Origin: Onishia taeanensis
GTDB lineage: Bacteria; Pseudomonadota; Gammaproteobacteria; Pseudomonadales; Halomonadaceae
Assembly (NCBI RefSeq): GCF_003268885.1
Contig: NZ_QLSX01000004.1
Coordinates: 1 to 64,000, forward strand
DNA: 64,000 nucleotides
Direction of reading: 5' to 3'
In this document: positions 1 through 64,000 of the stretch, in pieces
Numbering within the stretch: position 1 is the first letter of the stretch
Layout: every line of letters begins with the position of its first letter
Made by a program: the position numbers and the translations under genes
Notes under the pieces: model-generated
What the model saw: the letters and a program-made list of their open reading frames with translations, nothing else
Told to the model about the DNA's origin: nothing
The model's database searches: none

Positions 1-245
1 CTTACCTTTCCGAAGAAAGAAGCAGACCAAACTTGGCTCAAGGTTCAAACGTCTCAAAAAACGAAGCCGATATGGCTTGCTTTGACGAGTCGCTTGCCTT
101 GAAGTATCGGTGACTGATCACCCCTTCATCGACAAGCGCCCACATGAATTATCTGATCGATTGTTAAAGAGCAGCTCCGAACTCTTAAGAGAGGAGCATC
201 TCGCATTTGCCTGGCCGTTCGGCCGGCGCCCTGCGAGGAAGGCGT
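1..245 (-). promoter_or_regulatory. rRNA operon 5' leader; 16S gene starts beyond left edge
   Basis: This is the transcribed leader of an rRNA operon read leftwards. Seen: two strong tandem promoters just upstream (246-273 and 348-375, minus) and a boxA antitermination element at 161-173. The start of the 16S gene is not recognisable in the window, so it must lie to the left of position 1. No coding region is credible on either strand here. Confidence 0.8.
161..173 (-). promoter_or_regulatory. boxA antitermination element of rrn leader
   Basis: The minus strand reads TGCTCTTTAACAA, the canonical gammaproteobacterial rrn boxA that binds NusB/NusE (S10) and makes rRNA transcription resistant to Rho. 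It sits about 75 bases downstream of the proximal promoter, as in other rrn leaders. Confidence 0.9.
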
Positions 246-273
246 ATTCTACTGAATCGGCAGTGAATGTCAA
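246..273 (-). promoter_or_regulatory. rrn proximal promoter (P2-like)
   Basis: On the minus strand a TTGACA box (268-273) is followed after 16 bases by TAGAAT (246-251). Just downstream is a GC-rich discriminator. The same box pair recurs at 348-375, so these are tandem sigma-70 rRNA promoters. Confidence 0.85.
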
Positions 274-347
274 CCCTTGCTGTTATTGCTCACTCTAGAT
301 GACCGAGTGAACCAGCGGCGAGTTGAGCGCCGATCGAGCGGAGGAGC

Positions 348-375
348 ATTCTACCGTTTCCGGCTGTTTTGTCAA
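348..375 (-). promoter_or_regulatory. rrn distal promoter (P1-like)
   Basis: On the minus strand TTGACA (370-375), a 16-base spacer and TAGAAT (348-353) repeat the boxes and spacing of the promoter at 246-273 exactly. The sequence after the -10 box is GC-rich, as expected for growth-rate and ppGpp control of rRNA promoters (family knowledge). Confidence 0.85.
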
Positions 376-656
376 TGCCTGTCGATCAAACCTGATCGAA
401 AAACCTTAACGAAAACAAGTGCTTCCAACACCCTACACCGCTTCCGACGTTTGCTCGTCGGCGGCAGCGGATGCGTACTTTACGGATTATCGCGGACCCA
501 CGCAAGGGCTTTTCGACCACTAACTTCAAAAACAGCCTGACACCCCTTAAAAGACCGCGTAACTGCCGCAAAAGCGTTTCCAATCCCTAACAGTAGTCCA
601 GGCCTAGCGTCCCCACCAGATGGAAGATCAGTGCCAACCTAACAATGAGCCCCCTG
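376..656. other. Intergenic DNA upstream of rrn promoters
   Basis: No gene is supported here. The part next to the distal promoter could hold UP elements or Fis sites, but no clear motif was seen. ORFs on both strands have no protein-like character. Confidence 0.5.
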
Positions 657-869
657 CTACTCAGCATCCAGATATTGGCGGGCTTCTTTCATAGTAAAAG
701 ACGACATGATTAAAGAGCGGCATGCTTTCAACTCATCCAATCCGCTCATCCAACCAGCTTCAACTTCACTCATGCCCTCTTCTCGGCGGTAGATAGCTAT
801 CGCATAACTGGCATCGCCACCTGACTCAGGCGCCCTCCTCCATTTTGATCCGTATAGCGTGTGTGCAAT
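657..869 (-). pseudogene. Possible gene remnant or small hypothetical protein
   Basis: Between the rrn promoters and prpD the minus strand has a 71-codon open frame with protein-like composition, bounded by stops at both ends. An internal ATG at 773 would give a 38-residue protein beginning MSEVEAGWMSGLDELKAC and ending in KEARQYLDAE. The open frame extends about 30 codons upstream of that ATG with no start, and no Shine-Dalgarno is obvious. This suggests the tail of a degraded gene rather than an intact one. No family was recognised. It could also be chance. Confidence 0.3.
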
Positions 870-877
870 CTAAAGGC

Positions 878-2362
878 TCAGATCACGAAAAGGTCTACGA
901 AGCGATGAACCGGCGTGGCCTCGAGCAGAGCCTGGTCCTTGCACAAGGCAAAGATGTCGTTGCAGCGTCGCGGCGCGAAGCGGGTTGCCAGGTTGGCCTT
1001 GAACTTTTCCTCGAGCAGCGGGATACCCTCCTCACGACGCCGACGGTGACCGATCGGGTATTCAACGGCGACCTGCTCGGTCTTGCTGCCATCCTTGAAG
1101 AACACTTGGATGGCGTTGGCGATGGAGCGCTTGTCGGCCTCGAGATACTCGCGGGTATAGCGAGCGTCCTCGATGATCTCCATCTTGTCGCGCAGTTGGT
1201 CGATGATTGGGTGGTCGCGATGGAAGGCATCCTCATAGTGCTCGGCGGTCAGCCAGCCGAAGGCCAGCGGCACGGCGGTCATGTACTGCAGGCAGTGATC
1301 GCGGTCGGCCGGATTGGCGAGAGCCCCCACCTTGGAGATGATGCGAATCGCCGACTCATGGGTGGTAATCACGATCCTGTCGATCTCGTCGAGCCGATCC
1401 TTGACCTGCGGATGCAGGGTCACGGCGGCTTCGCAGGCGGTTTGGGCGTGAAACTCCGCCGGGAAGGATATCTTGAACAGCACGTTCTCCATCACATAGC
1501 TGCCATAGTCCTGGCTCAAGGAGAACTGGCGCTGACCCTCCGGCTTGATTTGCTGGTCCTTGTTGGTCTTTGCGAACAGCACATCATAGAAGCCCCACTG
1601 CGGCGCGCTGAGGACCCCGGGAATCCCCATCTCGCCGCGCATGGCGATATCGGCCAAGCGCACGGCACGGGAAGTCGCATCACCTGCGGCCCAGGACTTG
1701 CGCGAGCCGGCGTTCGGCGCATGACGATAGGTGCGCAGGCTCTGACCGTCGACGAAGGCATGCGACAGCGCCGACAGCAGCTGCTCACGATCGGCCCCCA
1801 TCAGCTTGGCGATCACCGCAGTGGAGGCCACCTTGACCAGTACCACGTGGTCGAGCCCCACACGGTTGAAAGAGTTCTCCAACGCAATCACGCCCTGGAT
1901 TTCGTGGGCCATGATCATGGCCTCGAGCACCTCGCGCATGGTCAGCGGCGTGCGATCATCGGCAACACGCTGCTGCGACAGATGGTCGGCGATGGCGAGA
2001 ATCCCACCCAGATTATCTGAAGGATGCCCCCATTCGGCGGCCAGCCAGGTGTCGTTATAGTCGAGCCAGCGGATGACGCAGCCGATATCCCAGGCGGCCT
2101 TGACCGGATCAAGGCGGAAGGATGTGCCAGGCACCCGCGCGCCATGGGGCACTATCGTGCCCTCGACCAACGGCCCCAAATGCTTGGTGCATTCCGGAAA
2201 GCGCAGCGCCAGCAGGCCACAGCCCAGTGTATCCATCAGACAGTTGCGTGCCGTATCCAGGGCCTCGGCGCTGTCGATGCGATAGTCCAGGACGTAGTCG
2301 GCGATCCGTTGAAGCTCGCTGTCATAGTCCGGACGAACATTGGCTTCTGCGGTGGCATCCAT
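878..2362 (-). CDS. prpD: 2-methylcitrate dehydratase PrpD (MmgE/PrpD family)
   Basis: PrpD dehydrates 2-methylcitrate to 2-methyl-cis-aconitate in the 2-methylcitrate cycle of propionate catabolism, in the cytosol. The 494-residue product has the usual family length, with the characteristic early segment [20 protein letters not shown] and a conserved RWLDYNDTW motif near residue 100. The start ATG at 2362 is preceded by a strong GAGGAG Shine-Dalgarno. It is the last gene of the prp cluster, 191 bases after prpF. That gap has an AT-rich stretch (about 2405-2440) that could hold a weak internal promoter. An acnD/prpF pair for the same step is also present, so PrpD may be redundant or specialised for one stereoisomer (inference). 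Confidence 0.95.
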
Positions 2363-2553
2363 GGCAGCTCCTCCTCATCAATGGCGGGTCAGAGATTATT
2401 GCCGGCCACTTCACTATAGGAAACGACACGCTATAAGAAACGAGAGGCTAGCGAAAAGGCGATACGCCGGACCACTTACCTCAAGGCACTACAGCTCGAA
2501 ACGCACTCACCAGCAACACGAATCAGCACAACGTGACGGTCGAGAAAGACAGC

Positions 2554-3735
2554 TCAGAAACTGTCGCCAGGCACTCGAACGAAGCCCTCCATCAACACCC
2601 GGGCGCTGCGGCTCATTACCGCCTGATCGATGACCCAACGGCCGTCCACAAGGCTTGCTTCCGCACCAACCCTCAGGGTGCCGGACGGGTGGCCGAAGGT
2701 CACAGCCGTATGCTTGCCGCCGCCGGCTGCCAGGTTGACCAGGGTCCCTTCGATGGCCGCTGCCGAAGCGATGGCCACCGCCGCGGTGCCCATCATGGCG
2801 TGATGGAGTTTGCCCATGGAGAGCGCTCGTACCCTCAGGTCGATGTCGTCGGCCTCAACCGATTTACCACTCGACGCGGTGTAGCTCGCCGGTGGCGCCA
2901 CGAAGGCCACCTTGGGCGTGTGCTGTCGATTGGCAGCCTCGCCAAGTTCCTTGATCAGCCCCATACGCAGGGCCCCATGGGCGCGGATGGACTCGAACTT
3001 TTCGAGCGCCTCGGTATCGCCGTTGATCGCTTCCTGCAGCTCGCTGCCGGAGTAGCCAAGGTCAGAGGCGTTGATAAACACAGTCGGAATGCCGGCGTTG
3101 ATCATCGTCGCCTTGAGGCGACCTCCCGGCACTACATCATCCGGTACCTCCAGTTCATCGATCAGATGGCCGGTGGGGAAGATGGCACCCTCACCGTCTG
3201 CGGGATCCTTGAAGGCCACCGGCACTTCGGCTGCCGGAAAAGTCACACCGTCGAGCTCGAAGTCACCGACCTCCTGCACCTGGCCATCGGTGATCGGCAC
3301 CCGGGAGACAATGGTCTTGCCGATATTGACCTGCCAGATACGCACCTCGACCACCCCGTTCTCGGGGATACGCGCGGAATCGATGAGGCCGTTGCTGATA
3401 GCGAAGGGGCCCACGGCGGCAGACAGGTTGCCGCAGTTACCGCTCCAGTCGACGAACGGCTTGTCGATCGCCACCTGGCCGAACAGATAATCCACGTCAT
3501 GCTCGGGGCTGTCGCTCTTCGACAAGATCACCGTCTTGCTGGTGCTGGAGGTCGCCCCGCCCATGCCGTCAATCTGCTTCTGATAGGGGTCGGGGCTGCC
3601 GATTACCCGTAGCAACAGACGATCACGGACCTCGCCCGGCTGGCGAGCCGCCTCGGGCAGGTCCTGAAGGCGGAAGAAGACCCCCTTGCTGGTGCCGCCA
3701 CGCATATAGGTCGCGGGAATCCGGATCTGGTTCAT
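2554..3735 (-). CDS. prpF: AcnD-accessory isomerase PrpF
   Basis: PrpF belongs to a diaminopimelate-epimerase-like fold family. It works with AcnD by isomerising trans-2-methylaconitate to the cis form (family knowledge). The 393-residue product begins MNQIRIPATYMRGGTSKGVF, a typical PrpF N-terminus, and has the expected length. Its ATG overlaps the acnD stop by four bases (3732-3735), so the two genes are translationally coupled. The gene order acnD-prpF-prpD supports the assignment. Confidence 0.95.
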   Translation of the reverse strand: MNQIRIPATYMRGGTSKGVFFRLQDLPEAARQPGEVRDRLLLRVIGSPDPYQKQIDGMGGATSSTSKTVILSKSDSPEHDVDYLFGQVAIDKPFVDWSGNCGNLSAAVGPFAISNGLIDSARIPENGVVEVRIWQVNIGKTIVSRVPITDGQVQEVGDFELDGVTFPAAEVPVAFKDPADGEGAIFPTGHLIDELEVPDDVVPGGRLKATMINAGIPTVFINASDLGYSGSELQEAINGDTEALEKFESIRAHGALRMGLIKELGEAANRQHTPKVAFVAPPASYTASSGKSVEADDIDLRVRALSMGKLHHAMMGTAAVAIASAAAIEGTLVNLAAGGGKHTAVTFGHPSGTLRVGAEASLVDGRWVIDQAVMSRSARVLMEGFVRVPGDSF

Positions 3736-6350
3736 ACGTTGTCTGCCTCCGCGGTTTCCAGGAAGTCCTGAGCGAAGCGCTGCAGCACGCCGCCAGCTGA
3801 GTAGATGGAGACCTCCTCGGCGGTATCCAGGCGACAGGTCACCGGCACCCTGTCGATCTCGCCGCTCTGGCGGTGGATCTTGAGCTCGAGCGTGGCTTGC
3901 GGTGACGGCGTGCCCTCGACGTCATAGGTCTCGGTGCCGTCGAGCTTGAGGGTGTGGCGTGTGGTGCCCTCCTCGAACTGCAGGGGCATCACGCCCATGC
4001 CGATCAGGTTAGTGCGGTGGATGCGCTCGAAGCCCTCGGCGACGATGGCCTCGACCCCGGCGAGCGCCACGCCCTTGGCCGCCCAGTCACGCGACGAGCC
4101 CTGGCCGTAGTCGGCGCCGGCGACGATGATCAACGGCTGCTTGCGCTCCATGTAGGTCTCGATGGCCTCCCACATGCGCGTGACCTTGCCCTCCGGCTCG
4201 ATGCGCGCCAGCGAGCCCTGCCGCACCTTGCCGCTCTCGTCGCGCACCATCTCGTTGTAGAGCTTGGGATTGGCAAAGGTGGCCCGCTGTGCGGTCAAGT
4301 GATCGCCGCGGTGGGTGGCGTAGGAGTTGAAGTCCTCCTCCGGCAAACCCATCTTCGCCAGGTACTCGCCCGCCGCACTGTCCAGCATGATGGCGTTGGA
4401 CGGTGACAGATGATCGGTGGTGATGTTGTCCGGCAACACCGCCAACGGCCGCATGCCCTTGAGGGTTTTCTCGCCAACCATGCCACCTTCCCAATAGGGC
4501 GGGCGACGGATATAGGTGCTCTGGGGACGCCATTCGTAGAGCGGATTGACCTGGGCACGAGCGCCCTTGTCCACATCGAACATCGGGATATAGGTCGCCC
4601 GAAACTGCTCCGGCTTGACGCTCTGCTTGACGATGGAATCGATCTCCTCGTCCGCGGGCCAGATATCCTTCAGGGTGACCGGGTTGCCGTTGTGATCGTA
4701 GCCCAGGACATCCTTCTCGATGTCGAAGCGGATGGTCCCCGCGATGGCGTAGGCCACCACCAGCGGCGGCGAGGCGAGGAAGGCCTGCTTGGCATAAGGG
4801 TGGATGCGGCCATCGAAGTTGCGGTTACCGGACAGCACCGCCGTGGAATAAAGGTCCCGCTCGACGATCTCCTGCTGGATCTTCGGGTCCAGGGCGCCGG
4901 ACATGCCGTTGCAGGTGGTGCAGGCGAAGGCCACCACACCGAAGCCAAGATCTTCGAGCTCGGGCAGCAGGTTGGCCTCCTCCAGATACATCTTCACCGT
5001 CTTGGAGCCCGGCGCCAGGGAGCTCTTCACCCAGGGTTTGCGGGTCAGGCCCAGCTTGTTGGCATTGCGGGCGATCAGACCCGCGGCCACCATGTTGCGC
5101 GGATTACTGGTATTCGTGCAGCTGGTGATGGCGGCGATGATCACTGCGCCATCGGGTATCTTGCCCGCTTTCTCCTCCGCCTGCGCCTTGTCCAGGTCAA
5201 CGGCGATACCGCGCTTGGCGAGTTCAGAGGTCGGCAGATGGGCATGGGGGTTGGACGGGCCCGCCAGGGTCCGAGTAACCGAAGACAGATCGAAGGTCAG
5301 CATGCGCTCATATTCGGCAGCCTTGAGGCTGTCGCCCCATAAGCCCGCTTCCTTCGCATACCGTTCGACCAGCGCCACCTGATCATCGTCGCGACCGGTG
5401 AGTTTCAGATAGTCGATAGTCTGATCGTCGATGTAGAACATCGCCGCCGTGGCCCCATACTCTGGCGTCATGTTGGAGATGGTGGCCCGATCGCCTACGG
5501 TCAGCGCCTCGGCCCCCTCACCGAAGAACTCCAGGTAGGCCCCCACCACGCGCTCCTGGCGCAGGAACTCGGTTAGCGCCAGCACCATGTCCGTACTGGT
5601 AATCCCGGGCTGCAGCTTGCCAGTAAGCTTCACGCCGACGATGTCCGGCAGGCGCATCATGGAGGCGCGACCCAGCATCACGCTCTCGGCCTCGAGGCCG
5701 CCCACGCCGACGGAGATCACCCCCAGCGCGTCGACCATCGGCGTGTGGCTGTCGGTGCCCACGCAGGTATCCGGGAACGCCACGCCATCGCGCTTCTGCA
5801 CCACCGGAGACATCTTCTCCAGATTGATCTGGTGCATGATGCCGTTGCCGGGGGGGATGACATCGACGTTCTCGAACGCGGTCTTGGTCCAATTGATGAA
5901 GTGGAAGCGGTCGTCGTTGCGACGGTCCTCGATGGCGCGATTCTGCGCGAAGGCATCCTTCTCGAATCCGGCATGCTCGACGGCCAGCGAATGATCGACG
6001 ATCAACTGGGTCGGCACTACCGGGTTGACCTTGGCCGGGTCCCCGCCCTTCTCGGCGATGGCATCGCGCAGGCCAGCCAGATCGACCAGGGCCGTCTGGC
6101 CGAGGATGTCGTGACACACCACGCGGGCCGGGTACCAGGGGAAGTCCAGATCACGCCGACGTTCGATCAGCTGCTTGAGCGAATCGGTCAACACGGCCGG
6201 CTCGCAGCGGCGCACCAACTGTTCGGCCAGCACGCGCGAGGTATAGGGAAGCGTGTCGTAGGCCCCGGGCTTAATGTCCTCGACGGCCGCACGGGTATCA
6301 AAATACTCAAGCGACGTGCCGGGTAAGGGTTTGCGGTAGTCAGTGTTCAT
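3732..6350 (-). CDS. acnD: Fe/S-dependent 2-methylisocitrate dehydratase AcnD
   Basis: AcnD is an aconitase-family [4Fe-4S] enzyme that dehydrates 2-methylcitrate and needs PrpF to give the usable cis product. The protein is about 872 residues. Cluster-ligand regions are visible: a Cys in AITSCTNTSNPRN and the pair in FACTTCNGMSG. The C-terminal swivel domain has GADYGQGSSRDWA. An ATG at 6362 is possible, but the ATG at 6350 gives the family-like N-terminus MNTDYRKPLPGTSLEYFD. Neither start has a strong Shine-Dalgarno. Its end overlaps prpF by four bases. The operon context separates it from housekeeping AcnA. Confidence 0.95.
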   Translation of the reverse strand: MNTDYRKPLPGTSLEYFDTRAAVEDIKPGAYDTLPYTSRVLAEQLVRRCEPAVLTDSLKQLIERRRDLDFPWYPARVVCHDILGQTALVDLAGLRDAIAEKGGDPAKVNPVVPTQLIVDHSLAVEHAGFEKDAFAQNRAIEDRRNDDRFHFINWTKTAFENVDVIPPGNGIMHQINLEKMSPVVQKRDGVAFPDTCVGTDSHTPMVDALGVISVGVGGLEAESVMLGRASMMRLPDIVGVKLTGKLQPGITSTDMVLALTEFLRQERVVGAYLEFFGEGAEALTVGDRATISNMTPEYGATAAMFYIDDQTIDYLKLTGRDDDQVALVERYAKEAGLWGDSLKAAEYERMLTFDLSSVTRTLAGPSNPHAHLPTSELAKRGIAVDLDKAQAEEKAGKIPDGAVIIAAITSCTNTSNPRNMVAAGLIARNANKLGLTRKPWVKSSLAPGSKTVKMYLEEANLLPELEDLGFGVVAFACTTCNGMSGALDPKIQQEIVERDLYSTAVLSGNRNFDGRIHPYAKQAFLASPPLVVAYAIAGTIRFDIEKDVLGYDHNGNPVTLKDIWPADEEIDSIVKQSVKPEQFRATYIPMFDVDKGARAQVNPLYEWRPQSTYIRRPPYWEGGMVGEKTLKGMRPLAVLPDNITTDHLSPSNAIMLDSAAGEYLAKMGLPEEDFNSYATHRGDHLTAQRATFANPKLYNEMVRDESGKVRQGSLARIEPEGKVTRMWEAIETYMERKQPLIIVAGADYGQGSSRDWAAKGVALAGVEAIVAEGFERIHRTNLIGMGVMPLQFEEGTTRHTLKLDGTETYDVEGTPSPQATLELKIHRQSGEIDRVPVTCRLDTAEEVSIYSAGGVLQRFAQDFLETAEADNV

Positions 6351-6473
6351 GGCGTCGGGCATCTTTTTTCAGTGGGCTCAAAGGCAGGAAGAGCAAGGCA
6401 GGCGAGATCAGAGCACACGAGAGAGACGAGCGTGGCGACCCAGCGGCCGACACGCTCGATCTCAGGGGGTAGA

Positions 6474-7601
6474 TCAGTCACGCTGCTCGACGGGCACCCA
6501 TGCCTGAGGCTCAGGGCCACTGTAATCAGCACTGGGGCGGATGATGCGATTGTTGTCGCGCTGCTCGAAAACGTGGGCGCACCAGCCGGTAACCCGTGAG
6601 CAGACGAAGATCGGGGTGAATAGCTTGGTCGGGATGCCCATGAAATGATAAGCGCTGGCATGGAAGAAGTCGGCGTTGCAGAACAGCTTCTTCTCGCGCC
6701 ACATCACCGACTCGACACGCTCGGACACCGGATAGAGGACGCTGTCACCGACATCCTCGGCGAGCTTCTTGGACCACTGCTTGATCAGGGCATTGCGCGG
6801 GTCGGAGTCACGGTAGATGGCATGGCCAAAGCCCATGATCTTGTCCTTACGCGCCAGCATGCCCATGACCTCGCGCTCGGCCTCTTCCGGGCTCTGCCAG
6901 CCCTCGATCATCGCCATCGCCGCTTCGTTGGCACCGCCATGTAGCGGACCTCTCAGGGTGCCGATAGCGCCGGTCACGCAAGAGTGCATATCCGACAGCG
7001 TCGAGGCGCAGACCCGGGCATTGAAGGTCGAGGCATTGAATTCGTGCTCGGCATACAGGATCAATGACACGTTCATGACCCGGGCATGCAGCTCGGAGGC
7101 TGGTTCGTCGCGCAACAGATGCAGGAAGTGCCCGCCCACCGAAGCATCATCGGTCACGGTATCGATGCGCACTCCCTCATGAGTGAAGCGATACCAGTAG
7201 CAGATGATCGATGGCAGCGCCGCCAGCAGTCGATCCGCCACGTCCTGCTGCTCATCGAAGCTCTGCTCGGTTTCCAGGTTGCCAAGCATCGATGCCCCGG
7301 TGCGCATCACATCCATCGGATGGGCGTCGGCGGGAATCTGCTCGAGGACCTTTTTCAGCGCATCAGGCAGGGCGCGTAGCCCCTTGAGCTTGGTGATATA
7401 GGCATCGAGCTCAGCCTGATTCGGCAGCTTGCCCTTGAGCAGCAGGTAGGCGACTTCCTCGAAGCGTGCATGCTCCGCCAGATCGTGGATATCGTAACCG
7501 CGATAGGTCAGCCCGGAACCGCTCTTGCCGACAGTGCACAGAGCGGTACTGCCCGCGCTCTGGCCGCGCAGACCCGCGCCTGCCTTGGGTTGTTCTGCCA
7601 T
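6474..7601 (-). CDS. prpC: 2-methylcitrate synthase PrpC
   Basis: PrpC condenses propionyl-CoA with oxaloacetate to 2-methylcitrate. The 375-residue protein is the short citrate-synthase type. The catalytic His segments GPLHGGANEAAM and GFGHAIYR and the catalytic Asp in FCNADFFHASAYH are all visible. The ATG at 7601 follows GGAGACACGTC, a good Shine-Dalgarno. Its place between prpB and acnD makes methylcitrate synthase far more likely than GltA. The 111-base gap to prpB holds two copies of ATGCAGTCGTGA, of unknown meaning. Confidence 0.95.
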   Translation of the reverse strand: MAEQPKAGAGLRGQSAGSTALCTVGKSGSGLTYRGYDIHDLAEHARFEEVAYLLLKGKLPNQAELDAYITKLKGLRALPDALKKVLEQIPADAHPMDVMRTGASMLGNLETEQSFDEQQDVADRLLAALPSIICYWYRFTHEGVRIDTVTDDASVGGHFLHLLRDEPASELHARVMNVSLILYAEHEFNASTFNARVCASTLSDMHSCVTGAIGTLRGPLHGGANEAAMAMIEGWQSPEEAEREVMGMLARKDKIMGFGHAIYRDSDPRNALIKQWSKKLAEDVGDSVLYPVSERVESVMWREKKLFCNADFFHASAYHFMGIPTKLFTPIFVCSRVTGWCAHVFEQRDNNRIIRPSADYSGPEPQAWVPVEQRD

Positions 7602-7712
7602 GACGTGTCTCCTACTGGCGTGTAATCGATGTTGTGGTTGTTGTCGTATTAAATGCAGTCGTGATGAATGCAGTCGTGACGGGGCTAGTCGTCCTGGTGA
7701 CTGGTCACCGGG

Positions 7713-8600
7713 TCAGTCCTGACGCTTGTCTGTGAAGAGCGCATCCAACTTCTGCTCGAAGCTGTGATAGTCGAGAAAATCGTAGAGTTCGTCGCGGGTC
7801 TGCATGATGTCGACCACGTCACGCTGATGCCCGTTGTCGGCGATGCTCTGATAAACCTTGAGCGCCGCGGCATTCATGGCGCGGAATGCCGACAGCGGAT
7901 ACAGCACCATGCGGCAGCCGACCTCGGCGAGCTCCTGCTGGCTGAACAGTGGCGTGGCACCGAACTCGGTGATGTTGGCAAGGATCGGCGCCTTCACCCT
8001 GTCGCAGAAGGCCCGATAGTCATCGAGACTGTGCACCGCCTCGGCGAAGATCGCATCGGCGCCGGCCTCGACGCAGGCATTGGCCCGGTCGATGGCTGCC
8101 TCGAGTCCTTCCTTCTGGAAGGCATCGGTACGCGCAATCAGGTAGAAGTCTGGATCCAGGCGGGCGTCGGCGGCGGCCTTGATGCGGTCGACCATCTCTT
8201 CCCTGGACACGATGGCCTTGTTGGGCCGATGGCCGCAGCGCTTCTGTGCCACCTGATCTTCAAGATGCACGGCCGCCACCCCGGCGCGCTGCATCTCCTT
8301 GACGGTGCGCTCGATGTTGAAGGCGCCCCCCCAGCCGGTATCGATATCCACCAGCAGCGGCAGATCAGTGGCAGCGGTGATCCGCCGCGCGTCCTCGACC
8401 ACGTCGTTCATGGTGGTCATGCCAAGATCGGGCAGACCGAAGGAGGCGTTAGCCACCCCACCACCGGACAGGTAGATGGCCTGATGGCCGACCCGCTGAG
8501 CCATCAGCGCAGTGTAGGCGTTGATGGTGCCCAGGATCGGCAGGGGCTGTTGGGCCTCGAGGGCGGCACGAAAGCGTGCACCGGGAGTGAGGGTGGTCAT
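7713..8600 (-). CDS. prpB: Methylisocitrate lyase PrpB
   Basis: PrpB cleaves 2-methylisocitrate to pyruvate and succinate. The product is 295 residues, the usual size, of the ICL/PEP-mutase superfamily with the active-site loop motif KRCGHRPNK and Mg-binding acidic residues in [10 protein letters not shown]. An upstream in-frame start exists near 8681, but the ATG at 8600 has a clear AGGAG Shine-Dalgarno and matches family length. It is separated from the regulator gene by 40 bases and is probably co-transcribed. Confidence 0.95.
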
Positions 8601-8640
8601 GATGTTCTCCTGTCTGGGAAAGCGCCCCGGGCAACGTTCG

Positions 8641-9351
8641 TCACTGGGACTGAGTGGATTCCTGGTCGAGAATGGCCGCATAGCGCTCGGCGACGTTGGC
8701 TCTCGAGGCGCTGACGTGGCGACGCATCAGCAGTTCGGATAGCTCTGCGTCACCGGCCTCGATGGCATCGACGATGCGATGGTGCTCGACGAAGGCACGC
8801 TGCGGGCGGCTGCCACTGGCGCTGAACTGGGTACGATAGAGCCGTACTAGGTAATAAAGGTCGTCGCAGAGAATCGTCATCAGCATGCGATTGTGACTGC
8901 CCTGCACGATCCGATAATGAAAATCGAGATCCCCTTCCCGCTGAAAGTAAGCCTCGCCGCGGCGAAGGTCGGCCTGACGCTCGTGCACGGCCAGCACCTC
9001 GCGCAGGCCGGCAATCTCATCGGCGGTCATGTGCTCGGCGGCAAGCCTCGCGGCCATGCTTTCCAACGCCTCGCGCACATCGAACAACTCGATCAGCTCT
9101 TTCATTGAGAGCTTGACCACCCGTGCGCCAACATGAGGCACTCGCTCGATCAGGCGATGCGTTTCAAGCCTGCGCATGGCTTCGCGCAGCGGACCACGGG
9201 AAATGCCGTAGGTCTTGGAAAGGCCCGGCTCGGTGATCTTGCTGCCCGGCGCCAGGTCACCGCGCACGATGGCGCTCTGCAACTGGTTGAAGACCCGCTC
9301 TGCCAGGGTGCGCACTTCCGGGGTCGCGAGATCGGGTGAAGAGGTTGTCAT
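8641..9351 (-). CDS. GntR-family (FCD) regulator of the prp operon
   Basis: This is a 236-residue transcription factor with an N-terminal winged helix (about residues 15-80, with [20 protein letters not shown]) and a C-terminal all-helical FCD ligand domain. It heads the prp operon and is probably autoregulatory, sensing a cycle intermediate as the pseudomonad prp GntR regulators do (inference from context). The ATG at 9351 is chosen. A TTG at 9366 is in frame but would lie inside the palindrome at 9355-9368. No Shine-Dalgarno precedes the ATG because the palindrome occupies that position. Confidence 0.88.
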
Positions 9352-9354
9352 AGT

Positions 9355-9368
9355 AATTGTCGACAATT
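9355..9368. promoter_or_regulatory. Palindromic operator, proximal (prp regulator)
   Basis: AATTGTCGACAATT is a perfect 14-bp palindrome lying between the predicted transcription start and the regulator ATG. A second TTGTCGACAA occurs at 9475-9484. Palindromes of this size are typical sites for GntR/FCD dimers. Binding here would block transcription start or ribosome access (inference). Confidence 0.7.
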
Positions 9369-9382
9369 AAATGATGAAATGA

Positions 9383-9411
9383 ACTTTAGCCAGCCGCCGG
9401 GATGGGGTCAA
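9383..9411 (-). promoter_or_regulatory. Predicted prp operon promoter
   Basis: On the minus strand TTGACC (9406-9411), a 17-base spacer and TAAAGT (9383-9388) form a good sigma-70 promoter. Transcription should start near 9376, just upstream of the proximal palindrome, and read into the GntR gene and prpBC-acnD-prpFD. Confidence 0.65.
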
Positions 9412-9474
9412 TATGCATTCGGCCCGCATTGACTACACCTTTTGGCGTACGGCTAAAGGTGGGCGCCAAATTTG

Positions 9475-9484
9475 TTGTCGACAA
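9475..9484. promoter_or_regulatory. Palindromic operator, distal (prp regulator)
   Basis: TTGTCGACAA is identical to the core of the palindrome at 9355-9368. The centres are about 118 bp apart, with the prp promoter between them. Cooperative binding or looping is possible. It may also control the divergent pabB side. Confidence 0.6.
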
Positions 9485-9609
9485 TATTACCAGAGATGCC
9501 GGCGTAACGCCGAGCTCCTGATGGCGCGGCTGAAGCGTGGATAACGCAGAAGGGACAAATGGCGTCACGGCCCCTAGAATGTGGCGCTCGTTGAGGAAAA
9601 GCACATCCC

Positions 9610-10962
9610 ATGAGTTCACGACTGGAAATCACGCCGCTGCCCTACCGGACGGATCCGCTCGGCTATTTTGCGCCGCTACGCGAGCGTCGCGGCGCCGTAT
9701 TACTGGACAGCGGGCGCCCTCATGGCCCCGGAGGGCGCTATGACATCATCAGTGCCGAGCCGATCGCGCTGATGAGCGTCAATCCCGCGGGCCAGGTCAG
9801 CGGCGACAGCGATACACCGCTTCCCGAGGAGCCCATCGCCGCCCAGAAGGCGCTGCTGTCACGGCTCGATGTCGAAGCACCTGAGAGCGACCTGCCCTTC
9901 CTCGGCGGCCTGATCGGGTATTGGAGCTACGACTTCGGCCGCTGCCTTGAGCCGATCAACGGCAAGGCCAAGGACGCCGTCGAGCTGCCCTGGAGCCGGA
10001 TCGGTCTCTATGACTGGGCGATCATCCAGGATCATGCCCGGGGCGAGAGCTTCCTGGTGGCCGATCAGCGTCGGCGCGTCCAGGTGGAAACCTGGCTGGC
10101 CACCGAGGCACCGAGCACCACCCCCTTCGCAATCACCGCCCCTTTCGCGGGCGAGCAGGACCGGATGGGCTATGGCGAGCGCTTTCGTGCCGTCCAGCGC
10201 TACATTCATGCCGGCGACTGCTACCAGATCAATCTGACCCAGCGCTTTAGCGCCCCCTACCAGGGCGACCTCTGGCAGGCCTACTTGCGGCTGCGCAAGG
10301 CGACGCCCACGCCTTTCGCCGGCTACATGGCATGGGAAGACAAGGCCGTGCTGTCGCTGTCACCGGAGCGTTTCCTGCAATGTCATGCCGGCCGTGTCGA
10401 GGCACGCCCCATCAAGGGCACAAGACCGCGGGGCGACACGCCCGAGCAGGATGCGGCGCTGGCACAGGCGCTCAAGGCCAGCGCCAAGGACCGCGCAGAA
10501 AACGTGATGATTGTCGATCTGCTGCGCAACGACCTGGGGCGGGCCTGCGCACCGGGGAGCGTCAGGGTGCCACAGCTGTGCGGTCTTGAGAGCTATGCCA
10601 ACGTCCACCACCTGGTCAGCGTGGTCGAGGGCCGGCTTGCCGATGATCAGGCGCCACTGGATATTCTGGCGGCCGCCTTCCCCGGCGGGTCAATCACCGG
10701 CGCACCGAAGATCCGCGCCATGCAGATCATCGACGAACTGGAACCCAGCCGTCGCAGCGTCTACTGCGGAAGCCTTGGCTATATCGACCAGCGTGGGCAT
10801 ATGGACACCTCGATCGCCATCCGTACCGTCGTTGCCAGTGGTGGGCAGCTGCATCTGTGGGGCGGCGGCGGTCTGGTCGCGGACTCGGAAGAAGATGCCG
10901 AATACCTCGAGACCCTGGACAAGATCCGACATCTCCTGACGGCGCTTAGCGATAGCGACTAA
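9610..10962 (+). CDS. pabB: Aminodeoxychorismate synthase component I (PabB)
   Basis: PabB converts chorismate and ammonia to 4-amino-4-deoxychorismate, the first step of p-aminobenzoate and folate synthesis. The 450-residue protein has the chorismate-binding domain in its C-terminal two thirds, with PIKGTRPRG, AENVMIVDLLRNDLG and the block [20 protein letters not shown]. These match PabB/TrpE enzymes. It is closer to PabB because a full trpE is present at 35158-36648 and the N-terminus (YFAPLRERRGAVLLDSG) is PabB-like. It stands alone, transcribed away from the prp operon. Confidence 0.9.
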   Translation: MSSRLEITPLPYRTDPLGYFAPLRERRGAVLLDSGRPHGPGGRYDIISAEPIALMSVNPAGQVSGDSDTPLPEEPIAAQKALLSRLDVEAPESDLPFLGGLIGYWSYDFGRCLEPINGKAKDAVELPWSRIGLYDWAIIQDHARGESFLVADQRRRVQVETWLATEAPSTTPFAITAPFAGEQDRMGYGERFRAVQRYIHAGDCYQINLTQRFSAPYQGDLWQAYLRLRKATPTPFAGYMAWEDKAVLSLSPERFLQCHAGRVEARPIKGTRPRGDTPEQDAALAQALKASAKDRAENVMIVDLLRNDLGRACAPGSVRVPQLCGLESYANVHHLVSVVEGRLADDQAPLDILAAAFPGGSITGAPKIRAMQIIDELEPSRRSVYCGSLGYIDQRGHMDTSIAIRTVVASGGQLHLWGGGGLVADSEEDAEYLETLDKIRHLLTALSDSD

Positions 10963-11180
10963 GAGCCGGATTGAGCATGCGCGTGTTCCAGCGCGATCCG
11001 TGCAAACCCGCTAAAAAGGTCCGCCCCGATAGCACCGGCCATTCTAACGGCACCCTGTCGTGCGATCATTTCGCTATATAAGAACCGAACCAATAAGTAT
11101 TGGGGCCGGGGGCAGACGATTTGCTAGGGTGGCGCCATTATCGGAACGCATTCAGGTTCCTCATTATTTCAGGAGGCCCC

Positions 11181-11801
11181 ATGGACTTTGACATCGACGC
11201 CATCAATCGCGACCTCGGCCAGGACCCCGAAGCCCTGACGCGCTGGGCGCTGACCCTTGGCAAGCATGCCATCTGCACCACCAACTTCCGCCCCTTTGAA
11301 GCGGTGATCCTGCACATGGTTACCCAGGTTCAGCCGGACATCCCGGTGGTGTGGATGGACTCGGGCTACAATACCGATGCCACCTATCGCTTCGCCGACG
11401 ACGTCATCAAGCGGCTCAACCTGAACCTGGTGAGCTACCTGCCCAAGCGCACCCGGGCTCACCGCGAGGCGCTGGAAGGCGCCACGCCGACCATCGACGA
11501 CCCGCGACATACCGCCTTCACCGAGGAGGTCAAGCTGGAACCCTTCACCCGTGCCCTGCGCGAAATGGCCCCCCAGGTCTGGCTGACCGCCCTGCGCGCC
11601 GAGGACACCCCAGAGCGGGCCAAGATGCAGCCGGTGTCGATCAACGACGACGGCCTGATCAAGGTCGCACCGGTACTGCACTGGAGCGCCAAGGACATGT
11701 ACGAGTACCTGGTCAAGCACGACCTGCCCAACAACTTCGACTACTTCGACCCCACCAAGGTGGAAGACAAGCGCGAGTGCGGCCTGCATCTGCAGCATTG
11801 A
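11181..11801 (+). CDS. cysH: Phosphoadenylyl-sulfate (PAPS) reductase family, CysH
   Basis: CysH reduces (phospho)adenylyl sulfate to sulfite with thioredoxin or glutaredoxin. The ATG at 11181 has an AGGAGG Shine-Dalgarno. The 206-residue protein has the PP-loop-derived segment VVWMDSGYNTDATYRF, the RAEDTPERAKMQ region and the C-terminal catalytic KRECGLH. Only two cysteines are visible, and the CC...CXXC set that binds a [4Fe-4S] cluster in APS reductases is absent. This suggests a cluster-free, PAPS-type enzyme (inference). It is shorter than the E. coli protein (about 244). Neighbouring cysB and trxA fit its role. Confidence 0.88.
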   Translation: MDFDIDAINRDLGQDPEALTRWALTLGKHAICTTNFRPFEAVILHMVTQVQPDIPVVWMDSGYNTDATYRFADDVIKRLNLNLVSYLPKRTRAHREALEGATPTIDDPRHTAFTEEVKLEPFTRALREMAPQVWLTALRAEDTPERAKMQPVSINDDGLIKVAPVLHWSAKDMYEYLVKHDLPNNFDYFDPTKVEDKRECGLHLQH

Positions 11802-11841
11802 TCGCCTGACTGTCGCAGGCTAGGTACTGACAGAACACGAA

Positions 11842-11873
11842 AAGGCCCCGATAGCGAACGCTATCGGGGCCTT
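11842..11873 (+). terminator. Intrinsic terminator after cysH
   Basis: A long perfect hairpin: AAGGCCCCGATAG at 11842-11854, a short loop, and its complement ending in GGGGCCTT at 11873, followed by a T-rich tract. It ends the cysH transcript. Confidence 0.85.
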
Positions 11874-11892
11874 CTTCGTCACTGCATGGCTG

Positions 11893-11940
11893 TCTATCTA
11901 TATGACGGGCTATATGACTGTCTATGTGACGAGCTATGTG
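11893..11940. repeat. Degenerate 24-bp tandem repeat between cysH and cysB
   Basis: Two adjacent 24-bp units (11893-11916 and 11917-11940) share TCTAT-TGACG-GCTAT-TG, with shorter degenerate relatives continuing to about 12005. It lies between the cysH terminator and the cysB stop. Function unknown; not coding. Confidence 0.55.
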
Positions 11941-12026
11941 CTGACCATTCGGTTGTCTAGGTGAATGGCGATGTGACCGTCCGTGTAACGAGTCATATGG
12001 CTGTCTTGTCTTGCCTGACAATCCAT

Positions 12027-13085
<1,059 letters not shown>

Positions 13086-13127
13086 TTAATACCGCAAGGC
13101 AATAACATAATGTAGCATGATTACTTT

Positions 13128-13145
13128 ATGCTATAAGAATAGCAT
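13128..13145. promoter_or_regulatory. Inverted repeat in cysB-trxA divergent region
   Basis: ATGCTAT-AAGA-ATAGCAT, a perfect 7-bp inverted repeat in an AT-rich patch between the divergent cysB and trxA genes. CysB autoregulation is known in enterics. Whether this repeat is the site is not known. Confidence 0.35.
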
Positions 13146-13309
13146 ACAAAAAAGTTCCACGAGAGTGCAGCGCCGATGCCACCATCATTACGGCTGGCTA
13201 TCGATCTTATTGGGGAACAGGCATTTGCCAGCGGCCCCGGCGGCCGCTACCATCAGCCGACTACGCTGAAAAAGCGCGCGTTAAACGCGTAATGCAACGG
13301 GAGAATTAC

Positions 13310-13633
13310 ATGGCCAACAACGTCGATGTCACCACTGCCAACTTCGAGCAGGAAGTCCTCAAGGCCGACAAGCCGGTCCTGCTGAAGTTCTGGGCGCCCT
13401 GGTGCGGCCCCTGCAAGATGATGGCGCCGGTGGTGGACGAAGTCGCCGACGAGCGTGCCGACAATGTGAAGGTCGTGAGCGTAAACGTCGACGACGCGCC
13501 GGACATTGCCGCCGAACACGGCGTACGCGGTGTGCCGACCGTGATGCTGTTCAAGTCTGGTGCCAAGGTGGCCTCACTGGTCGGTGCCCAGTCCAAGTCG
13601 CAGCTCGCGCAGTTCCTCGACCAGAACGCCTGA
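13310..13633 (+). CDS. trxA: Thioredoxin
   Basis: A 107-residue thioredoxin, a general cytosolic disulfide reductant that also serves PAPS reductase. The active site WCGPC is visible with Cys32 and Cys35, along with the cis-Pro segment VRGVPTVMLF. The ATG at 13310 follows GGGAGA. An in-frame ATG 18 bases upstream gives a longer N-terminus without family support. Its place near cysH and cysB fits its role as electron donor in sulfate reduction. Confidence 0.95.
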   Translation: MANNVDVTTANFEQEVLKADKPVLLKFWAPWCGPCKMMAPVVDEVADERADNVKVVSVNVDDAPDIAAEHGVRGVPTVMLFKSGAKVASLVGAQSKSQLAQFLDQNA

Positions 13634-13731
13634 TAGCGGGCCTCACCCCCCATCACGTTCGCTCCGACGCCTCGGCCCTGCCGGGGCGTCGTCGTTTCAG
13701 TATCCAGAGTTGCCGTGTCGCAGCGCCATGC

Positions 13732-14829
13732 TCAGGCGTCTGCCGACGGTGTCCGCTCTTTCCCAGGCACCGTTACCGGTCGCTCATGGGCCGGTCCTAG
13801 CAAACGGGCCATCCAGCGCGTCTGCGGATGACTGTCCAGGGCGATCTTCAGGGTCATCGTCAACAGCACGGACAATAGCAGCCCAGCGGTTCCTAATATC
13901 CAGCCCCATACCACCAGTGACAGGAAGGCCACGAAGGTCGATAGACCCAGTGCCCGCCCCATCACCCGGGGCTCGACCAGGTTGCCCAGCACGAAGTTGA
14001 TGCCCAGATAGCTCCCCGCCAGCAGCATCGCCGGAAAGACCCCGCCCTGGGGCGAGACCAGCAGCAGCAGCACCGGCGGAATTGCCGCTAGCACCGACCC
14101 GATGTTGGGTATGTAGTTCAGCCCGAAGGCAAGTGTCGCCCACAGCAGCGGGAAATCGACGCCCAATATCTTGCAGGAAACCCACACCAGCACGCCGGTT
14201 ACCAGGCTGATCAGCGTTTTCACCGCCAGGTAACGCTTGAGGGTCAGGCTGAACTCATTGAAGCGCTGAAGGCTCGGCACCGGATTCAAAAGAGCCTGGG
14301 AGATCTTCTCCCTGAAGTTGAGTGTTTCAAAGAGCAGAAAGACCACCAACAGCGCTACGATCAGGCTCTGCATCAGCACGTTGCCGACCTCACCCAGCAG
14401 TGCCGGAATCAGTTGGGTGGCCTGGGTCGGGTCCAGCCATTCCGAGAAGCGCTCCGGACGAATCGATACGCCCATGCCCGCTAGCCAGTTGAGAATGCTC
14501 AGGTAATGATCATATAGTTGCGACTCGAGCCCCGGTAGCTCCTCGGCAAAGGTATTAACGCTATTGACCAGCAGCAGGCCCAGCAGGCTTAGCAGCAGGC
14601 CAATCACCAGCAGCGTGATCCATACCGACATCCGCAGCCCCACGCCATGGCGATGCAGCCAATGCACCGGCGAAGTGCAGATCACGGCGATGAACAGCGA
14701 CAGCAGCAGAGGCACCAGCAGGCTGGCCCCAAGCTTCATGCCACCGATGATGACCACCAGGGCGGCCAACGCCAGGGTCAGATTAAGCGGAATGGTCCTT
14801 GCCGCCTCGTCGATATCCTCTTCGTTCAT
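13732..14829 (-). CDS. AI-2E/PerM family transporter
   Basis: A 365-residue polytopic inner-membrane protein with about eight hydrophobic segments, including a hydrophobic N-terminal pair (NLTLALAALVVIIGGMKLGA) and the family's conserved GLNYIPNIGSVLAAIPP block. Relatives include the AI-2 exporter TqsA and PerM; the substrate cannot be told here. The ATG at 14829 has an AAGGAC Shine-Dalgarno and starts MNEEDIDEAAR. A longer open frame upstream lacks support. It is divergent from the SIMPL gene. Confidence 0.88.
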   Translation of the reverse strand: MNEEDIDEAARTIPLNLTLALAALVVIIGGMKLGASLLVPLLLSLFIAVICTSPVHWLHRHGVGLRMSVWITLLVIGLLLSLLGLLLVNSVNTFAEELPGLESQLYDHYLSILNWLAGMGVSIRPERFSEWLDPTQATQLIPALLGEVGNVLMQSLIVALLVVFLLFETLNFREKISQALLNPVPSLQRFNEFSLTLKRYLAVKTLISLVTGVLVWVSCKILGVDFPLLWATLAFGLNYIPNIGSVLAAIPPVLLLLVSPQGGVFPAMLLAGSYLGINFVLGNLVEPRVMGRALGLSTFVAFLSLVVWGWILGTAGLLLSVLLTMTLKIALDSHPQTRWMARLLGPAHERPVTVPGKERTPSADA

Positions 14830-15020
14830 GAGTCCTTCCCGGGAATCGCTTATGCTGGATGATGAAAGAAGTTTACCGACTCGCCACTGCCTGTACACAA
14901 TCATCGGACGATATATCGACCAAACTGCACGGAGGTTGCATGCTTTCTCATACTGCCCAACGGGTCCTGACAGACCACCCACCGCTCACTCGTCGCCTAC
15001 TTCAAGGCAGAGGCCCACGC

Positions 15021-15791
15021 ATGGGCATTAGGCTCGGCCTCCTGCTGGCGGCCTGCATGACGATCAGTGCCGCCGCCGTGGCCCAGCAGCCGGCCACTCA
15101 AGAGCAAACGCCGGGGCGGCTCGAGGTGTCGGCCCAACACACGCTGGAGGTGGCGCCCGATATGGCGACGCTAACTGCCCGCCTATGGGAGCGCACTCCG
15201 GCACGAGCCGTCGACTCGGCGCGGGAGGCAAGCCCCGAGGCCCTGAGTGAGGCACGCACCCGGCTCGAGGGCCGCATGGGCGAGCTGATCCGCACCCTCG
15301 AAGGCAAAGGCTTGCCACGAGACGCCATTCAGGCCGGCTCGTTGTCGGTACAACCAAACTATGTACAGGGCCCCATCAACGCCGAGGGACAGCCAGAGCA
15401 GCGGGTGCGGACCCAGCTGACCCGGCCGATCACCCTGACCCTTGATGACCTCGAGGCTCTGCCCGGTCTCCTCGACGCCCTGACCGTCGCCGGTGTCGAC
15501 TCTCTGGACGGTGTCAGCTACGACCTCAAGGATCGCAGCGCGGCAAGCGATGAGGCCCTGGGCCTTGCCATCGATCGGGCCAAGGCAAAAGCCACGCTGA
15601 TGGCCGAGCGCCTCAATATCACCCTCGGCCGTGTGCTGCAGGTGCAGGAGACCCAGGTGCCAAGCTTCCAGCCACAGATGATGATGCGTGCAGGCGATGC
15701 ATCGACCAAGGAGATGGCCTCAGAGTATCGCCCGGGCCAAATCGAGATCGATGCTGAAGTCGCGGTTCAATGGGCCATCGCCGACGAATAA
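15021..15791 (+). CDS. SIMPL-domain (DUF541) periplasmic protein
   Basis: A 256-residue secreted protein. The ATG at 15021 gives an N-terminal signal peptide (MGIRLGLLLAACMTISAAAV, cleavage after AVAQ). It is followed by a DUF541/SIMPL domain in which GRLEVSAQHTLEVAPDMATL opens the fold and IDRAKAKATLMAERLNITLG is the typical conserved helix. Family members (for example E. coli YggE) are linked to oxidative-stress tolerance, but the biochemical role is unclear. A longer frame upstream would bury the signal peptide, so it is rejected. Confidence 0.85.
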   Translation: MGIRLGLLLAACMTISAAAVAQQPATQEQTPGRLEVSAQHTLEVAPDMATLTARLWERTPARAVDSAREASPEALSEARTRLEGRMGELIRTLEGKGLPRDAIQAGSLSVQPNYVQGPINAEGQPEQRVRTQLTRPITLTLDDLEALPGLLDALTVAGVDSLDGVSYDLKDRSAASDEALGLAIDRAKAKATLMAERLNITLGRVLQVQETQVPSFQPQMMMRAGDASTKEMASEYRPGQIEIDAEVAVQWAIADE

Positions 15792-15840
15792 CGTGCTGAT
15801 AGAGCAGCGTTCAAACCCCGGCGCCTGCTCGCCCAATGCA

Positions 15841-15873
15841 CAAGGCCCCGACGGCGCTGCCGTCGGGGCCTTG
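15841..15873 (+). terminator. Intrinsic terminator between SIMPL gene and serS
   Basis: Hairpin CAAGGCCCCGACGG (15841-15854) with its exact complement at 15860-15873, then TTGC and TTTC. It lies between convergent genes and may act in both directions. Confidence 0.8.
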
Positions 15874-15976
15874 CTATTTCCTGTTACGTCAGGCGGTCGC
15901 GGCTCGCGAGGATCCGACGCGACCAAGGAAACACCTGAGTATCGCAACAATTCCAACGAGAGCGATCTAAACGCCC

Positions 15977-17329
<1,353 letters not shown>

Positions 17330-17466
17330 TCACCACGCCGCTGCCGGCGTGCACCGTCCGTCATGCTCCGGTAAAGTGGGTCATATTCCTTTTTTCCTGC
17401 CCACGCCAGGACATCGATGGCGATGACCGCCGGCCAGGGCAGCGACCCACGGTCTGATAGCGACTC

Positions 17467-20400
17467 ATGATTGCACAACTGGACACCCTCGCCCGGCTTG
17501 ACGCCGACTACCTGCGCTTCCTCGAGGCCCTGCGGGCCGACGGGTTCAACGGCGAGATCGCGCCTGACTATGCCAACCGCACCGTGCTGGCCACCGACAA
17601 CTCGATCTACCAGCGCCTGCCCCAGGCGGTGCTCTATCCGCGTAACGCCGAGGATCTCGAGCTCATCGCCCGTCTCGCTGGCCAGGAGACGCATCGCAAA
17701 GTGGTACTCACGCCGCGCGGCGGCGGCACCGGCACCAACGGCCAGTCGCTGACCGACGGCCTGGTGGTCGATGTCTCCAAACACATGAATGCCATCATCG
17801 ACATCGATGTCGAGCGGCGTCGGGTGCGTGTCCAGGCCGGGGTGGTCAAGGATCAGCTCAACGCCGCACTCAAGCCGCACGGGCTATTCTTCGCCCCGGA
17901 ACTGTCGACCTCCAACCGCGCGACCATCGGCGGCATGATCTCGACCGATGCCAGCGGCCAGGGCAGCTGCGAGTACGGCAAGACCCGGGATCACGTGCTT
18001 GAGCTGGACAGCGTGTTGCTGGGCGGCGAGCGCCTCACCAGCCGGCCACTTGACGCCGATGCCCTCGAGGCGACCTGCGCCCGCGATGACCGGATCGGCG
18101 AGACCCACCGCACCGCCCGCGCCATCATCGACACCCAGGCCGGGCTGATCGAGGCCAAGTTTCCCAAGCTCAACCGCTGCCTGACCGGCTATGACCTGGC
18201 GCATCTTTATAACGACGAACGGCAGTTCGATCTGAACAGCGCGCTGTGCGGTTCGGAGGGCTCGCTTGGGCTGCTCAACGAAGCGGTACTTAACGTGCTG
18301 CCGATCCCGAAGCACTCCACCCTGGTCAATGTGCGCTACGCCAGTTTCATGGACGCCCTGCGGGATGCCAAGGCGCTGATGGCGAGCGCCGCCGCCCCCA
18401 CGTCCATCGAGACGGTGGATGACAAAGTCCTCGGGCTCGCCATGCAGGACTTCGTGTGGGACAGCGTGGCGGAATTCTTCCCGGCTACCACCAGCGCGCC
18501 CCAGGCAGGCCATAGCGAAGACCAAGCCGAAGCCGAAGACGATACGGCGGTGGCGGCGCGCACCGAGACGGCGATTCGCGGCATCAACCTGATCGAATTC
18601 AACGCCGATGACCCCGAAGCGCTGAAGGCTCGCATCGCCGATTTCACCCGCCACCTGGCGGCGGACAGCAGCGTCGAGCGCCTGGGCTACACCCTGGCCG
18701 AGGGCCGCGAGCAGATCCAGCGCGTCTATGCGATGCGCAAGCGCGCAGTGGGCCTGCTCGGCAACGCCAAGGGCGAGAAGCGCCCGATTCCCTTCGTCGA
18801 GGACACCGCGGTGCCCCCCGAGCACCTGGCCGACTACATCGCCGAGTTCCGCGCCGCCCTGGATGCCCGCGGGCTTGCCTACGGCATGTTCGGCCACGTC
18901 GATGCCGGCGTACTGCATGTGCGGCCGGCCATCGACATGAAGGACCCGGCCCAGGAGGCACTGATCCGCGAGATCTCGGATGAGGTCGCCGAGCTGACCC
19001 ACAAGTATCACGGCCTGTTGTGGGGCGAACATGGCAAGGGCGTGCGTTCCGAATACGCGCCCAAGTTCTTCGGCGAACTCTATCCTAGCCTGCAACGGCT
19101 GAAGGCGGCCTTCGATCCGCATAACCAGCTGAATCCGGGCAAGATCGCCACGCCGCTCTCTATCCCGCCCGAAGATGCGGAATCCTCTACTCCGCCCGAC
19201 GCCGCGGAATCCTCTACCTCGCCCGGAACCTCGGGAAGCGCGCCCGACGAGGCGGAACCCTCTCCCCCGCCCGTCACCGCGAGTGAAGCGCCCTCAGCGG
19301 ATAAAGAGACGCAAGAAACGCCGAACAACGGCGCCGAACAGACGCTAAAATGGGTCGATCCGGGGCTCTTGACCATCGACGGCGTGCCGACCCGGGGCCA
19401 GCACGATCGCCAGATCGACGAGCGGGTCTGGCAGTCCCACGCCGCAGCGGTCTACTGCAACGGCAATGGCGCCTGCTACAACTACGACCCCGATGACGCC
19501 ATGTGCCCGTCCTGGAAGGCGACCCGCGAGCGGGTCCAGTCGCCCAAGGGCCGCGCCAGCCTGATGCGGGAATGGCTGCGCCTGCAGGGTCAGGCCGGCA
19601 CCGACGTGGTCGAGGAATCGAAGCAGAAGAAGGCCGAGGGCGTCTGGGGCTTCGTGCGCGACTTTCCCGCCCGCGCCCGCAACACCTGGGCCAAACGCCG
19701 CGGTCAGGAGGACTTCTCTCATGAGGTCTATGACGCCATGGCGGGCTGTCTGGCCTGCAAGTCCTGCGCCGGCCAGTGCCCGATCAAGGTCAACGTGCCG
19801 GAGTTTCGCTCCCAGTTCCTCGAGGTCTACCACGGCCGCTACCTGCGCGCGCCACGGGATTACGTTATCGGCGGCCTGGAGTTCATGGTGCCTTATCTCG
19901 CCCCGCTGGCGCCGCTCTACAACGCGGCGCTCGACAACCGCCTGGTCGAGCGCCTGCTCGCCGGTCCCGTCGGCATGGTCGACAGCCCCAAACTCTCGCG
20001 AGCAAGCCTCAAGAAACAGCTCAAGGCCTGGGGGGTTGCCGAGGCGACCCCAACGGCGCTTGGTCTGCTGACCGAGACCCAGAAAGCCAACAGCGTGATC
20101 CTGGTCCAGGACGCCTTCACCAGCTACTTCGAATCCAAGCTGGTCATGGACGTGGTCGAGCTGCTCTCGCGGCTGGATATCAAGGTCTTCGTCGCGCCCT
20201 TCTCGCCCAACGGCAAGCCGCTCAACGTTCAGGGCTTCCTCGGCGCGTTCGAGCGCACGGCAGAACGCCAGGCCAAGAGGCTCCAGAGCCTTGCGGGCTT
20301 CGGCGTGCCGCTGGTCGGTATTGACCCGGCGATGACCCTGACCTACCGCCAGGAGTACGTGAAGGCCCTGGGACCCGATGCCGTGCCCGAGGTGCTGATG

Positions 20401-20799
20401 CTGCAGGAATGGCTGGTGTCGCTGGGCAAGCGCCTCAAACCCCGCGGCGTTACGCTCAGCGATCCGGGCTTCAAGCTGCTCGCCCACTGCACCGAGAAGA
20501 CCAACGCGCCGGGCTCTCCCAAGGCCTGGCAGCAAGTCTTCAGCGCTTTCGGCCTGGAGCTCGAGGTACTCGCCAGCGGCTGCTGCGGGATGTCCGGCAC
20601 CTACGGCCACGAGGCACGCAACCTCGAAACCTCGAAAACCATCTATGCCCAGTCCTGGCAGCCCAAGGTGGAAGACCCCGCCAACACCGGCCGCCTGCTG
20701 GCCACCGGCTATTCCTGCCGCAGCCAGGCCAAGCGGCTCTCCGACACCTCGCTGCCCCATCCCCTGCAGGGGCTGCTGGAGACGCTGCGCGGCGCCTGA
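17467..20799 (+). CDS. ydiJ: YdiJ-type FAD/Fe-S oxidoreductase (D-2-hydroxyglutarate dehydrogenase family)
   Basis: A 1110-residue fusion. It has an N-terminal FAD-binding PCMH domain (about residues 45-250, with TPRGGGTGTNGQSL), an FAD-oxidase C-terminal domain (about 280-560, with GMFGHVDAGVLHVRP) and a C-terminal Fe-S region. That region has CNGNGACYNYDPDDAMCPS, the 4Fe-4S motif CLACKSCAGQCPIK and a CCG domain (SGCCGMSGTYGHE). E. coli YdiJ (about 1018 residues) oxidises D-2-hydroxyglutarate; this protein probably does the same. It is longer because of a Pro/Ser/Glu-rich linker at about residues 563-625 and an acidic Ala/Glu insert near 338-368. Monocistronic. Confidence 0.88.
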   Translation: MIAQLDTLARLDADYLRFLEALRADGFNGEIAPDYANRTVLATDNSIYQRLPQAVLYPRNAEDLELIARLAGQETHRKVVLTPRGGGTGTNGQSLTDGLVVDVSKHMNAIIDIDVERRRVRVQAGVVKDQLNAALKPHGLFFAPELSTSNRATIGGMISTDASGQGSCEYGKTRDHVLELDSVLLGGERLTSRPLDADALEATCARDDRIGETHRTARAIIDTQAGLIEAKFPKLNRCLTGYDLAHLYNDERQFDLNSALCGSEGSLGLLNEAVLNVLPIPKHSTLVNVRYASFMDALRDAKALMASAAAPTSIETVDDKVLGLAMQDFVWDSVAEFFPATTSAPQAGHSEDQAEAEDDTAVAARTETAIRGINLIEFNADDPEALKARIADFTRHLAADSSVERLGYTLAEGREQIQRVYAMRKRAVGLLGNAKGEKRPIPFVEDTAVPPEHLADYIAEFRAALDARGLAYGMFGHVDAGVLHVRPAIDMKDPAQEALIREISDEVAELTHKYHGLLWGEHGKGVRSEYAPKFFGELYPSLQRLKAAFDPHNQLNPGKIATPLSIPPEDAESSTPPDAAESSTSPGTSGSAPDEAEPSPPPVTASEAPSADKETQETPNNGAEQTLKWVDPGLLTIDGVPTRGQHDRQIDERVWQSHAAAVYCNGNGACYNYDPDDAMCPSWKATRERVQSPKGRASLMREWLRLQGQAGTDVVEESKQKKAEGVWGFVRDFPARARNTWAKRRGQEDFSHEVYDAMAGCLACKSCAGQCPIKVNVPEFRSQFLEVYHGRYLRAPRDYVIGGLEFMVPYLAPLAPLYNAALDNRLVERLLAGPVGMVDSPKLSRASLKKQLKAWGVAEATPTALGLLTETQKANSVILVQDAFTSYFESKLVMDVVELLSRLDIKVFVAPFSPNGKPLNVQGFLGAFERTAERQAKRLQSLAGFGVPLVGIDPAMTLTYRQEYVKALGPDAVPEVLMLQEWLVSLGKRLKPRGVTLSDPGFKLLAHCTEKTNAPGSPKAWQQVFSAFGLELEVLASGCCGMSGTYGHEARNLETSKTIYAQSWQPKVEDPANTGRLLATGYSCRSQAKRLSDTSLPHPLQGLLETLRGA

Positions 20800-21147
20800 T
20801 CAGGCCACCCTGCCATGAAACGCGCCCGGCCGAACAAGGTCGGGTGCACAAGGCCGGGCAGGCGTTGGAAGTATCCAGGCTGATAGCGACTGGCAAACCT
20901 GCTCACCTGAATCCAAGCACTGCTCCGGCGTCCTCTAACCCTCTCACTCTTGTCCCCCTCCTTTTCCTTTCCTTGCTGGCCGCATTCATCGACACACGAG
21001 CCGCTTAATGCCGGGCGTCATGGCTGGCCACTGAGCGCGTCGACAGCCCCGGTGTCATCGGGAACACATCGACACCGTTTAGGGTTTGCATGTGGCCTGC
21101 TGCGAAGATAGGCTTCGCGGCTTTCTGACACTCACCGGAGCATCCTC
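20800..21147. other. Intergenic region, no gene seen
   Basis: 348 bases between ydiJ and the antiporter. It has an 8-bp inverted repeat, GCCCGGCC at 20824-20831 and GGCCGGGC at 20852-20859, without a T-run. It also has a C/T-rich stretch at about 20936-20980. No promoter stands out. Confidence 0.5.
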
Positions 21148-22998
21148 ATGGAGCATGCAGCCCTCCAACTGGCGGGAATCGGCCTGCTAGCCCTGATCTG
21201 CCAATGGGTCGCTTGGCAGCTGCGGCTGCCGGCCATCCTCACGCTGCTGGTCGCCGGCATCGCCGCGGGCCCCGTCACCGGCGTACTCGCCCCGGACGCT
21301 CTGCTCGGCGAGCTGCTGTTTCCGCTGGTTTCACTAGCGGTGGCGGTGATCCTCTTCGAGGGTGCTCTGACCCTGAGCTTTCGCGAACTGGGCGGCCACG
21401 GCCGCACCGTGCGACGGCTGGTGACCTGGGGCGTACTGATAACCGGGCTGATCGGCACCGGAGCCGCCTACCTGCTGCTGGATCTGTCCTGGCAGATGGC
21501 CAGCGTGCTCGGCGCGCTGCTGGTGGTCACCGGGCCCACCGTGGTGCTGCCGCTGCTGCAGACGCTGCGGGCCAAGGAGAACCTGACCCAGATTCTGCGC
21601 TGGGAAGGCATCCTGATCGATCCAGTGGGCGCTATCGGCGCGGTACTGGTCTACGAGTTCGTAGCGCTAGGGGGCTCGGTCAACGCCGGCAACGCCGCGG
21701 CGCATACGCTTATGCTGTTCGGCAAGACGGCACTGATCGGATTCGGGCTGGGCATCGCCGGTGGCTATCTGTGGGGCCTGGTGCTTCGCCACAACTGGCT
21801 GCCGCGCAAGCTTCACAGCTTCGGCACGCTGATGATGATGCTGACGCTGTACTCGATTTCCAACACCCTTTTCCACGAGTCGGGGCTGCTGACCGTCACC
21901 GTGATGGGCGTGTGGCTGGCCAACATGCGCGGCGTGCCGACCCAGCCGATCATCGAGTTCAAGGAAACCCTCTCGATCCTGCTGATCTCGGGGCTGTTCA
22001 TCCTGCTCGCCGCACGCCTTACCACCGACCAGCTGTCGCTGCTGACCTGGCCGGCCTGGGCTTTCCTGGCCGTCCTGGTGGCGGTGGCACGCCCGCTGAC
22101 GGTCTGGCTATGCACCCTGGGCAGTGGACTCGACTGGCGCGAGAAGACGCTACTGGCCTTCATCTCGCCTCGCGGTATCGTTGCCGCCGCCGTCGCCTCG
22201 CTGTTCTCGCTGCGCCTGACAAGCATGAACATGCCCGGCGCAGAGCTGCTGGTGCCGGTAACCTTCCTGGTGATCATCAGCACGGTGGTGATGCAGAGCC
22301 TGATGGCTCGTCCACTGGCCGGCCTGCTGAACCTGAGCCGTCCCACGCCGCGTGGTTTCCTGATCATTGGCGCCAACCCCGTGGCCCGGGCAGTAGCCGG
22401 TACGCTGCAGGAAAACGGCTTCAAGGTATTGCTCACCGACAACAGCTGGGATGCCGTCCAGGAGGCGCGGACCGTGGGGCTGCCGGTCTACTATGGCGAT
22501 CCGCTTTCCGAGCATGCCGCCCAGCACCTGGAGCTGACCGGTATCGGCCACCTGCTGCCGCTGTCGCCCTATCGCGAACTCAACAACCTGGCGGCCCTGC
22601 ACTTCGAGCCCCAGGTCGGCGAAGGCAAGGTCTACCGGCTGGCCGTCAAGGCCGGCAAGAAGCCACAGCCCCGCCACGACCAGGCGCTGGGCCACCTGCC
22701 GGTGGCCTTCGGCGAAGACGTGACCTTTGCCCGCCTGTCGAGCCTGATCGCCCGCGGCGCGGCCATCCAGTGCATGCCGATCTCCACCACCATGAAGATC
22801 GAGGACTACCGCACCAGGCACCGGGATCGCCTGCTGCCGCTGTTTGCCTTCACCCCCGGTGGGCGCATCCGCATCGCCACCGCCGAGGAGAGCTTCGTGC
22901 CGCGCAGCGGTGAGACCCTGATCGGTCTAACCTACGCCGAAACCGGCAGCGAGGTCATGGAAGCACAGCGCACTGAGCGCCGTCGTCCCATCACGTGA
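21148..22998 (+). CDS. CPA1-type cation:proton antiporter with TrkA-N domain
   Basis: A 616-residue inner-membrane Na+(K+)/H+ antiporter. Residues about 1-400 form twelve or so hydrophobic helices with the family core VSLAVAVILFEGALTLSF and the ion-site region GILIDPVGAIGAVL. The soluble C-terminus (about 405-520) is a Rossmann-like TrkA-N domain beginning RGFLIIGANPVARAVAGTLQ, followed by a TrkA-C-like part. Such domains gate transport by nucleotide binding. It suits a salt-tolerant organism, but the ion specificity is not readable. Start ATG at 21148, six bases after a CGGAG element. Confidence 0.88.
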   Translation: MEHAALQLAGIGLLALICQWVAWQLRLPAILTLLVAGIAAGPVTGVLAPDALLGELLFPLVSLAVAVILFEGALTLSFRELGGHGRTVRRLVTWGVLITGLIGTGAAYLLLDLSWQMASVLGALLVVTGPTVVLPLLQTLRAKENLTQILRWEGILIDPVGAIGAVLVYEFVALGGSVNAGNAAAHTLMLFGKTALIGFGLGIAGGYLWGLVLRHNWLPRKLHSFGTLMMMLTLYSISNTLFHESGLLTVTVMGVWLANMRGVPTQPIIEFKETLSILLISGLFILLAARLTTDQLSLLTWPAWAFLAVLVAVARPLTVWLCTLGSGLDWREKTLLAFISPRGIVAAAVASLFSLRLTSMNMPGAELLVPVTFLVIISTVVMQSLMARPLAGLLNLSRPTPRGFLIIGANPVARAVAGTLQENGFKVLLTDNSWDAVQEARTVGLPVYYGDPLSEHAAQHLELTGIGHLLPLSPYRELNNLAALHFEPQVGEGKVYRLAVKAGKKPQPRHDQALGHLPVAFGEDVTFARLSSLIARGAAIQCMPISTTMKIEDYRTRHRDRLLPLFAFTPGGRIRIATAEESFVPRSGETLIGLTYAETGSEVMEAQRTERRRPIT

Positions 22999-23036
22999 AG
23001 GGCCGGCTCACGCGGCCTATTCATCCCCGCCAAACG

Positions 23037-23066
23037 CAAAAGGGCTGCCAGATGGCAGCCCTTTTG
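23037..23066. terminator. Bidirectional intrinsic terminator
   Basis: CAAAAGGGCTGCCA (23037-23050) and its complement TGGCAGCCCTTTTG (23053-23066) form a hairpin flanked by A and T runs between the convergent antiporter and ethanolamine permease genes. Confidence 0.85.
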
Positions 23067-23119
23067 CTTATTCATGATGCGCGCGATAGCGACACTTGCC
23101 GTCTTGATGGCAAGACAAA

Positions 23120-24547
23120 CTAGCCGTTGGCGGTCGCTGTATCGGCAGCTTCCAGGCTGCTCTCGGCATCGGCTACCAGCGCAAATTCCTCGTCGGCGGT
23201 CTTCGCCACCAGCTTGTTCTTGCTGTAGAGGAAGTAGTAGGCCGCACCGAGCACGAACAGGATCAGGGTGTAGTTGAAGGCACGCGGGTCGAAGGCATAG
23301 ACGCCGGACAGGGCCACCAATGACAGCACAAGGGCAACGCCCGAGGTGATGATGCCGCCGGGCGTCCTGTAAGGACGCGCCAGTTCCGGACGCTTCAGGC
23401 GCAGTAGGATATGGCTCAGCGCCATCAGCGCATAGGACAGGGTGGCCCCCACCACGGCCATGCCCAATATCAGGTCGCCTTGGCCGCTCAGCGATACCAG
23501 GAAGCCGAACACGCCCGGCACCACCAGCGCCCAGGTCGGCGCCTTGCGGCGGCTGGTCAGCGAGAGCATCTTGGGCAGATAGCCGGCCCGGGACAGAGCG
23601 AATACCAGACGGCTGTAGCCGTAGATGATCGAGAAGAAGGACGCAATCAGGCCGGCAAGCCCCAGCACATTGACCAGCGTGGCCAGGGTGGCATAGTCCG
23701 CGGCCTTGAGGGCATCCACCAGCGGCACGCCGCTGCTGCCGATCATACCGGCACCGGCGGCACCGGCCAGCAGCACCACCACCAGCAGTGCCGTCACCAC
23801 CAGAAAGAGCATTGCGCCGATGATCCCCTTGGGCACATCGCGAGCAGGATTCTTGGCTTCCTCAGCGGCCAGCGGCACGCCTTCAACGGCAAGGAACAGC
23901 CACATGCCGAAGGGCAGCGCGGCCCAGACGCCAGCCCAGCCGAAGGGCATGAAGGCATTGGCGCCAGCGGCATCGGTCGGGCTGATGTCGAACAGGCGGC
24001 TGGCATCAAACACACCGATCAGCGCAAGCGCCGTGGCGATGATGGCGAACACGGCAAGGCCGCTGATCACCATCATCACCTTCAGCGCCTCACCGACGCC
24101 GGCCAGGTGAATGCCGATAAAGACCGCATAGAAGAGCGCGTAGACCACGGGGCCATTAATGCCCAACAGTTCCTCGACCGCTGAGCCGATGAAAATCACG
24201 ATCGCCGCCGGCGCCAGGGCATACTCGATCAGCACCGCAAGGCCGGTCAGATAGCCGCCCGCCGGCCCCATGGCCTGGCGCGCGAAGCTGTAGCCGCCCC
24301 CGGCGGCAGGAATCGCCGCCGACATCTCGGCAAGCGACAGCACAAGGGCAAAGTACATCAGCCCCATCAGGGTGGCGGCGATGACGAAGCCGCCCCAGCC
24401 TGCCTCGGCGATGCCGAAGTTCCAGCCGGCAAAGTCGCCGGAGATCACGTAGGACACCCCTAGACCGGCCAGCAGAATCCAGCCGGCGGTGCCTTTCTTC
24501 AGCTGTCTTTTGGCCAGGTAATCCTGGTCAAGGCTCGAGTCGTTCAT
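23120..24547 (-). CDS. eat: Ethanolamine permease (APC superfamily)
   Basis: A 475-residue transporter with about twelve membrane segments. Residues 20-60 carry the APC entry helix with GVSYVISGDFAGWNFGIAEA, diagnostic of the ethanolamine permease branch, and FLAVEGVPLAAEEAKNPARD is the conserved mid-protein motif. The ATG at 24547 (MNDSSLDQDYLAKRQ) lies after an AGAGG element; upstream frame is not conserved-looking. It follows eutC by 57 bases in the same direction and supplies the substrate of the ammonia-lyase. Confidence 0.92.
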   Translation of the reverse strand: MNDSSLDQDYLAKRQLKKGTAGWILLAGLGVSYVISGDFAGWNFGIAEAGWGGFVIAATLMGLMYFALVLSLAEMSAAIPAAGGGYSFARQAMGPAGGYLTGLAVLIEYALAPAAIVIFIGSAVEELLGINGPVVYALFYAVFIGIHLAGVGEALKVMMVISGLAVFAIIATALALIGVFDASRLFDISPTDAAGANAFMPFGWAGVWAALPFGMWLFLAVEGVPLAAEEAKNPARDVPKGIIGAMLFLVVTALLVVVLLAGAAGAGMIGSSGVPLVDALKAADYATLATLVNVLGLAGLIASFFSIIYGYSRLVFALSRAGYLPKMLSLTSRRKAPTWALVVPGVFGFLVSLSGQGDLILGMAVVGATLSYALMALSHILLRLKRPELARPYRTPGGIITSGVALVLSLVALSGVYAFDPRAFNYTLILFVLGAAYYFLYSKNKLVAKTADEEFALVADAESSLEAADTATANG

Positions 24548-24604
24548 GGCAATACCTCTCATCATTGTTATTGGGGATAAAGCGGGTGACACATCAGGCC
24601 ATCG

Positions 24605-25438
24605 TCAGGAAATCAGAAAGTTGCGAATGCCCTCCGCAGACTCGATGACATCATCCTGTGTCCGATCCTTGAGATTGACGCCGGACAGTCCCTTGGCCCG
24701 TGATTCACGCAGCAAGTAGAGAAGCCGCCGACTGGCATCGGCGAAGGAAAGCCCTGCCGGGCGTACGTTGGAAATGCAGTTGCGATAGGCATCGGTGAGT
24801 CCGACCGCCGGTCCCCAGGTCATGTAGAGCCCGAGGCTATCCGGCGAGCTAAGCCCGGGGCGCTCGCCGATCAGTACCAGCACCGCTCGGGCGTTGAGCA
24901 ACTCGCCGACCTCATCACCAATCGCGACCCGCCCCTGCTCGACCACCGAGAGCGGCGCCAGCAACCATGCCTGGTCGTCATCGGCGAAGGTCTGGGTCAG
25001 CGCGTCCAGAAAGGGCGCCGCATTTTGCTGTACGGCAAGCGACGACAGACCGTCGACCACGGTAATGGCCAGGTCATAGGCAGGCTGCGGCGCGTCGTCC
25101 GCCGCACGAAGCCGCTGCAAAGACGCCTCATCGAGACGCCGGCCCCAGTCCGGGCGCTGCAGGTACGTCAAGCGGTCGGGAACACGACTGTGCAGGCGCT
25201 TTATCGGCAGACTCGCCTTGAGTCCGTCAAGCGCTTCGAGGTTTTGGCAAAGCGCTTCTACATCCAGCGGCAGATGCACGGCATCCTGGGCGCGAGCATG
25301 AGCCAGCTGGAACTCCAGCGAGCGCGCGGTAGGCAGGCTAATGCCGGCACGGCCAAGGCCAATGCGCGCATCGGTGAACTGGCGCAGGTGATGCCAGGGG
25401 TTGTCCGTCACGCCGTGGTCGAGGGCTTTATCGGTCAT
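24605..25438 (-). CDS. eutC: Ethanolamine ammonia-lyase small subunit EutC
   Basis: EutC is the light subunit of the adenosylcobalamin-dependent lyase that splits ethanolamine to acetaldehyde and ammonia. The 277-residue protein has the conserved blocks [20 protein letters not shown] near the N-terminus and [20 protein letters not shown] near residue 200. Its ATG overlaps the eutB stop by four bases, as expected for a stoichiometric pair. Confidence 0.96.
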
Positions 25439-26847
25439 TGATCGACTCCTGCGGCGGGCAGGTTGGCAAGCGATCGGGCAAAGGAGTCCGGCAAGACAGC
25501 ACTGGGAGAGTGCTTGGCGACGTCATCGAAGATCGCCATCTCGCTAAGCCAGCGCTCGAACTCCGGGGCCGGCGACAGATCCAGCGCCCGACGTGCATAG
25601 AGAGCATCGTGGAAGGATGTGGTCTGGTAGTTGAGCATGATGTCATCAGAGCCCGGGATGCCCATGATGAAGGTGCAGCCCGCCACTCCGAGCAGCGTGA
25701 GCAGGTTGTCCATGTCGTTCTGGTCTGCATCGGCGTGGTTGGTGTAGCAGATGTCACAGCCCATCGGCACGCCGAGCAACTTGCCGCAGAAATGATCCTC
25801 GAGTCCGGCGCGAATGATCTGCTTGCCATCGAACAGGTACTCCGGGCCGATGAAGCCGACCACGGTGTTGACCAGCAGCGGTTCGAAGTGGCGCGCTACC
25901 GCGTAGGCGCGCACCTCGCAGGTCTGCTGATCGAGCCCATGGTGGGCATTGGCCGACAACGCACTGCCCTGGCCGGTCTCGAAATACATGACGTTGTCAC
26001 CCACGGTGCCGCGCTTGAGGCTTCTTGCCGCATCACGGGCCTCGGCGAGTACCCCGAGGTTGAACCCGAAGCTTTCGTTGGTGGCCTGGGTGCCGCCGAT
26101 CGACTGGAACACCAGGTCCACCGGCGCCCCCTGCTCGATCGCCTCCAGGGTGTTGGTGACGTGGGTCAGCACACAGGACTGGGTCGGAATCTGGTACTTA
26201 CGAATCACCTCATCCATCAGCTTCATCAGCTTGATGCTCTGGGCGACGTTGTCGGTCGCCGGATTGATGCCGATCACCGCATCACCGTTGCCGTAGAGCA
26301 GGCCATCGAGGATGCTCGCGGCAATGCCGGTCACATCATCGGTCGGATGGTTGGGCTGCAGGCGGGTCGACAATCTTCCGGGCAGGCCGATGGTATTGCG
26401 AAAGGCGGTGGTCACCCTGCACTTCTTGGCGACCAGAATCAGGTCCTGATTGCGCATCAGCTTGCTGACCGCCGCGGCCATCTCCGGCGTGATGCCGGCC
26501 TGAACGCGTGTCAGCATCTCGGGGGTGGCAAGATCGCTCAACAGCCAGTTGCGAAAGTCGCCAACGGTGAGATGGCTGATGGGAGCGAAGGCCTCTTTAT
26601 CGTGAGTGTCGATGATCAGCCGCGTGATCTCATCTTCCTCATAGGGGATAAGGTGGTCTTCGAGGAAGGTGCGCAGCGGCAACTCCGCCAGCGCCATCTG
26701 CGCCACCACACGCTCTTCAGCGGAGTCAGCGATGACGCCTGCCAGGCGGTCACCGGAACGCGCCGGCGTGGCCTTAGCCATCACTTCGGCCAGGTTCTTG
26801 AAGCGATGGCATTGACTACCCAGCGTGTAATGATAGGCCTTGGCCAT
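25435..26847 (-). CDS. eutB: Ethanolamine ammonia-lyase large subunit EutB
   Basis: EutB is the catalytic heavy subunit carrying the substrate and B12 active site in a TIM barrel. The 470-residue product has the expected length, with [39 protein letters not shown] and [20 protein letters not shown] as conserved blocks. The ATG at 26847 follows GGGAGACGATC. The genes eutB-eutC-permease form a compact operon without microcompartment shell genes, so ethanolamine is probably used through the cytosolic route. Confidence 0.97.
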
Positions 26848-27052
26848 GATCGTCTCCCAGGGTGAACCCGTCCGCCGGCGACCGGAACAACCAGATCGCG
26901 GCCCCCGGCGGAATGAAACTTGCTTGTATAAAGAGTATCGACGACGCTTCAACGAGCGTTATCGCTTTCCGGCAAAACGAAATATATCAATGCCAACAAG
27001 CAGTTATCTTATGGGAAGGGACAACATGCCCCATGAGGGGGAGTGAAATACC

Positions 27053-28003
27053 GTGTCGCTAGATCGCCAAGCATCGCAAAATGCACCATGGAGGTGCACT
27101 TGGGAGGCATGGGACGCCAACGAGCACGCCCACAACCTGACCGACTGGTCGCAGGAGTACGATCAATTTAGCAGGGGCGCCTTCTACGGGCGTATCGACG
27201 AAGTCCGACTGAGCGAGATGCAGGTCTTCAAGGAGTACACCAGCAATGCTCTTGGCCAGCAGTGCAACGTGTGGCCGGAATCGCTGTGGATCGGCATTCC
27301 CGTCGATGGCCAGAGCTGCCGCATCAACGGGCATCAGGTAGGGGCGCAGGAGGTGATGTGTCAGCCGGGCGGCCATGACTTCGAGCTGGTGACGCCGGAT
27401 CGTTTCGGCATCTATGGCCTGGTGGTCAGCCGGCAATGGCTGACCCGGGCCGGCGCCGCCGATGACCTACTGGCGGCGGACCCCGAGCGCCTGATGCGCC
27501 TGCAGCTGCCCGACCATACCCGGCAGGCGACCGGCTTTCTAATCGAGCGCCTGCTGGGCACGCAGCGCGAGCAGCTGTCGGTCAAGGTCCATCAGGACAT
27601 CCTGAGCCTGGCGCTTGCCGAGATCCTGCGCGAGGAAACGCCGAATACCGAGATGCCGCCCAGCTATGGCCATCGCAAGCAGGTGGTGGATCGCATCAAG
27701 GCGCATCTGAACGCCTGCGAGGCGCCGCCGGTGGCCTTGAGCGAGCTGTGCGAGATCGCCCACGTCAGCCAGCGCACCCTGCAGTACAGCTTCAACAGCA
27801 TTCTGGGTATCAGCCCCATTCAGTTCCTGCGCCTGACACGGCTCAACCGGGTCCGCCGTCGCCTGAGCGCACCGGATACCGGCACTACGGTCAGCCAGGT
27901 AGCCGCCGACTGGGGGTTTTATCACCTGGGACAGTTCGCCCAGGACTATCGTCAGCTGTTCGGGGAAGCTCCCTCCGTGACGCTTTACCGCCATGCGGCC
28001 TGA
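27053..28003 (+). CDS. AraC-family regulator of ethanolamine genes (EutR-like)
   Basis: A 316-residue AraC-type activator. The C-terminal third (about residues 215-312) has two helix-turn-helix motifs with LCEIAHVSQRTLQYSFNSIL and PIQFLRLTRLNRVRRRLSAP. The N-terminal domain, which would sense the inducer, is not otherwise recognisable. The start is a GTG at 27053 after a strong GAGGGGGAG Shine-Dalgarno. It is divergent from eutB, so control of the eut operon by ethanolamine is the obvious inference. Confidence 0.85.
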   Translation: MSLDRQASQNAPWRCTWEAWDANEHAHNLTDWSQEYDQFSRGAFYGRIDEVRLSEMQVFKEYTSNALGQQCNVWPESLWIGIPVDGQSCRINGHQVGAQEVMCQPGGHDFELVTPDRFGIYGLVVSRQWLTRAGAADDLLAADPERLMRLQLPDHTRQATGFLIERLLGTQREQLSVKVHQDILSLALAEILREETPNTEMPPSYGHRKQVVDRIKAHLNACEAPPVALSELCEIAHVSQRTLQYSFNSILGISPIQFLRLTRLNRVRRRLSAPDTGTTVSQVAADWGFYHLGQFAQDYRQLFGEAPSVTLYRHAA

Positions 28004-28171
28004 GGGCCGCCCTGCCCTAAACGCCCGCCGAGGGATAATTCATCGCTCACACAACGAGGCCCCAGCGTTGGCTCACCGGGGCCCGATCTCTGCTGCGTGT
28101 GGAAGCTGCCTACCTGAACGCTAGATGCACTCTGAACAGGTGCCATGAAGCGTGAAGCGCCACTGGCCCGC

Positions 28172-29071
28172 TCAGTAGAACATCGCCTCCAGCGCCGCGC
28201 CGGGGTCGTCCACGCGCATAAAGGCCTCACCGACCAGAAAACCATGCACGCCACGCTCGCGCATCCGCGCCACATCCTCGCGGCCATGGATACCCGACTC
28301 GGTGATTACCGTCACGCCCTTAGGTATCCGTTCGAGCAGCTCGAAGGTAGTCTCGAGACGGGTCTCGAAGGTGTGCAGGTCGCGGTTGTTGATGCCGACC
28401 AGAGTCAGATCCAGCGCCAGCGCCCGCTCCAACTCCTTGGCATCGTGCACTTCCACCAGCACATCCATGCCCAGCGCCACGGCCTGGTCATGCAGCGCCT
28501 TCAGATGGGCGTCATCCAGAGCGGCAACGATCAGCAGGATGCAGTCGGCGCCGATGGCCCGGGCCTCGACGACCTGGTAGCCATGGGTGATGAAGTCCTT
28601 GCGGATCACCGGCAGCCCACAGGCATCCTGCGCTTCGATCAGGTAATCCTCGTGGCCCTGGAAGAAGTCGGCATCGGTGAGCACCGACAGGCAGGCTGCC
28701 CCACCACGCTCGTAGGCGCGGGCGATGTCGGCGGGGCGAAAGTCCTCACGCATGACGCCCTTCGAGGGCGAAGCTTTCTTGACCTCGGCGATCACCGCCG
28801 GATCACCGGCAGCGATGCGCGCTTCCAACGCGGCGACGAAGCCCCGCGGCGGCGCCTGGCGAGCGGCGAGATCGTGAAGTTCGTCCTCGCTGACCGCCTG
28901 GCGGCGCTCGGCGACTTCCTCGTCCTTGCGCGCCAGGATGCGGGCCAGAATAGTCGGCAGGCGATCTTTAGACGAACGGCCTTGAGACTGAGCGCCTTGA
29001 GACGAAGAGCCTGGAGAGTGGGTGCCTGGTGAGTGAGTGCCTTGAGAATGCGTATCTTGCGCTTGAGTCAT
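28172..29071 (-). CDS. trpC: Indole-3-glycerol phosphate synthase TrpC
   Basis: TrpC closes the indole ring in tryptophan synthesis. The 299-residue protein is a TIM barrel with the catalytic Lys segment [20 protein letters not shown], phosphate-binding [11 protein letters not shown] and late motif [15 protein letters not shown]. It is longer than usual (about 260-275) because of an N-terminal extension of five 5-residue Ser/Gln/Gly-rich repeats (residues 7-31) ahead of the true fold start near [11 protein letters not shown]. No other Met lies between, so the extension is translated. Last gene of trpGDC. Confidence 0.95.
28979..29053 (-). repeat. 15-bp coding minisatellite at the 5' end of trpC
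   Basis: Five tandem 15-bp units encode [20 protein letters not shown] and AQSQG (TrpC residues 7-31). The 15-bp period keeps the frame, so copy-number change would lengthen or shorten the N-terminal tail without inactivating TrpC. Confidence 0.75.
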
Positions 29072-29128
29072 GTCAGACGTTCCTAGTTTCCAAAGGCCAT
29101 ATTCAAGAGCCGTGCCCAGAGGCCGCAG

Positions 29129-30148
29129 TCAGACTGCAAAGACTCGGGTGAAATCGGCAAGCTCCTTGAGCTTCTCCGCGGGCAGCTTCGAGGCCTGAGA
29201 GTCCTGGGCCATCAGGACGCCTTCCTTGAGGGTATCGGCAACACCCGAGGCATACAGAGCGGCACCGGCATTCAGGGCGACGATATCCGCCGCCGGTCCC
29301 TCGCCAACCAGCGACTGCTTGACCAGCGCAAGGCTCTCTTCCGCGGTCGACACCTTGAGGGCGCTAAGCGACTGACGCTCGATGCCGAAGTCCTCGGGGG
29401 CGATCGTGTACTGGGTGATCTCGCCATCCTTGAGCTCGGCCACATGGGTCGGCGCCGCAAGCGAGATCTCGTCGAGCCCGTCTTCGGCGTGGACCACCAG
29501 CACGTGTTCGCTGCCCAGCCGCCTGAGCACCTCGGCCATCAGCGGCAGCAGCTTCGCCGAATAGACGCCCAGCAGCTGATTCGGCGCACTGGCCGGGTTG
29601 GTCAGCGGCCCCAGGATATTGAACAGGGTACGCACGCCCATCTCGCGGCGCGGCCCCACCGCATAGCGCATCGCGGTGTGGTGGTGGGGGGCAAACATGA
29701 AGCCGACCCCGACCTGGTCGATACAGCGCGCCACCTGATCGGCGGCCAGGTCGAGATTGATCCCGGCGACGCTGAACAGATCAGCACTGCCCGACGAGGA
29801 AGACACGCCGCGGTTGCCGTGCTTGGCGACATGGGCTCCCGCCGCCGCGACCACAAAGCTCGAGGCCGTCGAGATGTTGAACAGGTTGGCACCGTCACCG
29901 CCGGTGCCAACGATATCGACGACATTTTCGCCATGCACCGTTACCGGAATCATCAGCTCACGCATCACCTGGGCGGCGGCGCTGATCTCTTCGGCGGTCT
30001 CGCCTTTCACGGAAAGCCCCACCAGGAAACCGCCGATCTGAGCGTCGGTGGCTTCGCCGGTCATGATGGCATGCATCACGCTGTGGGTCTGTTCATAGCT
30101 CAGGCTCTGGCCGCGCATCACGGCGTCGATCGCCTCTCGCATCTGCAT
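29129..30148 (-). CDS. trpD: Anthranilate phosphoribosyltransferase TrpD
   Basis: TrpD joins anthranilate and PRPP to give phosphoribosyl anthranilate. The 339-residue protein shows the PRPP-site motif VDIVGTGGDGANLFNISTAS and the anthranilate tunnel region KHGNRGVSSSSGSADL. The ATG at 30148 has an AAGGAGAGACAAG Shine-Dalgarno and gives the family-like start MQMREAIDAVMRGQSLS. It lies 44 bases downstream of trpG and 57 bases before trpC. Confidence 0.97.
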   Translation of the reverse strand: MQMREAIDAVMRGQSLSYEQTHSVMHAIMTGEATDAQIGGFLVGLSVKGETAEEISAAAQVMRELMIPVTVHGENVVDIVGTGGDGANLFNISTASSFVVAAAGAHVAKHGNRGVSSSSGSADLFSVAGINLDLAADQVARCIDQVGVGFMFAPHHHTAMRYAVGPRREMGVRTLFNILGPLTNPASAPNQLLGVYSAKLLPLMAEVLRRLGSEHVLVVHAEDGLDEISLAAPTHVAELKDGEITQYTIAPEDFGIERQSLSALKVSTAEESLALVKQSLVGEGPAADIVALNAGAALYASGVADTLKEGVLMAQDSQASKLPAEKLKELADFTRVFAV

Positions 30149-30192
30149 CTTGTCTCTCCTTGCGATCCATGTCGTGGTATGGCGATCAACGT

Positions 30193-30777
30193 TCAACCAC
30201 GTTGCAGAAAGGTGGCCAGCAACTCGTGGCCCTGACGGGTGAGAATCGATTCGGGGTGGAACTGCACCCCTTCGATATCCAGTGTCTTGTGCCGCAGGCC
30301 CATGATCAGCCCCGGGGTGACATCGTCGTCATCCACCCAGGCGGTGACCTCGAGGCAGTCCGGCACACTGTCCGCGTCCACCACCAGCGAATGATAGCGG
30401 GTCACCTCCAGCGGGTTCTCAAGGCCAGTGAACACGCCGGTATTCAGGTGACGGACCTTGGAGGTCTTGCCATGCATCACCTGGGGGGCGCGCACCACCT
30501 CGCCGCCGAATACCTGACCGATGGCCTGGTGACCGAGGCAAACGCCGAGGATCGGCACGCGCCCGGCGAAATGGCGAATCACCTCAAGCGAAATACCGGC
30601 TTCACTGGGCGTGCAGGGCCCCGGTGAAATCACGATATGGCTCGGCGCCATGGCCTCGATCTCTTCGATCGTGATGGCGTCGTTGCGGTGGGTATCGACT
30701 TTCGCCCCCAGCTCGGCGAGATACTGCACCACGTTGTAGGTAAAGCTGTCGTAGTTATCGATCATCAGCACGGACAT
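30193..30777 (-). CDS. trpG: Anthranilate synthase component II (TrpG glutamine amidotransferase)
   Basis: TrpG supplies ammonia from glutamine to TrpE; in many proteobacteria it also serves PabB. The 194-residue class I amidotransferase begins [20 protein letters not shown] and has the nucleophile Cys in [13 protein letters not shown], with the His-Glu pair in [11 protein letters not shown]. The ATG at 30777 follows CAGGATCT. It is the first structural gene after the attenuator at 30893-30920, so trpGDC should be tryptophan-controlled independently of trpE. Confidence 0.96.
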
Positions 30778-30892
30778 GGCTATAAGATCCTGTTTCTACT
30801 CGTCGTCAGTGTGGCTATCAGCCTTCGGTACCCAGATGCTTACTCGTGATGAAGCAAGTGCTCATATCCGCCGTGCAGGAAACAGCAGACAC

Positions 30893-30920
30893 AAAAATGC
30901 CGCCCTGACGGCGGCATTTT
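30893..30920 (-). terminator. Attenuator terminator of trpGDC
   Basis: On the minus strand AAAATGCCGCC-GTCAG-GGCGGCATTTTTG forms an 8-bp GC-rich hairpin with a T-run, placed between the trp leader peptide (stop at 30950) and trpG. Alternative pairings are visible: GGCGGC at 30938-30943 can pair with the GCCGCC arm, and CTGACG at 30929-30934 with CGTCAG at 30905-30910. Either would break the terminator. This is the layout of an attenuator. Confidence 0.8.
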
Positions 30921-30949
30921 CTCCAAAACGTCAGCGCGCCGCCCCCTGT

Positions 30950-31000
30950 TTAGGACTGCCACCACTGCTGGTTCGGATGTGTGTGATCTGGTGTATTCAT
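30950..31000 (-). CDS. trpL: trp leader peptide (trpGDC attenuator)
   Basis: A 16-residue ORF reads MNTPDHTHPNQQWWQS with tandem Trp codons at 30959-30964, followed 30 bases later by a terminator hairpin and then trpG. Ribosome stalling at the two Trp codons under tryptophan starvation would favour the antiterminator pairing. The predicted promoter (31007-31036) places transcription start at or within a couple of bases of this ATG, and no Shine-Dalgarno precedes it, so the message may be leaderless. Attenuation of trpE and trpGDC is established in Pseudomonas putida; here the assignment rests on the sequence alone. Confidence 0.82.
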   Translation of the reverse strand: MNTPDHTHPNQQWWQS

Positions 31001-31006
31001 GAAGCA

Positions 31007-31036
31007 ATAGTGCTGGGCAGGCGTCGCCCCTGTCAA
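31007..31036 (-). promoter_or_regulatory. Predicted trpGDC promoter
   Basis: On the minus strand TTGACA (31031-31036) and CACTAT (31007-31012) are separated by 18 bases; shifting the -10 to GCACTA gives 17. The start site would fall near 31000, the first base of the leader peptide ATG. Confidence 0.6.
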
Positions 31037-31058
31037 GGCGCAACGCGGGTGTGACGCC

Positions 31059-33377
31059 TCACGAAAGGCACGGAGCCGGCTTGCCCTGCCGAACCAGGTC
31101 GGGAATCTCCTCGGCCGGGCGTGCGGCACTCAACAAGAACCCCTGCCCAAAATGGCAGCCGATATCGCCAAGCTGCTTATGCTGTGCCTCGGTTTCGATC
31201 CCTTCCGCCACCGTTTTCAACGACAGGTGCCGCCCAGGCTCTGTGATCGCGCTGACAATGCGCCCGCCAGCGCCCTCTTCTTCCAAGCGATCGATAAACA
31301 TCTTGTCGATCTTGAGGGTATCCAACGGCATCGACTGCAAGCGAGCCAATGATGAATATCCCTGGCCGAAGTCATCCAATGAAAGGCGGAATCCTGCCTC
31401 GCTTAACCAGCGCATCGCCTCAGACACTTCATTTGGCGCATGCATCAGGGTGTCCTCGGTCAGTTCCAGCGACCACCAGCCTGGATCCGTGCCTTCCCCC
31501 GTCACCATGTCGCGAATATGCATCGCCGCCTGTTTGCCCTGCAACTGGCTAACCGACAGGTTGACCCCCATCCAGATATCGACGCCATCTCGGCGCCAGG
31601 CGGCTATCTGCCGCGCAGCCGTCACCAGGACCCAGTCTCCAATGGCGTCGATCAACCCAAGCTCTTCGGCCAGCGGGATAAAGGTACCCGGTGAGACCAT
31701 CTGTCCGTCCGGCTTTTTCCACCGAATCAGCGCTTCGACCCCCACGATGTTTCCACCGTCGATCTCCCAGATCGGCTGGTAGTGGAGGAGGAACTGGTGG
31801 GCCTCGAGCGCATGATAGAGCTCAGCCTCCAGGGTCAAACGTTTCTGACGTTCACTTCCCAGATCATCGGAGTAGAACACCAGCGGCAACCCGGAAGACT
31901 TGGCCTGGTACATCGCCATGTCGGCCTGCTCGACCACGGTCTCGACCTCGGAACCAAAGTAGGGAAACAGACTGACGCCGATGCTCGCACCGAGGTGATG
32001 CCGGTAGCCCTGAATATCGAACGGCTGTTTCAGAGCTTCATGAATTCTGCCGGCCAAGGCCTCGGCGCCTCGGCAAAGACGCTCGATGCCGTCATCTTCT
32101 TCATGCGATGGCTGACGCGGATCATCGACCATGACGACGATGAACTCATCGCCTCCCTGTCGGCCCACCAGGTCACCCTGCCGAAGAGTATGCTGGATGC
32201 GCTGGGCCACATGCTTGAGCACTTCATCGCCCGCCGCATGGCCAAGCGCGTCATTGATCAGCTTGAAATCATTGAGATCGATGAACAGTACTGCCGCGAT
32301 GCGATCATGCCCATCGTCGGCCGCGACCCGTTTGAGGAGGTGGAGGAGAGAACGCCGATTCGGCAAGGAGGTCAGGGTGTCGTTGTAGGCGAGGCGCCGT
32401 ATTTCCTGACCCTGGCGTTCACGCTCACGTCGCATCCGCAGCTTGTCCAACCCGAAGGAGAGGTTGTCTGACAGGCGCTCGAGAAGCTCATTCTCCTCGT
32501 CTTCAAAGTCGCCCCAGTCCCGGGAGTACACGACCAGAATGCCACTCGGAGTTGACTGGGTTCGCAGCGGCAACAAGATGGCACTTCTCAACCCCCAGGC
32601 GTCAATCTGCGGCCACCAGGGCGCCATGCGATGATCCGACATCAAGTCGGGGACGACTTGAGTGTGACCGCTCGAGAGTGCCATACCAACGACAGTACTG
32701 CCTGGTGGGCTGTCCTCCCAGCGCACCTCGAGGTTGTCGGTGTAGCCTGTCGCCGGGCCCGACACCTCGGAAATGGTGATGGTCGAGGTCCCTTCTTGAG
32801 CGAACCCCACCCAAGCCAGCTCATACCCCTCGGATTGGGTGATCATCCGGCACACGGCGCTGACCAGACCGTCCTCATCCGATTCCCGCAGCATCACCTC
32901 GTTGCATGCATGCAGCGTCTTCAAGGCGCGACTCACCCCGGCGAGGGCCTGGCGAGTGAGGTCATGCTCTTGAGACTGATGGTGCGACAAGTCTCGCAGG
33001 CGCAGTAAATTTCGGATCCGGGCGCGAATTTCCGGACCTGTCGTCGGCAGGCGCAGCACGTCTTCCACGGCTTGCCCAAGCTCTTGCTTGAGCGCGCCGG
33101 GCGAGACGCGCTGCCCCGGTGCCAGCAAGAGAACCGGCAATACCACCGGGTGGGCATCGGCACGTAATTGGGCGACATGCTTGCGTTGATGCTGCAGTGT
33201 CGAGGGGTCGAGGATGAGAAGGTCCGCTGCGCCGCTGAATGGCCTTCCATGCTCGAGTCCGACGGACTCCAGATCTTCATCCCCGCCGAGAGTCTGGATC
33301 AGGAGATTACAATCCGCATTGGATTGAAGGGCGATCTCGACTCGCCAAGGCTGGCCTTGCAGTGCGCTATCCACCAT
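31059..33377 (-). CDS. REC-like/GAF/GGDEF/EAL c-di-GMP signalling protein
   Basis: A 772-residue cytosolic protein for making and/or breaking c-di-GMP. Domains in order: a receiver-like domain (about 10-130) with a possible phospho-acceptor Asp57 in LLILDPSTL but a degenerate Thr/Lys end (LLAPGQ, LRLP); a GAF domain (about 160-310); GGDEF with an intact GGDEF motif at residues 408-412; and EAL with EAL at 548-550. Catalytic EAL residues are present (NLSVSQL, ELTEDTLM, LDDFGQGYSS, KIDKMFID, AEGIETEAQ), so both activities are possible. Its start overlaps the KaiC-like gene by 11 bases, so the two form an operon. Confidence 0.9.
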   Translation of the reverse strand: MVDSALQGQPWRVEIALQSNADCNLLIQTLGGDEDLESVGLEHGRPFSGAADLLILDPSTLQHQRKHVAQLRADAHPVVLPVLLLAPGQRVSPGALKQELGQAVEDVLRLPTTGPEIRARIRNLLRLRDLSHHQSQEHDLTRQALAGVSRALKTLHACNEVMLRESDEDGLVSAVCRMITQSEGYELAWVGFAQEGTSTITISEVSGPATGYTDNLEVRWEDSPPGSTVVGMALSSGHTQVVPDLMSDHRMAPWWPQIDAWGLRSAILLPLRTQSTPSGILVVYSRDWGDFEDEENELLERLSDNLSFGLDKLRMRRERERQGQEIRRLAYNDTLTSLPNRRSLLHLLKRVAADDGHDRIAAVLFIDLNDFKLINDALGHAAGDEVLKHVAQRIQHTLRQGDLVGRQGGDEFIVVMVDDPRQPSHEEDDGIERLCRGAEALAGRIHEALKQPFDIQGYRHHLGASIGVSLFPYFGSEVETVVEQADMAMYQAKSSGLPLVFYSDDLGSERQKRLTLEAELYHALEAHQFLLHYQPIWEIDGGNIVGVEALIRWKKPDGQMVSPGTFIPLAEELGLIDAIGDWVLVTAARQIAAWRRDGVDIWMGVNLSVSQLQGKQAAMHIRDMVTGEGTDPGWWSLELTEDTLMHAPNEVSEAMRWLSEAGFRLSLDDFGQGYSSLARLQSMPLDTLKIDKMFIDRLEEEGAGGRIVSAITEPGRHLSLKTVAEGIETEAQHKQLGDIGCHFGQGFLLSAARPAEEIPDLVRQGKPAPCLS

Positions 33378-34839
33378 TATCCGCCGATCCTCGGAAAGCC
33401 CTGCCGGAGCCCATTTCAGGGTCGCCCCGCAGGATGCCGCGTAGGCCGGTCAAGGGCTTACCTACCTTCAGCCCATCCCAAGTGATATCGAATTCACGGA
33501 GCGTCTTCTCGAAGTCACCCGTGCGTTTCTTCAACATGCCGATGGTCTTGCGGATCTCGCCATCGAGTTCGATGTAGCGCAATATCAGCACAGCATCGGC
33601 CAGGTAGCTGATGCCGAGTTCGCTAACTCTCATTTCCCCGCCGGCAATCGAGCCAACCTCGTTGACGAGCAGCACGGTCACTCCCATATTGCCCAGGTAG
33701 CGGCAAAGAGCGTGGGCGTGGGAGACCACGTCTTCGCCGCGCACTGACTGCCGATACCCCGAGAGGCTATCGATCATGACCATCGTGGCCCCCCGCTCCT
33801 CTACTTCACGGCGGACACGCCAGGCGAATTCATCTGGTGTATAGCGCAGTGGCTCGACCGACTCCACCGCGAGTGAATCGTCATGCATCATCTCACCCAG
33901 CGGTATGCCGACATGCTCACAGCGATGCCGGATCGTCGCGAGGCTTTCCTCGAAGCTGAAGATGACCGAACGCTCTCCGCGGCTCGCCGCCTCACGCATG
34001 AACTGGACACCGAGCGATGTCTTGCCCACCCCAGTCGGGCCAGAGATGATCGTGACCGTGCCTCGCCCGATGCCACCTCCGGAGAGAGTATCCAGCTCGG
34101 CCACTCCAGAAGGAATCGACTCGGCAACGAAGGGTTGACCATGCTCCCCCGGCACCAGGCGCTCAAAGACACTCATGCCCTGATCGCTCAAGCGAACGGT
34201 ATGCCGGCCTTCGGCGAAGCCGGAACCGCGAAACTTCACGACGGACAGCGATCGACCCGACTCCGTGCGGTCAAGCTGCAGGATGCCATCGCCGAGGTAC
34301 TGCAGGTCTTCGTCGGCTTCCGAGCCGCGCTCCGAGGTAAACAGCAGGGTCGAGCCGGCATTCGTCAGGAACTCAAGCAGCGACATCACCTGCTTGCGGA
34401 ACTGAAAGGTATCGGGCACCAGGTGACGAAACTGGCTGAGCGCATCGATGAAGACGCGCGCCGGAGGCCCTTCCGGAAACGCCTCTTCGATACGCGAGCG
34501 GATGTCGGGTGGCTCCGCTTCCCAGGGTTCGAACAGGGTATAGGTCGATTGCCCACTGGCTTGCGCAGTGGGCGAAAGATCAATGGTGACTACCCCCTCG
34601 AGCGCCATGCCAATGCTCGCCGCATCATTGCGAATATTGCGGTCTGCCTCGCCGAGACTGACCAGTAATGCCCGCTCGCCTTCCGGCTTGGCGGCAAGAA
34701 AATGCAGGCCCAGCGTCGTCTTGCCCGTACCGGGGCCACCTGACACCAGGTATGACCGGCCAGGCAGGAAGCCTCCGTGAAGAATTTTCTCCAGTCCCGG
34801 AACATCTGTCGTGATGCGTGGCGACGGATTGCTTTTCAT
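33367..34839 (-). CDS. KaiC-like double RecA-fold ATPase
   Basis: A 490-residue protein with two KaiC/RadA-type ATPase domains in tandem. The first Walker A is GGPGTGKTT (residues 34-42), with SLGE where KaiC has its catalytic Glu pair. The second Walker A is GPTGVGKTS (about 267-275), followed by an intact FSFEES with the Glu pair at 297-298. Where cyanobacterial KaiC has Ser431/Thr432, this protein has Ser411-Tyr412 in LGISYLADAV, so at most one classical site remains (alignment by eye). The ATG at 34839 has a GGGAGAATC Shine-Dalgarno. No kaiA or kaiB is nearby. It probably regulates its partner c-di-GMP protein rather than a clock (inference). Confidence 0.88.
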   Translation of the reverse strand: MKSNPSPRITTDVPGLEKILHGGFLPGRSYLVSGGPGTGKTTLGLHFLAAKPEGERALLVSLGEADRNIRNDAASIGMALEGVVTIDLSPTAQASGQSTYTLFEPWEAEPPDIRSRIEEAFPEGPPARVFIDALSQFRHLVPDTFQFRKQVMSLLEFLTNAGSTLLFTSERGSEADEDLQYLGDGILQLDRTESGRSLSVVKFRGSGFAEGRHTVRLSDQGMSVFERLVPGEHGQPFVAESIPSGVAELDTLSGGGIGRGTVTIISGPTGVGKTSLGVQFMREAASRGERSVIFSFEESLATIRHRCEHVGIPLGEMMHDDSLAVESVEPLRYTPDEFAWRVRREVEERGATMVMIDSLSGYRQSVRGEDVVSHAHALCRYLGNMGVTVLLVNEVGSIAGGEMRVSELGISYLADAVLILRYIELDGEIRKTIGMLKKRTGDFEKTLREFDITWDGLKVGKPLTGLRGILRGDPEMGSGRAFRGSADNGG

Positions 34840-35157
34840 GATTCTCCCTAGCGTGATCTCTTCGCCTCGATAAAAGCTGCTCGACCGGCGGCACCTTGTA
34901 TCGCTCAGGCTGATACGACCCTGGAGGCCTTGGCGAAGCGATGTCAGCCAGGCAGCCGGACCTTCTCCGGTGAGAGCCCTAACCATACCCAAGCGGCTAG
35001 GGAAAGCAACTTGGCTAGCGTCACGCTCAACAAGATGCGCAACGACGGTCTTCGTTCTGCTTGGCCCCATGAACCAAAACCCCGCCACTGGCGGGGTTTG
35101 AAGGGCGAGCCAAAACGTGTCGATCGTCAATTAAGTGGTGAAGGGGTATGTCTGCCC
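34840..35157 (-). other. Leader region of the kaiC-like operon
   Basis: 318 bases between the trpE stop and the kaiC-like ATG. They hold the trpE terminator (35077-35099). At 34977-35014 is a set of crossing complementary segments: CCCTA/TAGGG and CCAAG/CTTGG interleave, which could fold as an H-type pseudoknot. No known riboswitch was matched. No promoter is clear. Confidence 0.35.
35077..35099 (-). terminator. Intrinsic terminator after trpE
   Basis: On the minus strand AAACCCCGCC-AGT-GGCGGGGTTTTGG is a compact GC hairpin with a T-run 58 bases after the trpE stop. It separates trpE from the kaiC-like operon. Confidence 0.85.
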
Positions 35158-36648
35158 TTACTCCAGGTTGTCCAGGCCGCGCTCGGCCATGGCCACGGCG
35201 CGGAACAGGGCACGCCCCTTGTTGAGAGTCTCCTGCCACTCGAGTTCGGGCACCGAGTCGGCAACGACCCCGGCACCCGCTTGAACGTGCAGCTGACCGT
35301 CCTTGATGACGGCGGTCCGGATGGCGATGGCGGTATCCATGTTGCCGTGCCAGGAGAGATAGCCCACGGCGCCGGAGTAGATGCCGCGCTTGACCGGCTC
35401 CAGCTCGTCGATGATTTCCATGGCACGGATTTTGGGGGCCCCTGACAGCGTGCCCGCCGGGAAGGTGGCGCGCAGCACGTCCATGGCCGTCAATCCCGGC
35501 TTCAGCTTGCCAGTGACGTTGGAAACGATATGCATGACGTGGGAATAGCGCTCCACCGCCATCTGATCGGTGACCTTGACGGTACCCGTTTCGCTGATGC
35601 GGCCGACGTCGTTGCGGCCCAGATCGATCAGCATCAGGTGCTCAGCAATCTCCTTGGGATCGGCCATCAGGTCGGCTTCCAGCGCCTGGTCCTCGGCCTC
35701 GGTAGCACCACGTACACGGGTGCCGGCGATCGGACGCACGGTGACCTCGCCTTCTTCCAGGCGCGTCAGGATCTCCGGCGACGAGCCCACCACATGATGA
35801 TCATCGAGGTTGAAGAAAAACATGTACGGCGAAGGGTTAAGGCTGCGCAGCGCTCGATACAGATCGAGCGGCGGCGCCTGATAGGGAATCGACATGCGCT
35901 GCGAGGGCACACATTGCATGACATCGCCGGCCAGCACGTATTCCTTGATCTTCTCGACCGCGGCCTTGAAGCCTTCTTCGGTGAAGCCGGAGTTGAAGTG
36001 GCCTTCCTCGACGGCTCGCCTGCCCGTGCCGGGACTCTGGGTGGTAATAGTGGCAGTGCGCAGCTGAATCTCGAGGCGCTCGAGGCGCTCACGCGCCATG
36101 GCATAGGCCCCCTCGACAGCCGGATCGGGATGCGTCCACAGAGTCAGGCGACCAGAGAGATTGTCGAACACCACCAGGTCATCACAGACCATCAGCAGAA
36201 TGTCCGGCACGCCCAGGGGATCGGGCTTGTCGACGCCGGCAAGGCGTGGCTCGGCATAGCGCACGGTATCATAGCCGAAGTAGCCGACCAGGCCACCGTC
36301 GAAGCGCGGCTGATCGTCGAGTCGTGGCACCTTGAAGCGCTGCTGGAACTGTTCGATCCAGTCCAGAGGATCCTCGACCCGGCTCGCGCCCAGTACCTCG
36401 TCATCCTTCAGGTGGCGCACTTCGTAACCGCGTACTTCGATACGTTCGCGGCTGGGCAGCCCGATGATCGAGTAGCGGCCCCACTTCTCTCCGCCCTGCA
36501 CCGACTCGAGCAGGAAGGTCCAGGGTGCATTGGCCAGCTTCAGGTAAGTGGAAAGCGGGGTATCGAGATCGGCGAGAACCTCGCGGGTTACCGGAATACG
36601 GTTATAGCCGGCATCGGCCAGCTCTTCGAAGTGTTCGGGGGTCATCAT
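35158..36648 (-). CDS. trpE: Anthranilate synthase component I (TrpE)
   Basis: TrpE converts chorismate to anthranilate with ammonia from TrpG. The 496-residue protein has the N-terminal feedback region with [19 protein letters not shown] (the LLES motif binds tryptophan in relatives). The C-terminal chorismate site shows [27 protein letters not shown] and [20 protein letters not shown]. The ATG at 36648 ([17 protein letters not shown]) follows AAGGA; a TTG at 36666 is also in frame. It is preceded by a short Trp-rich leader ORF (36801-36830) and is separated from trpGDC by the kaiC-like/GGDEF-EAL pair. Confidence 0.96.
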
Positions 36649-36678
36649 GCCCGGCAGTTCCTTCAAGAATGAATCACT

Positions 36679-36694
36679 TAAGCGGGGACGCTTA
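36679..36694 (-). promoter_or_regulatory. Small hairpin just upstream of trpE
   Basis: On the minus strand TAAGCG-TCCC-CGCTTA forms a 6-bp hairpin 15 bases before the trpE Shine-Dalgarno. It has no proper T-run, so it is not a clear intrinsic terminator. It may take part in leader-dependent control of trpE. Confidence 0.3.
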
Positions 36695-36800
36695 TGCTTA
36701 ACAGGGGGGCGTGGCTATCGCATTGCACTGAAGCATGCTTGCGCACGTCTCACGCACGGTACGGATCGGTATACGGGCGTGTTAACGCACTAGGCCGGCA

Positions 36801-36830
36801 TCACCATCGCCAACGCTTGACGTCACGCAT
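36801..36830 (-). CDS. Putative Trp-rich leader peptide upstream of trpE
   Basis: A 9-codon ORF reads MRDVKRWRW and stops at TGA, with Trp codons at positions 7 and 9. It lies 150 bases upstream of trpE and follows an AGGA element that is rather close to the ATG. The position and the two Trp codons, together with the second leader before trpG, argue for attenuation or a related stalling mechanism. No strong intrinsic terminator follows, unlike the trpG leader. Confidence 0.55.
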   Translation of the reverse strand: MRDVKRWRW

Positions 36831-36900
36831 CAGTCCTGCGGTGCCATGGCAACGTACATCTTGAGGGGAATGACGGGTGTCCGGCGTCATGAGGGAATCC

Positions 36901-36909
36901 GTTATAGCA
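36901..36909 (-). promoter_or_regulatory. Extended -10 promoter candidate for trpE
   Basis: TGCTATAAC on the minus strand is an extended -10 element; no good -35 box is present. Transcription would start near 36893, giving a leader of about 60 bases before the Trp-rich ORF. Confidence 0.35.
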
Positions 36910-36924
36910 GGATCTTATTGATTC

Positions 36925-36942
36925 GGCGGTTTTTATACCGCC
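36925..36942 (-). terminator. Possible terminator after gph
   Basis: GGCGGT and ACCGCC form a 6-bp hairpin 15 bases after the gph stop. The T-run lies in the loop rather than after the stem in this orientation, so efficiency is doubtful. Confidence 0.35.
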
Positions 36943-36957
36943 ATATTCAATTTCACA

Positions 36958-37623
36958 CTAAACGAGTTCGGAAAGCGATTCAACTACCGCATCGGGGCGA
37001 CTGGCGGTCACCGATTCGCCGTGATTATACCCGTAAGGCACGGCCAGCGTTCGAAAGCCCGCGCGCTTGCCTGCTTCGATGTCATGGCGCGAATCGCCGA
37101 CCATCAGGCAGACCTCTGGCGACACCCCGAAATGCGCCGCCGCGTGCAGCAAGGGGGCGGGATCGGGCTTCTTCTCGTCCAGAGAATCGCCGCCCAAACA
37201 CAGGCCGAAGCAGTCTGCCAGATCAAAGTGCTCAAGGATCGGGGCAATGAAGGCCTTGGGCTTGTTGGTAATCAGCGCCAGTGACAGGCCGCTGGCAATG
37301 AGGCCATCAATGGCCTCCCGCACACCGGGATACAGCTTAGTGAGCGCCACCGGCGAGGCATGGTAGTGCGCGAGAAAGCGTGCATGGCAGGCCTCTATCT
37401 CATCCTCATCGACCGGACGCTTCAGCACATCGCCAAGGGCTCGCTCGACCAGACGCCGGGAGCCGTTACCGACCCAGTCCCGCACCCGCACTTCACCGGC
37501 CGGGGGCATGCCCTGATCCTCCAGGGCGGCATCGAGCGCCGCGGCCAGATCGGGAACCGAATCGATCAAGGTACCATCGAGGTCAAAGGCCACCATACGC
37601 ATGTCGCGAACCAGGTCATGCAT
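36958..37623 (-). CDS. gph: Phosphoglycolate phosphatase (HAD family)
   Basis: Gph removes 2-phosphoglycolate, mainly from DNA repair, in the cytosol. The 221-residue HAD phosphatase has motif I DLDGTLIDS near residue 14, motif II LALITNKPK, the Lys of motif III in DEKKPDP and motif IV MVGDSRHDIEAG. The ATG at 37623 has an AGAAAGGA Shine-Dalgarno; a longer frame upstream is not family-like. Gene order gph-trpE is common in gammaproteobacteria, which supports the name over other HAD phosphatases. Confidence 0.9.
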   Translation of the reverse strand: MHDLVRDMRMVAFDLDGTLIDSVPDLAAALDAALEDQGMPPAGEVRVRDWVGNGSRRLVERALGDVLKRPVDEDEIEACHARFLAHYHASPVALTKLYPGVREAIDGLIASGLSLALITNKPKAFIAPILEHFDLADCFGLCLGGDSLDEKKPDPAPLLHAAAHFGVSPEVCLMVGDSRHDIEAGKRAGFRTLAVPYGYNHGESVTASRPDAVVESLSELV

Positions 37624-37905
37624 AGCAAATTCCTTTCTAATCAATGTGTTTTGCACATATAGTCGATCAACATCCATTTCATGCATGTAATATTACGAAA
37701 AAACATGATCAAAACTAGCCTTTGCCCATAGGCATTCGTCGAGCAGAGGCATATCCTAGACATCAGCCGTCGCCGCTACCAGGTGGAGAGCCCTCGGGGA
37801 TCGACGTAAGCGCATCGCCGCGCCCAGCGCCCCTCAAGAGACGCCCTGCCTGACTCAGGCGATTCTCGCGTTTCTCAATCTTCACATTCATCAACGGAGT
37901 GTCTC

Positions 37906-39207
37906 ATGTCTCTACCACGCATTGTGGTGGTCGGCGGTGGCGCCGGCGGGCTCGAACTCGTGACACGGCTGGGCCGCAAGCTGGGTAAACGCCAACGGGC
38001 TGAAATCGTGCTCGTCGACCGGAACCCTACCCATATCTGGAAGCCGCTGCTCCATGAAGTCGCCACCGGGGTCCTCGACTCTGGCCTCGACGAAGTCTCC
38101 TACCAAGGCCATTCCAAGGCCCACGGCTATCGCTTCCAACGTGGCACCCTGAGTGATCTGGACCGCGATACACAGAAGCTTACCCTGGCGCCGATTATCG
38201 ATGACGACGGCCAGACGGTGGTGCTGCCCTCCCGTGAGTTGGACTACGACTACCTGGTAATGGCACTGGGTAGCGTATCCAACGATTTCGGCACGCCTGG
38301 CGTCGCCGAACATGCCCACTTCCTCGATAGTCCGCACCAGGCGGAAGCCTTCCGCCACGACATGCTCAACACCTTCCTGCGCTACAGCGATCCCGAACGC
38401 CGCATCCACCCCAAGCTGGCGGTGGGTATCGTTGGGGCCGGCGCCACCGGCGTGGAGCTGGCAGCCGAGCTCTACGGCGCTTCGAAGATGCTCAACAGCT
38501 ACGGTTTCACCTCGCTTGAGAGCACACAGCTTGAAGTTCACCTGATCGAGGCCGCGCCACGCATTCTGCCGGCCCTGCCCGAGCGCATCAGTCAGGCGGT
38601 GCATAAGGAGCTCGAAAAACTGGGCGTCAATGTGCACGTGGACACCAAGGTGACCTGCGCCGATGAAGAAGGCTTCATGACCGCCGACGGCACCCGCATC
38701 GAGACCGACCTCAACGTCTGGGCGGCCGGCATCAAGGCGCCGGCCTTTCTCTCCGAGCTGGGGCTGTCTACCCAGCGCAATCACCAGCTCAAGGTCGAGC
38801 GGACCCTGCAGAGCATTGATGATCCGCATATCTTCGCCTTTGGCGACTGCGCCAGCTGCCCTCAGGAAGATGGCAAGACGGTTCCTCCGCGGGCTCAGGC
38901 CGCTCACCAACAGGCGGGCACCCTCTTTCACAATCTGGTCGCCACCCTCGATGGCAAGCCGCTCAAGGATTTCACCTTCCACGACCGTGGCTCTCTTATC
39001 TCGCTTGCCCACTTCGACGCCGTGGGTTCGCTGATGCGCGGCGCCTCCGCGCGCTCACTGTTTATCGAAGGGCGCCTGGCCAAGGTCTTCTATGCATCGC
39101 TGTATCGCATGCACCAGCTCGCCATCCACGGCACCGTGAAGACCGGCATGACAGTAGTTGTCGACGGCCTCAATCGCTTCCTCAAGCCGAAGATGAAGCT
39201 GCATTGA
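37906..39207 (+). CDS. ndh: Type II NADH dehydrogenase
   Basis: A single-subunit, non-proton-pumping NADH:quinone oxidoreductase on the inner face of the membrane. The 433-residue flavoprotein has an N-terminal FAD-binding fold (IVVVGGGAGGLELVTRLG), a second nucleotide fold for NADH (AVGIVGAGATGVELAAELYG) and the FAD-closing motif HIFAFGDCASC. The C-terminus is amphipathic and basic, as needed for membrane attachment. ATG at 37906 after CGGAGT. The 282 bases upstream, divergent from gph, hold a 10-bp palindrome GTAATATTAC at 37687-37696. Confidence 0.9.
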   Translation: MSLPRIVVVGGGAGGLELVTRLGRKLGKRQRAEIVLVDRNPTHIWKPLLHEVATGVLDSGLDEVSYQGHSKAHGYRFQRGTLSDLDRDTQKLTLAPIIDDDGQTVVLPSRELDYDYLVMALGSVSNDFGTPGVAEHAHFLDSPHQAEAFRHDMLNTFLRYSDPERRIHPKLAVGIVGAGATGVELAAELYGASKMLNSYGFTSLESTQLEVHLIEAAPRILPALPERISQAVHKELEKLGVNVHVDTKVTCADEEGFMTADGTRIETDLNVWAAGIKAPAFLSELGLSTQRNHQLKVERTLQSIDDPHIFAFGDCASCPQEDGKTVPPRAQAAHQQAGTLFHNLVATLDGKPLKDFTFHDRGSLISLAHFDAVGSLMRGASARSLFIEGRLAKVFYASLYRMHQLAIHGTVKTGMTVVVDGLNRFLKPKMKLH

Positions 39208-39228
39208 CGGCCTAAACAGGCACAGCCG

Positions 39229-39259
<31 letters not shown>

Positions 39260-39312
39260 ATGACATCTTGAATACTCGATTACGCCATGAACAGGAATGC
39301 CGGGGGTAAGGC

Positions 39313-40974
39313 ATGGATCGTTTCTACAACGCGCCGGAAAACGTCGTCGATGAGATACTATGCGGCGTCGCGACGTCGGCGCCGCTGCGCATTGCCGAAC
39401 CGGAAAGCGGCCTTCGCATCCTCATTCGCAAGGAGTGGGACAGGCAGCAGCAAGGCCGCGAACAGGTCGCGGTGCTCTCCGGCGGGGGCGCCGGCCACGA
39501 ACCTGCCCACGCGGGTTTTGTCGGCGAAGGCATGCTGACCGGGGTAATTTCCGGCAGCCTGTTCGCCTCCCCCAGCGTCGAGGCGGTGCTCGCCGCGATA
39601 CGTGAGGTCTGTGGCGACGCCGGTTGCCTGCTGGTGGTCAAGAACTATACCGGCGATCGCCTCAACTTTGGCCTCGCCGCCGAACGCGCCCGCAGCGAGG
39701 GGCTGGATGTCGCCATGGTCATCGTTGCCGACGATGTGGCGATCGGCGAGGCACCCCAGCCCCGAGGCATTGCCGGCACCCTGCTGGTCCACAAGCTAGC
39801 GGGCTATCTGGCAAGCAAGCAGACCCCCCTCGACGAGATTCGCGCCCAGGCCGAATCGCTGTGCGCCCACATGGGCTCGATGGGCATGGCATTGCGCCCG
39901 GCGGCTCAGCCGGGACACGCATTGGCGTCGCACTCACCGGAACTGGGGCTGGGTATCCACAACGAGACCGGCACCCGCGAAGTGGACCCGCAGAGCGCCG
40001 ACGAAGCCATGAGCTTAGTGCTTGAGCCCCTACGCAATGCACTGGCGGCGCGCAAGCTTACTGGGCACAACCTCGCCGGGCCGTGGATCGTCATGCTCAA
40101 CGACCTGGGCAGTTGCTCGACGCAGGAGCTCGGGGTGCTGGCCGATAGCCTGTTGCGTCAGTTGGGTATCGATCAGGTCGCTCACTTGATCGGGCCGGCA
40201 CCGCTGATGACGTCGCTGGACATGCACGGGTTTTCCGTCACGCTGCTGTCGGCGCAAGACGCGTTCGTGACTGCGCTTACCGCACCGACCAAGGCACCTG
40301 CCTGGCCGGGGATGAAGGCCGTCGCACGTCCCGAACATTTCACGCCGGACACCCGTCAGGACCGAGACGCGTTGAGCGACGATGCCCCTCAGGACAAAGG
40401 CGTTACCGCCTCGCTTCAGCGCGTAATCGACACCCTGCGCCAGGCGCGCGAGGAACTGGACGCTCTGGATGCCAAGAGTGGCGACGGTGACGCTGGCGCC
40501 AGCATGCGCAGTGGCGCTGACTCGATCGCCGCGGCACTCGAGGCAAGTCGGCTCAATACGCAGGCGCTGCCGTCGCTGTTTGCCGGCATCGGACAGCTCC
40601 TGGCTCGCGACATGGGCGGCTCAAGCGGCGTGCTGCTGTCGATCCTGTTCACCGCCGCCGGCGCCGCACTGGATCAGCGGGGCGAGCTCGGCACAGCCCT
40701 CGCCGATGGTGTCGAGAAGATGCAGGCCTACGGCGGCGCCAAGCCCGGCGACCGCACCATGGTGGATGCGTTGGTGCCGGCGATCGAGGCCCTGAGGCGT
40801 GGCGAATCGCTCCAACAGGCAGCGCAAGCGGCCCGCGACGGCGCACAGGCCACGGCAGCCCTGACCCAGGCCAATGCCGGGCGCTCTGCGTATGTGCCGG
40901 AAAGCGCCCTCAAGGGCGTGGTTGACCCCGGTGCAGAAGCGGTCGCACGCGTTTTCGAGGCGCTGGCCGCTTAA
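39313..40974 (+). CDS. Dihydroxyacetone kinase, fused DhaK-DhaL (ATP-type)
   Basis: A 553-residue kinase that phosphorylates dihydroxyacetone with ATP. The N-terminal DhaK domain (about 1-330) has SGGGAGHEPAHAGFVGEGML and the substrate-binding His216 in GLGIHNETG. The C-terminal DhaL domain (about 365-553) has the Mg-binding Asp cluster in AKSGDGDAGASM and DMGGSSGVLL. The single-chain form with no DhaM points to ATP rather than PEP as donor. The ATG at 39313 follows GGGGGTAAGGC. Independent of ndh but close downstream of it (105 bases). Confidence 0.92.
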   Translation: MDRFYNAPENVVDEILCGVATSAPLRIAEPESGLRILIRKEWDRQQQGREQVAVLSGGGAGHEPAHAGFVGEGMLTGVISGSLFASPSVEAVLAAIREVCGDAGCLLVVKNYTGDRLNFGLAAERARSEGLDVAMVIVADDVAIGEAPQPRGIAGTLLVHKLAGYLASKQTPLDEIRAQAESLCAHMGSMGMALRPAAQPGHALASHSPELGLGIHNETGTREVDPQSADEAMSLVLEPLRNALAARKLTGHNLAGPWIVMLNDLGSCSTQELGVLADSLLRQLGIDQVAHLIGPAPLMTSLDMHGFSVTLLSAQDAFVTALTAPTKAPAWPGMKAVARPEHFTPDTRQDRDALSDDAPQDKGVTASLQRVIDTLRQAREELDALDAKSGDGDAGASMRSGADSIAAALEASRLNTQALPSLFAGIGQLLARDMGGSSGVLLSILFTAAGAALDQRGELGTALADGVEKMQAYGGAKPGDRTMVDALVPAIEALRRGESLQQAAQAARDGAQATAALTQANAGRSAYVPESALKGVVDPGAEAVARVFEALAA

Positions 40975-41016
40975 TAGCACCTGACGGTTATCGCATGGTG
41001 CAACGCCAGCAATAAC

Positions 41017-41046
41017 AAAGGCCGCCGAGTACCCTCGGCGGCCTTT
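41017..41046. terminator. Intrinsic terminator after dihydroxyacetone kinase
   Basis: AAAGGCCGCCGAG (41017-41029) and its exact complement CTCGGCGGCCTTT (41034-41046) form a 13-bp stem followed by T residues, between convergent genes. Confidence 0.88.
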
Positions 41047-41136
41047 TAGTGTCCAGATGATGGCTATTGCCGTTGCTATTGTCGTTGTTAGTGCAATCGT
41101 CGTTAACCCGCTTAAGACGGCGAGTCAGCGCGGGCC

Positions 41137-41979
41137 TCAGAGACCGCTCTGCTCATCCTTCTGCTCACCGTGGTGATAAACGTGCACGTCGCGCTGCGGA
41201 AAGGGAATGCTAATGCCCTCGGCATCGAAGCGCCGCTTTATCTCCTCAGTCATTTCCCAGTACACGTCCCAGTAATCACTGGCTTTGACCCAAGGCCGCA
41301 CGATCCAGTTGACGCTTGAATCCAGCATCGCGTTCATGCGGATATTGGGCGCAGGCGACTCCAGCACCCGCGCATCCTTTGCCACCACCTCTTCCAGCAC
41401 CCGGCGCACGACATCGATATCGGCGTCATAGCCGACGCTTGCCACCAGATCGACCCGGCGGGTGTCGTGAGAGGAGTAGTTGGTAATGGCGCCGCTCATC
41501 ATCTGGCCGTTGGGCACGATGATCTTGCGGTTGTCGCCGGTCTTGAGCTCGGTGGTAAATATCTGCACGTCATCGATCACCCCGGCAACGCCGCCAGCCT
41601 CGACGTAATCGCCGATCTTGTAGGGCCGGAAGATGATCACCAGCACCCCGGCGGCGAAGTTGGCAAGCGAGCCCTGCAGCGCAAGACCGACAGCCAGGCC
41701 AGCCGCACCCAGAACCGCGATCAGCGAGGTGGTCTGGATGCCGAGCTGGCTAATGGCGGCCAGGACCACCACGATCAGCAACAGAGTCCTTAGGATGTTG
41801 CCAAGGAACTTGATCAACAGCGGCTCGACCTTGGCCCGCTCCATGGCCTTGATACTCAGACGATGCACCAGTGAAATCACCCAGCGGCCGATCACGAAGA
41901 TGGCGAGTGCCGCCACCAGATCGATAGCAAAGCTAGTGCCGGTGGTCTGCAGGTAGGTCAACAGGGCATCCCTTTCCAT
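41137..41979 (-). CDS. mscS: Small-conductance mechanosensitive channel (MscS family)
   Basis: An inner-membrane channel that opens on hypo-osmotic shock. The 280-residue protein matches E. coli MscS in length. It has three N-terminal helices; the pore-lining TM3 is AVLGAAGLAVGLALQGSLAN with its Gly/Ala packing pattern. The beta domain follows (RPYKIGDYVEAGGVAGVIDD, then VPNGQMMSGAITNYSS) and a C-terminal alpha/beta domain. ATG at 41979 with GAGGAACC upstream. It fits a halotolerant lifestyle. Confidence 0.93.
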   Translation of the reverse strand: MERDALLTYLQTTGTSFAIDLVAALAIFVIGRWVISLVHRLSIKAMERAKVEPLLIKFLGNILRTLLLIVVVLAAISQLGIQTTSLIAVLGAAGLAVGLALQGSLANFAAGVLVIIFRPYKIGDYVEAGGVAGVIDDVQIFTTELKTGDNRKIIVPNGQMMSGAITNYSSHDTRRVDLVASVGYDADIDVVRRVLEEVVAKDARVLESPAPNIRMNAMLDSSVNWIVRPWVKASDYWDVYWEMTEEIKRRFDAEGISIPFPQRDVHVYHHGEQKDEQSGL

Positions 41980-42091
41980 AGCGGTTCCTCGATGAAATCA
42001 GGCGGCATGCAAACCGCCGGGGTTGGTCAGATATCGGTGATCAAACATCGGCGCTGCCGACCGTTCATCCTTGTATAGAGCATCGCAGCGG

Positions 42092-42391
42092 TTATGGCAG
42101 CTTTTGCGGCACTTGCTGAGTGCCGTCTGTGCGACGCGCCTCGAGCCAGGCGAGCTTTCCCGCCGCCGACAGGCGTTTAACCTGCGCCTCGAGTCGCAGC
42201 GCATCGCCCCGCTCGCCGACGGCCTCGTGGTGCAATAGAGTCAGAGGCCCCTTGCCGCGCAGCGCCTTGGCGCCACGCACGCCGTCACGGTGCTCCTTGA
42301 AGCGCCTTGCCACGTCGGTGGTAATACCGGTGTAGAGATGACCGGCGGCGGTCCTGAGCATGTAGAGATGCCAGCACGGCGATGCCGTCAT
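42092..42391 (-). CDS. GIY-YIG nuclease-domain protein (UPF0213-like)
   Basis: A 99-residue single-domain protein with a GIY-YIG fold: [20 protein letters not shown] supplies the two Tyr-centred motifs, and the Arg in [11 protein letters not shown] and a Glu further on are the usual catalytic positions. Stand-alone members such as E. coli YhbQ have uncertain DNA-processing roles. It is six bases from rpe on the same strand and may be co-transcribed. Confidence 0.85.
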
Positions 42392-42396
42392 GCTGC

Positions 42397-43095
42397 TCAG
42401 GCCTTTGCCAATTCGTCGCGAAAAGCCTGCATCACGCTGTCATAGCGGTTCGGGTCGTCGCCACTGCGTGCCTTGAATACCGCCGAACCGGCGACGAAGG
42501 TATCGGCCCCTGCCCTGGCGATCTCGGCGATGTTGTCGACCTTCACCCCCCCGTCGATCTCCAGGCGAATATTGCGGCCGCTGGCATCGATGCGCCGGCG
42601 CACGTCACGCAGTTTGTCGAGGGTGCCGGGAATGAACGACTGGCCGCCGAAGCCCGGATTAACGCTCATCAGCAGAATTATGTCGACCTTGTCCATCACG
42701 TAGTCGAGATAGGACAGCGGCGTGGCCGGATTGAACACCAGGCCGGCCTGGCAGCCACCCTCGCGGATCATGGCAAGCGAGCGGTCGATATGATCTGAGG
42801 CTTCCGGGTGGAAGGTAATATAGCTGGCACCGGCGTCGATGAAGTCGCCGATCAGACGATCCACCGGCCGCACCATCAGGTGGGCGTCGATGGGCGCGGT
42901 AACGCCGTGCTTGCGCAGCGCTTCGCAGACCATCGGACCGATGGTCAGGTTAGGCACGTAGTGGTTGTCCATGACGTCGAAATGGACGATGTCGGCGCCG
43001 GAGGCCAGCACGTCATCGACCTCTGCGCCGAGGCGGGCGAAGTCGGCAGAAAGAATCGAGGGCGCGATCTTGAAGTCTGGCGTTGCATCGCTCAT
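42397..43095 (-). CDS. rpe: Ribulose-phosphate 3-epimerase
   Basis: Rpe interconverts ribulose 5-phosphate and xylulose 5-phosphate in the pentose phosphate pathway. The 232-residue TIM barrel has the metal and active-site motifs [38 protein letters not shown] and [12 protein letters not shown], and the phosphate site [10 protein letters not shown]. The ATG at 43095 ([12 protein letters not shown]) is chosen; the longer frame upstream is not family-like. An AGGAG lies about 12 bases before the ATG. Confidence 0.96.
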
Positions 43096-43312
43096 GGGCA
43101 GGGCAGGCTCCTGAAATACGAAAGAATGGCAAGGACAAGCCGCCATTCTAGCAGCAAGGCAGCGAGCCGGCGCCCCTTGCAACCCCGGCCTGCCGGCGCT
43201 AGTGCTGATGTCTCCCCTTGCCGGCTTTTCATGCAGCCTTGCTTGCCCCCTCCTTGCGCCCCTCGCGCATAGCAACAATAGTGGAGAACGACACATCACC
43301 AAGGAGACGGTC

Positions 43313-45043
43313 ATGCCCCAGTTCCCCCTGCGATACTCACTTGCCTTTGGCCTCCTGGCCGGCACTCTGTCATTCGCACCCGGCATCTTTGCTCAAGAAG
43401 CCATTCTCGAGGGCGAGCGCTTCCATCCGGAAGTCGGCACTCAGGGCATGGTCGCCACCAGTCATTTTCTCGCCTCCCAGGTGTCGCATGACGTGCTGGC
43501 GGCGGGCGGCAATGCGGTGGATGCGGCGGTCAGCGCCGGTTTCGCGCTAGCTGTCACCCAACCCCGCTCGGGCAACATTGGCGGCGGGGGCTTCATGCTG
43601 ATTTCGGATGAAACCAGCGGCGAGGTCATCGCCATCGACTATCGCGAGATGGCGCCATCCGCCGCCACCGAGACTATGTTCCAGGACGCCGACGGCAATG
43701 CGGTCACCGAGCGTTCTCGCTTCACTCATCTGGCGGCCGGGGTGCCCGGCACCGTCGCCGGCCTGGCCATGGCTCTAGAGCAATACGGCACCATGAGTCT
43801 GGCAGAGGCCCTGGCGCCGGCCATCGATCTTGCAGAAAACGGCTTTCCGCTGCCCCAGCGTTTTGTCGACGGCATCCGCGATTCACGCATGAACTTCGAG
43901 CCCTGGGAAGCATCGAGAGCCAAGTTCTTCAAGGAAGATGGCAGCTCTTATCAGGTTGGCGACATCTTCCGTCAGCCGGATCTCGCGGCCACCCTCAAGC
44001 GCATCGCTGATCAGGGCGCCCGGGAATTCTACGAAGGCGAGACAGCACAGCTGATAGTCGCCGAGATGCAGGCCCACGACGGCCTGATCACCATGGAGGA
44101 CCTGGCCGCCTACCAGCCGATCATTCGCGAGCCGAGCCACGGCACTTATCGCGGCTATGACATCTATGCCATGAGCCCGCCCTCCTCTGGCGGCGCCCAT
44201 ATCGTGCAGATGCTCAATATCCTCGAGGACTATGATATCGGCGCGATGGGATTCAACTCCGCCGCCACCATCCATGTAATGGCCGAAGCCATGAAGCGCG
44301 CCTATGCCGATCGCTCCGAGTACCTGGGCGATACCGACTTCGTCTCAGTCCCGCTTGAGGGCATCACCTCGAAGGCCTACGCCGCCGAACTGCGTCAGGG
44401 CATCAGCATGGACGAGGCCACACCAAGCGCCACCCTGGCGCCGGGCAATCCGCTGCCCTATGAGTCCAACGAGACCACCCACTTCTCGATCGTCGACGAC
44501 AATGGCCTGGCGGTTTCCAATACCTACACCATCAACTTCAGCTACGGCTCGGGGATCGTGGTCGACGGGGCCGGCTTTCTGCTCAACAACGAAATGGATG
44601 ATTTCTCGGCCAAGCCCGGCGTGCCCAACGCCTATGGATTGATCGGCGGCGAGGCCAACAAGGTCGAGCCCGGCAAGCGCATGCTTTCCTCGATGACCCC
44701 GACCATCGTCAAGAAGGATGGCAAGAACTTCCTGATCACCGGCAGCCCCGGCGGTTCACGGATCATCACCACGACCCTGCAGGTGCTGATGAACGTCATC
44801 GATCACCACATGAACATCCAGTCGGCGGTCAGCGCCCCGCGCATTCACCACCAGTGGTTGCCCGACGAGATTCGCATCGAGGATGGCATCAGCCCGGATA
44901 CGATCACGCTGCTCGAGGCCAAGGGTCATACCATCAGCCAGCAGGACGCCATGGGCGCGGCCCAGTCGATCCTGATCCGCGATGGCGAATATCACGGCGG
45001 CGCCGACCCGCGGCGCTCGACCTCCTCGGCCATGGGGCTCTGA
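43313..45043 (+). CDS. ggt: Gamma-glutamyltransferase (periplasmic)
   Basis: Ggt hydrolyses or transfers the gamma-glutamyl group of glutathione. The 576-residue precursor has a Sec signal peptide (about residues 1-27, ending GIFAQE). It self-cleaves before the N-terminal nucleophile Thr388 in [14 protein letters not shown] to give large and small subunits. The substrate-binding GGGGFMLI and late [11 protein letters not shown] are conserved. The ATG at 43313 follows AAGGAGACGG. Monocistronic or read through to the MFS gene 94 bases downstream. Confidence 0.94.
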
Positions 45044-45137
45044 TATTCCAAGAGACCTTTATTCCACGAGACCTTGCCCTATGATGGACGGCCCGGCATC
45101 GCCGGGCCATTTCATTTCACCGCTCCCTCAGGTGCCC

Positions 45138-46331
45138 ATGCCCACCCTGATTCTTGCCATCGCCGAGCTGTTCGGCACCGCCCTGTGGTTCACTCCCAAT
45201 GCCGTGCTCCCGGAGCTGATGGCGTTATGGTCATTGGCCCCGTCCGATCTGGGCTGGCTGACCGGTGCCGTTCAGGGCGGCTTTCTGCTTGGCACCCTGA
45301 TCATAGGCCTGACCGGTCTCGCCGACCGTCTCGATGCCAGCCGACTGTTCGCCGCATGCTGCCTGCTCGGCGCGCTCTCCAACGCCCTGCTGCCGATGGC
45401 CGGGGGGCTGGATGGTGCGGTAACGCTCAGGATGATCACCGGCCTGTGTCTAGCGGGCATCTACCCAGTGGGCATGAAGCTGATGGTTGGCTGGACGCCG
45501 GGGCGCAGCGGGCTTGGCCTGGCCTGGCTGGTAGGCATGCTGGTGTTGGGCACCGCCCTGCCCCACGGTCTGCGTGCCTTCACCGCCCTCGATGACGTCA
45601 CCCTATCCTGGCGAGGCGGCATCTGGAGCGCTTCGCTGCTGGCGGTGCTGGGCGGCATCATGGTCTGGCGGCTCGGGGAAGCACCGCGTCAGGCCGATGC
45701 CGCCCCTGGAGCCGATTCTGGTACGAAGCCTGGCCCCAATTCCGGCCATGGCCTGCGCCTGGGCGGCCTCTCGGCCTTCGGGATCAGCAACTTCCGCCAT
45801 GCTGCCAGTGCCTACTTCGGCCACATGTGGGAGCTCTACACCCTCTGGGCATTGCTGCCCCTGATGCTCGCTGCACGCTGGCCTTCATTGACCACCGCTG
45901 AGCTTGCCTTCGCCGCCTTCGCGCTAATCGCCGTTGGCGGGCCCTGCTGCTGGATCGGCGGTGCCTTTAGCGCACGCCTGGGCAGTCGCCGCGTGGCACA
46001 GTTCGCCCTGGCGGGCTCAGGCCTTTGCTGTGCGCTCTACCCGCTGCTGAGCGGGCTGCCGGCGGCAGGTCTGATTGGCTTTCTCGCGCTGTGGAGTGCG
46101 CTGGCGGTGGTCGATTCACCGCAGTTTTCGGCTCTTTCGGCCACGGCTTGCCCGGCCAATATCGTGGGCAGCGCACTCACACTGCAGAACGCCATCGGTT
46201 TCGCGATCTCCATGCTGTCGCTACTGATTCTGATTCCGCTGTGGCAGATCACCGGCCCCTGGCTTGCCTGGCTGCTGCTGCCAGGACCACTGCTCGGCCT
46301 GTGGTGCCTGCATGGGTATACTCGGTACTAA
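45138..46331 (+). CDS. Major facilitator superfamily transporter
   Basis: A 397-residue MFS permease with about twelve helices. The loop 2-3 motif region is GLADRLDASRLFA and the later helices are Gly/Ala-rich. Substrate unknown. A longer frame starts at 44982, but the ATG at 45138 (MPTLILAIAELFGTALWF) opens directly with helix 1. The 3' end is remarkable: the final 120 or so bases are duplicated, partly diverged, at 50788-50896, on the other side of a lower-GC islet. The present C-terminus ends HGYTRY, whereas the displaced copy continues HGYTRQQDTASVSS. Confidence 0.88.
   Translation: MPTLILAIAELFGTALWFTPNAVLPELMALWSLAPSDLGWLTGAVQGGFLLGTLIIGLTGLADRLDASRLFAACCLLGALSNALLPMAGGLDGAVTLRMITGLCLAGIYPVGMKLMVGWTPGRSGLGLAWLVGMLVLGTALPHGLRAFTALDDVTLSWRGGIWSASLLAVLGGIMVWRLGEAPRQADAAPGADSGTKPGPNSGHGLRLGGLSAFGISNFRHAASAYFGHMWELYTLWALLPLMLAARWPSLTTAELAFAAFALIAVGGPCCWIGGAFSARLGSRRVAQFALAGSGLCCALYPLLSGLPAAGLIGFLALWSALAVVDSPQFSALSATACPANIVGSALTLQNAIGFAISMLSLLILIPLWQITGPWLAWLLLPGPLLGLWCLHGYTRY
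46290..46325 (+). repeat. 36-bp direct repeat, left copy (islet boundary)
   Basis: These 36 bases encode the last residues of the MFS transporter (LLGLWCLHGYTR) and recur without mismatch at 50861-50896. They flank the islet like attachment-site or recombination repeats. Confidence 0.88.
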
Positions 46332-46435
46332 TCAAGTAACCGGAAGGGGCCGTGGCATCGTCGTGCATGATGTGTCGGGTGTTGATCGTCATCAAACCTG
46401 TCGTCATTCAACCACCTGTTATCGTTCCATCGTTT

Positions 46436-46460
46436 TGGCGGAGGCTCATCGCCTCCGCCA
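46436..46460. terminator. Hairpin between MFS gene and COG4705 gene
   Basis: TGGCGGAGG and CCTCCGCCA form a strong stem between convergent genes, preceded on the plus strand by CGTTTT. It lacks a clean T-run in either direction, so function as a terminator is only likely. Confidence 0.4.
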
Positions 46461-46478
46461 TTGCAGGAAAGAGCTTGG

Positions 46479-47279
46479 TTATTGTGTCGAGATCATTTCC
46501 TGATCCTTGCCAGTCACACTCATCCACATCACCACGGCAATGATTACGCCAAGGAAGATGAGACTTGTCGCAATGGTTCCAAAGCCAAGACCACCGTAAT
46601 TGACCGGCTGCGACAAGAGGTCACCAAAAGAGGCGCCGAGAGGACGTGTAAAGATATAAACGAGCCAAAAGGCCAATATAGAATCAAGCCCGATCATAAA
46701 ATAGCCGATGCTCAAGGATATGATGATTGCACCAAACAGCATGCCAGTGGCCAGGTAGCCAAGACCAAATTGCTCAGACACAAGATCGCCCACAGCGGTG
46801 CCGAGCGCGAAGGTGAAGAGTATTGTAATCCAGTAAAATGCTTCACGCCGCGTGGAGATAATTGTGTGAATCGACAGGGTGCCCTCTTGCCGGAACCAGG
46901 CCCCGAATGTCAGTGCAAGGAGCACAGTAAAAACGGCGGTACAGGTCACGAGACTGACACCGAGATTATCAACCAGGTTATCGGTTACCAAGGTGCCGAC
47001 GATAGAGATAAGAACAACCGCTAGCCAGTATGCCCATGGCACATAGCGCTTCATTGAGAATTGAAGCAGGAGTGCACCGGCCAACACAGTGCTCATGATG
47101 ATTGAAGTTACAGTAAGCCCTAACCCCAGATTCACGGCAATATAATCGGCGGCGGTCTCCCCCATCGTCACCGCCATGAGTTTTATAACCCAGAAACCAG
47201 CAGTCACTTGAGGGACGCGATTTGGATACAGGCCTGGAGACGATTCATTTTGAGTGGTAACTGCATCAGTTTTCATCAT
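46479..47279 (-). CDS. COG4705-like four-repeat membrane protein
   Basis: A 266-residue polytopic membrane protein with about eight hydrophobic segments. It is built from four internal repeats, each with a short acidic motif before a hydrophobic stretch: GETAADYIAVNLGLG, GTLVTDNLVDNLGVS, GTAVGDLVSEQFGLG and GASFGDLLSQPVNYGGLG. The protein resembles uncharacterised COG4705 membrane proteins. A conserved Asp in each repeat inside or near the membrane suggests ion or small-molecule handling (inference). Start ATG at 47279 after GGAAG. It lies 13 bases after the next gene on the same strand. Confidence 0.75.
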   Translation of the reverse strand: MMKTDAVTTQNESSPGLYPNRVPQVTAGFWVIKLMAVTMGETAADYIAVNLGLGLTVTSIIMSTVLAGALLLQFSMKRYVPWAYWLAVVLISIVGTLVTDNLVDNLGVSLVTCTAVFTVLLALTFGAWFRQEGTLSIHTIISTRREAFYWITILFTFALGTAVGDLVSEQFGLGYLATGMLFGAIIISLSIGYFMIGLDSILAFWLVYIFTRPLGASFGDLLSQPVNYGGLGFGTIATSLIFLGVIIAVVMWMSVTGKDQEMISTQ

Positions 47280-47292
47280 TTTCTTCCGTTAT

Positions 47293-47925
47293 TTACTTGG
47301 CAAGCGCAAGTGCTTGTGCCGAAAATTGATCAGAATGTGTGTCATCGTCTGCATTACAGCGTTCAATCGCCTTGGACTGCAGGGTCATCGCCTTATCTCG
47401 CTCGGAGATGGAGCCACTGGATAATGCGCGGCGAACGTCTTGGAGCATCGTTTCACAAGGAATCGCGTGACCATTGGCATCTGTCACTGCTACACCGGCT
47501 ACGCGCCGAACTCCGCCCGCAGACCCGCTTTGTACTGGATCCGCCAGCGTGGTAGATAAGACTGCAAGCACGTTATCCACCTTTGACGTGTCTGGCGCTT
47601 TTTCTCGAAGTGCTGCAAAAACGTGATCGGCAGCAGTATCAACATTGCCCCAGGCAGAGGGTGCCTTGGGCCGCAGCGTGGACTCGGCCTTATCCCATTT
47701 CGTCTCAAAATCGGTCACCCGAAGCTCTGCCTCTGTCAATTTTCCAGCATCAACGAGGGATCGGGTATCACTAACAATGCTTTCGTAGCCGGAAAGGTCA
47801 CCGAGAGGGTCCGCTTTGTGAGAAGTCATTTCCGAATGTTGGACGGGCAACATCCATATCTCAACAACAGTAAACACGCTGGTGGGTAGCGCTATTAATA
47901 GCACAGCGAGGAGAATTTGTTTCAT
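47293..47925 (-). CDS. Membrane-anchored helical protein of unknown function
   Basis: A 210-residue protein with a hydrophobic N-terminus (MKQILLAVLLIALPTSVFTV), either an uncleaved anchor or a signal peptide, then a periplasmic part rich in predicted helix. A segment FETKWDKAESTLRPKAPSAW followed by WGNVDTAADHVFAALR looks like a conserved helical bundle. Two Cys residues occur near the C-terminus (PCETMLQD and ERCNADD). No family was named with confidence. It is the first gene of a two-gene operon with the COG4705-type protein and is divergent from the PepSY gene. Confidence 0.6.
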   Translation of the reverse strand: MKQILLAVLLIALPTSVFTVVEIWMLPVQHSEMTSHKADPLGDLSGYESIVSDTRSLVDAGKLTEAELRVTDFETKWDKAESTLRPKAPSAWGNVDTAADHVFAALREKAPDTSKVDNVLAVLSTTLADPVQSGSAGGVRRVAGVAVTDANGHAIPCETMLQDVRRALSSGSISERDKAMTLQSKAIERCNADDDTHSDQFSAQALALAK

Positions 47926-48005
47926 CGAAAACTCCGAGTCGTTGGTAGACGGCGCTATTTATAGTTTCCTTCATATACATTCGACTGTACCGAACTATAC
48001 AGATC

Positions 48006-48039
48006 TGTAATGTTCCCAGCATTTACAGTGAACATTACA
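48006..48039. promoter_or_regulatory. Inverted repeat in islet divergent promoter region
   Basis: TGTAATGTTC (48006-48015) and GAACATTACA (48030-48039) are perfect 10-bp inverted arms around a 14-bp spacer. Further TTACA elements lie inside and just after it. It sits between the two divergent islet operons and is a good candidate binding site for the islet's response regulator (inference). Confidence 0.55.
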
Positions 48040-48139
48040 AGCTTACAATATCCAGAATAGGTCCATGTGACTTGCACCTATCAGAGTCGTGATGTGCCGG
48101 ATGGCATCGCACTATCCTGCATCTATTTAGGATAGCAAT

Positions 48140-48424
48140 ATGATCTTTTTTGAAGAATTCTCGTCATGTAGCCTTGCTGGAATGGCTCTTGCACTGACGT
48201 TTCCGGTAAACCTAGCCCTCGCGAATGAAAACCCGACCGAGGCCAAAGCGTTTCTCGCCTCAGGGATGACCATCTCGCAGGCGACTTCAAAGGCCGAAGA
48301 AGGCAACCCTGGCACCGCCATGTCGGTCGCCTGGGAACCCCAAGGGTCGGATAAGATGGCTTTCGAGGTAGAACTTGCCCAGACTGATGGCACGGTATCG
48401 ACTGTGCTTGTTGCACCCAAGTAG
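48140..48424 (+). CDS. PepSY-domain small exported protein
   Basis: A 94-residue protein whose second half is one PepSY-like unit: MTISQATSKAEEGNPGTAMS, then a beta pair (MAFEVELAQTDG, STVLVAPK). The hydrophobic segment MALALTFPVNLALA at residues 15-28, followed by NENP, looks like the core and cleavage region of a signal peptide. The N-terminus from the ATG at 48140 (good AGGA spacing) is acidic and odd for a signal peptide; see findings. PepSY proteins often modulate neighbouring sensor kinases or proteases in the periplasm, which fits the adjacent two-component system. Confidence 0.65.
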   Translation: MIFFEEFSSCSLAGMALALTFPVNLALANENPTEAKAFLASGMTISQATSKAEEGNPGTAMSVAWEPQGSDKMAFEVELAQTDGTVSTVLVAPK

Positions 48425-48778
48425 CAGGATGTTGACCAAGGCTGCGAATCCAAAGGGGCATGAAGGGGATGACGCCGAAGACGGTGAAGACTGAAACCCT
48501 ATGACGCTAGGTAGACACCGCTAATGATAGATAGGTAAAGCAAGAGATCAGGATGGAGAGCGGCGGTATGGCATCGCCGCTCTTTTGCTTAAGGCTACGC
48601 CACCTTCTGGCGGAGGCGAACAGGTGACAGCGTTACCAAAAAGCGCAATAGGTGAGACGGCCACCTGACCCCGCGATGGAGCGCTGGACCCGACCGTTAA
48701 AAGACGCAGTGATCAACCGCGTCCTTACAAGCCATGGCCCTCTTTTCTGATTTGAAAACAACAAGGTACGAGTGAACG
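48425..48778 (+). other. Intergenic region between PepSY and regulator genes
   Basis: 354 bases, with a terminator at 48558-48582 and otherwise no gene. The part after the terminator should contain the promoter of the two-component operon, but no clear -35/-10 pair was seen. Confidence 0.5.
48558..48582 (+). terminator. Intrinsic terminator after PepSY gene
   Basis: GAGCGGCG (48558-48565) pairs with CGCCGCTC (48575-48582), followed directly by TTTT. Confidence 0.8.
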
Positions 48779-49450
48779 GTGAAGATACTGGTGATCGAGG
48801 ACGACAAACTCACAGGTGAATATATCGCCAATGCCTGTCGTGAAGAGGGCCATATCGTCGACCTGATTGCGGATGGTTCTCAAGGGCTGGTTCAGGCAGC
48901 TTCTGGCAGTTATGAAGTACTTGTCATTGACAGAATGTTACCCAGCGTGGATGGGCTGGCCATTGTCCGCACGTTACGAGGGGCTAAAATACCCGTACCG
49001 ATCTTGTTGCTAACCGCCCTTGATGGGGTCGAAGATCGTATTGAGGGCCTTAATGCAGGAGCCGATGACTACCTGGTCAAGCCTTTTGTCTTCGGCGAAC
49101 TTTCCGCCCGCATTGCCGCCTTGTCGCGGCGTCCACCACATGCAGCCGAACCCACCACGCTCCGGGCCCGAGATCTCGAGATGGACCTCATATTCCACAA
49201 GGTGACGCGCGCAGGAAAGACAATAAGTCTACTGCCTCGTGAGTTTGCGCTGCTTGAGTGCCTCCTTCGCCACAAGGGAAGGGTTCAAACGCGAACGATG
49301 CTTCTGGAAGCTGTCTGGGATATCCATTTCGACCCCCAAACCAATGTCGTCGAGACTCATGTTAGCCGCTTGCGCGGTAAAGTCGACAAGCCCTTTGACC
49401 AGGACTTGATCGAAACCGTGCGTGGCGTGGGCTACCGGATTACAGAATGA
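48779..49450 (+). CDS. OmpR-family response regulator
   Basis: A 223-residue regulator. The receiver domain (1-115) has the acidic pocket IEDD, the phospho-acceptor Asp51 in VLVIDRMLP and Lys101 in DDYLVKPF. The winged-helix DNA-binding domain (about 128-222) ends in TVRGVGYRITE, with the recognition region VVETHVSRLRGKVD. The start is a GTG at 48779. The stop overlaps the kinase ATG by four bases. It belongs to the QseB/PmrA/TctD-like group by appearance. It is probably activated by the neighbouring kinase and may bind the inverted repeat at 48006-48039. Confidence 0.93.
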   Translation: MKILVIEDDKLTGEYIANACREEGHIVDLIADGSQGLVQAASGSYEVLVIDRMLPSVDGLAIVRTLRGAKIPVPILLLTALDGVEDRIEGLNAGADDYLVKPFVFGELSARIAALSRRPPHAAEPTTLRARDLEMDLIFHKVTRAGKTISLLPREFALLECLLRHKGRVQTRTMLLEAVWDIHFDPQTNVVETHVSRLRGKVDKPFDQDLIETVRGVGYRITE

Positions 49451-50778
49451 TGGCCATCCGTTCGACACCGCTGAGGCTGACAGGCACCTTAATCGTGGTC
49501 TTTGTCATGTTTACCTTGGCCGGTTATGCGACTGCCTATTTAGTCACTCGTAGCTCTCTTAACCGTGAGCTAACCGCGCAGCTGAATCAGACCGTTGGGG
49601 CTATTCAATCGGTAGTGGAACAGGACGAGATTCGTGAGCGTATTGAGGAAATAGCCGCCGCTGCCAATTCACGAAAACTGCTTCTTCGCTATACCGAGCC
49701 GGGTGAAGCGGCGCTTGGCAACCTGCCCAGCCCGGTTGAGCTTCAGCCTAACGACATCGTTCGACATACGCGCCTTGCCTTGCAAGACAAATCGCTAGCC
49801 GACAGCTATCTGGGTTGGGAAGGACCTGTCGGTGGTGGGCAATTGACCCTGCTCGTGGGCCGCGACAGTCTTGATGAGCTTGGAGAGACGTTTGCGAAGG
49901 TGCTGTTGTTCAGTCTGATACCGGCTCTGTTACTGGCAACGACGATAGGCGCACTGGTTGCCCGCAAGGCCCGCAATCGTATGGAAGCCATCAGGTTTAC
50001 ACTCACGCAACTGACGTCTGGCCACCAAGATGCACGGGTGTCCATTTCAGGTGATGCCGAAGATGATCTTGGCCAGATAGGCATAGCGATCAACCGAATG
50101 GCGGACGCACAAGAAGCATCGATCGAAGCACTTCGCCAAGTCTCCGCTGATATTGCTCATGATTTGAGAACTCCTATTCAGCGTGTTTCGGTGCTCCTCC
50201 ACCAGCTTGATGATGAATCACTGTCTGAGTCAGCACAAAATGTCATTACCCAGGCACGTGACGAGACGGCCCAAATCGTTACAACCTTCCAGGCTCTTCT
50301 ACAGATTGCCCAGCTTGAAAGTGGCCAGGCGCGTTCCACTTTTACCGACGTTAATTTATCTGAATTAGTATTAAATCTTACGGACGTCTTCGGGCCCGCA
50401 AGCGAAGAAAGCGGCCACCAACTGACGGCACGAACCAACGGCGCAGTCATCGTCGAAGGCAACCCCACTCTCCTTGGCCGGTTAATCGCTAACCTTATCG
50501 AGAATGCCTTGCGTCACACACCGCCTGGGCGGATCCTGGTTCAAATCGACGGAGAATTCGATCCGGTACTGACCGTATCGGATGAGGGGCCCGGGATCCC
50601 TGAAGAGGAGCGAGACCGAGTGCTCCACCGCCTCTACCGGCTAGAGAGGAGTCGAACCAGTGAAGGAAGCGGGCTCGGCTTGAGCTTAGTGGCTGCTATC
50701 GCGGAACTGCACAACGCCACACTGACACTGGGCGATGCAAAGCCAGGCTTGAGCATTACTGTCGCCTTCGGCAAATAA
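49447..50778 (+). CDS. Membrane sensor histidine kinase
   Basis: A 443-residue kinase with an N-terminal helix (about 11-33), a periplasmic sensor loop of about 125 residues, a second helix (about 155-178), a HAMP region, and a dimerisation domain with the phosphorylated His238 in VSADIAHDLRTPIQRV. The ATPase domain has N box LIENALRHTPPG, G1 DEGPGIP and G2 GSGLGLSLV. The sensor loop was not recognised; its ligand is unknown. It is translationally coupled to the regulator and ends ten bases before the duplicated MFS tail. Confidence 0.93.
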   Translation: MMAIRSTPLRLTGTLIVVFVMFTLAGYATAYLVTRSSLNRELTAQLNQTVGAIQSVVEQDEIRERIEEIAAAANSRKLLLRYTEPGEAALGNLPSPVELQPNDIVRHTRLALQDKSLADSYLGWEGPVGGGQLTLLVGRDSLDELGETFAKVLLFSLIPALLLATTIGALVARKARNRMEAIRFTLTQLTSGHQDARVSISGDAEDDLGQIGIAINRMADAQEASIEALRQVSADIAHDLRTPIQRVSVLLHQLDDESLSESAQNVITQARDETAQIVTTFQALLQIAQLESGQARSTFTDVNLSELVLNLTDVFGPASEESGHQLTARTNGAVIVEGNPTLLGRLIANLIENALRHTPPGRILVQIDGEFDPVLTVSDEGPGIPEEERDRVLHRLYRLERSRTSEGSGLGLSLVAAIAELHNATLTLGDAKPGLSITVAFGK

Positions 50779-50788
50779 TGCGAGCTTC

Positions 50789-50926
50789 ATGCTGTCACTG
50801 CTGTTCCTAATTCCGGCAGGCCGCCGGTCCCTGGCTTTCCTGGCTATTGCTGTCGGGCCCCTGCTCGGCCTGTGGTGCCTGCATGGGTATACTCGGCAGC
50901 AAGACACGGCTTCCGTCTCTTCATAA
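50789..50926 (+). pseudogene. Displaced 3' end of the MFS transporter gene
   Basis: An in-frame stretch encodes 45 residues starting MLSLLFLIPAGRRSLAFLA and ending GYTRQQDTASVSS. It matches the C-terminus of the MFS protein at 45138-46331 (SMLSLLILIPLWQITG... GYTRY), with a 6-base deletion that keeps frame, and is identical over the final 36 bases of overlap. It runs into the next gene's Shine-Dalgarno, so it is probably the original gene end, cut off by the islet. Confidence 0.8.
50861..50896 (+). repeat. 36-bp direct repeat, right copy (islet boundary)
   Basis: Identical to 46290-46325. It lies inside the displaced MFS tail and marks the right edge of the islet. Confidence 0.88.
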
Positions 50927-50937
50927 GGATCTTGATC

Positions 50938-51564
50938 ATGACACAACGTTTGAACACCAAGGCTCGTCAACAGGCTGCATGGCAGACGGTGTTGAGCCTA
51001 TTGCTGATGGCCCTGCTGCTATCAATGGCCGGTTGTGCCAGCAGTCCTCAATACATCCAGGCCAACCCGAAGGTAAGCGACGACCTGCCTGAAAGCGGTA
51101 GCGGTCAGCCGGTCACGCTGACCGTGATCGACGGCCGCGACAGCGACGTATTGGGCAGCCGCAGCGGCGCCGTCATGGGGACCGACACGATCACCCTACC
51201 GACGGCCGACGTGCTCCCCGAGCTCGAGTCCCAGGCCGAATATGCCCTGCGTCAGATGGGCTTCACGCCCGCCGACGACCGCGATGCGCAGCGTCCACGG
51301 CTTACCCTGACACTCAAGCGTCTCGATTATGCCCACGGCAACAGCCAGCCGCTGCTCGGCGAGGCAGAGCTCGAGGCGGTATTCGAGGCCGAGGCACAAA
51401 ATGGTAGCGAAAGCTATGTTGGCCGTTACACCTCAAGGCGCAACCAGTCTTATGCATTGCGCCCAAACCAGGAAGACAACACCCAGATGATCAACGAGCT
51501 GCTAAGCGATGGCCTCGACAGGGCCTTCGGTGATCCGGCGATGGGACAACTGCTGGCCCGCTAA
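50938..51564 (+). CDS. YajG-family outer lipoprotein
   Basis: A 208-residue lipoprotein. The signal peptide has a lipobox LSMAGC near residue 33, giving an acylated Cys, and then the YajG-type domain with VTLTVIDGRDSDVLGSRSGA and a C-terminal DGLDRAFGDP. Its role is unknown in any species. The ATG at 50938 has AAGGA nine bases upstream. It starts 11 bases after the displaced MFS tail, so before the islet arrived it probably followed the MFS gene directly. Confidence 0.85.
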   Translation: MTQRLNTKARQQAAWQTVLSLLLMALLLSMAGCASSPQYIQANPKVSDDLPESGSGQPVTLTVIDGRDSDVLGSRSGAVMGTDTITLPTADVLPELESQAEYALRQMGFTPADDRDAQRPRLTLTLKRLDYAHGNSQPLLGEAELEAVFEAEAQNGSESYVGRYTSRRNQSYALRPNQEDNTQMINELLSDGLDRAFGDPAMGQLLAR

Positions 51565-51586
51565 ACAGGGGGCTTTCACACGGAAA

Positions 51587-51618
51587 CAAGAACGCCCGGC
51601 AGTTGCCGGGCGTTCTTG
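51587..51618. terminator. Bidirectional intrinsic terminator
   Basis: CAAGAACGCCCGGCA (51587-51601) and its complement (51604-51618) form a 15-bp stem between the convergent lipoprotein and tpm genes. Confidence 0.85.
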
Positions 51619-51756
51619 TGTGGATCAGTGGTAGGCAATTCGGCCAAGCACGCAATGACCAGGGATGGCCCTGATCAGGCGTCCGTCAGCGGCTTTTGAT
51701 AGACAACGTCGGCAGAACGCCTTGAAGCCGCGTCCCGCCCTGAGAGTAGCGAAGCG

Positions 51757-52407
51757 TCACTGGCCCTGCTCCCGGCCTGCTCGTGGGCCACGGCGCTGAA
51801 GCGACCAGACGCTCTCCTGCCAACCGTTGTCTTCCGGCTCGCCATCCTCGAGGTGGCTCACTTCGAAGTTAGCGCCAAACAGCTCTCTCACTTCATCGGC
51901 AGGCACGCTGTAAGGCGGCCCGGCATCGTCACCGGGGGCGCGGGTCAGGCTGATCAGAAGCCCTCGGGCGCCGGGTGGCATCAGCTGGGCGAGATGGAAG
52001 GCATAGCGTTGCCGGGTCGCCGGTGGCAGGGCGATCAGCGCCGCCCGGTCGTAGAAAGCCCCCAGGTCGGCTGCCTGCTGGGTGTGGAAATGGAAGAAGT
52101 CGCCACACCAGAGCTCGATGCTGCCCTGTCGCCAGATCTCGAAATCGCTCTGGCGATAGCGAGACGACGCCCCGCCTCCCGCGACGAACTGCTCGATGGC
52201 AAGCGAGGCAAGCTCGATCCCCAGCACCGGATGGCCCTCGGCGGCTAGCCAGCGCATATCCAGGCTCTTGCCACAAAGCGGCACCAGCACCTTGGTTCCC
52301 GGCTCGACGCCAAGAGTTGTCCAGTGGCGGACCAAGGCCGGATGTTCGGCGTCGCGATGAAAGCCGATCCGTCCCTCGCGCCAGCGCGAGATCCATTCAT
52401 TGTTCAT
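51757..52407 (-). CDS. tpm: Thiopurine S-methyltransferase family (Tpm)
   Basis: A 216-residue SAM-dependent methyltransferase. It starts MNNEWISRWREGRIGFHRDA, typical of bacterial Tpm, and shows VLVPLCGKSLDMRWLAAEGH for the SAM site, FYDRAALIALPPATRQRYA and a later LISLTR strand. Bacterial members methylate thiopurines and detoxify tellurite or selenite (family knowledge). The natural substrate here is unknown. Confidence 0.92.
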   Translation of the reverse strand: MNNEWISRWREGRIGFHRDAEHPALVRHWTTLGVEPGTKVLVPLCGKSLDMRWLAAEGHPVLGIELASLAIEQFVAGGGASSRYRQSDFEIWRQGSIELWCGDFFHFHTQQAADLGAFYDRAALIALPPATRQRYAFHLAQLMPPGARGLLISLTRAPGDDAGPPYSVPADEVRELFGANFEVSHLEDGEPEDNGWQESVWSLQRRGPRAGREQGQ

Positions 52408-52479
52408 GCCCGCTCCTGCTGCATCGGTCTGGGCATGGGATACCCGCTTGGTAACCCGCTGCCTTCCATCAGCGCTTTA

Positions 52480-53103
52480 CTAGAACCAACGATCGTTTTT
52501 CTTGCGACGCCTGGGCAGGTGAGGAACGATCAACCCAATCAGCAGGCCACCCCCGGCCACGCCGCCACCGTACATGAAGTAGCGCAGCAGCAGGTCTTCT
52601 TCCTGAGTGTCCAGCCGGGCCTGGAGGCCGCGCAGGTTTTCCTGCGACTCACTGTACTGATCCTGCAACGCTTGGTTGCGGTTTTCGAGATCGCTGATCC
52701 GTGCTTCGCGCTGCTCAAGCGCAGCCGTAGTAGCGGCAAGCCGCCCTTCCCACTGCTCATTGATGCCTTCGAGCTCGTTACTCAGCGTCTTGACCCGCTC
52801 CTGCAGGGCCGGCAACTGGGCGGTAGCGCTTTTTTCCTCCTGAAGATCGGAAGAAAGAATCCACACTTGATCGCCCCCCGGGCCCTGGACCAGCGAGTAG
52901 TCCCCGCTGGTATCGAGCAGCTCGACCGGATCACCGGCTGTCAGGGTGCCAACGATGCGGTAGCCGTCAGTGGGTCCGCTGCGCACGAAGGTAGTGAGGT
53001 CGTCCGATACCCAGTAATCCGGGTCGGTGGTCTCCTGGGCTTGGGCCCCAAGCGTCAGAGTGGCCAAGGAAATCCCCAGCATCACAGAGTTGAATGTTCG
53101 CAT
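52480..53103 (-). CDS. SH3-domain membrane protein (TIGR04211/YgiM type)
   Basis: A 207-residue protein: a signal peptide (residues 1-22, ending AQAQE), a bacterial SH3 domain (about 25-90), a coiled coil (about 95-170, with many Glu/Gln/Leu heptads), and one C-terminal membrane helix (MYGGGVAGGGLLIGLIVPHL) with a basic tail. This is the known YgiM-like layout, facing the periplasm. The role is undefined. The ATG at 53103 is chosen because it gives the signal peptide. Confidence 0.88.
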   Translation of the reverse strand: MRTFNSVMLGISLATLTLGAQAQETTDPDYWVSDDLTTFVRSGPTDGYRIVGTLTAGDPVELLDTSGDYSLVQGPGGDQVWILSSDLQEEKSATAQLPALQERVKTLSNELEGINEQWEGRLAATTAALEQREARISDLENRNQALQDQYSESQENLRGLQARLDTQEEDLLLRYFMYGGGVAGGGLLIGLIVPHLPRRRKKNDRWF

Positions 53104-53526
53104 AAGTCTGCCGTCTATCAGGGCGATGGAGGCTCGTCGATGCCTGCCCACGCGGAGTTGCTCAGGCCACCGCACGTCCTGTGTCGATGGCACTGCGATG
53201 AGACCTTATCCCATCCACACTTTCTGTGGATAAGTCTTGGGAAAACCGTTGGCGATCGCGTGGTAATCGGCGCAAGGCCTGGAATTGCCACGAATTGTTC
53301 AATTTTTAACCTAGCTATCATGCAAGGATACGTGCACGATTTCCCAACGGCGGCCAGAATAGCACAGCCTTGGGGCGCTGGCCGCGCCGCCGCTGGATAC
53401 GTATAATCTAGCCCTCTACAGATAGGGCCGCCCGGGTCAGGGCCGCCCGGCCTCGGGCCTTACCCGACCTCATTCCCAATTTCGGTGACGGACGCGCCGA
53501 GGCTCTTGCAGTCTCGGCCTATTGTT
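53104..53526. other. Divergent regulatory region upstream of miaB
   Basis: 423 bases without a gene. It holds one perfect DnaA box (TGTGGATAA, 53225-53233) next to an imperfect one, a perfect -10 hexamer TATAAT at 53402-53407 that probably serves miaB, and a repeated GGGCCGCCCGG (about 53426-53452) with hairpin potential in the miaB 5' UTR. Confidence 0.5.
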
Positions 53527-54876
<1,350 letters not shown>

Positions 54877-55020
54877 GCCCATTCCACTCCTATTTCCGCC
54901 CCTATTGTTGCCCGCTGACGACGTCCTGCCTCGAACAGGCGTCGTCGCGGGCATTGCCCCCGGCACGCCCCGGGCAGTAAGCTGCCGTCATCCATCTCCA
55001 ACGCACGGGATCCTCTCGAC

Positions 55021-56118
55021 TTGAGCCAGACAACCTCTCAGGCCAATCGCATCATCACCCTGACCCTCGAGCCCAATGACCCGCGGCGCCTGGCCAACTT
55101 GAGCGGTCAGCGTGACGAACACTTCAAACTGATCGAAGAGCGTCTGGGCGTGACCCTGCGCAACCGCGGCAACACCTTCCAACTGGCCGGCCCCGGCGCT
55201 CGGTCCAAGGCGGCTGCCAACGTGCTCGAGCGCCTGTATCGTGAAACCGAGGCAAGCGACCTCACGCCGGACATGGTGCACCTCTTCCTGCAGGAATCGG
55301 GGCTAGAGGCCATCGAGGAAGAAGAGGACGCCATCGGTGATGGTGACCTGCTGATGCGCACGCCCAAGGCATTGATCAAGCCGCGGGGGCAGAACCAGCA
55401 GAGCTATGTCGCCAGCATCCGTGCTCACGACATCAACTTTGGCATCGGCCCGGCCGGTACCGGCAAGACCTATCTTGCCGTCGCCGCGGCCGTGGAAGCG
55501 CTCAATCGTCAGGAAGTGCGCCGCATTCTGCTGGTGCGCCCCGCCGTCGAAGCCGGCGAGAAGCTCGGCTTCCTGCCCGGCGACCTGGCCCAGAAGATCG
55601 ATCCCTACCTGCGCCCGCTGTATGACGCCCTGTACGAGATGATCGGCTTCGAGCAGGTCAACAAGCTGATCGAGCGACAGGTTATCGAGATCGCCCCGCT
55701 TGCCTACATGCGCGGCCGCACCCTGAACAATGCCTACATCATCCTCGACGAGAGCCAGAACACCACTCGCGAGCAGATGAAGATGTTCCTGACCCGCATC
55801 GGCTTCGGCTCGACGGCCGTGATCACCGGCGATGTGACCCAGGTTGACCTGCCCAGAGGGCAGAGTTCGGGGCTCATTCAGGTGCTCGACGTCCTCAAGG
55901 ACACACAGGGCATCGGCGTGACTCATTTCGCCGCCAAGGACGTAGTGCGCCATCCGCTGGTACAGCGGATCATCGAGGCCTACGATCATTTCGAGGCCGA
56001 GCAGGAAGACGCCGAGCGCGCGCGTCGCGAGCAGCGCGAAGCCCGTCGTGAAGTACAGGCCGAGGAACGCCAGGCGCGCAAGCGTCAGGGCCCTGCGGAC
56101 TACGGTGAATCATCATGA
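55021..56118 (+). CDS. ybeZ: PhoH family ATPase (YbeZ)
   Basis: A 365-residue PhoH-like P-loop protein with Walker A GPAGTGKTYLAVAAA and Walker B YIILDESQNTTREQM. An N-terminal KH-like portion precedes it, and the C-terminal tail is highly charged (Arg/Glu repeats). Related proteins cooperate with YbeY in rRNA processing. The start is a TTG at 55021; no stronger start or Shine-Dalgarno lies nearby. The stop overlaps the ybeY ATG by four bases. Confidence 0.93.
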   Translation: MSQTTSQANRIITLTLEPNDPRRLANLSGQRDEHFKLIEERLGVTLRNRGNTFQLAGPGARSKAAANVLERLYRETEASDLTPDMVHLFLQESGLEAIEEEEDAIGDGDLLMRTPKALIKPRGQNQQSYVASIRAHDINFGIGPAGTGKTYLAVAAAVEALNRQEVRRILLVRPAVEAGEKLGFLPGDLAQKIDPYLRPLYDALYEMIGFEQVNKLIERQVIEIAPLAYMRGRTLNNAYIILDESQNTTREQMKMFLTRIGFGSTAVITGDVTQVDLPRGQSSGLIQVLDVLKDTQGIGVTHFAAKDVVRHPLVQRIIEAYDHFEAEQEDAERARREQREARREVQAEERQARKRQGPADYGESS

Positions 56119-56645
56119 TCAGTGAACCTCCGCCAGTCACCGTCGATCGTCAGGTCGCCCTCGAGGCCGCCGACGCCATCGCGGAGCTGCCCACTCAGGA
56201 CGAGCTGGAGCGCTGGATCAGTGCTGCGCTGGCCCAGCATGAAGGCGAAACGCGCCAGGAACTGACGGTGCGTTTCGTCGAGGTTGAAGAAAGCCAGACC
56301 CTCAACCGCAACTATCGCGACCGCGACCGCCCGACCAATGTATTGTCCTTTCCCTTCGAGTCGCCGCCGGGCCTGACCCTGCCATTGCTCGGCGACCTCG
56401 TCATCTGCCATGCCGTAGTGGTCCGCGAAGCCCATGAGCAGGAAAAGTCGCTGGCGGCTCACTACGCTCACATGGTGGTGCATGGCACCTTGCATCTGCT
56501 GGGTCATGACCATATCGAAGATGACGAAGCCGAGCACATGGAGGCCCTGGAACGGGTCATCCTCTCAGGTTTCGCTATTCAAGATCCGTATGCCGCCGAC
56601 CACCATCTCGACCTTGGTTCCGAGGAAAAGAGACCCCACGCATGA
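56115..56645 (+). CDS. ybeY: Endoribonuclease YbeY
   Basis: A 176-residue zinc-dependent RNase for 16S rRNA 3'-end maturation and ribosome quality control. The metal motif H3XH5XH is visible as HGTLHLLGHDH, and DRPTNVLSFPFESPP is the conserved preceding block. It overlaps both phoH and corC by four bases, so translation is coupled across three genes. Confidence 0.95.
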   Translation: MISEPPPVTVDRQVALEAADAIAELPTQDELERWISAALAQHEGETRQELTVRFVEVEESQTLNRNYRDRDRPTNVLSFPFESPPGLTLPLLGDLVICHAVVVREAHEQEKSLAAHYAHMVVHGTLHLLGHDHIEDDEAEHMEALERVILSGFAIQDPYAADHHLDLGSEEKRPHA

Positions 56646-57523
56646 GCGAAGATCGATCGAGTAGTCATAGCAACAAGTCCTGGCTCGAAAAACTGTTCAC
56701 CGCTTTCAGCACCGACTCCGATGAACCCAGCTCTCGCGATGAGCTGAGAGAATTCCTCCGTGAGGCCGGCCCACGAATGCGTCTCGATCAGGACGCCCTG
56801 ACCATTATCGAGGGCGCCCTGCAGATCAGTGATCAGCAGGTCCGCGAAGTGCTGATTCCCCGCTCCCAGGTCACGGCCATCGCCGCTGATCAGCCGCCGG
56901 AGGATTACCTGTCGGTGATTCTCGAGACCGGCCACTCGCGCTATCCGGTGATCGGCGAGAACCTGGACGAGGTGAAGGGCATCCTGCTGGCCAAGGATCT
57001 CCTGCCGCTGCTCATGAAGAGCCAAGAGAATCGCGACAGCTTCGATCTCACCAACATCCTGCGCCCGGCCATGTTCGTGCCCGAATCCAAGCGCCTGAAC
57101 AGCCTGCTCAAGGAATTTCGCGAGACCCACAACCACATGGCCGTGGTGGTCGACGAATACGGCGGCACCGCCGGTATCGTGACCATCGAGGACATCCTCG
57201 AGCAGATCGTCGGCGATATCGAAGACGAGCATGATACTGACGAAGAAGAGGATATCCGCGAGCTGGGAGACGGCTGCTATGCGATCCGCGCCCTGACCCC
57301 GATCGAGGATTTCAACGAGCGCTTCGACACCGACTTCTCCGACGAGGAATTCGACACCCTCGGCGGCTTGGTGATGCAGAGCTTCGGCCACCTGCCCAGG
57401 CGGGGTGAATTCGCCGAACTCGGCGACTGGCGCTTCACGGTGCTCAACGCCGACAACCGTCGCATCCGCTTGCTGCAAGCCGAACAGGCCGACACGCAGC
57501 CAGCCGAGGAAAGCCGCGCCTGA
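56642..57523 (+). CDS. corC: CorC/YbeX-type CBS and transporter-associated domain protein
   Basis: A 293-residue cytosolic protein: two CBS repeats (about 65-195, VLIPRSQVTAI and VDEYGGTAGIVTIEDILEQI) and a C-terminal CorC_HlyC domain (about 205-285, FDTLGGLVMQSFGHLPRRGE). It has no membrane part, unlike longer HlyC/CorC proteins. Linked to Mg/Co efflux and to ribosome metabolism in relatives. Translationally coupled to ybeY. Confidence 0.93.
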   Translation: MSEDRSSSHSNKSWLEKLFTAFSTDSDEPSSRDELREFLREAGPRMRLDQDALTIIEGALQISDQQVREVLIPRSQVTAIAADQPPEDYLSVILETGHSRYPVIGENLDEVKGILLAKDLLPLLMKSQENRDSFDLTNILRPAMFVPESKRLNSLLKEFRETHNHMAVVVDEYGGTAGIVTIEDILEQIVGDIEDEHDTDEEEDIRELGDGCYAIRALTPIEDFNERFDTDFSDEEFDTLGGLVMQSFGHLPRRGEFAELGDWRFTVLNADNRRIRLLQAEQADTQPAEESRA

Positions 57524-57577
57524 CGGTGATCGCCCTACGATCCTGAAGGTGCGCCGCATGGACGCCACACGAGAACG

Positions 57578-59056
57578 ATGATGAATGAACGACGCCTGAG
57601 CCCGGCGATCGGCTATCTGATCGCGCTGATTGCCGGCGGACTGACCACCCTGTCCGCCGCCCCTTTCGCCCTGTGGTGGCTAGCCCCGGTCGCGATTGGC
57701 CTGATGTATCTTGGCATACATGCCCTGAGCCCCGGACAAGCGGCCCTAAAGGGCTGGTGCTACGGCCTTGGCCTGTTCGGCAGCGGCGCGTCCTGGGTCT
57801 ACATTTCGATCCATGACTACGGCTACACCAGCATGCCGGTGGCGGCGATGCTCACTACCCTGTTCGTCACTGTGCTGGCACTCTTCCCTGCCGTCACCCT
57901 GTGGCTCTACCGGCGCCTCACCGGGCCGAGGCTGGCGGCACTCAGCTTCGCCGGGGCCTGGGTACTGGGCGAGGTACTCCGCACCTACCTGTTTACCGGC
58001 TTCCCCTGGCTGCTGATCGGCACCGCGCAGGTGGATTCGCCCCTGGCCCCCTGGGCCCCGGTGGGCGGCGTCTACCTGCTGTCGCTGATCACCGCCCTGA
58101 CCGGCACCCTGGGTGTCGAGGCGCTGCGCCGCCGCTTGGCGCCGGCAGCCATCATCGCCGTTCTGTGGCTGGTGCCCCTGGCACTGCCCGGGCAGTGGAC
58201 CCGCCCCACTGACAATTCTACCCTTGTCGCTCTCCTGCAGGGCAACCTGCCACAGCTGACCAAGTGGAGCGCCGAGGGCCAGCGGGACGCCTGGAACACC
58301 TATAGCACCATGACCTCAGGCCTCGCGGATGATACCGACCTGATCGTCTGGCCCGAAGCCGCCCTGCCGATGTTCGAAGACCAGGCCATGCCGCTGCTTG
58401 AACGCGTCCAGGCCGGGCTCGCCCCCGACACGGCGCTACTCACCGGCATTCTGCAACGCGATGCGGGCGGCTATTTCAACAGCGTGATTGGCGTCGGCAA
58501 TGCCAGCGGCCACTACCGCAAGGCCCACCTGGTGCCCTTCGGCGAATACCTGCCACTGGAGAGCCTGTTGAGAGGCGTGGTCGCCTTCTTCGATCTGCCA
58601 GCGCCGACGATGACGCCGGCCCAAGGAGCGCAGGCACCGATCCAGGCCGCCGGCCTCTCGATCGGTAGCGCCATCTGCTATGAAATCGTCTATGCCGATC
58701 TGGTGGCTTCACGCGCCCGAGACGCCGAGGTACTGCTGACGGTCTCCAATGACACCTGGTTTGGCGACTCACTGGGGCCGCTCCAACATCTACAGATGGC
58801 ACGGCTCAGGGCGCTGGAGAATGGACGCTACGTGATGCGCGCGACCAGCAACGGCGTCACCGCTATCATCGATGACCAGGGACGCATCACCGCACAAGCC
58901 CCACAGTTCACCGCCACCGCCCTCACCGGCGAGGTGCGCGCCATGCAGGGCACAACCCCCTTTACCCGCACCGGCAGCTGGCCAGCCTGGCTCGCCGCCA
59001 CCCTGCTGGTGCTGCCGGGGCTGGCCTTGTCAGGGCGGCGTCGCCTGGCGACCTAA
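57578..59056 (+). CDS. lnt: Apolipoprotein N-acyltransferase Lnt
   Basis: Lnt adds the third acyl chain to lipoproteins at the periplasmic face of the inner membrane. The 492-residue protein has about six N-terminal helices, a nitrilase-like catalytic domain (about 210-460) and a last helix near 475. The catalytic triad is visible: Glu260 in WPEAALP, Lys315 in YRKAHLVPFGEYLP and Cys367 in SAICYEIVY. Start ATG at 57578, with MM so the start may be three bases later. Last gene of the block. Confidence 0.96.
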   Translation: MMNERRLSPAIGYLIALIAGGLTTLSAAPFALWWLAPVAIGLMYLGIHALSPGQAALKGWCYGLGLFGSGASWVYISIHDYGYTSMPVAAMLTTLFVTVLALFPAVTLWLYRRLTGPRLAALSFAGAWVLGEVLRTYLFTGFPWLLIGTAQVDSPLAPWAPVGGVYLLSLITALTGTLGVEALRRRLAPAAIIAVLWLVPLALPGQWTRPTDNSTLVALLQGNLPQLTKWSAEGQRDAWNTYSTMTSGLADDTDLIVWPEAALPMFEDQAMPLLERVQAGLAPDTALLTGILQRDAGGYFNSVIGVGNASGHYRKAHLVPFGEYLPLESLLRGVVAFFDLPAPTMTPAQGAQAPIQAAGLSIGSAICYEIVYADLVASRARDAEVLLTVSNDTWFGDSLGPLQHLQMARLRALENGRYVMRATSNGVTAIIDDQGRITAQAPQFTATALTGEVRAMQGTTPFTRTGSWPAWLAATLLVLPGLALSGRRRLAT

Positions 59057-59115
59057 ACGCCTTTCGCCGCTCTTTCTTTCTCACCCTTCTTGCTCAGCCA
59101 CGACAGCCCCAAATG

Positions 59116-59146
59116 CCACGAGGCCCGCCAATGGCGGGCCTCGTGG
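59116..59146. terminator. Intrinsic terminator after lnt
   Basis: CCACGAGGCCCGCCA (59116-59130) and its exact complement (59132-59146), followed by TTTC. It separates the convergent lnt and phaC genes. Confidence 0.85.
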
Positions 59147-59276
59147 TTTCTGACATCGGCCAAGGGCTCTTGGGCGTCAGCCATCATCTTCGTGGGCACG
59201 CTCAGGACTTATCGCTGACCTACCCTTCCTCTGACTGACCCTTACTTACCCTTCTCGGCCTTATCCTTCCTCGGCC

Positions 59277-61124
59277 TTATTCATCGCTGCCGTCATCAGC
59301 GGGCACCTGCCCCAGCACTTCAGGGATGGTTTGGCACACGTAACGCCCCGGCGCCGGCTCGATGATCGACAGCTCGCCCTCGCCTGGCTGTCTTGCCGGC
59401 ACCATCTTCACGGTATCCGCATAGCCGTTGTCGGTCATCCAGGCCTGCCAGTGCGGCCACCAGGAGCCCTCATTGAAGGTCGCACCCTCGAACCAGGCGT
59501 CCGGGTCGACTGGCAGTTCTGCGTTGGTCCAGAAACCGTACTTGTTCTTGTGCGGTGGGTTGACGATCCCGGCGATGTGCCCTGAGCCACCGAGCACGAA
59601 GGTAACCGGCCCCTTGGGAAGCTGGGTGCCGCCATAGGTGCTGTTCCACTTGGCGATATGGTCTTCACGAGTGGACACGAAGTAGCTAGGCGTGGAGATC
59701 TTGCGCAGGTCGATCTTGACCCCGTCCAGTTCGATGCCGCCGGGCTCGATCAGTCGATTTTCCAGATACATGTTACGCAGGTACCAGCCATGAGTACCGG
59801 CCGGCAGGTTGGTGCCGTCAGTGTTCCAGTACAGCAGATCGAAGGCCGCCGGCTTCTCGCCTTTCAGGTAGTTGCTGATATAGAACGACCAGAACAGATC
59901 GTTTTCGCGCAGCAGATTAAACGAGAAGGCCATCACCCGGCCATCCAGATAGCCATCGGCTTCCAACTGACGCTCGATGCCCTGCAGCACTGGCTCGTTG
60001 AGGAAGACACCGATCTCGCCGGGATCGCTGAAGTCCTGCAGCGTGGCCATATAGGTCACCGAGCGCACCTTACGCCCGCGACGTGTGCTGGTCAGGTAGG
60101 CCACCGTCGAGGCGGTCAGGGTGCCCCCGATGCAGTAACTCAGAAGATTTACCGACTTCTCACCGCACGCCTGCTCAATGGCACTCATGGCCTCGATGGG
60201 GCCCAGCTGCATGTAGTCGGCCCAGGTTAGATCACGCTGCTCGGGCCCCGGATTGCGCCAGGAAATCAGGAAGACGGTATGCCCCTGATCGACCAGCCAC
60301 TTGACCAGAGAATTGTCCTGGCGCAGGTCGAGTATGTAGTACTTGTTGATCCAGGGCGGCACCATCAGCAGCGGCGTCTTGAACGTCTGCTCGGTGGTCG
60401 GCGCATACTGAATCAGCTGCATCAACTCGTTCTCAAAGACCACCGAGCCCGGTGTCACGGCCACATTCTCGCCGATGGTGAAGGCACTGCGATCGGTCAT
60501 CTTGACGTTGATGCCTTCCGCCGAGTTGGCCAGATCCTCGCGAAGCTGTGCCAGCCCCTCGATAAGGTTCTGGCCCTTGGTCTCCATGGTCAGGCGCATC
60601 ACCTCCGGGTTGGTAGAGGCAAAGTTCGACGGCGAGATGGCGCTCACGTACTGGCGAGCGTAGAACTCCAGGTTGCGCTTCTGGTCCGGCGGCATATTGT
60701 CGAGATTGCCGACCATGTCCTCGACCAGCCTCGAGAACAGCAGGTACTGCTCCAGCAGTCCTCGATAGAAGGGTTCGTGGCGCCAGGCCTCGTCCTTGAA
60801 GCGACGATCATGGCGGGCAGGCTCGATCAAGAGCTCAGTTTCTTCGCCGCTCAGGTCACGCAGGCCCTGCTGCCAGAGCTGCATCTGATCCTGAGCGAGC
60901 TGCATTTGCGTATTAATGAGCGTCTCGGGGTCGCTGACCAGGGCCTCGACGCCGGCACGAAAGCTCTCGCGCATGTCATCATAAATGGTCTTGCCGGCTT
61001 CACCGGGCAACATCCGCGCCAACATATCCTGCATCAGCACCTGATATTCCTGCCCCATCACTTCCAGCTGTTCGGTCCATTCCTGAAGTTCGGACGCCGA
61101 CGGCGTATGAAAACCTGACTGCAT
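59277..61124 (-). CDS. phaC: Class I polyhydroxyalkanoate synthase
   Basis: PhaC polymerises (R)-3-hydroxyacyl-CoA into PHA granules. The 615-residue protein has an N-terminal PhaC_N domain and an alpha/beta-hydrolase core. The catalytic Cys331 lies in SYCIGGTL, with Asp488 in TREDHIAKW and His516 in GGSGHIAGI. The lipase-like box has Ser instead of the usual Gly at its first position, as reported for Halomonas synthases. The ATG at 61124 follows AGGAG; the longer frame runs into a 14-bp repeat. Phasin lies upstream on the same strand. Confidence 0.96.
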   Translation of the reverse strand: MQSGFHTPSASELQEWTEQLEVMGQEYQVLMQDMLARMLPGEAGKTIYDDMRESFRAGVEALVSDPETLINTQMQLAQDQMQLWQQGLRDLSGEETELLIEPARHDRRFKDEAWRHEPFYRGLLEQYLLFSRLVEDMVGNLDNMPPDQKRNLEFYARQYVSAISPSNFASTNPEVMRLTMETKGQNLIEGLAQLREDLANSAEGINVKMTDRSAFTIGENVAVTPGSVVFENELMQLIQYAPTTEQTFKTPLLMVPPWINKYYILDLRQDNSLVKWLVDQGHTVFLISWRNPGPEQRDLTWADYMQLGPIEAMSAIEQACGEKSVNLLSYCIGGTLTASTVAYLTSTRRGRKVRSVTYMATLQDFSDPGEIGVFLNEPVLQGIERQLEADGYLDGRVMAFSFNLLRENDLFWSFYISNYLKGEKPAAFDLLYWNTDGTNLPAGTHGWYLRNMYLENRLIEPGGIELDGVKIDLRKISTPSYFVSTREDHIAKWNSTYGGTQLPKGPVTFVLGGSGHIAGIVNPPHKNKYGFWTNAELPVDPDAWFEGATFNEGSWWPHWQAWMTDNGYADTVKMVPARQPGEGELSIIEPAPGRYVCQTIPEVLGQVPADDGSDE

Positions 61125-61141
61125 TGCCCACTCCTGTGATC

Positions 61142-61199
61142 GAAGCCCTGTGCTCAAAGCCCTGTGCTCAAAGCTCTGTGATCAAAGCCCTGTCTGATC
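61142..61199. repeat. 14-bp tandem repeat upstream of phaC
   Basis: Four near-identical 14-bp units (AAAGCCCTGTGCTC type) lie head to tail, 18-75 bases upstream of the phaC ATG, within its likely 5' UTR or promoter. Iterated sites of this kind could bind a regulator such as a PhaR-type protein, or be simple slippage products. Confidence 0.75.
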
Positions 61200-61333
61200 C
61201 CAAACCTACTGGTCAAACCACCTTGCTGCCAGCGCCCCGCTGACGGAGCAGTCGATGGCAGCCATCTTCTCTACCTTACGCGGCTCATGCCTGTATAACA
61301 CAGGCGCCACATGACATACGGTCTATACATATA

Positions 61334-61375
61334 CGCCCATGGCCGGAAAACGCGTGCGTCTTCCGGCCATGGGCG
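61334..61375 (-). terminator. 15-bp hairpin between phaP and phaC
   Basis: CGCCCATGGCCGGAA (61334-61348) and its exact complement (61361-61375) around a 12-base loop, 36 bases after the phasin stop. There is no good T-run, so it may act as terminator, attenuator or mRNA stabiliser that lowers phaC expression relative to phasin. Confidence 0.55.
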
Positions 61376-61410
61376 ATGTGTAACCAGCGGGGGCTGGCCG
61401 CGTGCTCATA

Positions 61411-62028
61411 TCAGGAACTCTTGCTACCGCCGGTATCGCCTGACTTGCTGGCTGCCGAACTCTTGGTGGCACTCGAGGCACTGCGACGGCTGGTCGCGCT
61501 GGAAGACGGCTTGGCAGCGGCCTGAGGCGTGGCCTCAGAGGCCTGTTTCGCCGCTTGTGCCGCCTGCTGAGTGGCCTGTGTCGCCTGCTCGGTGGCCTTC
61601 TCAGCGAACTGCTGAGTGGAAGCGATAGCCTGCTCGGTGGCGGCCGTCATCTGTTCGCTGGCGGACTGGGTCGCAGAGGCAGCCTGTTTGCTGGCGGTCT
61701 CGGAGACCTCGGTCATGACCTTTTCCATCTCGCGCTTGAATTCGAGACTCAGCTCGGTCATGGACTCGGCGTCCTTGAGCAGTTGGGTGGAGAGCTCGTT
61801 CATCATCTCCGCCTGACGAGTGCCGAAGTCGCGCATGGCCTCAGGGTCCTTGGCCTCGGAGGCATCCCGCAGCCGCTCGGTACCCAACTGGCTGTAGCGC
61901 TTCATGGACTCGAGCTGGAACTGGGTCAGCTTCTCCATGTTGTCGAGCATCAGGCCATTTAGCTTGCGCATCGGCGCGAAGAAGCCCTCGGCCTGTTCCG
62001 TGAACTCGGTAAACATCTTGTCCTGCAT
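61411..62028 (-). CDS. phaP: Phasin (PHA granule protein) with basic Ser/Ala tail
   Basis: A 205-residue phasin that coats PHA granules. The N-terminal phasin_2-type domain (about 1-105) is helical and starts MQDKMFTEFTEQAEGFFAPM. Residues 105-165 are an Ala/Gln/Thr-rich coiled coil (AEKATEQATQATQQAAQAAK), and the last 40 residues are Ser/Ala/Lys/Arg-rich, resembling a histone H1-like tail as in PhaF. The ATG at 62028 follows GGAGGGTGATGCC. It lies upstream of phaC on the same strand. Confidence 0.9.
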   Translation of the reverse strand: MQDKMFTEFTEQAEGFFAPMRKLNGLMLDNMEKLTQFQLESMKRYSQLGTERLRDASEAKDPEAMRDFGTRQAEMMNELSTQLLKDAESMTELSLEFKREMEKVMTEVSETASKQAASATQSASEQMTAATEQAIASTQQFAEKATEQATQATQQAAQAAKQASEATPQAAAKPSSSATSRRSASSATKSSAASKSGDTGGSKSS

Positions 62029-62125
62029 GGCATCACCCTCCAAGGGTCATGGATGTGGGCGCGAGCCCTCTTTGCTGCACTGCACAAAGCGTAGTCCCGG
62101 ACGCACGCCTATGCAATAGGTCGCG

Positions 62126-62524
62126 CTACTTGCGGTGCGACCGTGAACTGGCACTGGCCGGTTCATCGGCCGACTTGCTCTTGCCGGTCTTTTCGCCGTC
62201 GTCAGTCTTTTGCGACTTGCTGGATGCAGCCTGAGCCTGACGAAGCATGTCGAGCATCATCTGCTGATAGTTACCGAAGCTGGTCATGCTCTGAGACAGG
62301 TTGTCTTGGAAATTGCCCTTGAGCGAATCCTGGAAAGCCGTCGGCATGAAGGGGGTCTTGAGGAAGGGCTGGAGCAGGCTCATGGGGTCATAGCCCTCGA
62401 CGCCAGCGTCCATCTGCTGCTGGATGCGTGACATCAGCTCGTTATGGAACGCCTCGACATCGGGCAGGCCAAGAGACTGGCGAAATTCGGCAGGCGTGAG
62501 GTCAAATTCGAGGTTAATCTTCAT
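62126..62524 (-). CDS. DUF6489 family protein
   Basis: A 132-residue protein beginning MKINLEFDLTPAEFRQSLGL, typical of DUF6489 proteins, then a mid part with amphipathic helices (FQDSLKGNFQDNLSQSMTSF) and a Lys/Ser-rich tail. No catalytic motif. DUF6489 genes are often near phasin genes in halomonads, so a granule-associated role is plausible. The ATG at 62524 is chosen; one at 62530 is also in frame. No Shine-Dalgarno is evident. Confidence 0.7.
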   Translation of the reverse strand: MKINLEFDLTPAEFRQSLGLPDVEAFHNELMSRIQQQMDAGVEGYDPMSLLQPFLKTPFMPTAFQDSLKGNFQDNLSQSMTSFGNYQQMMLDMLRQAQAASSKSQKTDDGEKTGKSKSADEPASASSRSHRK

Positions 62525-62594
62525 GGGCATAGCCAGACTGAGGTATTTGATCTCAGTCTAGCAGCCAGGGGGCCAACACGCGGCCCCCGTGAAC

Positions 62595-63680
62595 TCAACG
62601 CAGGTGAGGCGTGTCGACGCTGACGTCAAGATTCTGCGCCCGGTGACGCAGCAGGTGATCGATCAGCGTCAGCGCCATCATGGCCTCGGCGATCGGAGTG
62701 GCGCGAATGCCCACACAGGGATCATGGCGACCCTTGGTGACCACTTCCACCGGATTGCCGTGCACATCGATGGAGCGTCCCGGTAGGGTGATACTGGAGG
62801 TCGGCTTGAGGGCCAGATGGGCGATGACCGTCTGGCCCGAGGAAATACCACCCAGCACGCCACCGGCATGGTTTGACAGAAAGCCCTCGGGCGTCATCTC
62901 GTCGCGGTGCTCGCTGCCCCGCTGGGCGACTGCCGCAAAGCCATCACCGATCTCCACGCCCTTGACGGCATTGATGCTCATCAGGCCATGGGCGAGTTCG
63001 GCATCCAGACGGTCAAAAACCGGCTCGCCGAGCCCGGCCGGCACACCCTCAGCCACCACGGTGATCTTGGCGCCCACCGAGTCCTGATCGCGGCGCAGCT
63101 GATCCATGTAGGCCTCGAGTTCCGGCACCCGGTCAGGGTCGGGGCAGAAGAAGGCGTTGTCTTCGACCGCCGCCCAGTCCTTGAACTCCATTGTCAGCGG
63201 ACCGAGCTGGCTCATGTAGCCGCGCACGCTGATGCCCTGAGCCGACAGATAGGCCTTGGCGATGGCGCCGGCCGCCACGCGCATCGCGGTTTCCCGGGCA
63301 CTGGAGCGTCCGCCGCCCCGATAGTCCCGCCGACCATACTTGTGATGATAGGTATAGTCGGCATGGGCCGGGCGAAACTGGTCCTTGATCTTCGAGTAGT
63401 CCTTGGAGCGCTGATCGGTATTCTCGATCATCAGGCCGATGGATGTGCCGGTGGTGACGCCCTCGAAGACGCCTGACAGGATCCGCACCTGGTCCGGCTC
63501 GCGACGCTGCGTGGTGTGCCGCGAGGTGCCGGGGCGGCGACGATCGAGATCGCGCTGCAGATCAGCCTCACTGAGGGGGATACCCGGCGGGCAGCCGTCG
63601 ACGATGGCGCCCAGCGCCGGGCCGTGGCTCTCGCCGAAGGTGGTGACAGTAAACAGCTTGCCGAAGGTATTACCGGACAT
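62595..63680 (-). CDS. aroC: Chorismate synthase
   Basis: AroC makes chorismate from EPSP, using reduced FMN, at the end of the shikimate pathway, feeding TrpE and PabB encoded elsewhere in this window. The 361-residue protein starts [20 protein letters not shown]. It has the three family signatures: [14 protein letters not shown], the Arg-rich [20 protein letters not shown] and the C-terminal [17 protein letters not shown]. Downstream of prmB and in the same direction. Confidence 0.97.
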
Positions 63681-63711
63681 TGACGTTCCTCAGGGCTCTG
63701 GTAGCAGCAGT

Positions 63712-64000
63712 TCAGGCGAAAGATGCCGCGTAGGCATCGAGTTCCTGGGCGGTCAGCACGAAGACGCCCTGCCCCCCGCGCTCGAACTCCAGCCATAGGA
63801 AGGGGACCTCGGGGAAGGCTGCCTCCAGATGGTGATCGGAGTTACCGACCTCGACGATCAGCACGCCGTCATCGCTGAGCAGGCTTCTCGCCTCGCGCAG
63901 GATGCGGCGCACGATGTCCAGGCCATCGTCCCCGGCTCCCAAGGCCAGGGTCGGCTCATGGCCGAATTCAGCCGGCATGGTGGCCAGGTCACGCGCATCC
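63712..64000 (-). CDS. prmB: Ribosomal protein L3 glutamine methyltransferase PrmB (C-terminal part)
   Basis: An open frame of 95 codons plus a stop that runs off the right edge. The visible end matches PrmB/HemK-type methyltransferases: [20 protein letters not shown] is the catalytic-domain region after the NPPY motif (which lies beyond the edge), followed by [14 protein letters not shown] and [14 protein letters not shown] near the C-terminus. PrmB methylates L3 Gln. The prmB-aroC order is common in gammaproteobacteria. Confidence 0.88.

Follow-up and report, generated by a model that had tools for sequence, protein, structure and literature searches.

The window analyzed here, a 64,000-nucleotide stretch of Onishia taeanensis DNA (contig NZ_QLSX01000004.1, positions 1 to 64,000), very probably carries a ribosome-mediated transcription attenuator for its trpGDC genes, with a leader peptide that is read from a leaderless mRNA. 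Judged by sequence comparison, this attenuator is ordinary in its RNA logic and unusual in its predicted start. The RNA would begin with the AUG of the leader open reading frame (ORF) and would be translated without a Shine-Dalgarno sequence. With ample charged tRNA-Trp, the ribosome would reach the stop codon and mask region 2, whereupon regions 3 and 4 would pair (the 3:4 helix) and transcription would stop at about position 30893. With scarce charged tRNA-Trp, the ribosome would stall at the tandem UGG codons. Regions 2 and 3 would then pair ahead of the synthesis of region 4, letting RNA polymerase continue into trpGDC. If no ribosome is present, the 1:2 and 3:4 helices would both form and transcription would stop.

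The trpGDC leader and its occurrence in the family

The features of the locus are as follows.

31036-31031, minus strand: -35 element TTGACA, read directly from the sequence
31012-31007, minus strand: -10 element CACTAT, with an 18-nt spacer to the -35 element and 6 nt to the ATG
31000, minus strand: predicted transcription start, the A of the leader ATG, from its 6-nt distance to the -10 element
31000-30950, minus strand: leader peptide ORF MNTPDHTHPNQQWWQS, 16 codons, read directly and from the alignment; TAA stop at 30952-30950
30964-30959, minus strand: tandem Trp codons, codons 13 and 14 of MNTPDHTHPNQQWWQS
30938-30964, minus strand: regions 1 and 2 (1:2 helix), from RNAalifold and covariation
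30946-30938, minus strand: arm GGGGGCGGC, able to pair with the 5′ arm of the terminator
30910-30946, minus strand: regions 2 and 3, the antiterminator, GGCGGC with GCCGCC
30920-30893, minus strand: regions 3 and 4 (3:4 helix), making up the intrinsic terminator with its U run
30777-30193, minus strand: trpG (TIGR00566 trpG_papA, 283.9 bits, above cut-off)
29129-30157, minus strand: trpD (TIGR01245, 411.8 bits, above cut-off; start codon of our choice)
28172-29071, minus strand: trpC (NF001373, 390.6 bits, above cut-off)
31059-33377, minus strand: GGDEF/EAL gene (TIGR00254 GGDEF, above cut-off), its stop 22 nt from the -35 element
35158-36648, minus strand: trpE (TIGR00564, 571.5 bits, above cut-off), upstream of trpG

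The original prediction had named the TTGACA promoter, the 16-codon ORF with two Trp codons, the terminator, and trpG, and all four are present on the minus strand where it had placed them. Two genes lie between trpE and trpG in the window, one KaiC-like and the other the GGDEF/EAL gene, all four on the minus strand; full-length phosphodiesterase models score below cut-off on the latter. The reading frames of these two intervening genes (31059-34845, minus strand) overlap by 11 nt. The distance from trpE to trpG is also about 4.4 kb in genomes G003, G005, and G006 of the same genus, and the two genes are adjacent in G001, G002, and G004. Close named relatives of the TrpG protein occur in Billgrantia, Modicisalibacter, Salinicola, Vreelandella, and Halomonas, which places the source genome in the Halomonas family.

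TrpG was detected in 256 of the 260 genomes of the family, and 149 trpG upstream regions, including that of the window, were compared. Places were ranked best first, so those nearest to the window are favored; one genome (G243) was excluded, its match lying 67 bases from the contig start, and 107 other genomes with TrpG, mostly less similar, fall outside this comparison. The same promoter-ATG layout with a Trp-containing ORF precedes trpG in 73 of the 149 regions, the window's included. In 47 regions trpE lies within 200 bp of trpG (ending 19-167 bp before it), and none of these carries a Trp-rich leader. Such a leader is found in 74 of the 102 regions that have no trpE within 200 bp. Tandem Trp codons (WW) are present in 67, so the codon pair singled out in the original prediction is conserved in 67 of the 149 family regions, and seven leaders have a single Trp codon. 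The latter were found by eye and chosen by a TTGACA-ATG distance of 35-36 nt. When all 149 regions were scanned systematically for short ORFs that start with ATG, contain Trp, and lie 34-38 nt from an exact TTGACA, the identical 73 loci were returned, none of them in the trpE-adjacent set. Neither adjacent trpE nor a leader was found in 28 regions, namely L092 (genus g14) and those of 27 genomes of genus g11. These 28 regions and the seven single-Trp leaders count against the proposed attenuator.

Among the seven genomes of the window's genus, four carry the leader (loci L001, L084, L086, and L089) and three have trpE adjacent to trpG and no leader (L085, L087, and L088). Because both states exist within one genus, the effect of the attenuator on trp control can be compared between close relatives.

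The predicted start of the leader RNA

Of the 67 WW leaders, 66 have an exact TTGACA that starts 35-37 nt before the A of an in-frame ATG (36 nt in 42, 37 nt in 17, and 35 nt in seven). When TTGACA-ATG distances of 20-60 nt were counted in all 149 regions, the counts peaked at 36 nt (47), with a smaller peak at 54 nt (14) that we attribute to internal in-frame ATGs. Across 66 distinct stretches spanning promoter and start codon, the gap between the best -10 element and the ATG is 6 nt (34 stretches) or 7 nt (32), a constancy that is partly built in, the ATGs having been chosen 34-38 nt from TTGACA and the spacers limited to 16-19 nt; this choice of ATGs lost one of the 67 WW leaders. The spacer between the -35 and -10 elements is 17 nt in 25 stretches, 18 nt in 40, and 19 nt in one, and the -10 element is CACTAT in 48.

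Because the -10 element ends 6-7 nt before the ATG, and the usual distance from a -10 element to the start site places the A of this ATG at, or one base from, the RNA 5′ end, transcription is predicted to start at that A or one base away. The conserved promoter-ATG distance thus agrees with a start at about the first base of the ATG, as originally proposed, which remains a prediction from sequence. The CACTAT element departs from consensus, a point against the leaderless attenuator, and a consensus sigma-70 scan detected no promoter at the leader because CACTAT matches TATAAT at three of six positions. The pattern TTGACA-N16..18-NANNAT-N6..7-ATG has one match in the 3.74-Mb genome, located at the leader. 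Because two to three matches are expected in random sequence of this size, the single match says no more than that the layout is uncommon, and we dropped it as evidence beyond chance; what does rise above chance is the fold and the recurrence before trpG. Across the seven genomes of the window's genus, this pattern is found at the leader in all four that carry one and in three other places.

The original prediction had also noted the absence of a Shine-Dalgarno sequence, and indeed no match of at least 4 nt precedes the window's leader ATG. Within 20 nt upstream, 4-nt matches occur at nine of 66 leader ATGs versus 48 of the 60 trpG starts from these loci, and 5-nt matches at three of 66 versus nine of 60. 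Seven of the nine leader matches are located at -5 to -8, which counts against leaderless translation; with transcription starting at the A of the ATG, however, they would fall outside the transcript. We predict leaderless translation of the leader peptide, in the window as in its relatives. A pyrimidine at -1, seen in 64 of 66 leaders, was dropped as evidence because trpG starts too mostly have C there (83 of 94).

The alternative that survives best is an attenuator whose RNA carries a short 5′ UTR, longer than one or two bases, and likewise has no Shine-Dalgarno sequence. We regard this as unlikely. The 7-nt gap in nearly half of the stretches (32 of 66) speaks for it, as does the finding that five of the 24 Pseudomonas-type loci tested have a Trp-leader ATG 10-12 nt behind the best -10 element. 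However, a start at least 2 nt upstream of the ATG would sit at most 5 nt behind the -10 element, which is closer than usual. By the definition in the available text of one study, a 5′ UTR of up to 6 nt would still count as leaderless (PMC3293720).

It is very improbable that the leader is read only from RNA begun further upstream, with another start codon or a Shine-Dalgarno sequence. Read-through RNA is likely, given how close upstream genes end (22 nt from the -35 element in the window, and trpE within 60 nt in 18 of 73 loci), and the window has an in-frame TTG inside its -35 element. However, Shine-Dalgarno matches are rare at the leader ATGs, TTGACA holds a constant distance to the ATG, and the TTG was rejected as a start codon because it is not conserved, being missing in several loci (e.g., L089, L091, L096, L101, and L106).

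One locus, L238 of genome G119, which is the single WW leader outside the 66 with the promoter at the usual distance, lacks an ATG at the usual place, which is a further point against a leaderless leader peptide throughout the family. It has ATC at that position, and its first in-frame ATG lies 24 nt downstream. This natural variant could reveal whether leaderless initiation matters.

Alternative helices and probable attenuation

The terminator hairpin (30920-30893) has a folding energy of -18.0 kcal/mol (z -5.38), and the corresponding 28-nt stretches of the 73 loci range from -13.4 to -21.0 kcal/mol. The 108-nt leader, taken from its ATG as far as the U run, has a folding energy of -42.2 kcal/mol (z -3.56). 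Three terminator-like sites were found, versus 0.7 expected in shuffles; a weaker terminator-like site at 31158-31143 lies inside the upstream gene.

For comparative analysis, 45 of the 73 leaders were aligned (alignment A1), with ten leaders longer than 112 nt omitted and the rest being near-duplicates. The consensus fold of these 45 sequences (RNAalifold) contains the 1:2 helix and the terminator. In the 1:2 helix, 95.5% of cells pair, and five of the nine pairs are changed on both sides in some sequence. Covariation this high was seen in one of 500 shuffles, which ignore relatedness, and slid versions of the helix reach 33-66% pairing with at most three both-side-changed pairs. The window itself has one G-G mismatch in the consensus 1:2 helix (columns 45 and 60). 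For the 2:3 helix, 96.5% of cells pair over the 45 sequences with no compensatory change among them, a point against the attenuator that would nonetheless follow if region 3 has to match both of its partners. Both the 2:3 and 3:4 helices are nearly invariant, and clear covariation is confined to 1:2. The terminator hairpin had been thought to have two alternative pairing partners, and the mutually exclusive helices 1:2, 2:3, and 3:4 are indeed present. The attenuation proposed from them is supported by the conservation of the ORF with its Trp codons, of the antiterminator arm, and of helices 1:2 and 3:4, and by the compensatory changes in 1:2.

A simple fold model with an assumed ribosome footprint was applied to 68 distinct leaders. 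Without a ribosome, 67 of them form the terminator, and with a ribosome at the stop codon all 68 do. With the ribosome stalled on the first Trp codon and the RNA not yet extended into region 4, 57 form the antiterminator. At equilibrium, the stalled RNA favors 3:4 in 65 of the 68 leaders, and therefore the antiterminator must be a kinetic state.

That the hairpin is a plain terminator of the upstream gene and the ORF coincidental is scarcely credible: the hairpin alone is a strong terminator, and of nine matches fetched from outside the family, the eight that were read are similar terminators without Trp codons, but the ORF, the Trp codons, the 1:2 covariation, and the promoter are conserved, and the leader elements are missing in all 47 trpE-adjacent regions.

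Those matches came from a class-wide search of 369 genomes with a covariance model of the leader, which gave matches in 54 genomes. The window's leader scores 94.9 bits and the best match elsewhere 38.3 bits. We set the noise level at about 40 bits, given that the opposite strand of the window reaches 23.2; the source genome has two additional matches, at 30.1 and 28 bits. Ten matched loci were fetched (L265-L274), one being the window's own. Eight of the other nine were rejected as leaders, since they are terminators behind other sequence (in one case a tRNA) with no Trp leader, and L273 is the one not read at its match position. A Pseudomonas fulva locus with a WW ORF before trpG scores 22.6 bits, which is at noise level. 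Rfam gave no match at gathering in the window, and no trp family, Trp_leader (RF00513) included, matched the window's leader; a search up to E = 10 returned just two unrelated families, both below their cut-offs. Likewise, a search of a phage collection gave nothing relevant to the leader.

Known systems, transcript origin, and other trp elements

The trpL leader of Escherichia coli also encodes a WW peptide and forms 1:2, 2:3, and 3:4 helices, but it has a 5′ UTR with a Shine-Dalgarno sequence and precedes trpE. Trp attenuation is established in Pseudomonas putida for trpE and trpGDC. The Pseudomonas trpG leaders of the WRWRA type are, like the window's, gammaproteobacterial Trp-rich ORFs before trpG, but they differ in peptide and promoter. 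In the five loci noted above, an ATG of the Trp leader lies 10 nt (L019, L021, L023, and L036) or 12 nt (L026) behind the best-scoring -10 element, and the promoters are weak (8 of 14). Many of the 24 Pseudomonas loci tested had no Trp leader by this test, and because some outcomes (e.g., L024) conflict with another analysis of these loci, only these five loci were used.

Leaderless Trp leader peptides are known from more distant bacteria. In Sinorhizobium meliloti, the RNA of trpL (rnTrpL), which encodes a Trp leader peptide, starts at the ATG of the leader ORF, according to the available text of PMC7298713, and ribosome profiling, as given in the accessible part of PMC10117765, shows its translation as a leaderless ORF. 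However, this species is an alphaproteobacterium, its leader precedes trpE(G) whereas the window's precedes trpGDC, and rnTrpL has trans-acting roles. Streptomyces lividans has leaderless Trp leader peptides in trpL1 (before trpE) and trpL2 (before trpS), but it is an actinobacterium with monocistronic targets, and trpL2 lacks a U-rich terminator (PMC8079986, in the text available). Salmonella Typhimurium, like the window's source a gammaproteobacterium, has 16 transcripts that start at the A of AUG and 17 more with 1-6 nt before it, and the portion of PMC3293720 available to us mentions no leader peptide among these 33 leaderless or nearly leaderless mRNAs. Leaderless mRNAs also occur in Campylobacter jejuni, and this species encodes a Trp leader peptide, which was predicted in a study that sought a ribosome binding site (PMC3847290) and detected by ribosome profiling (PMC11955535), as far as the available text of both goes. 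Leader peptides are reported from C. glutamicum, and the available text of PMC3890552 does not state leaderlessness. Both Halomonas and Chromohalobacter are unnamed in the available text of PMC2965389.

Our literature search, conducted mostly outside subscription journals and partly on incomplete texts, found no description of a leaderless trp leader in a gammaproteobacterium, which fits the original suggestion that one would be unusual; a search on trpGDC with attenuation and a leader peptide also found no paper. Leaderless mRNAs are few in the studied gammaproteobacterium (the 33 of Salmonella in the available text of PMC3293720), and here the leaderless layout seems to be the usual way to start a regulatory peptide across many species. 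It would also be a natural system in which leaderless initiation has to keep pace with RNA polymerase.

Leaderlessness might possibly serve as a gate, such that only RNAs begun at the leader promoter can load the leader ribosome and escape termination, although we consider this tentative and somewhat doubtful. Within the fetched stretches, trpE is visible in 46 of the 73 leader loci, and in 18 of these it ends at most 60 nt from TTGACA; in L159, L171, L173, and L184 its stop codon lies inside TTGACA. None of the 18 stretches from trpE to TTGACA contains four consecutive T residues, and thus RNA reading through from upstream should reach the leader. In such RNA the leader AUG would be internal and without a Shine-Dalgarno sequence; ribosomes would then be expected not to load, and termination should follow. 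If the gate is real, read-through RNA from trpE or the GGDEF/EAL gene would always terminate, and one hairpin would act as a tryptophan sensor for its own promoter and as an unconditional terminator for upstream genes. Against this, ribosomes might reinitiate on the leader where trpE ends nearby, and a rough ORF test places an opposite-strand gene upstream of many other leader loci.

A second Trp leader ORF, MTPDTRHSPQDVRCHGTAGLMRDVKRWRW, precedes trpE in the window (36890-36801, minus strand). An ORF ending in WRW right before its stop codon is present in 27 of 30 trpE upstream regions, with VKRWRW in 16 of these. No intrinsic terminator was found at 36600-37000, around this ORF, and the folds there are not unusual. 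Because of these two observations, MTPDTRHSPQDVRCHGTAGLMRDVKRWRW may act through a different mechanism, for example Rho or ribosome arrest.

Finally, two copies of GRGTA spaced 12 nt apart (GAGTAAGCATCTGGGTA; 30845-30829, minus strand) are located between the terminator and trpG. Pairs of this motif 10-13 nt apart occur in 13 of the 73 leader loci (0.1 expected from base shuffles of the set) and in six of the 28 regions with neither adjacent trpE nor a Trp leader (0.1 expected, also from base shuffles). They occur in none of 42 distinct trpE-adjacent regions (0.0 expected). Among the 29 pairs lying 6-39 nt apart, the spacing is exactly 12 in 20.
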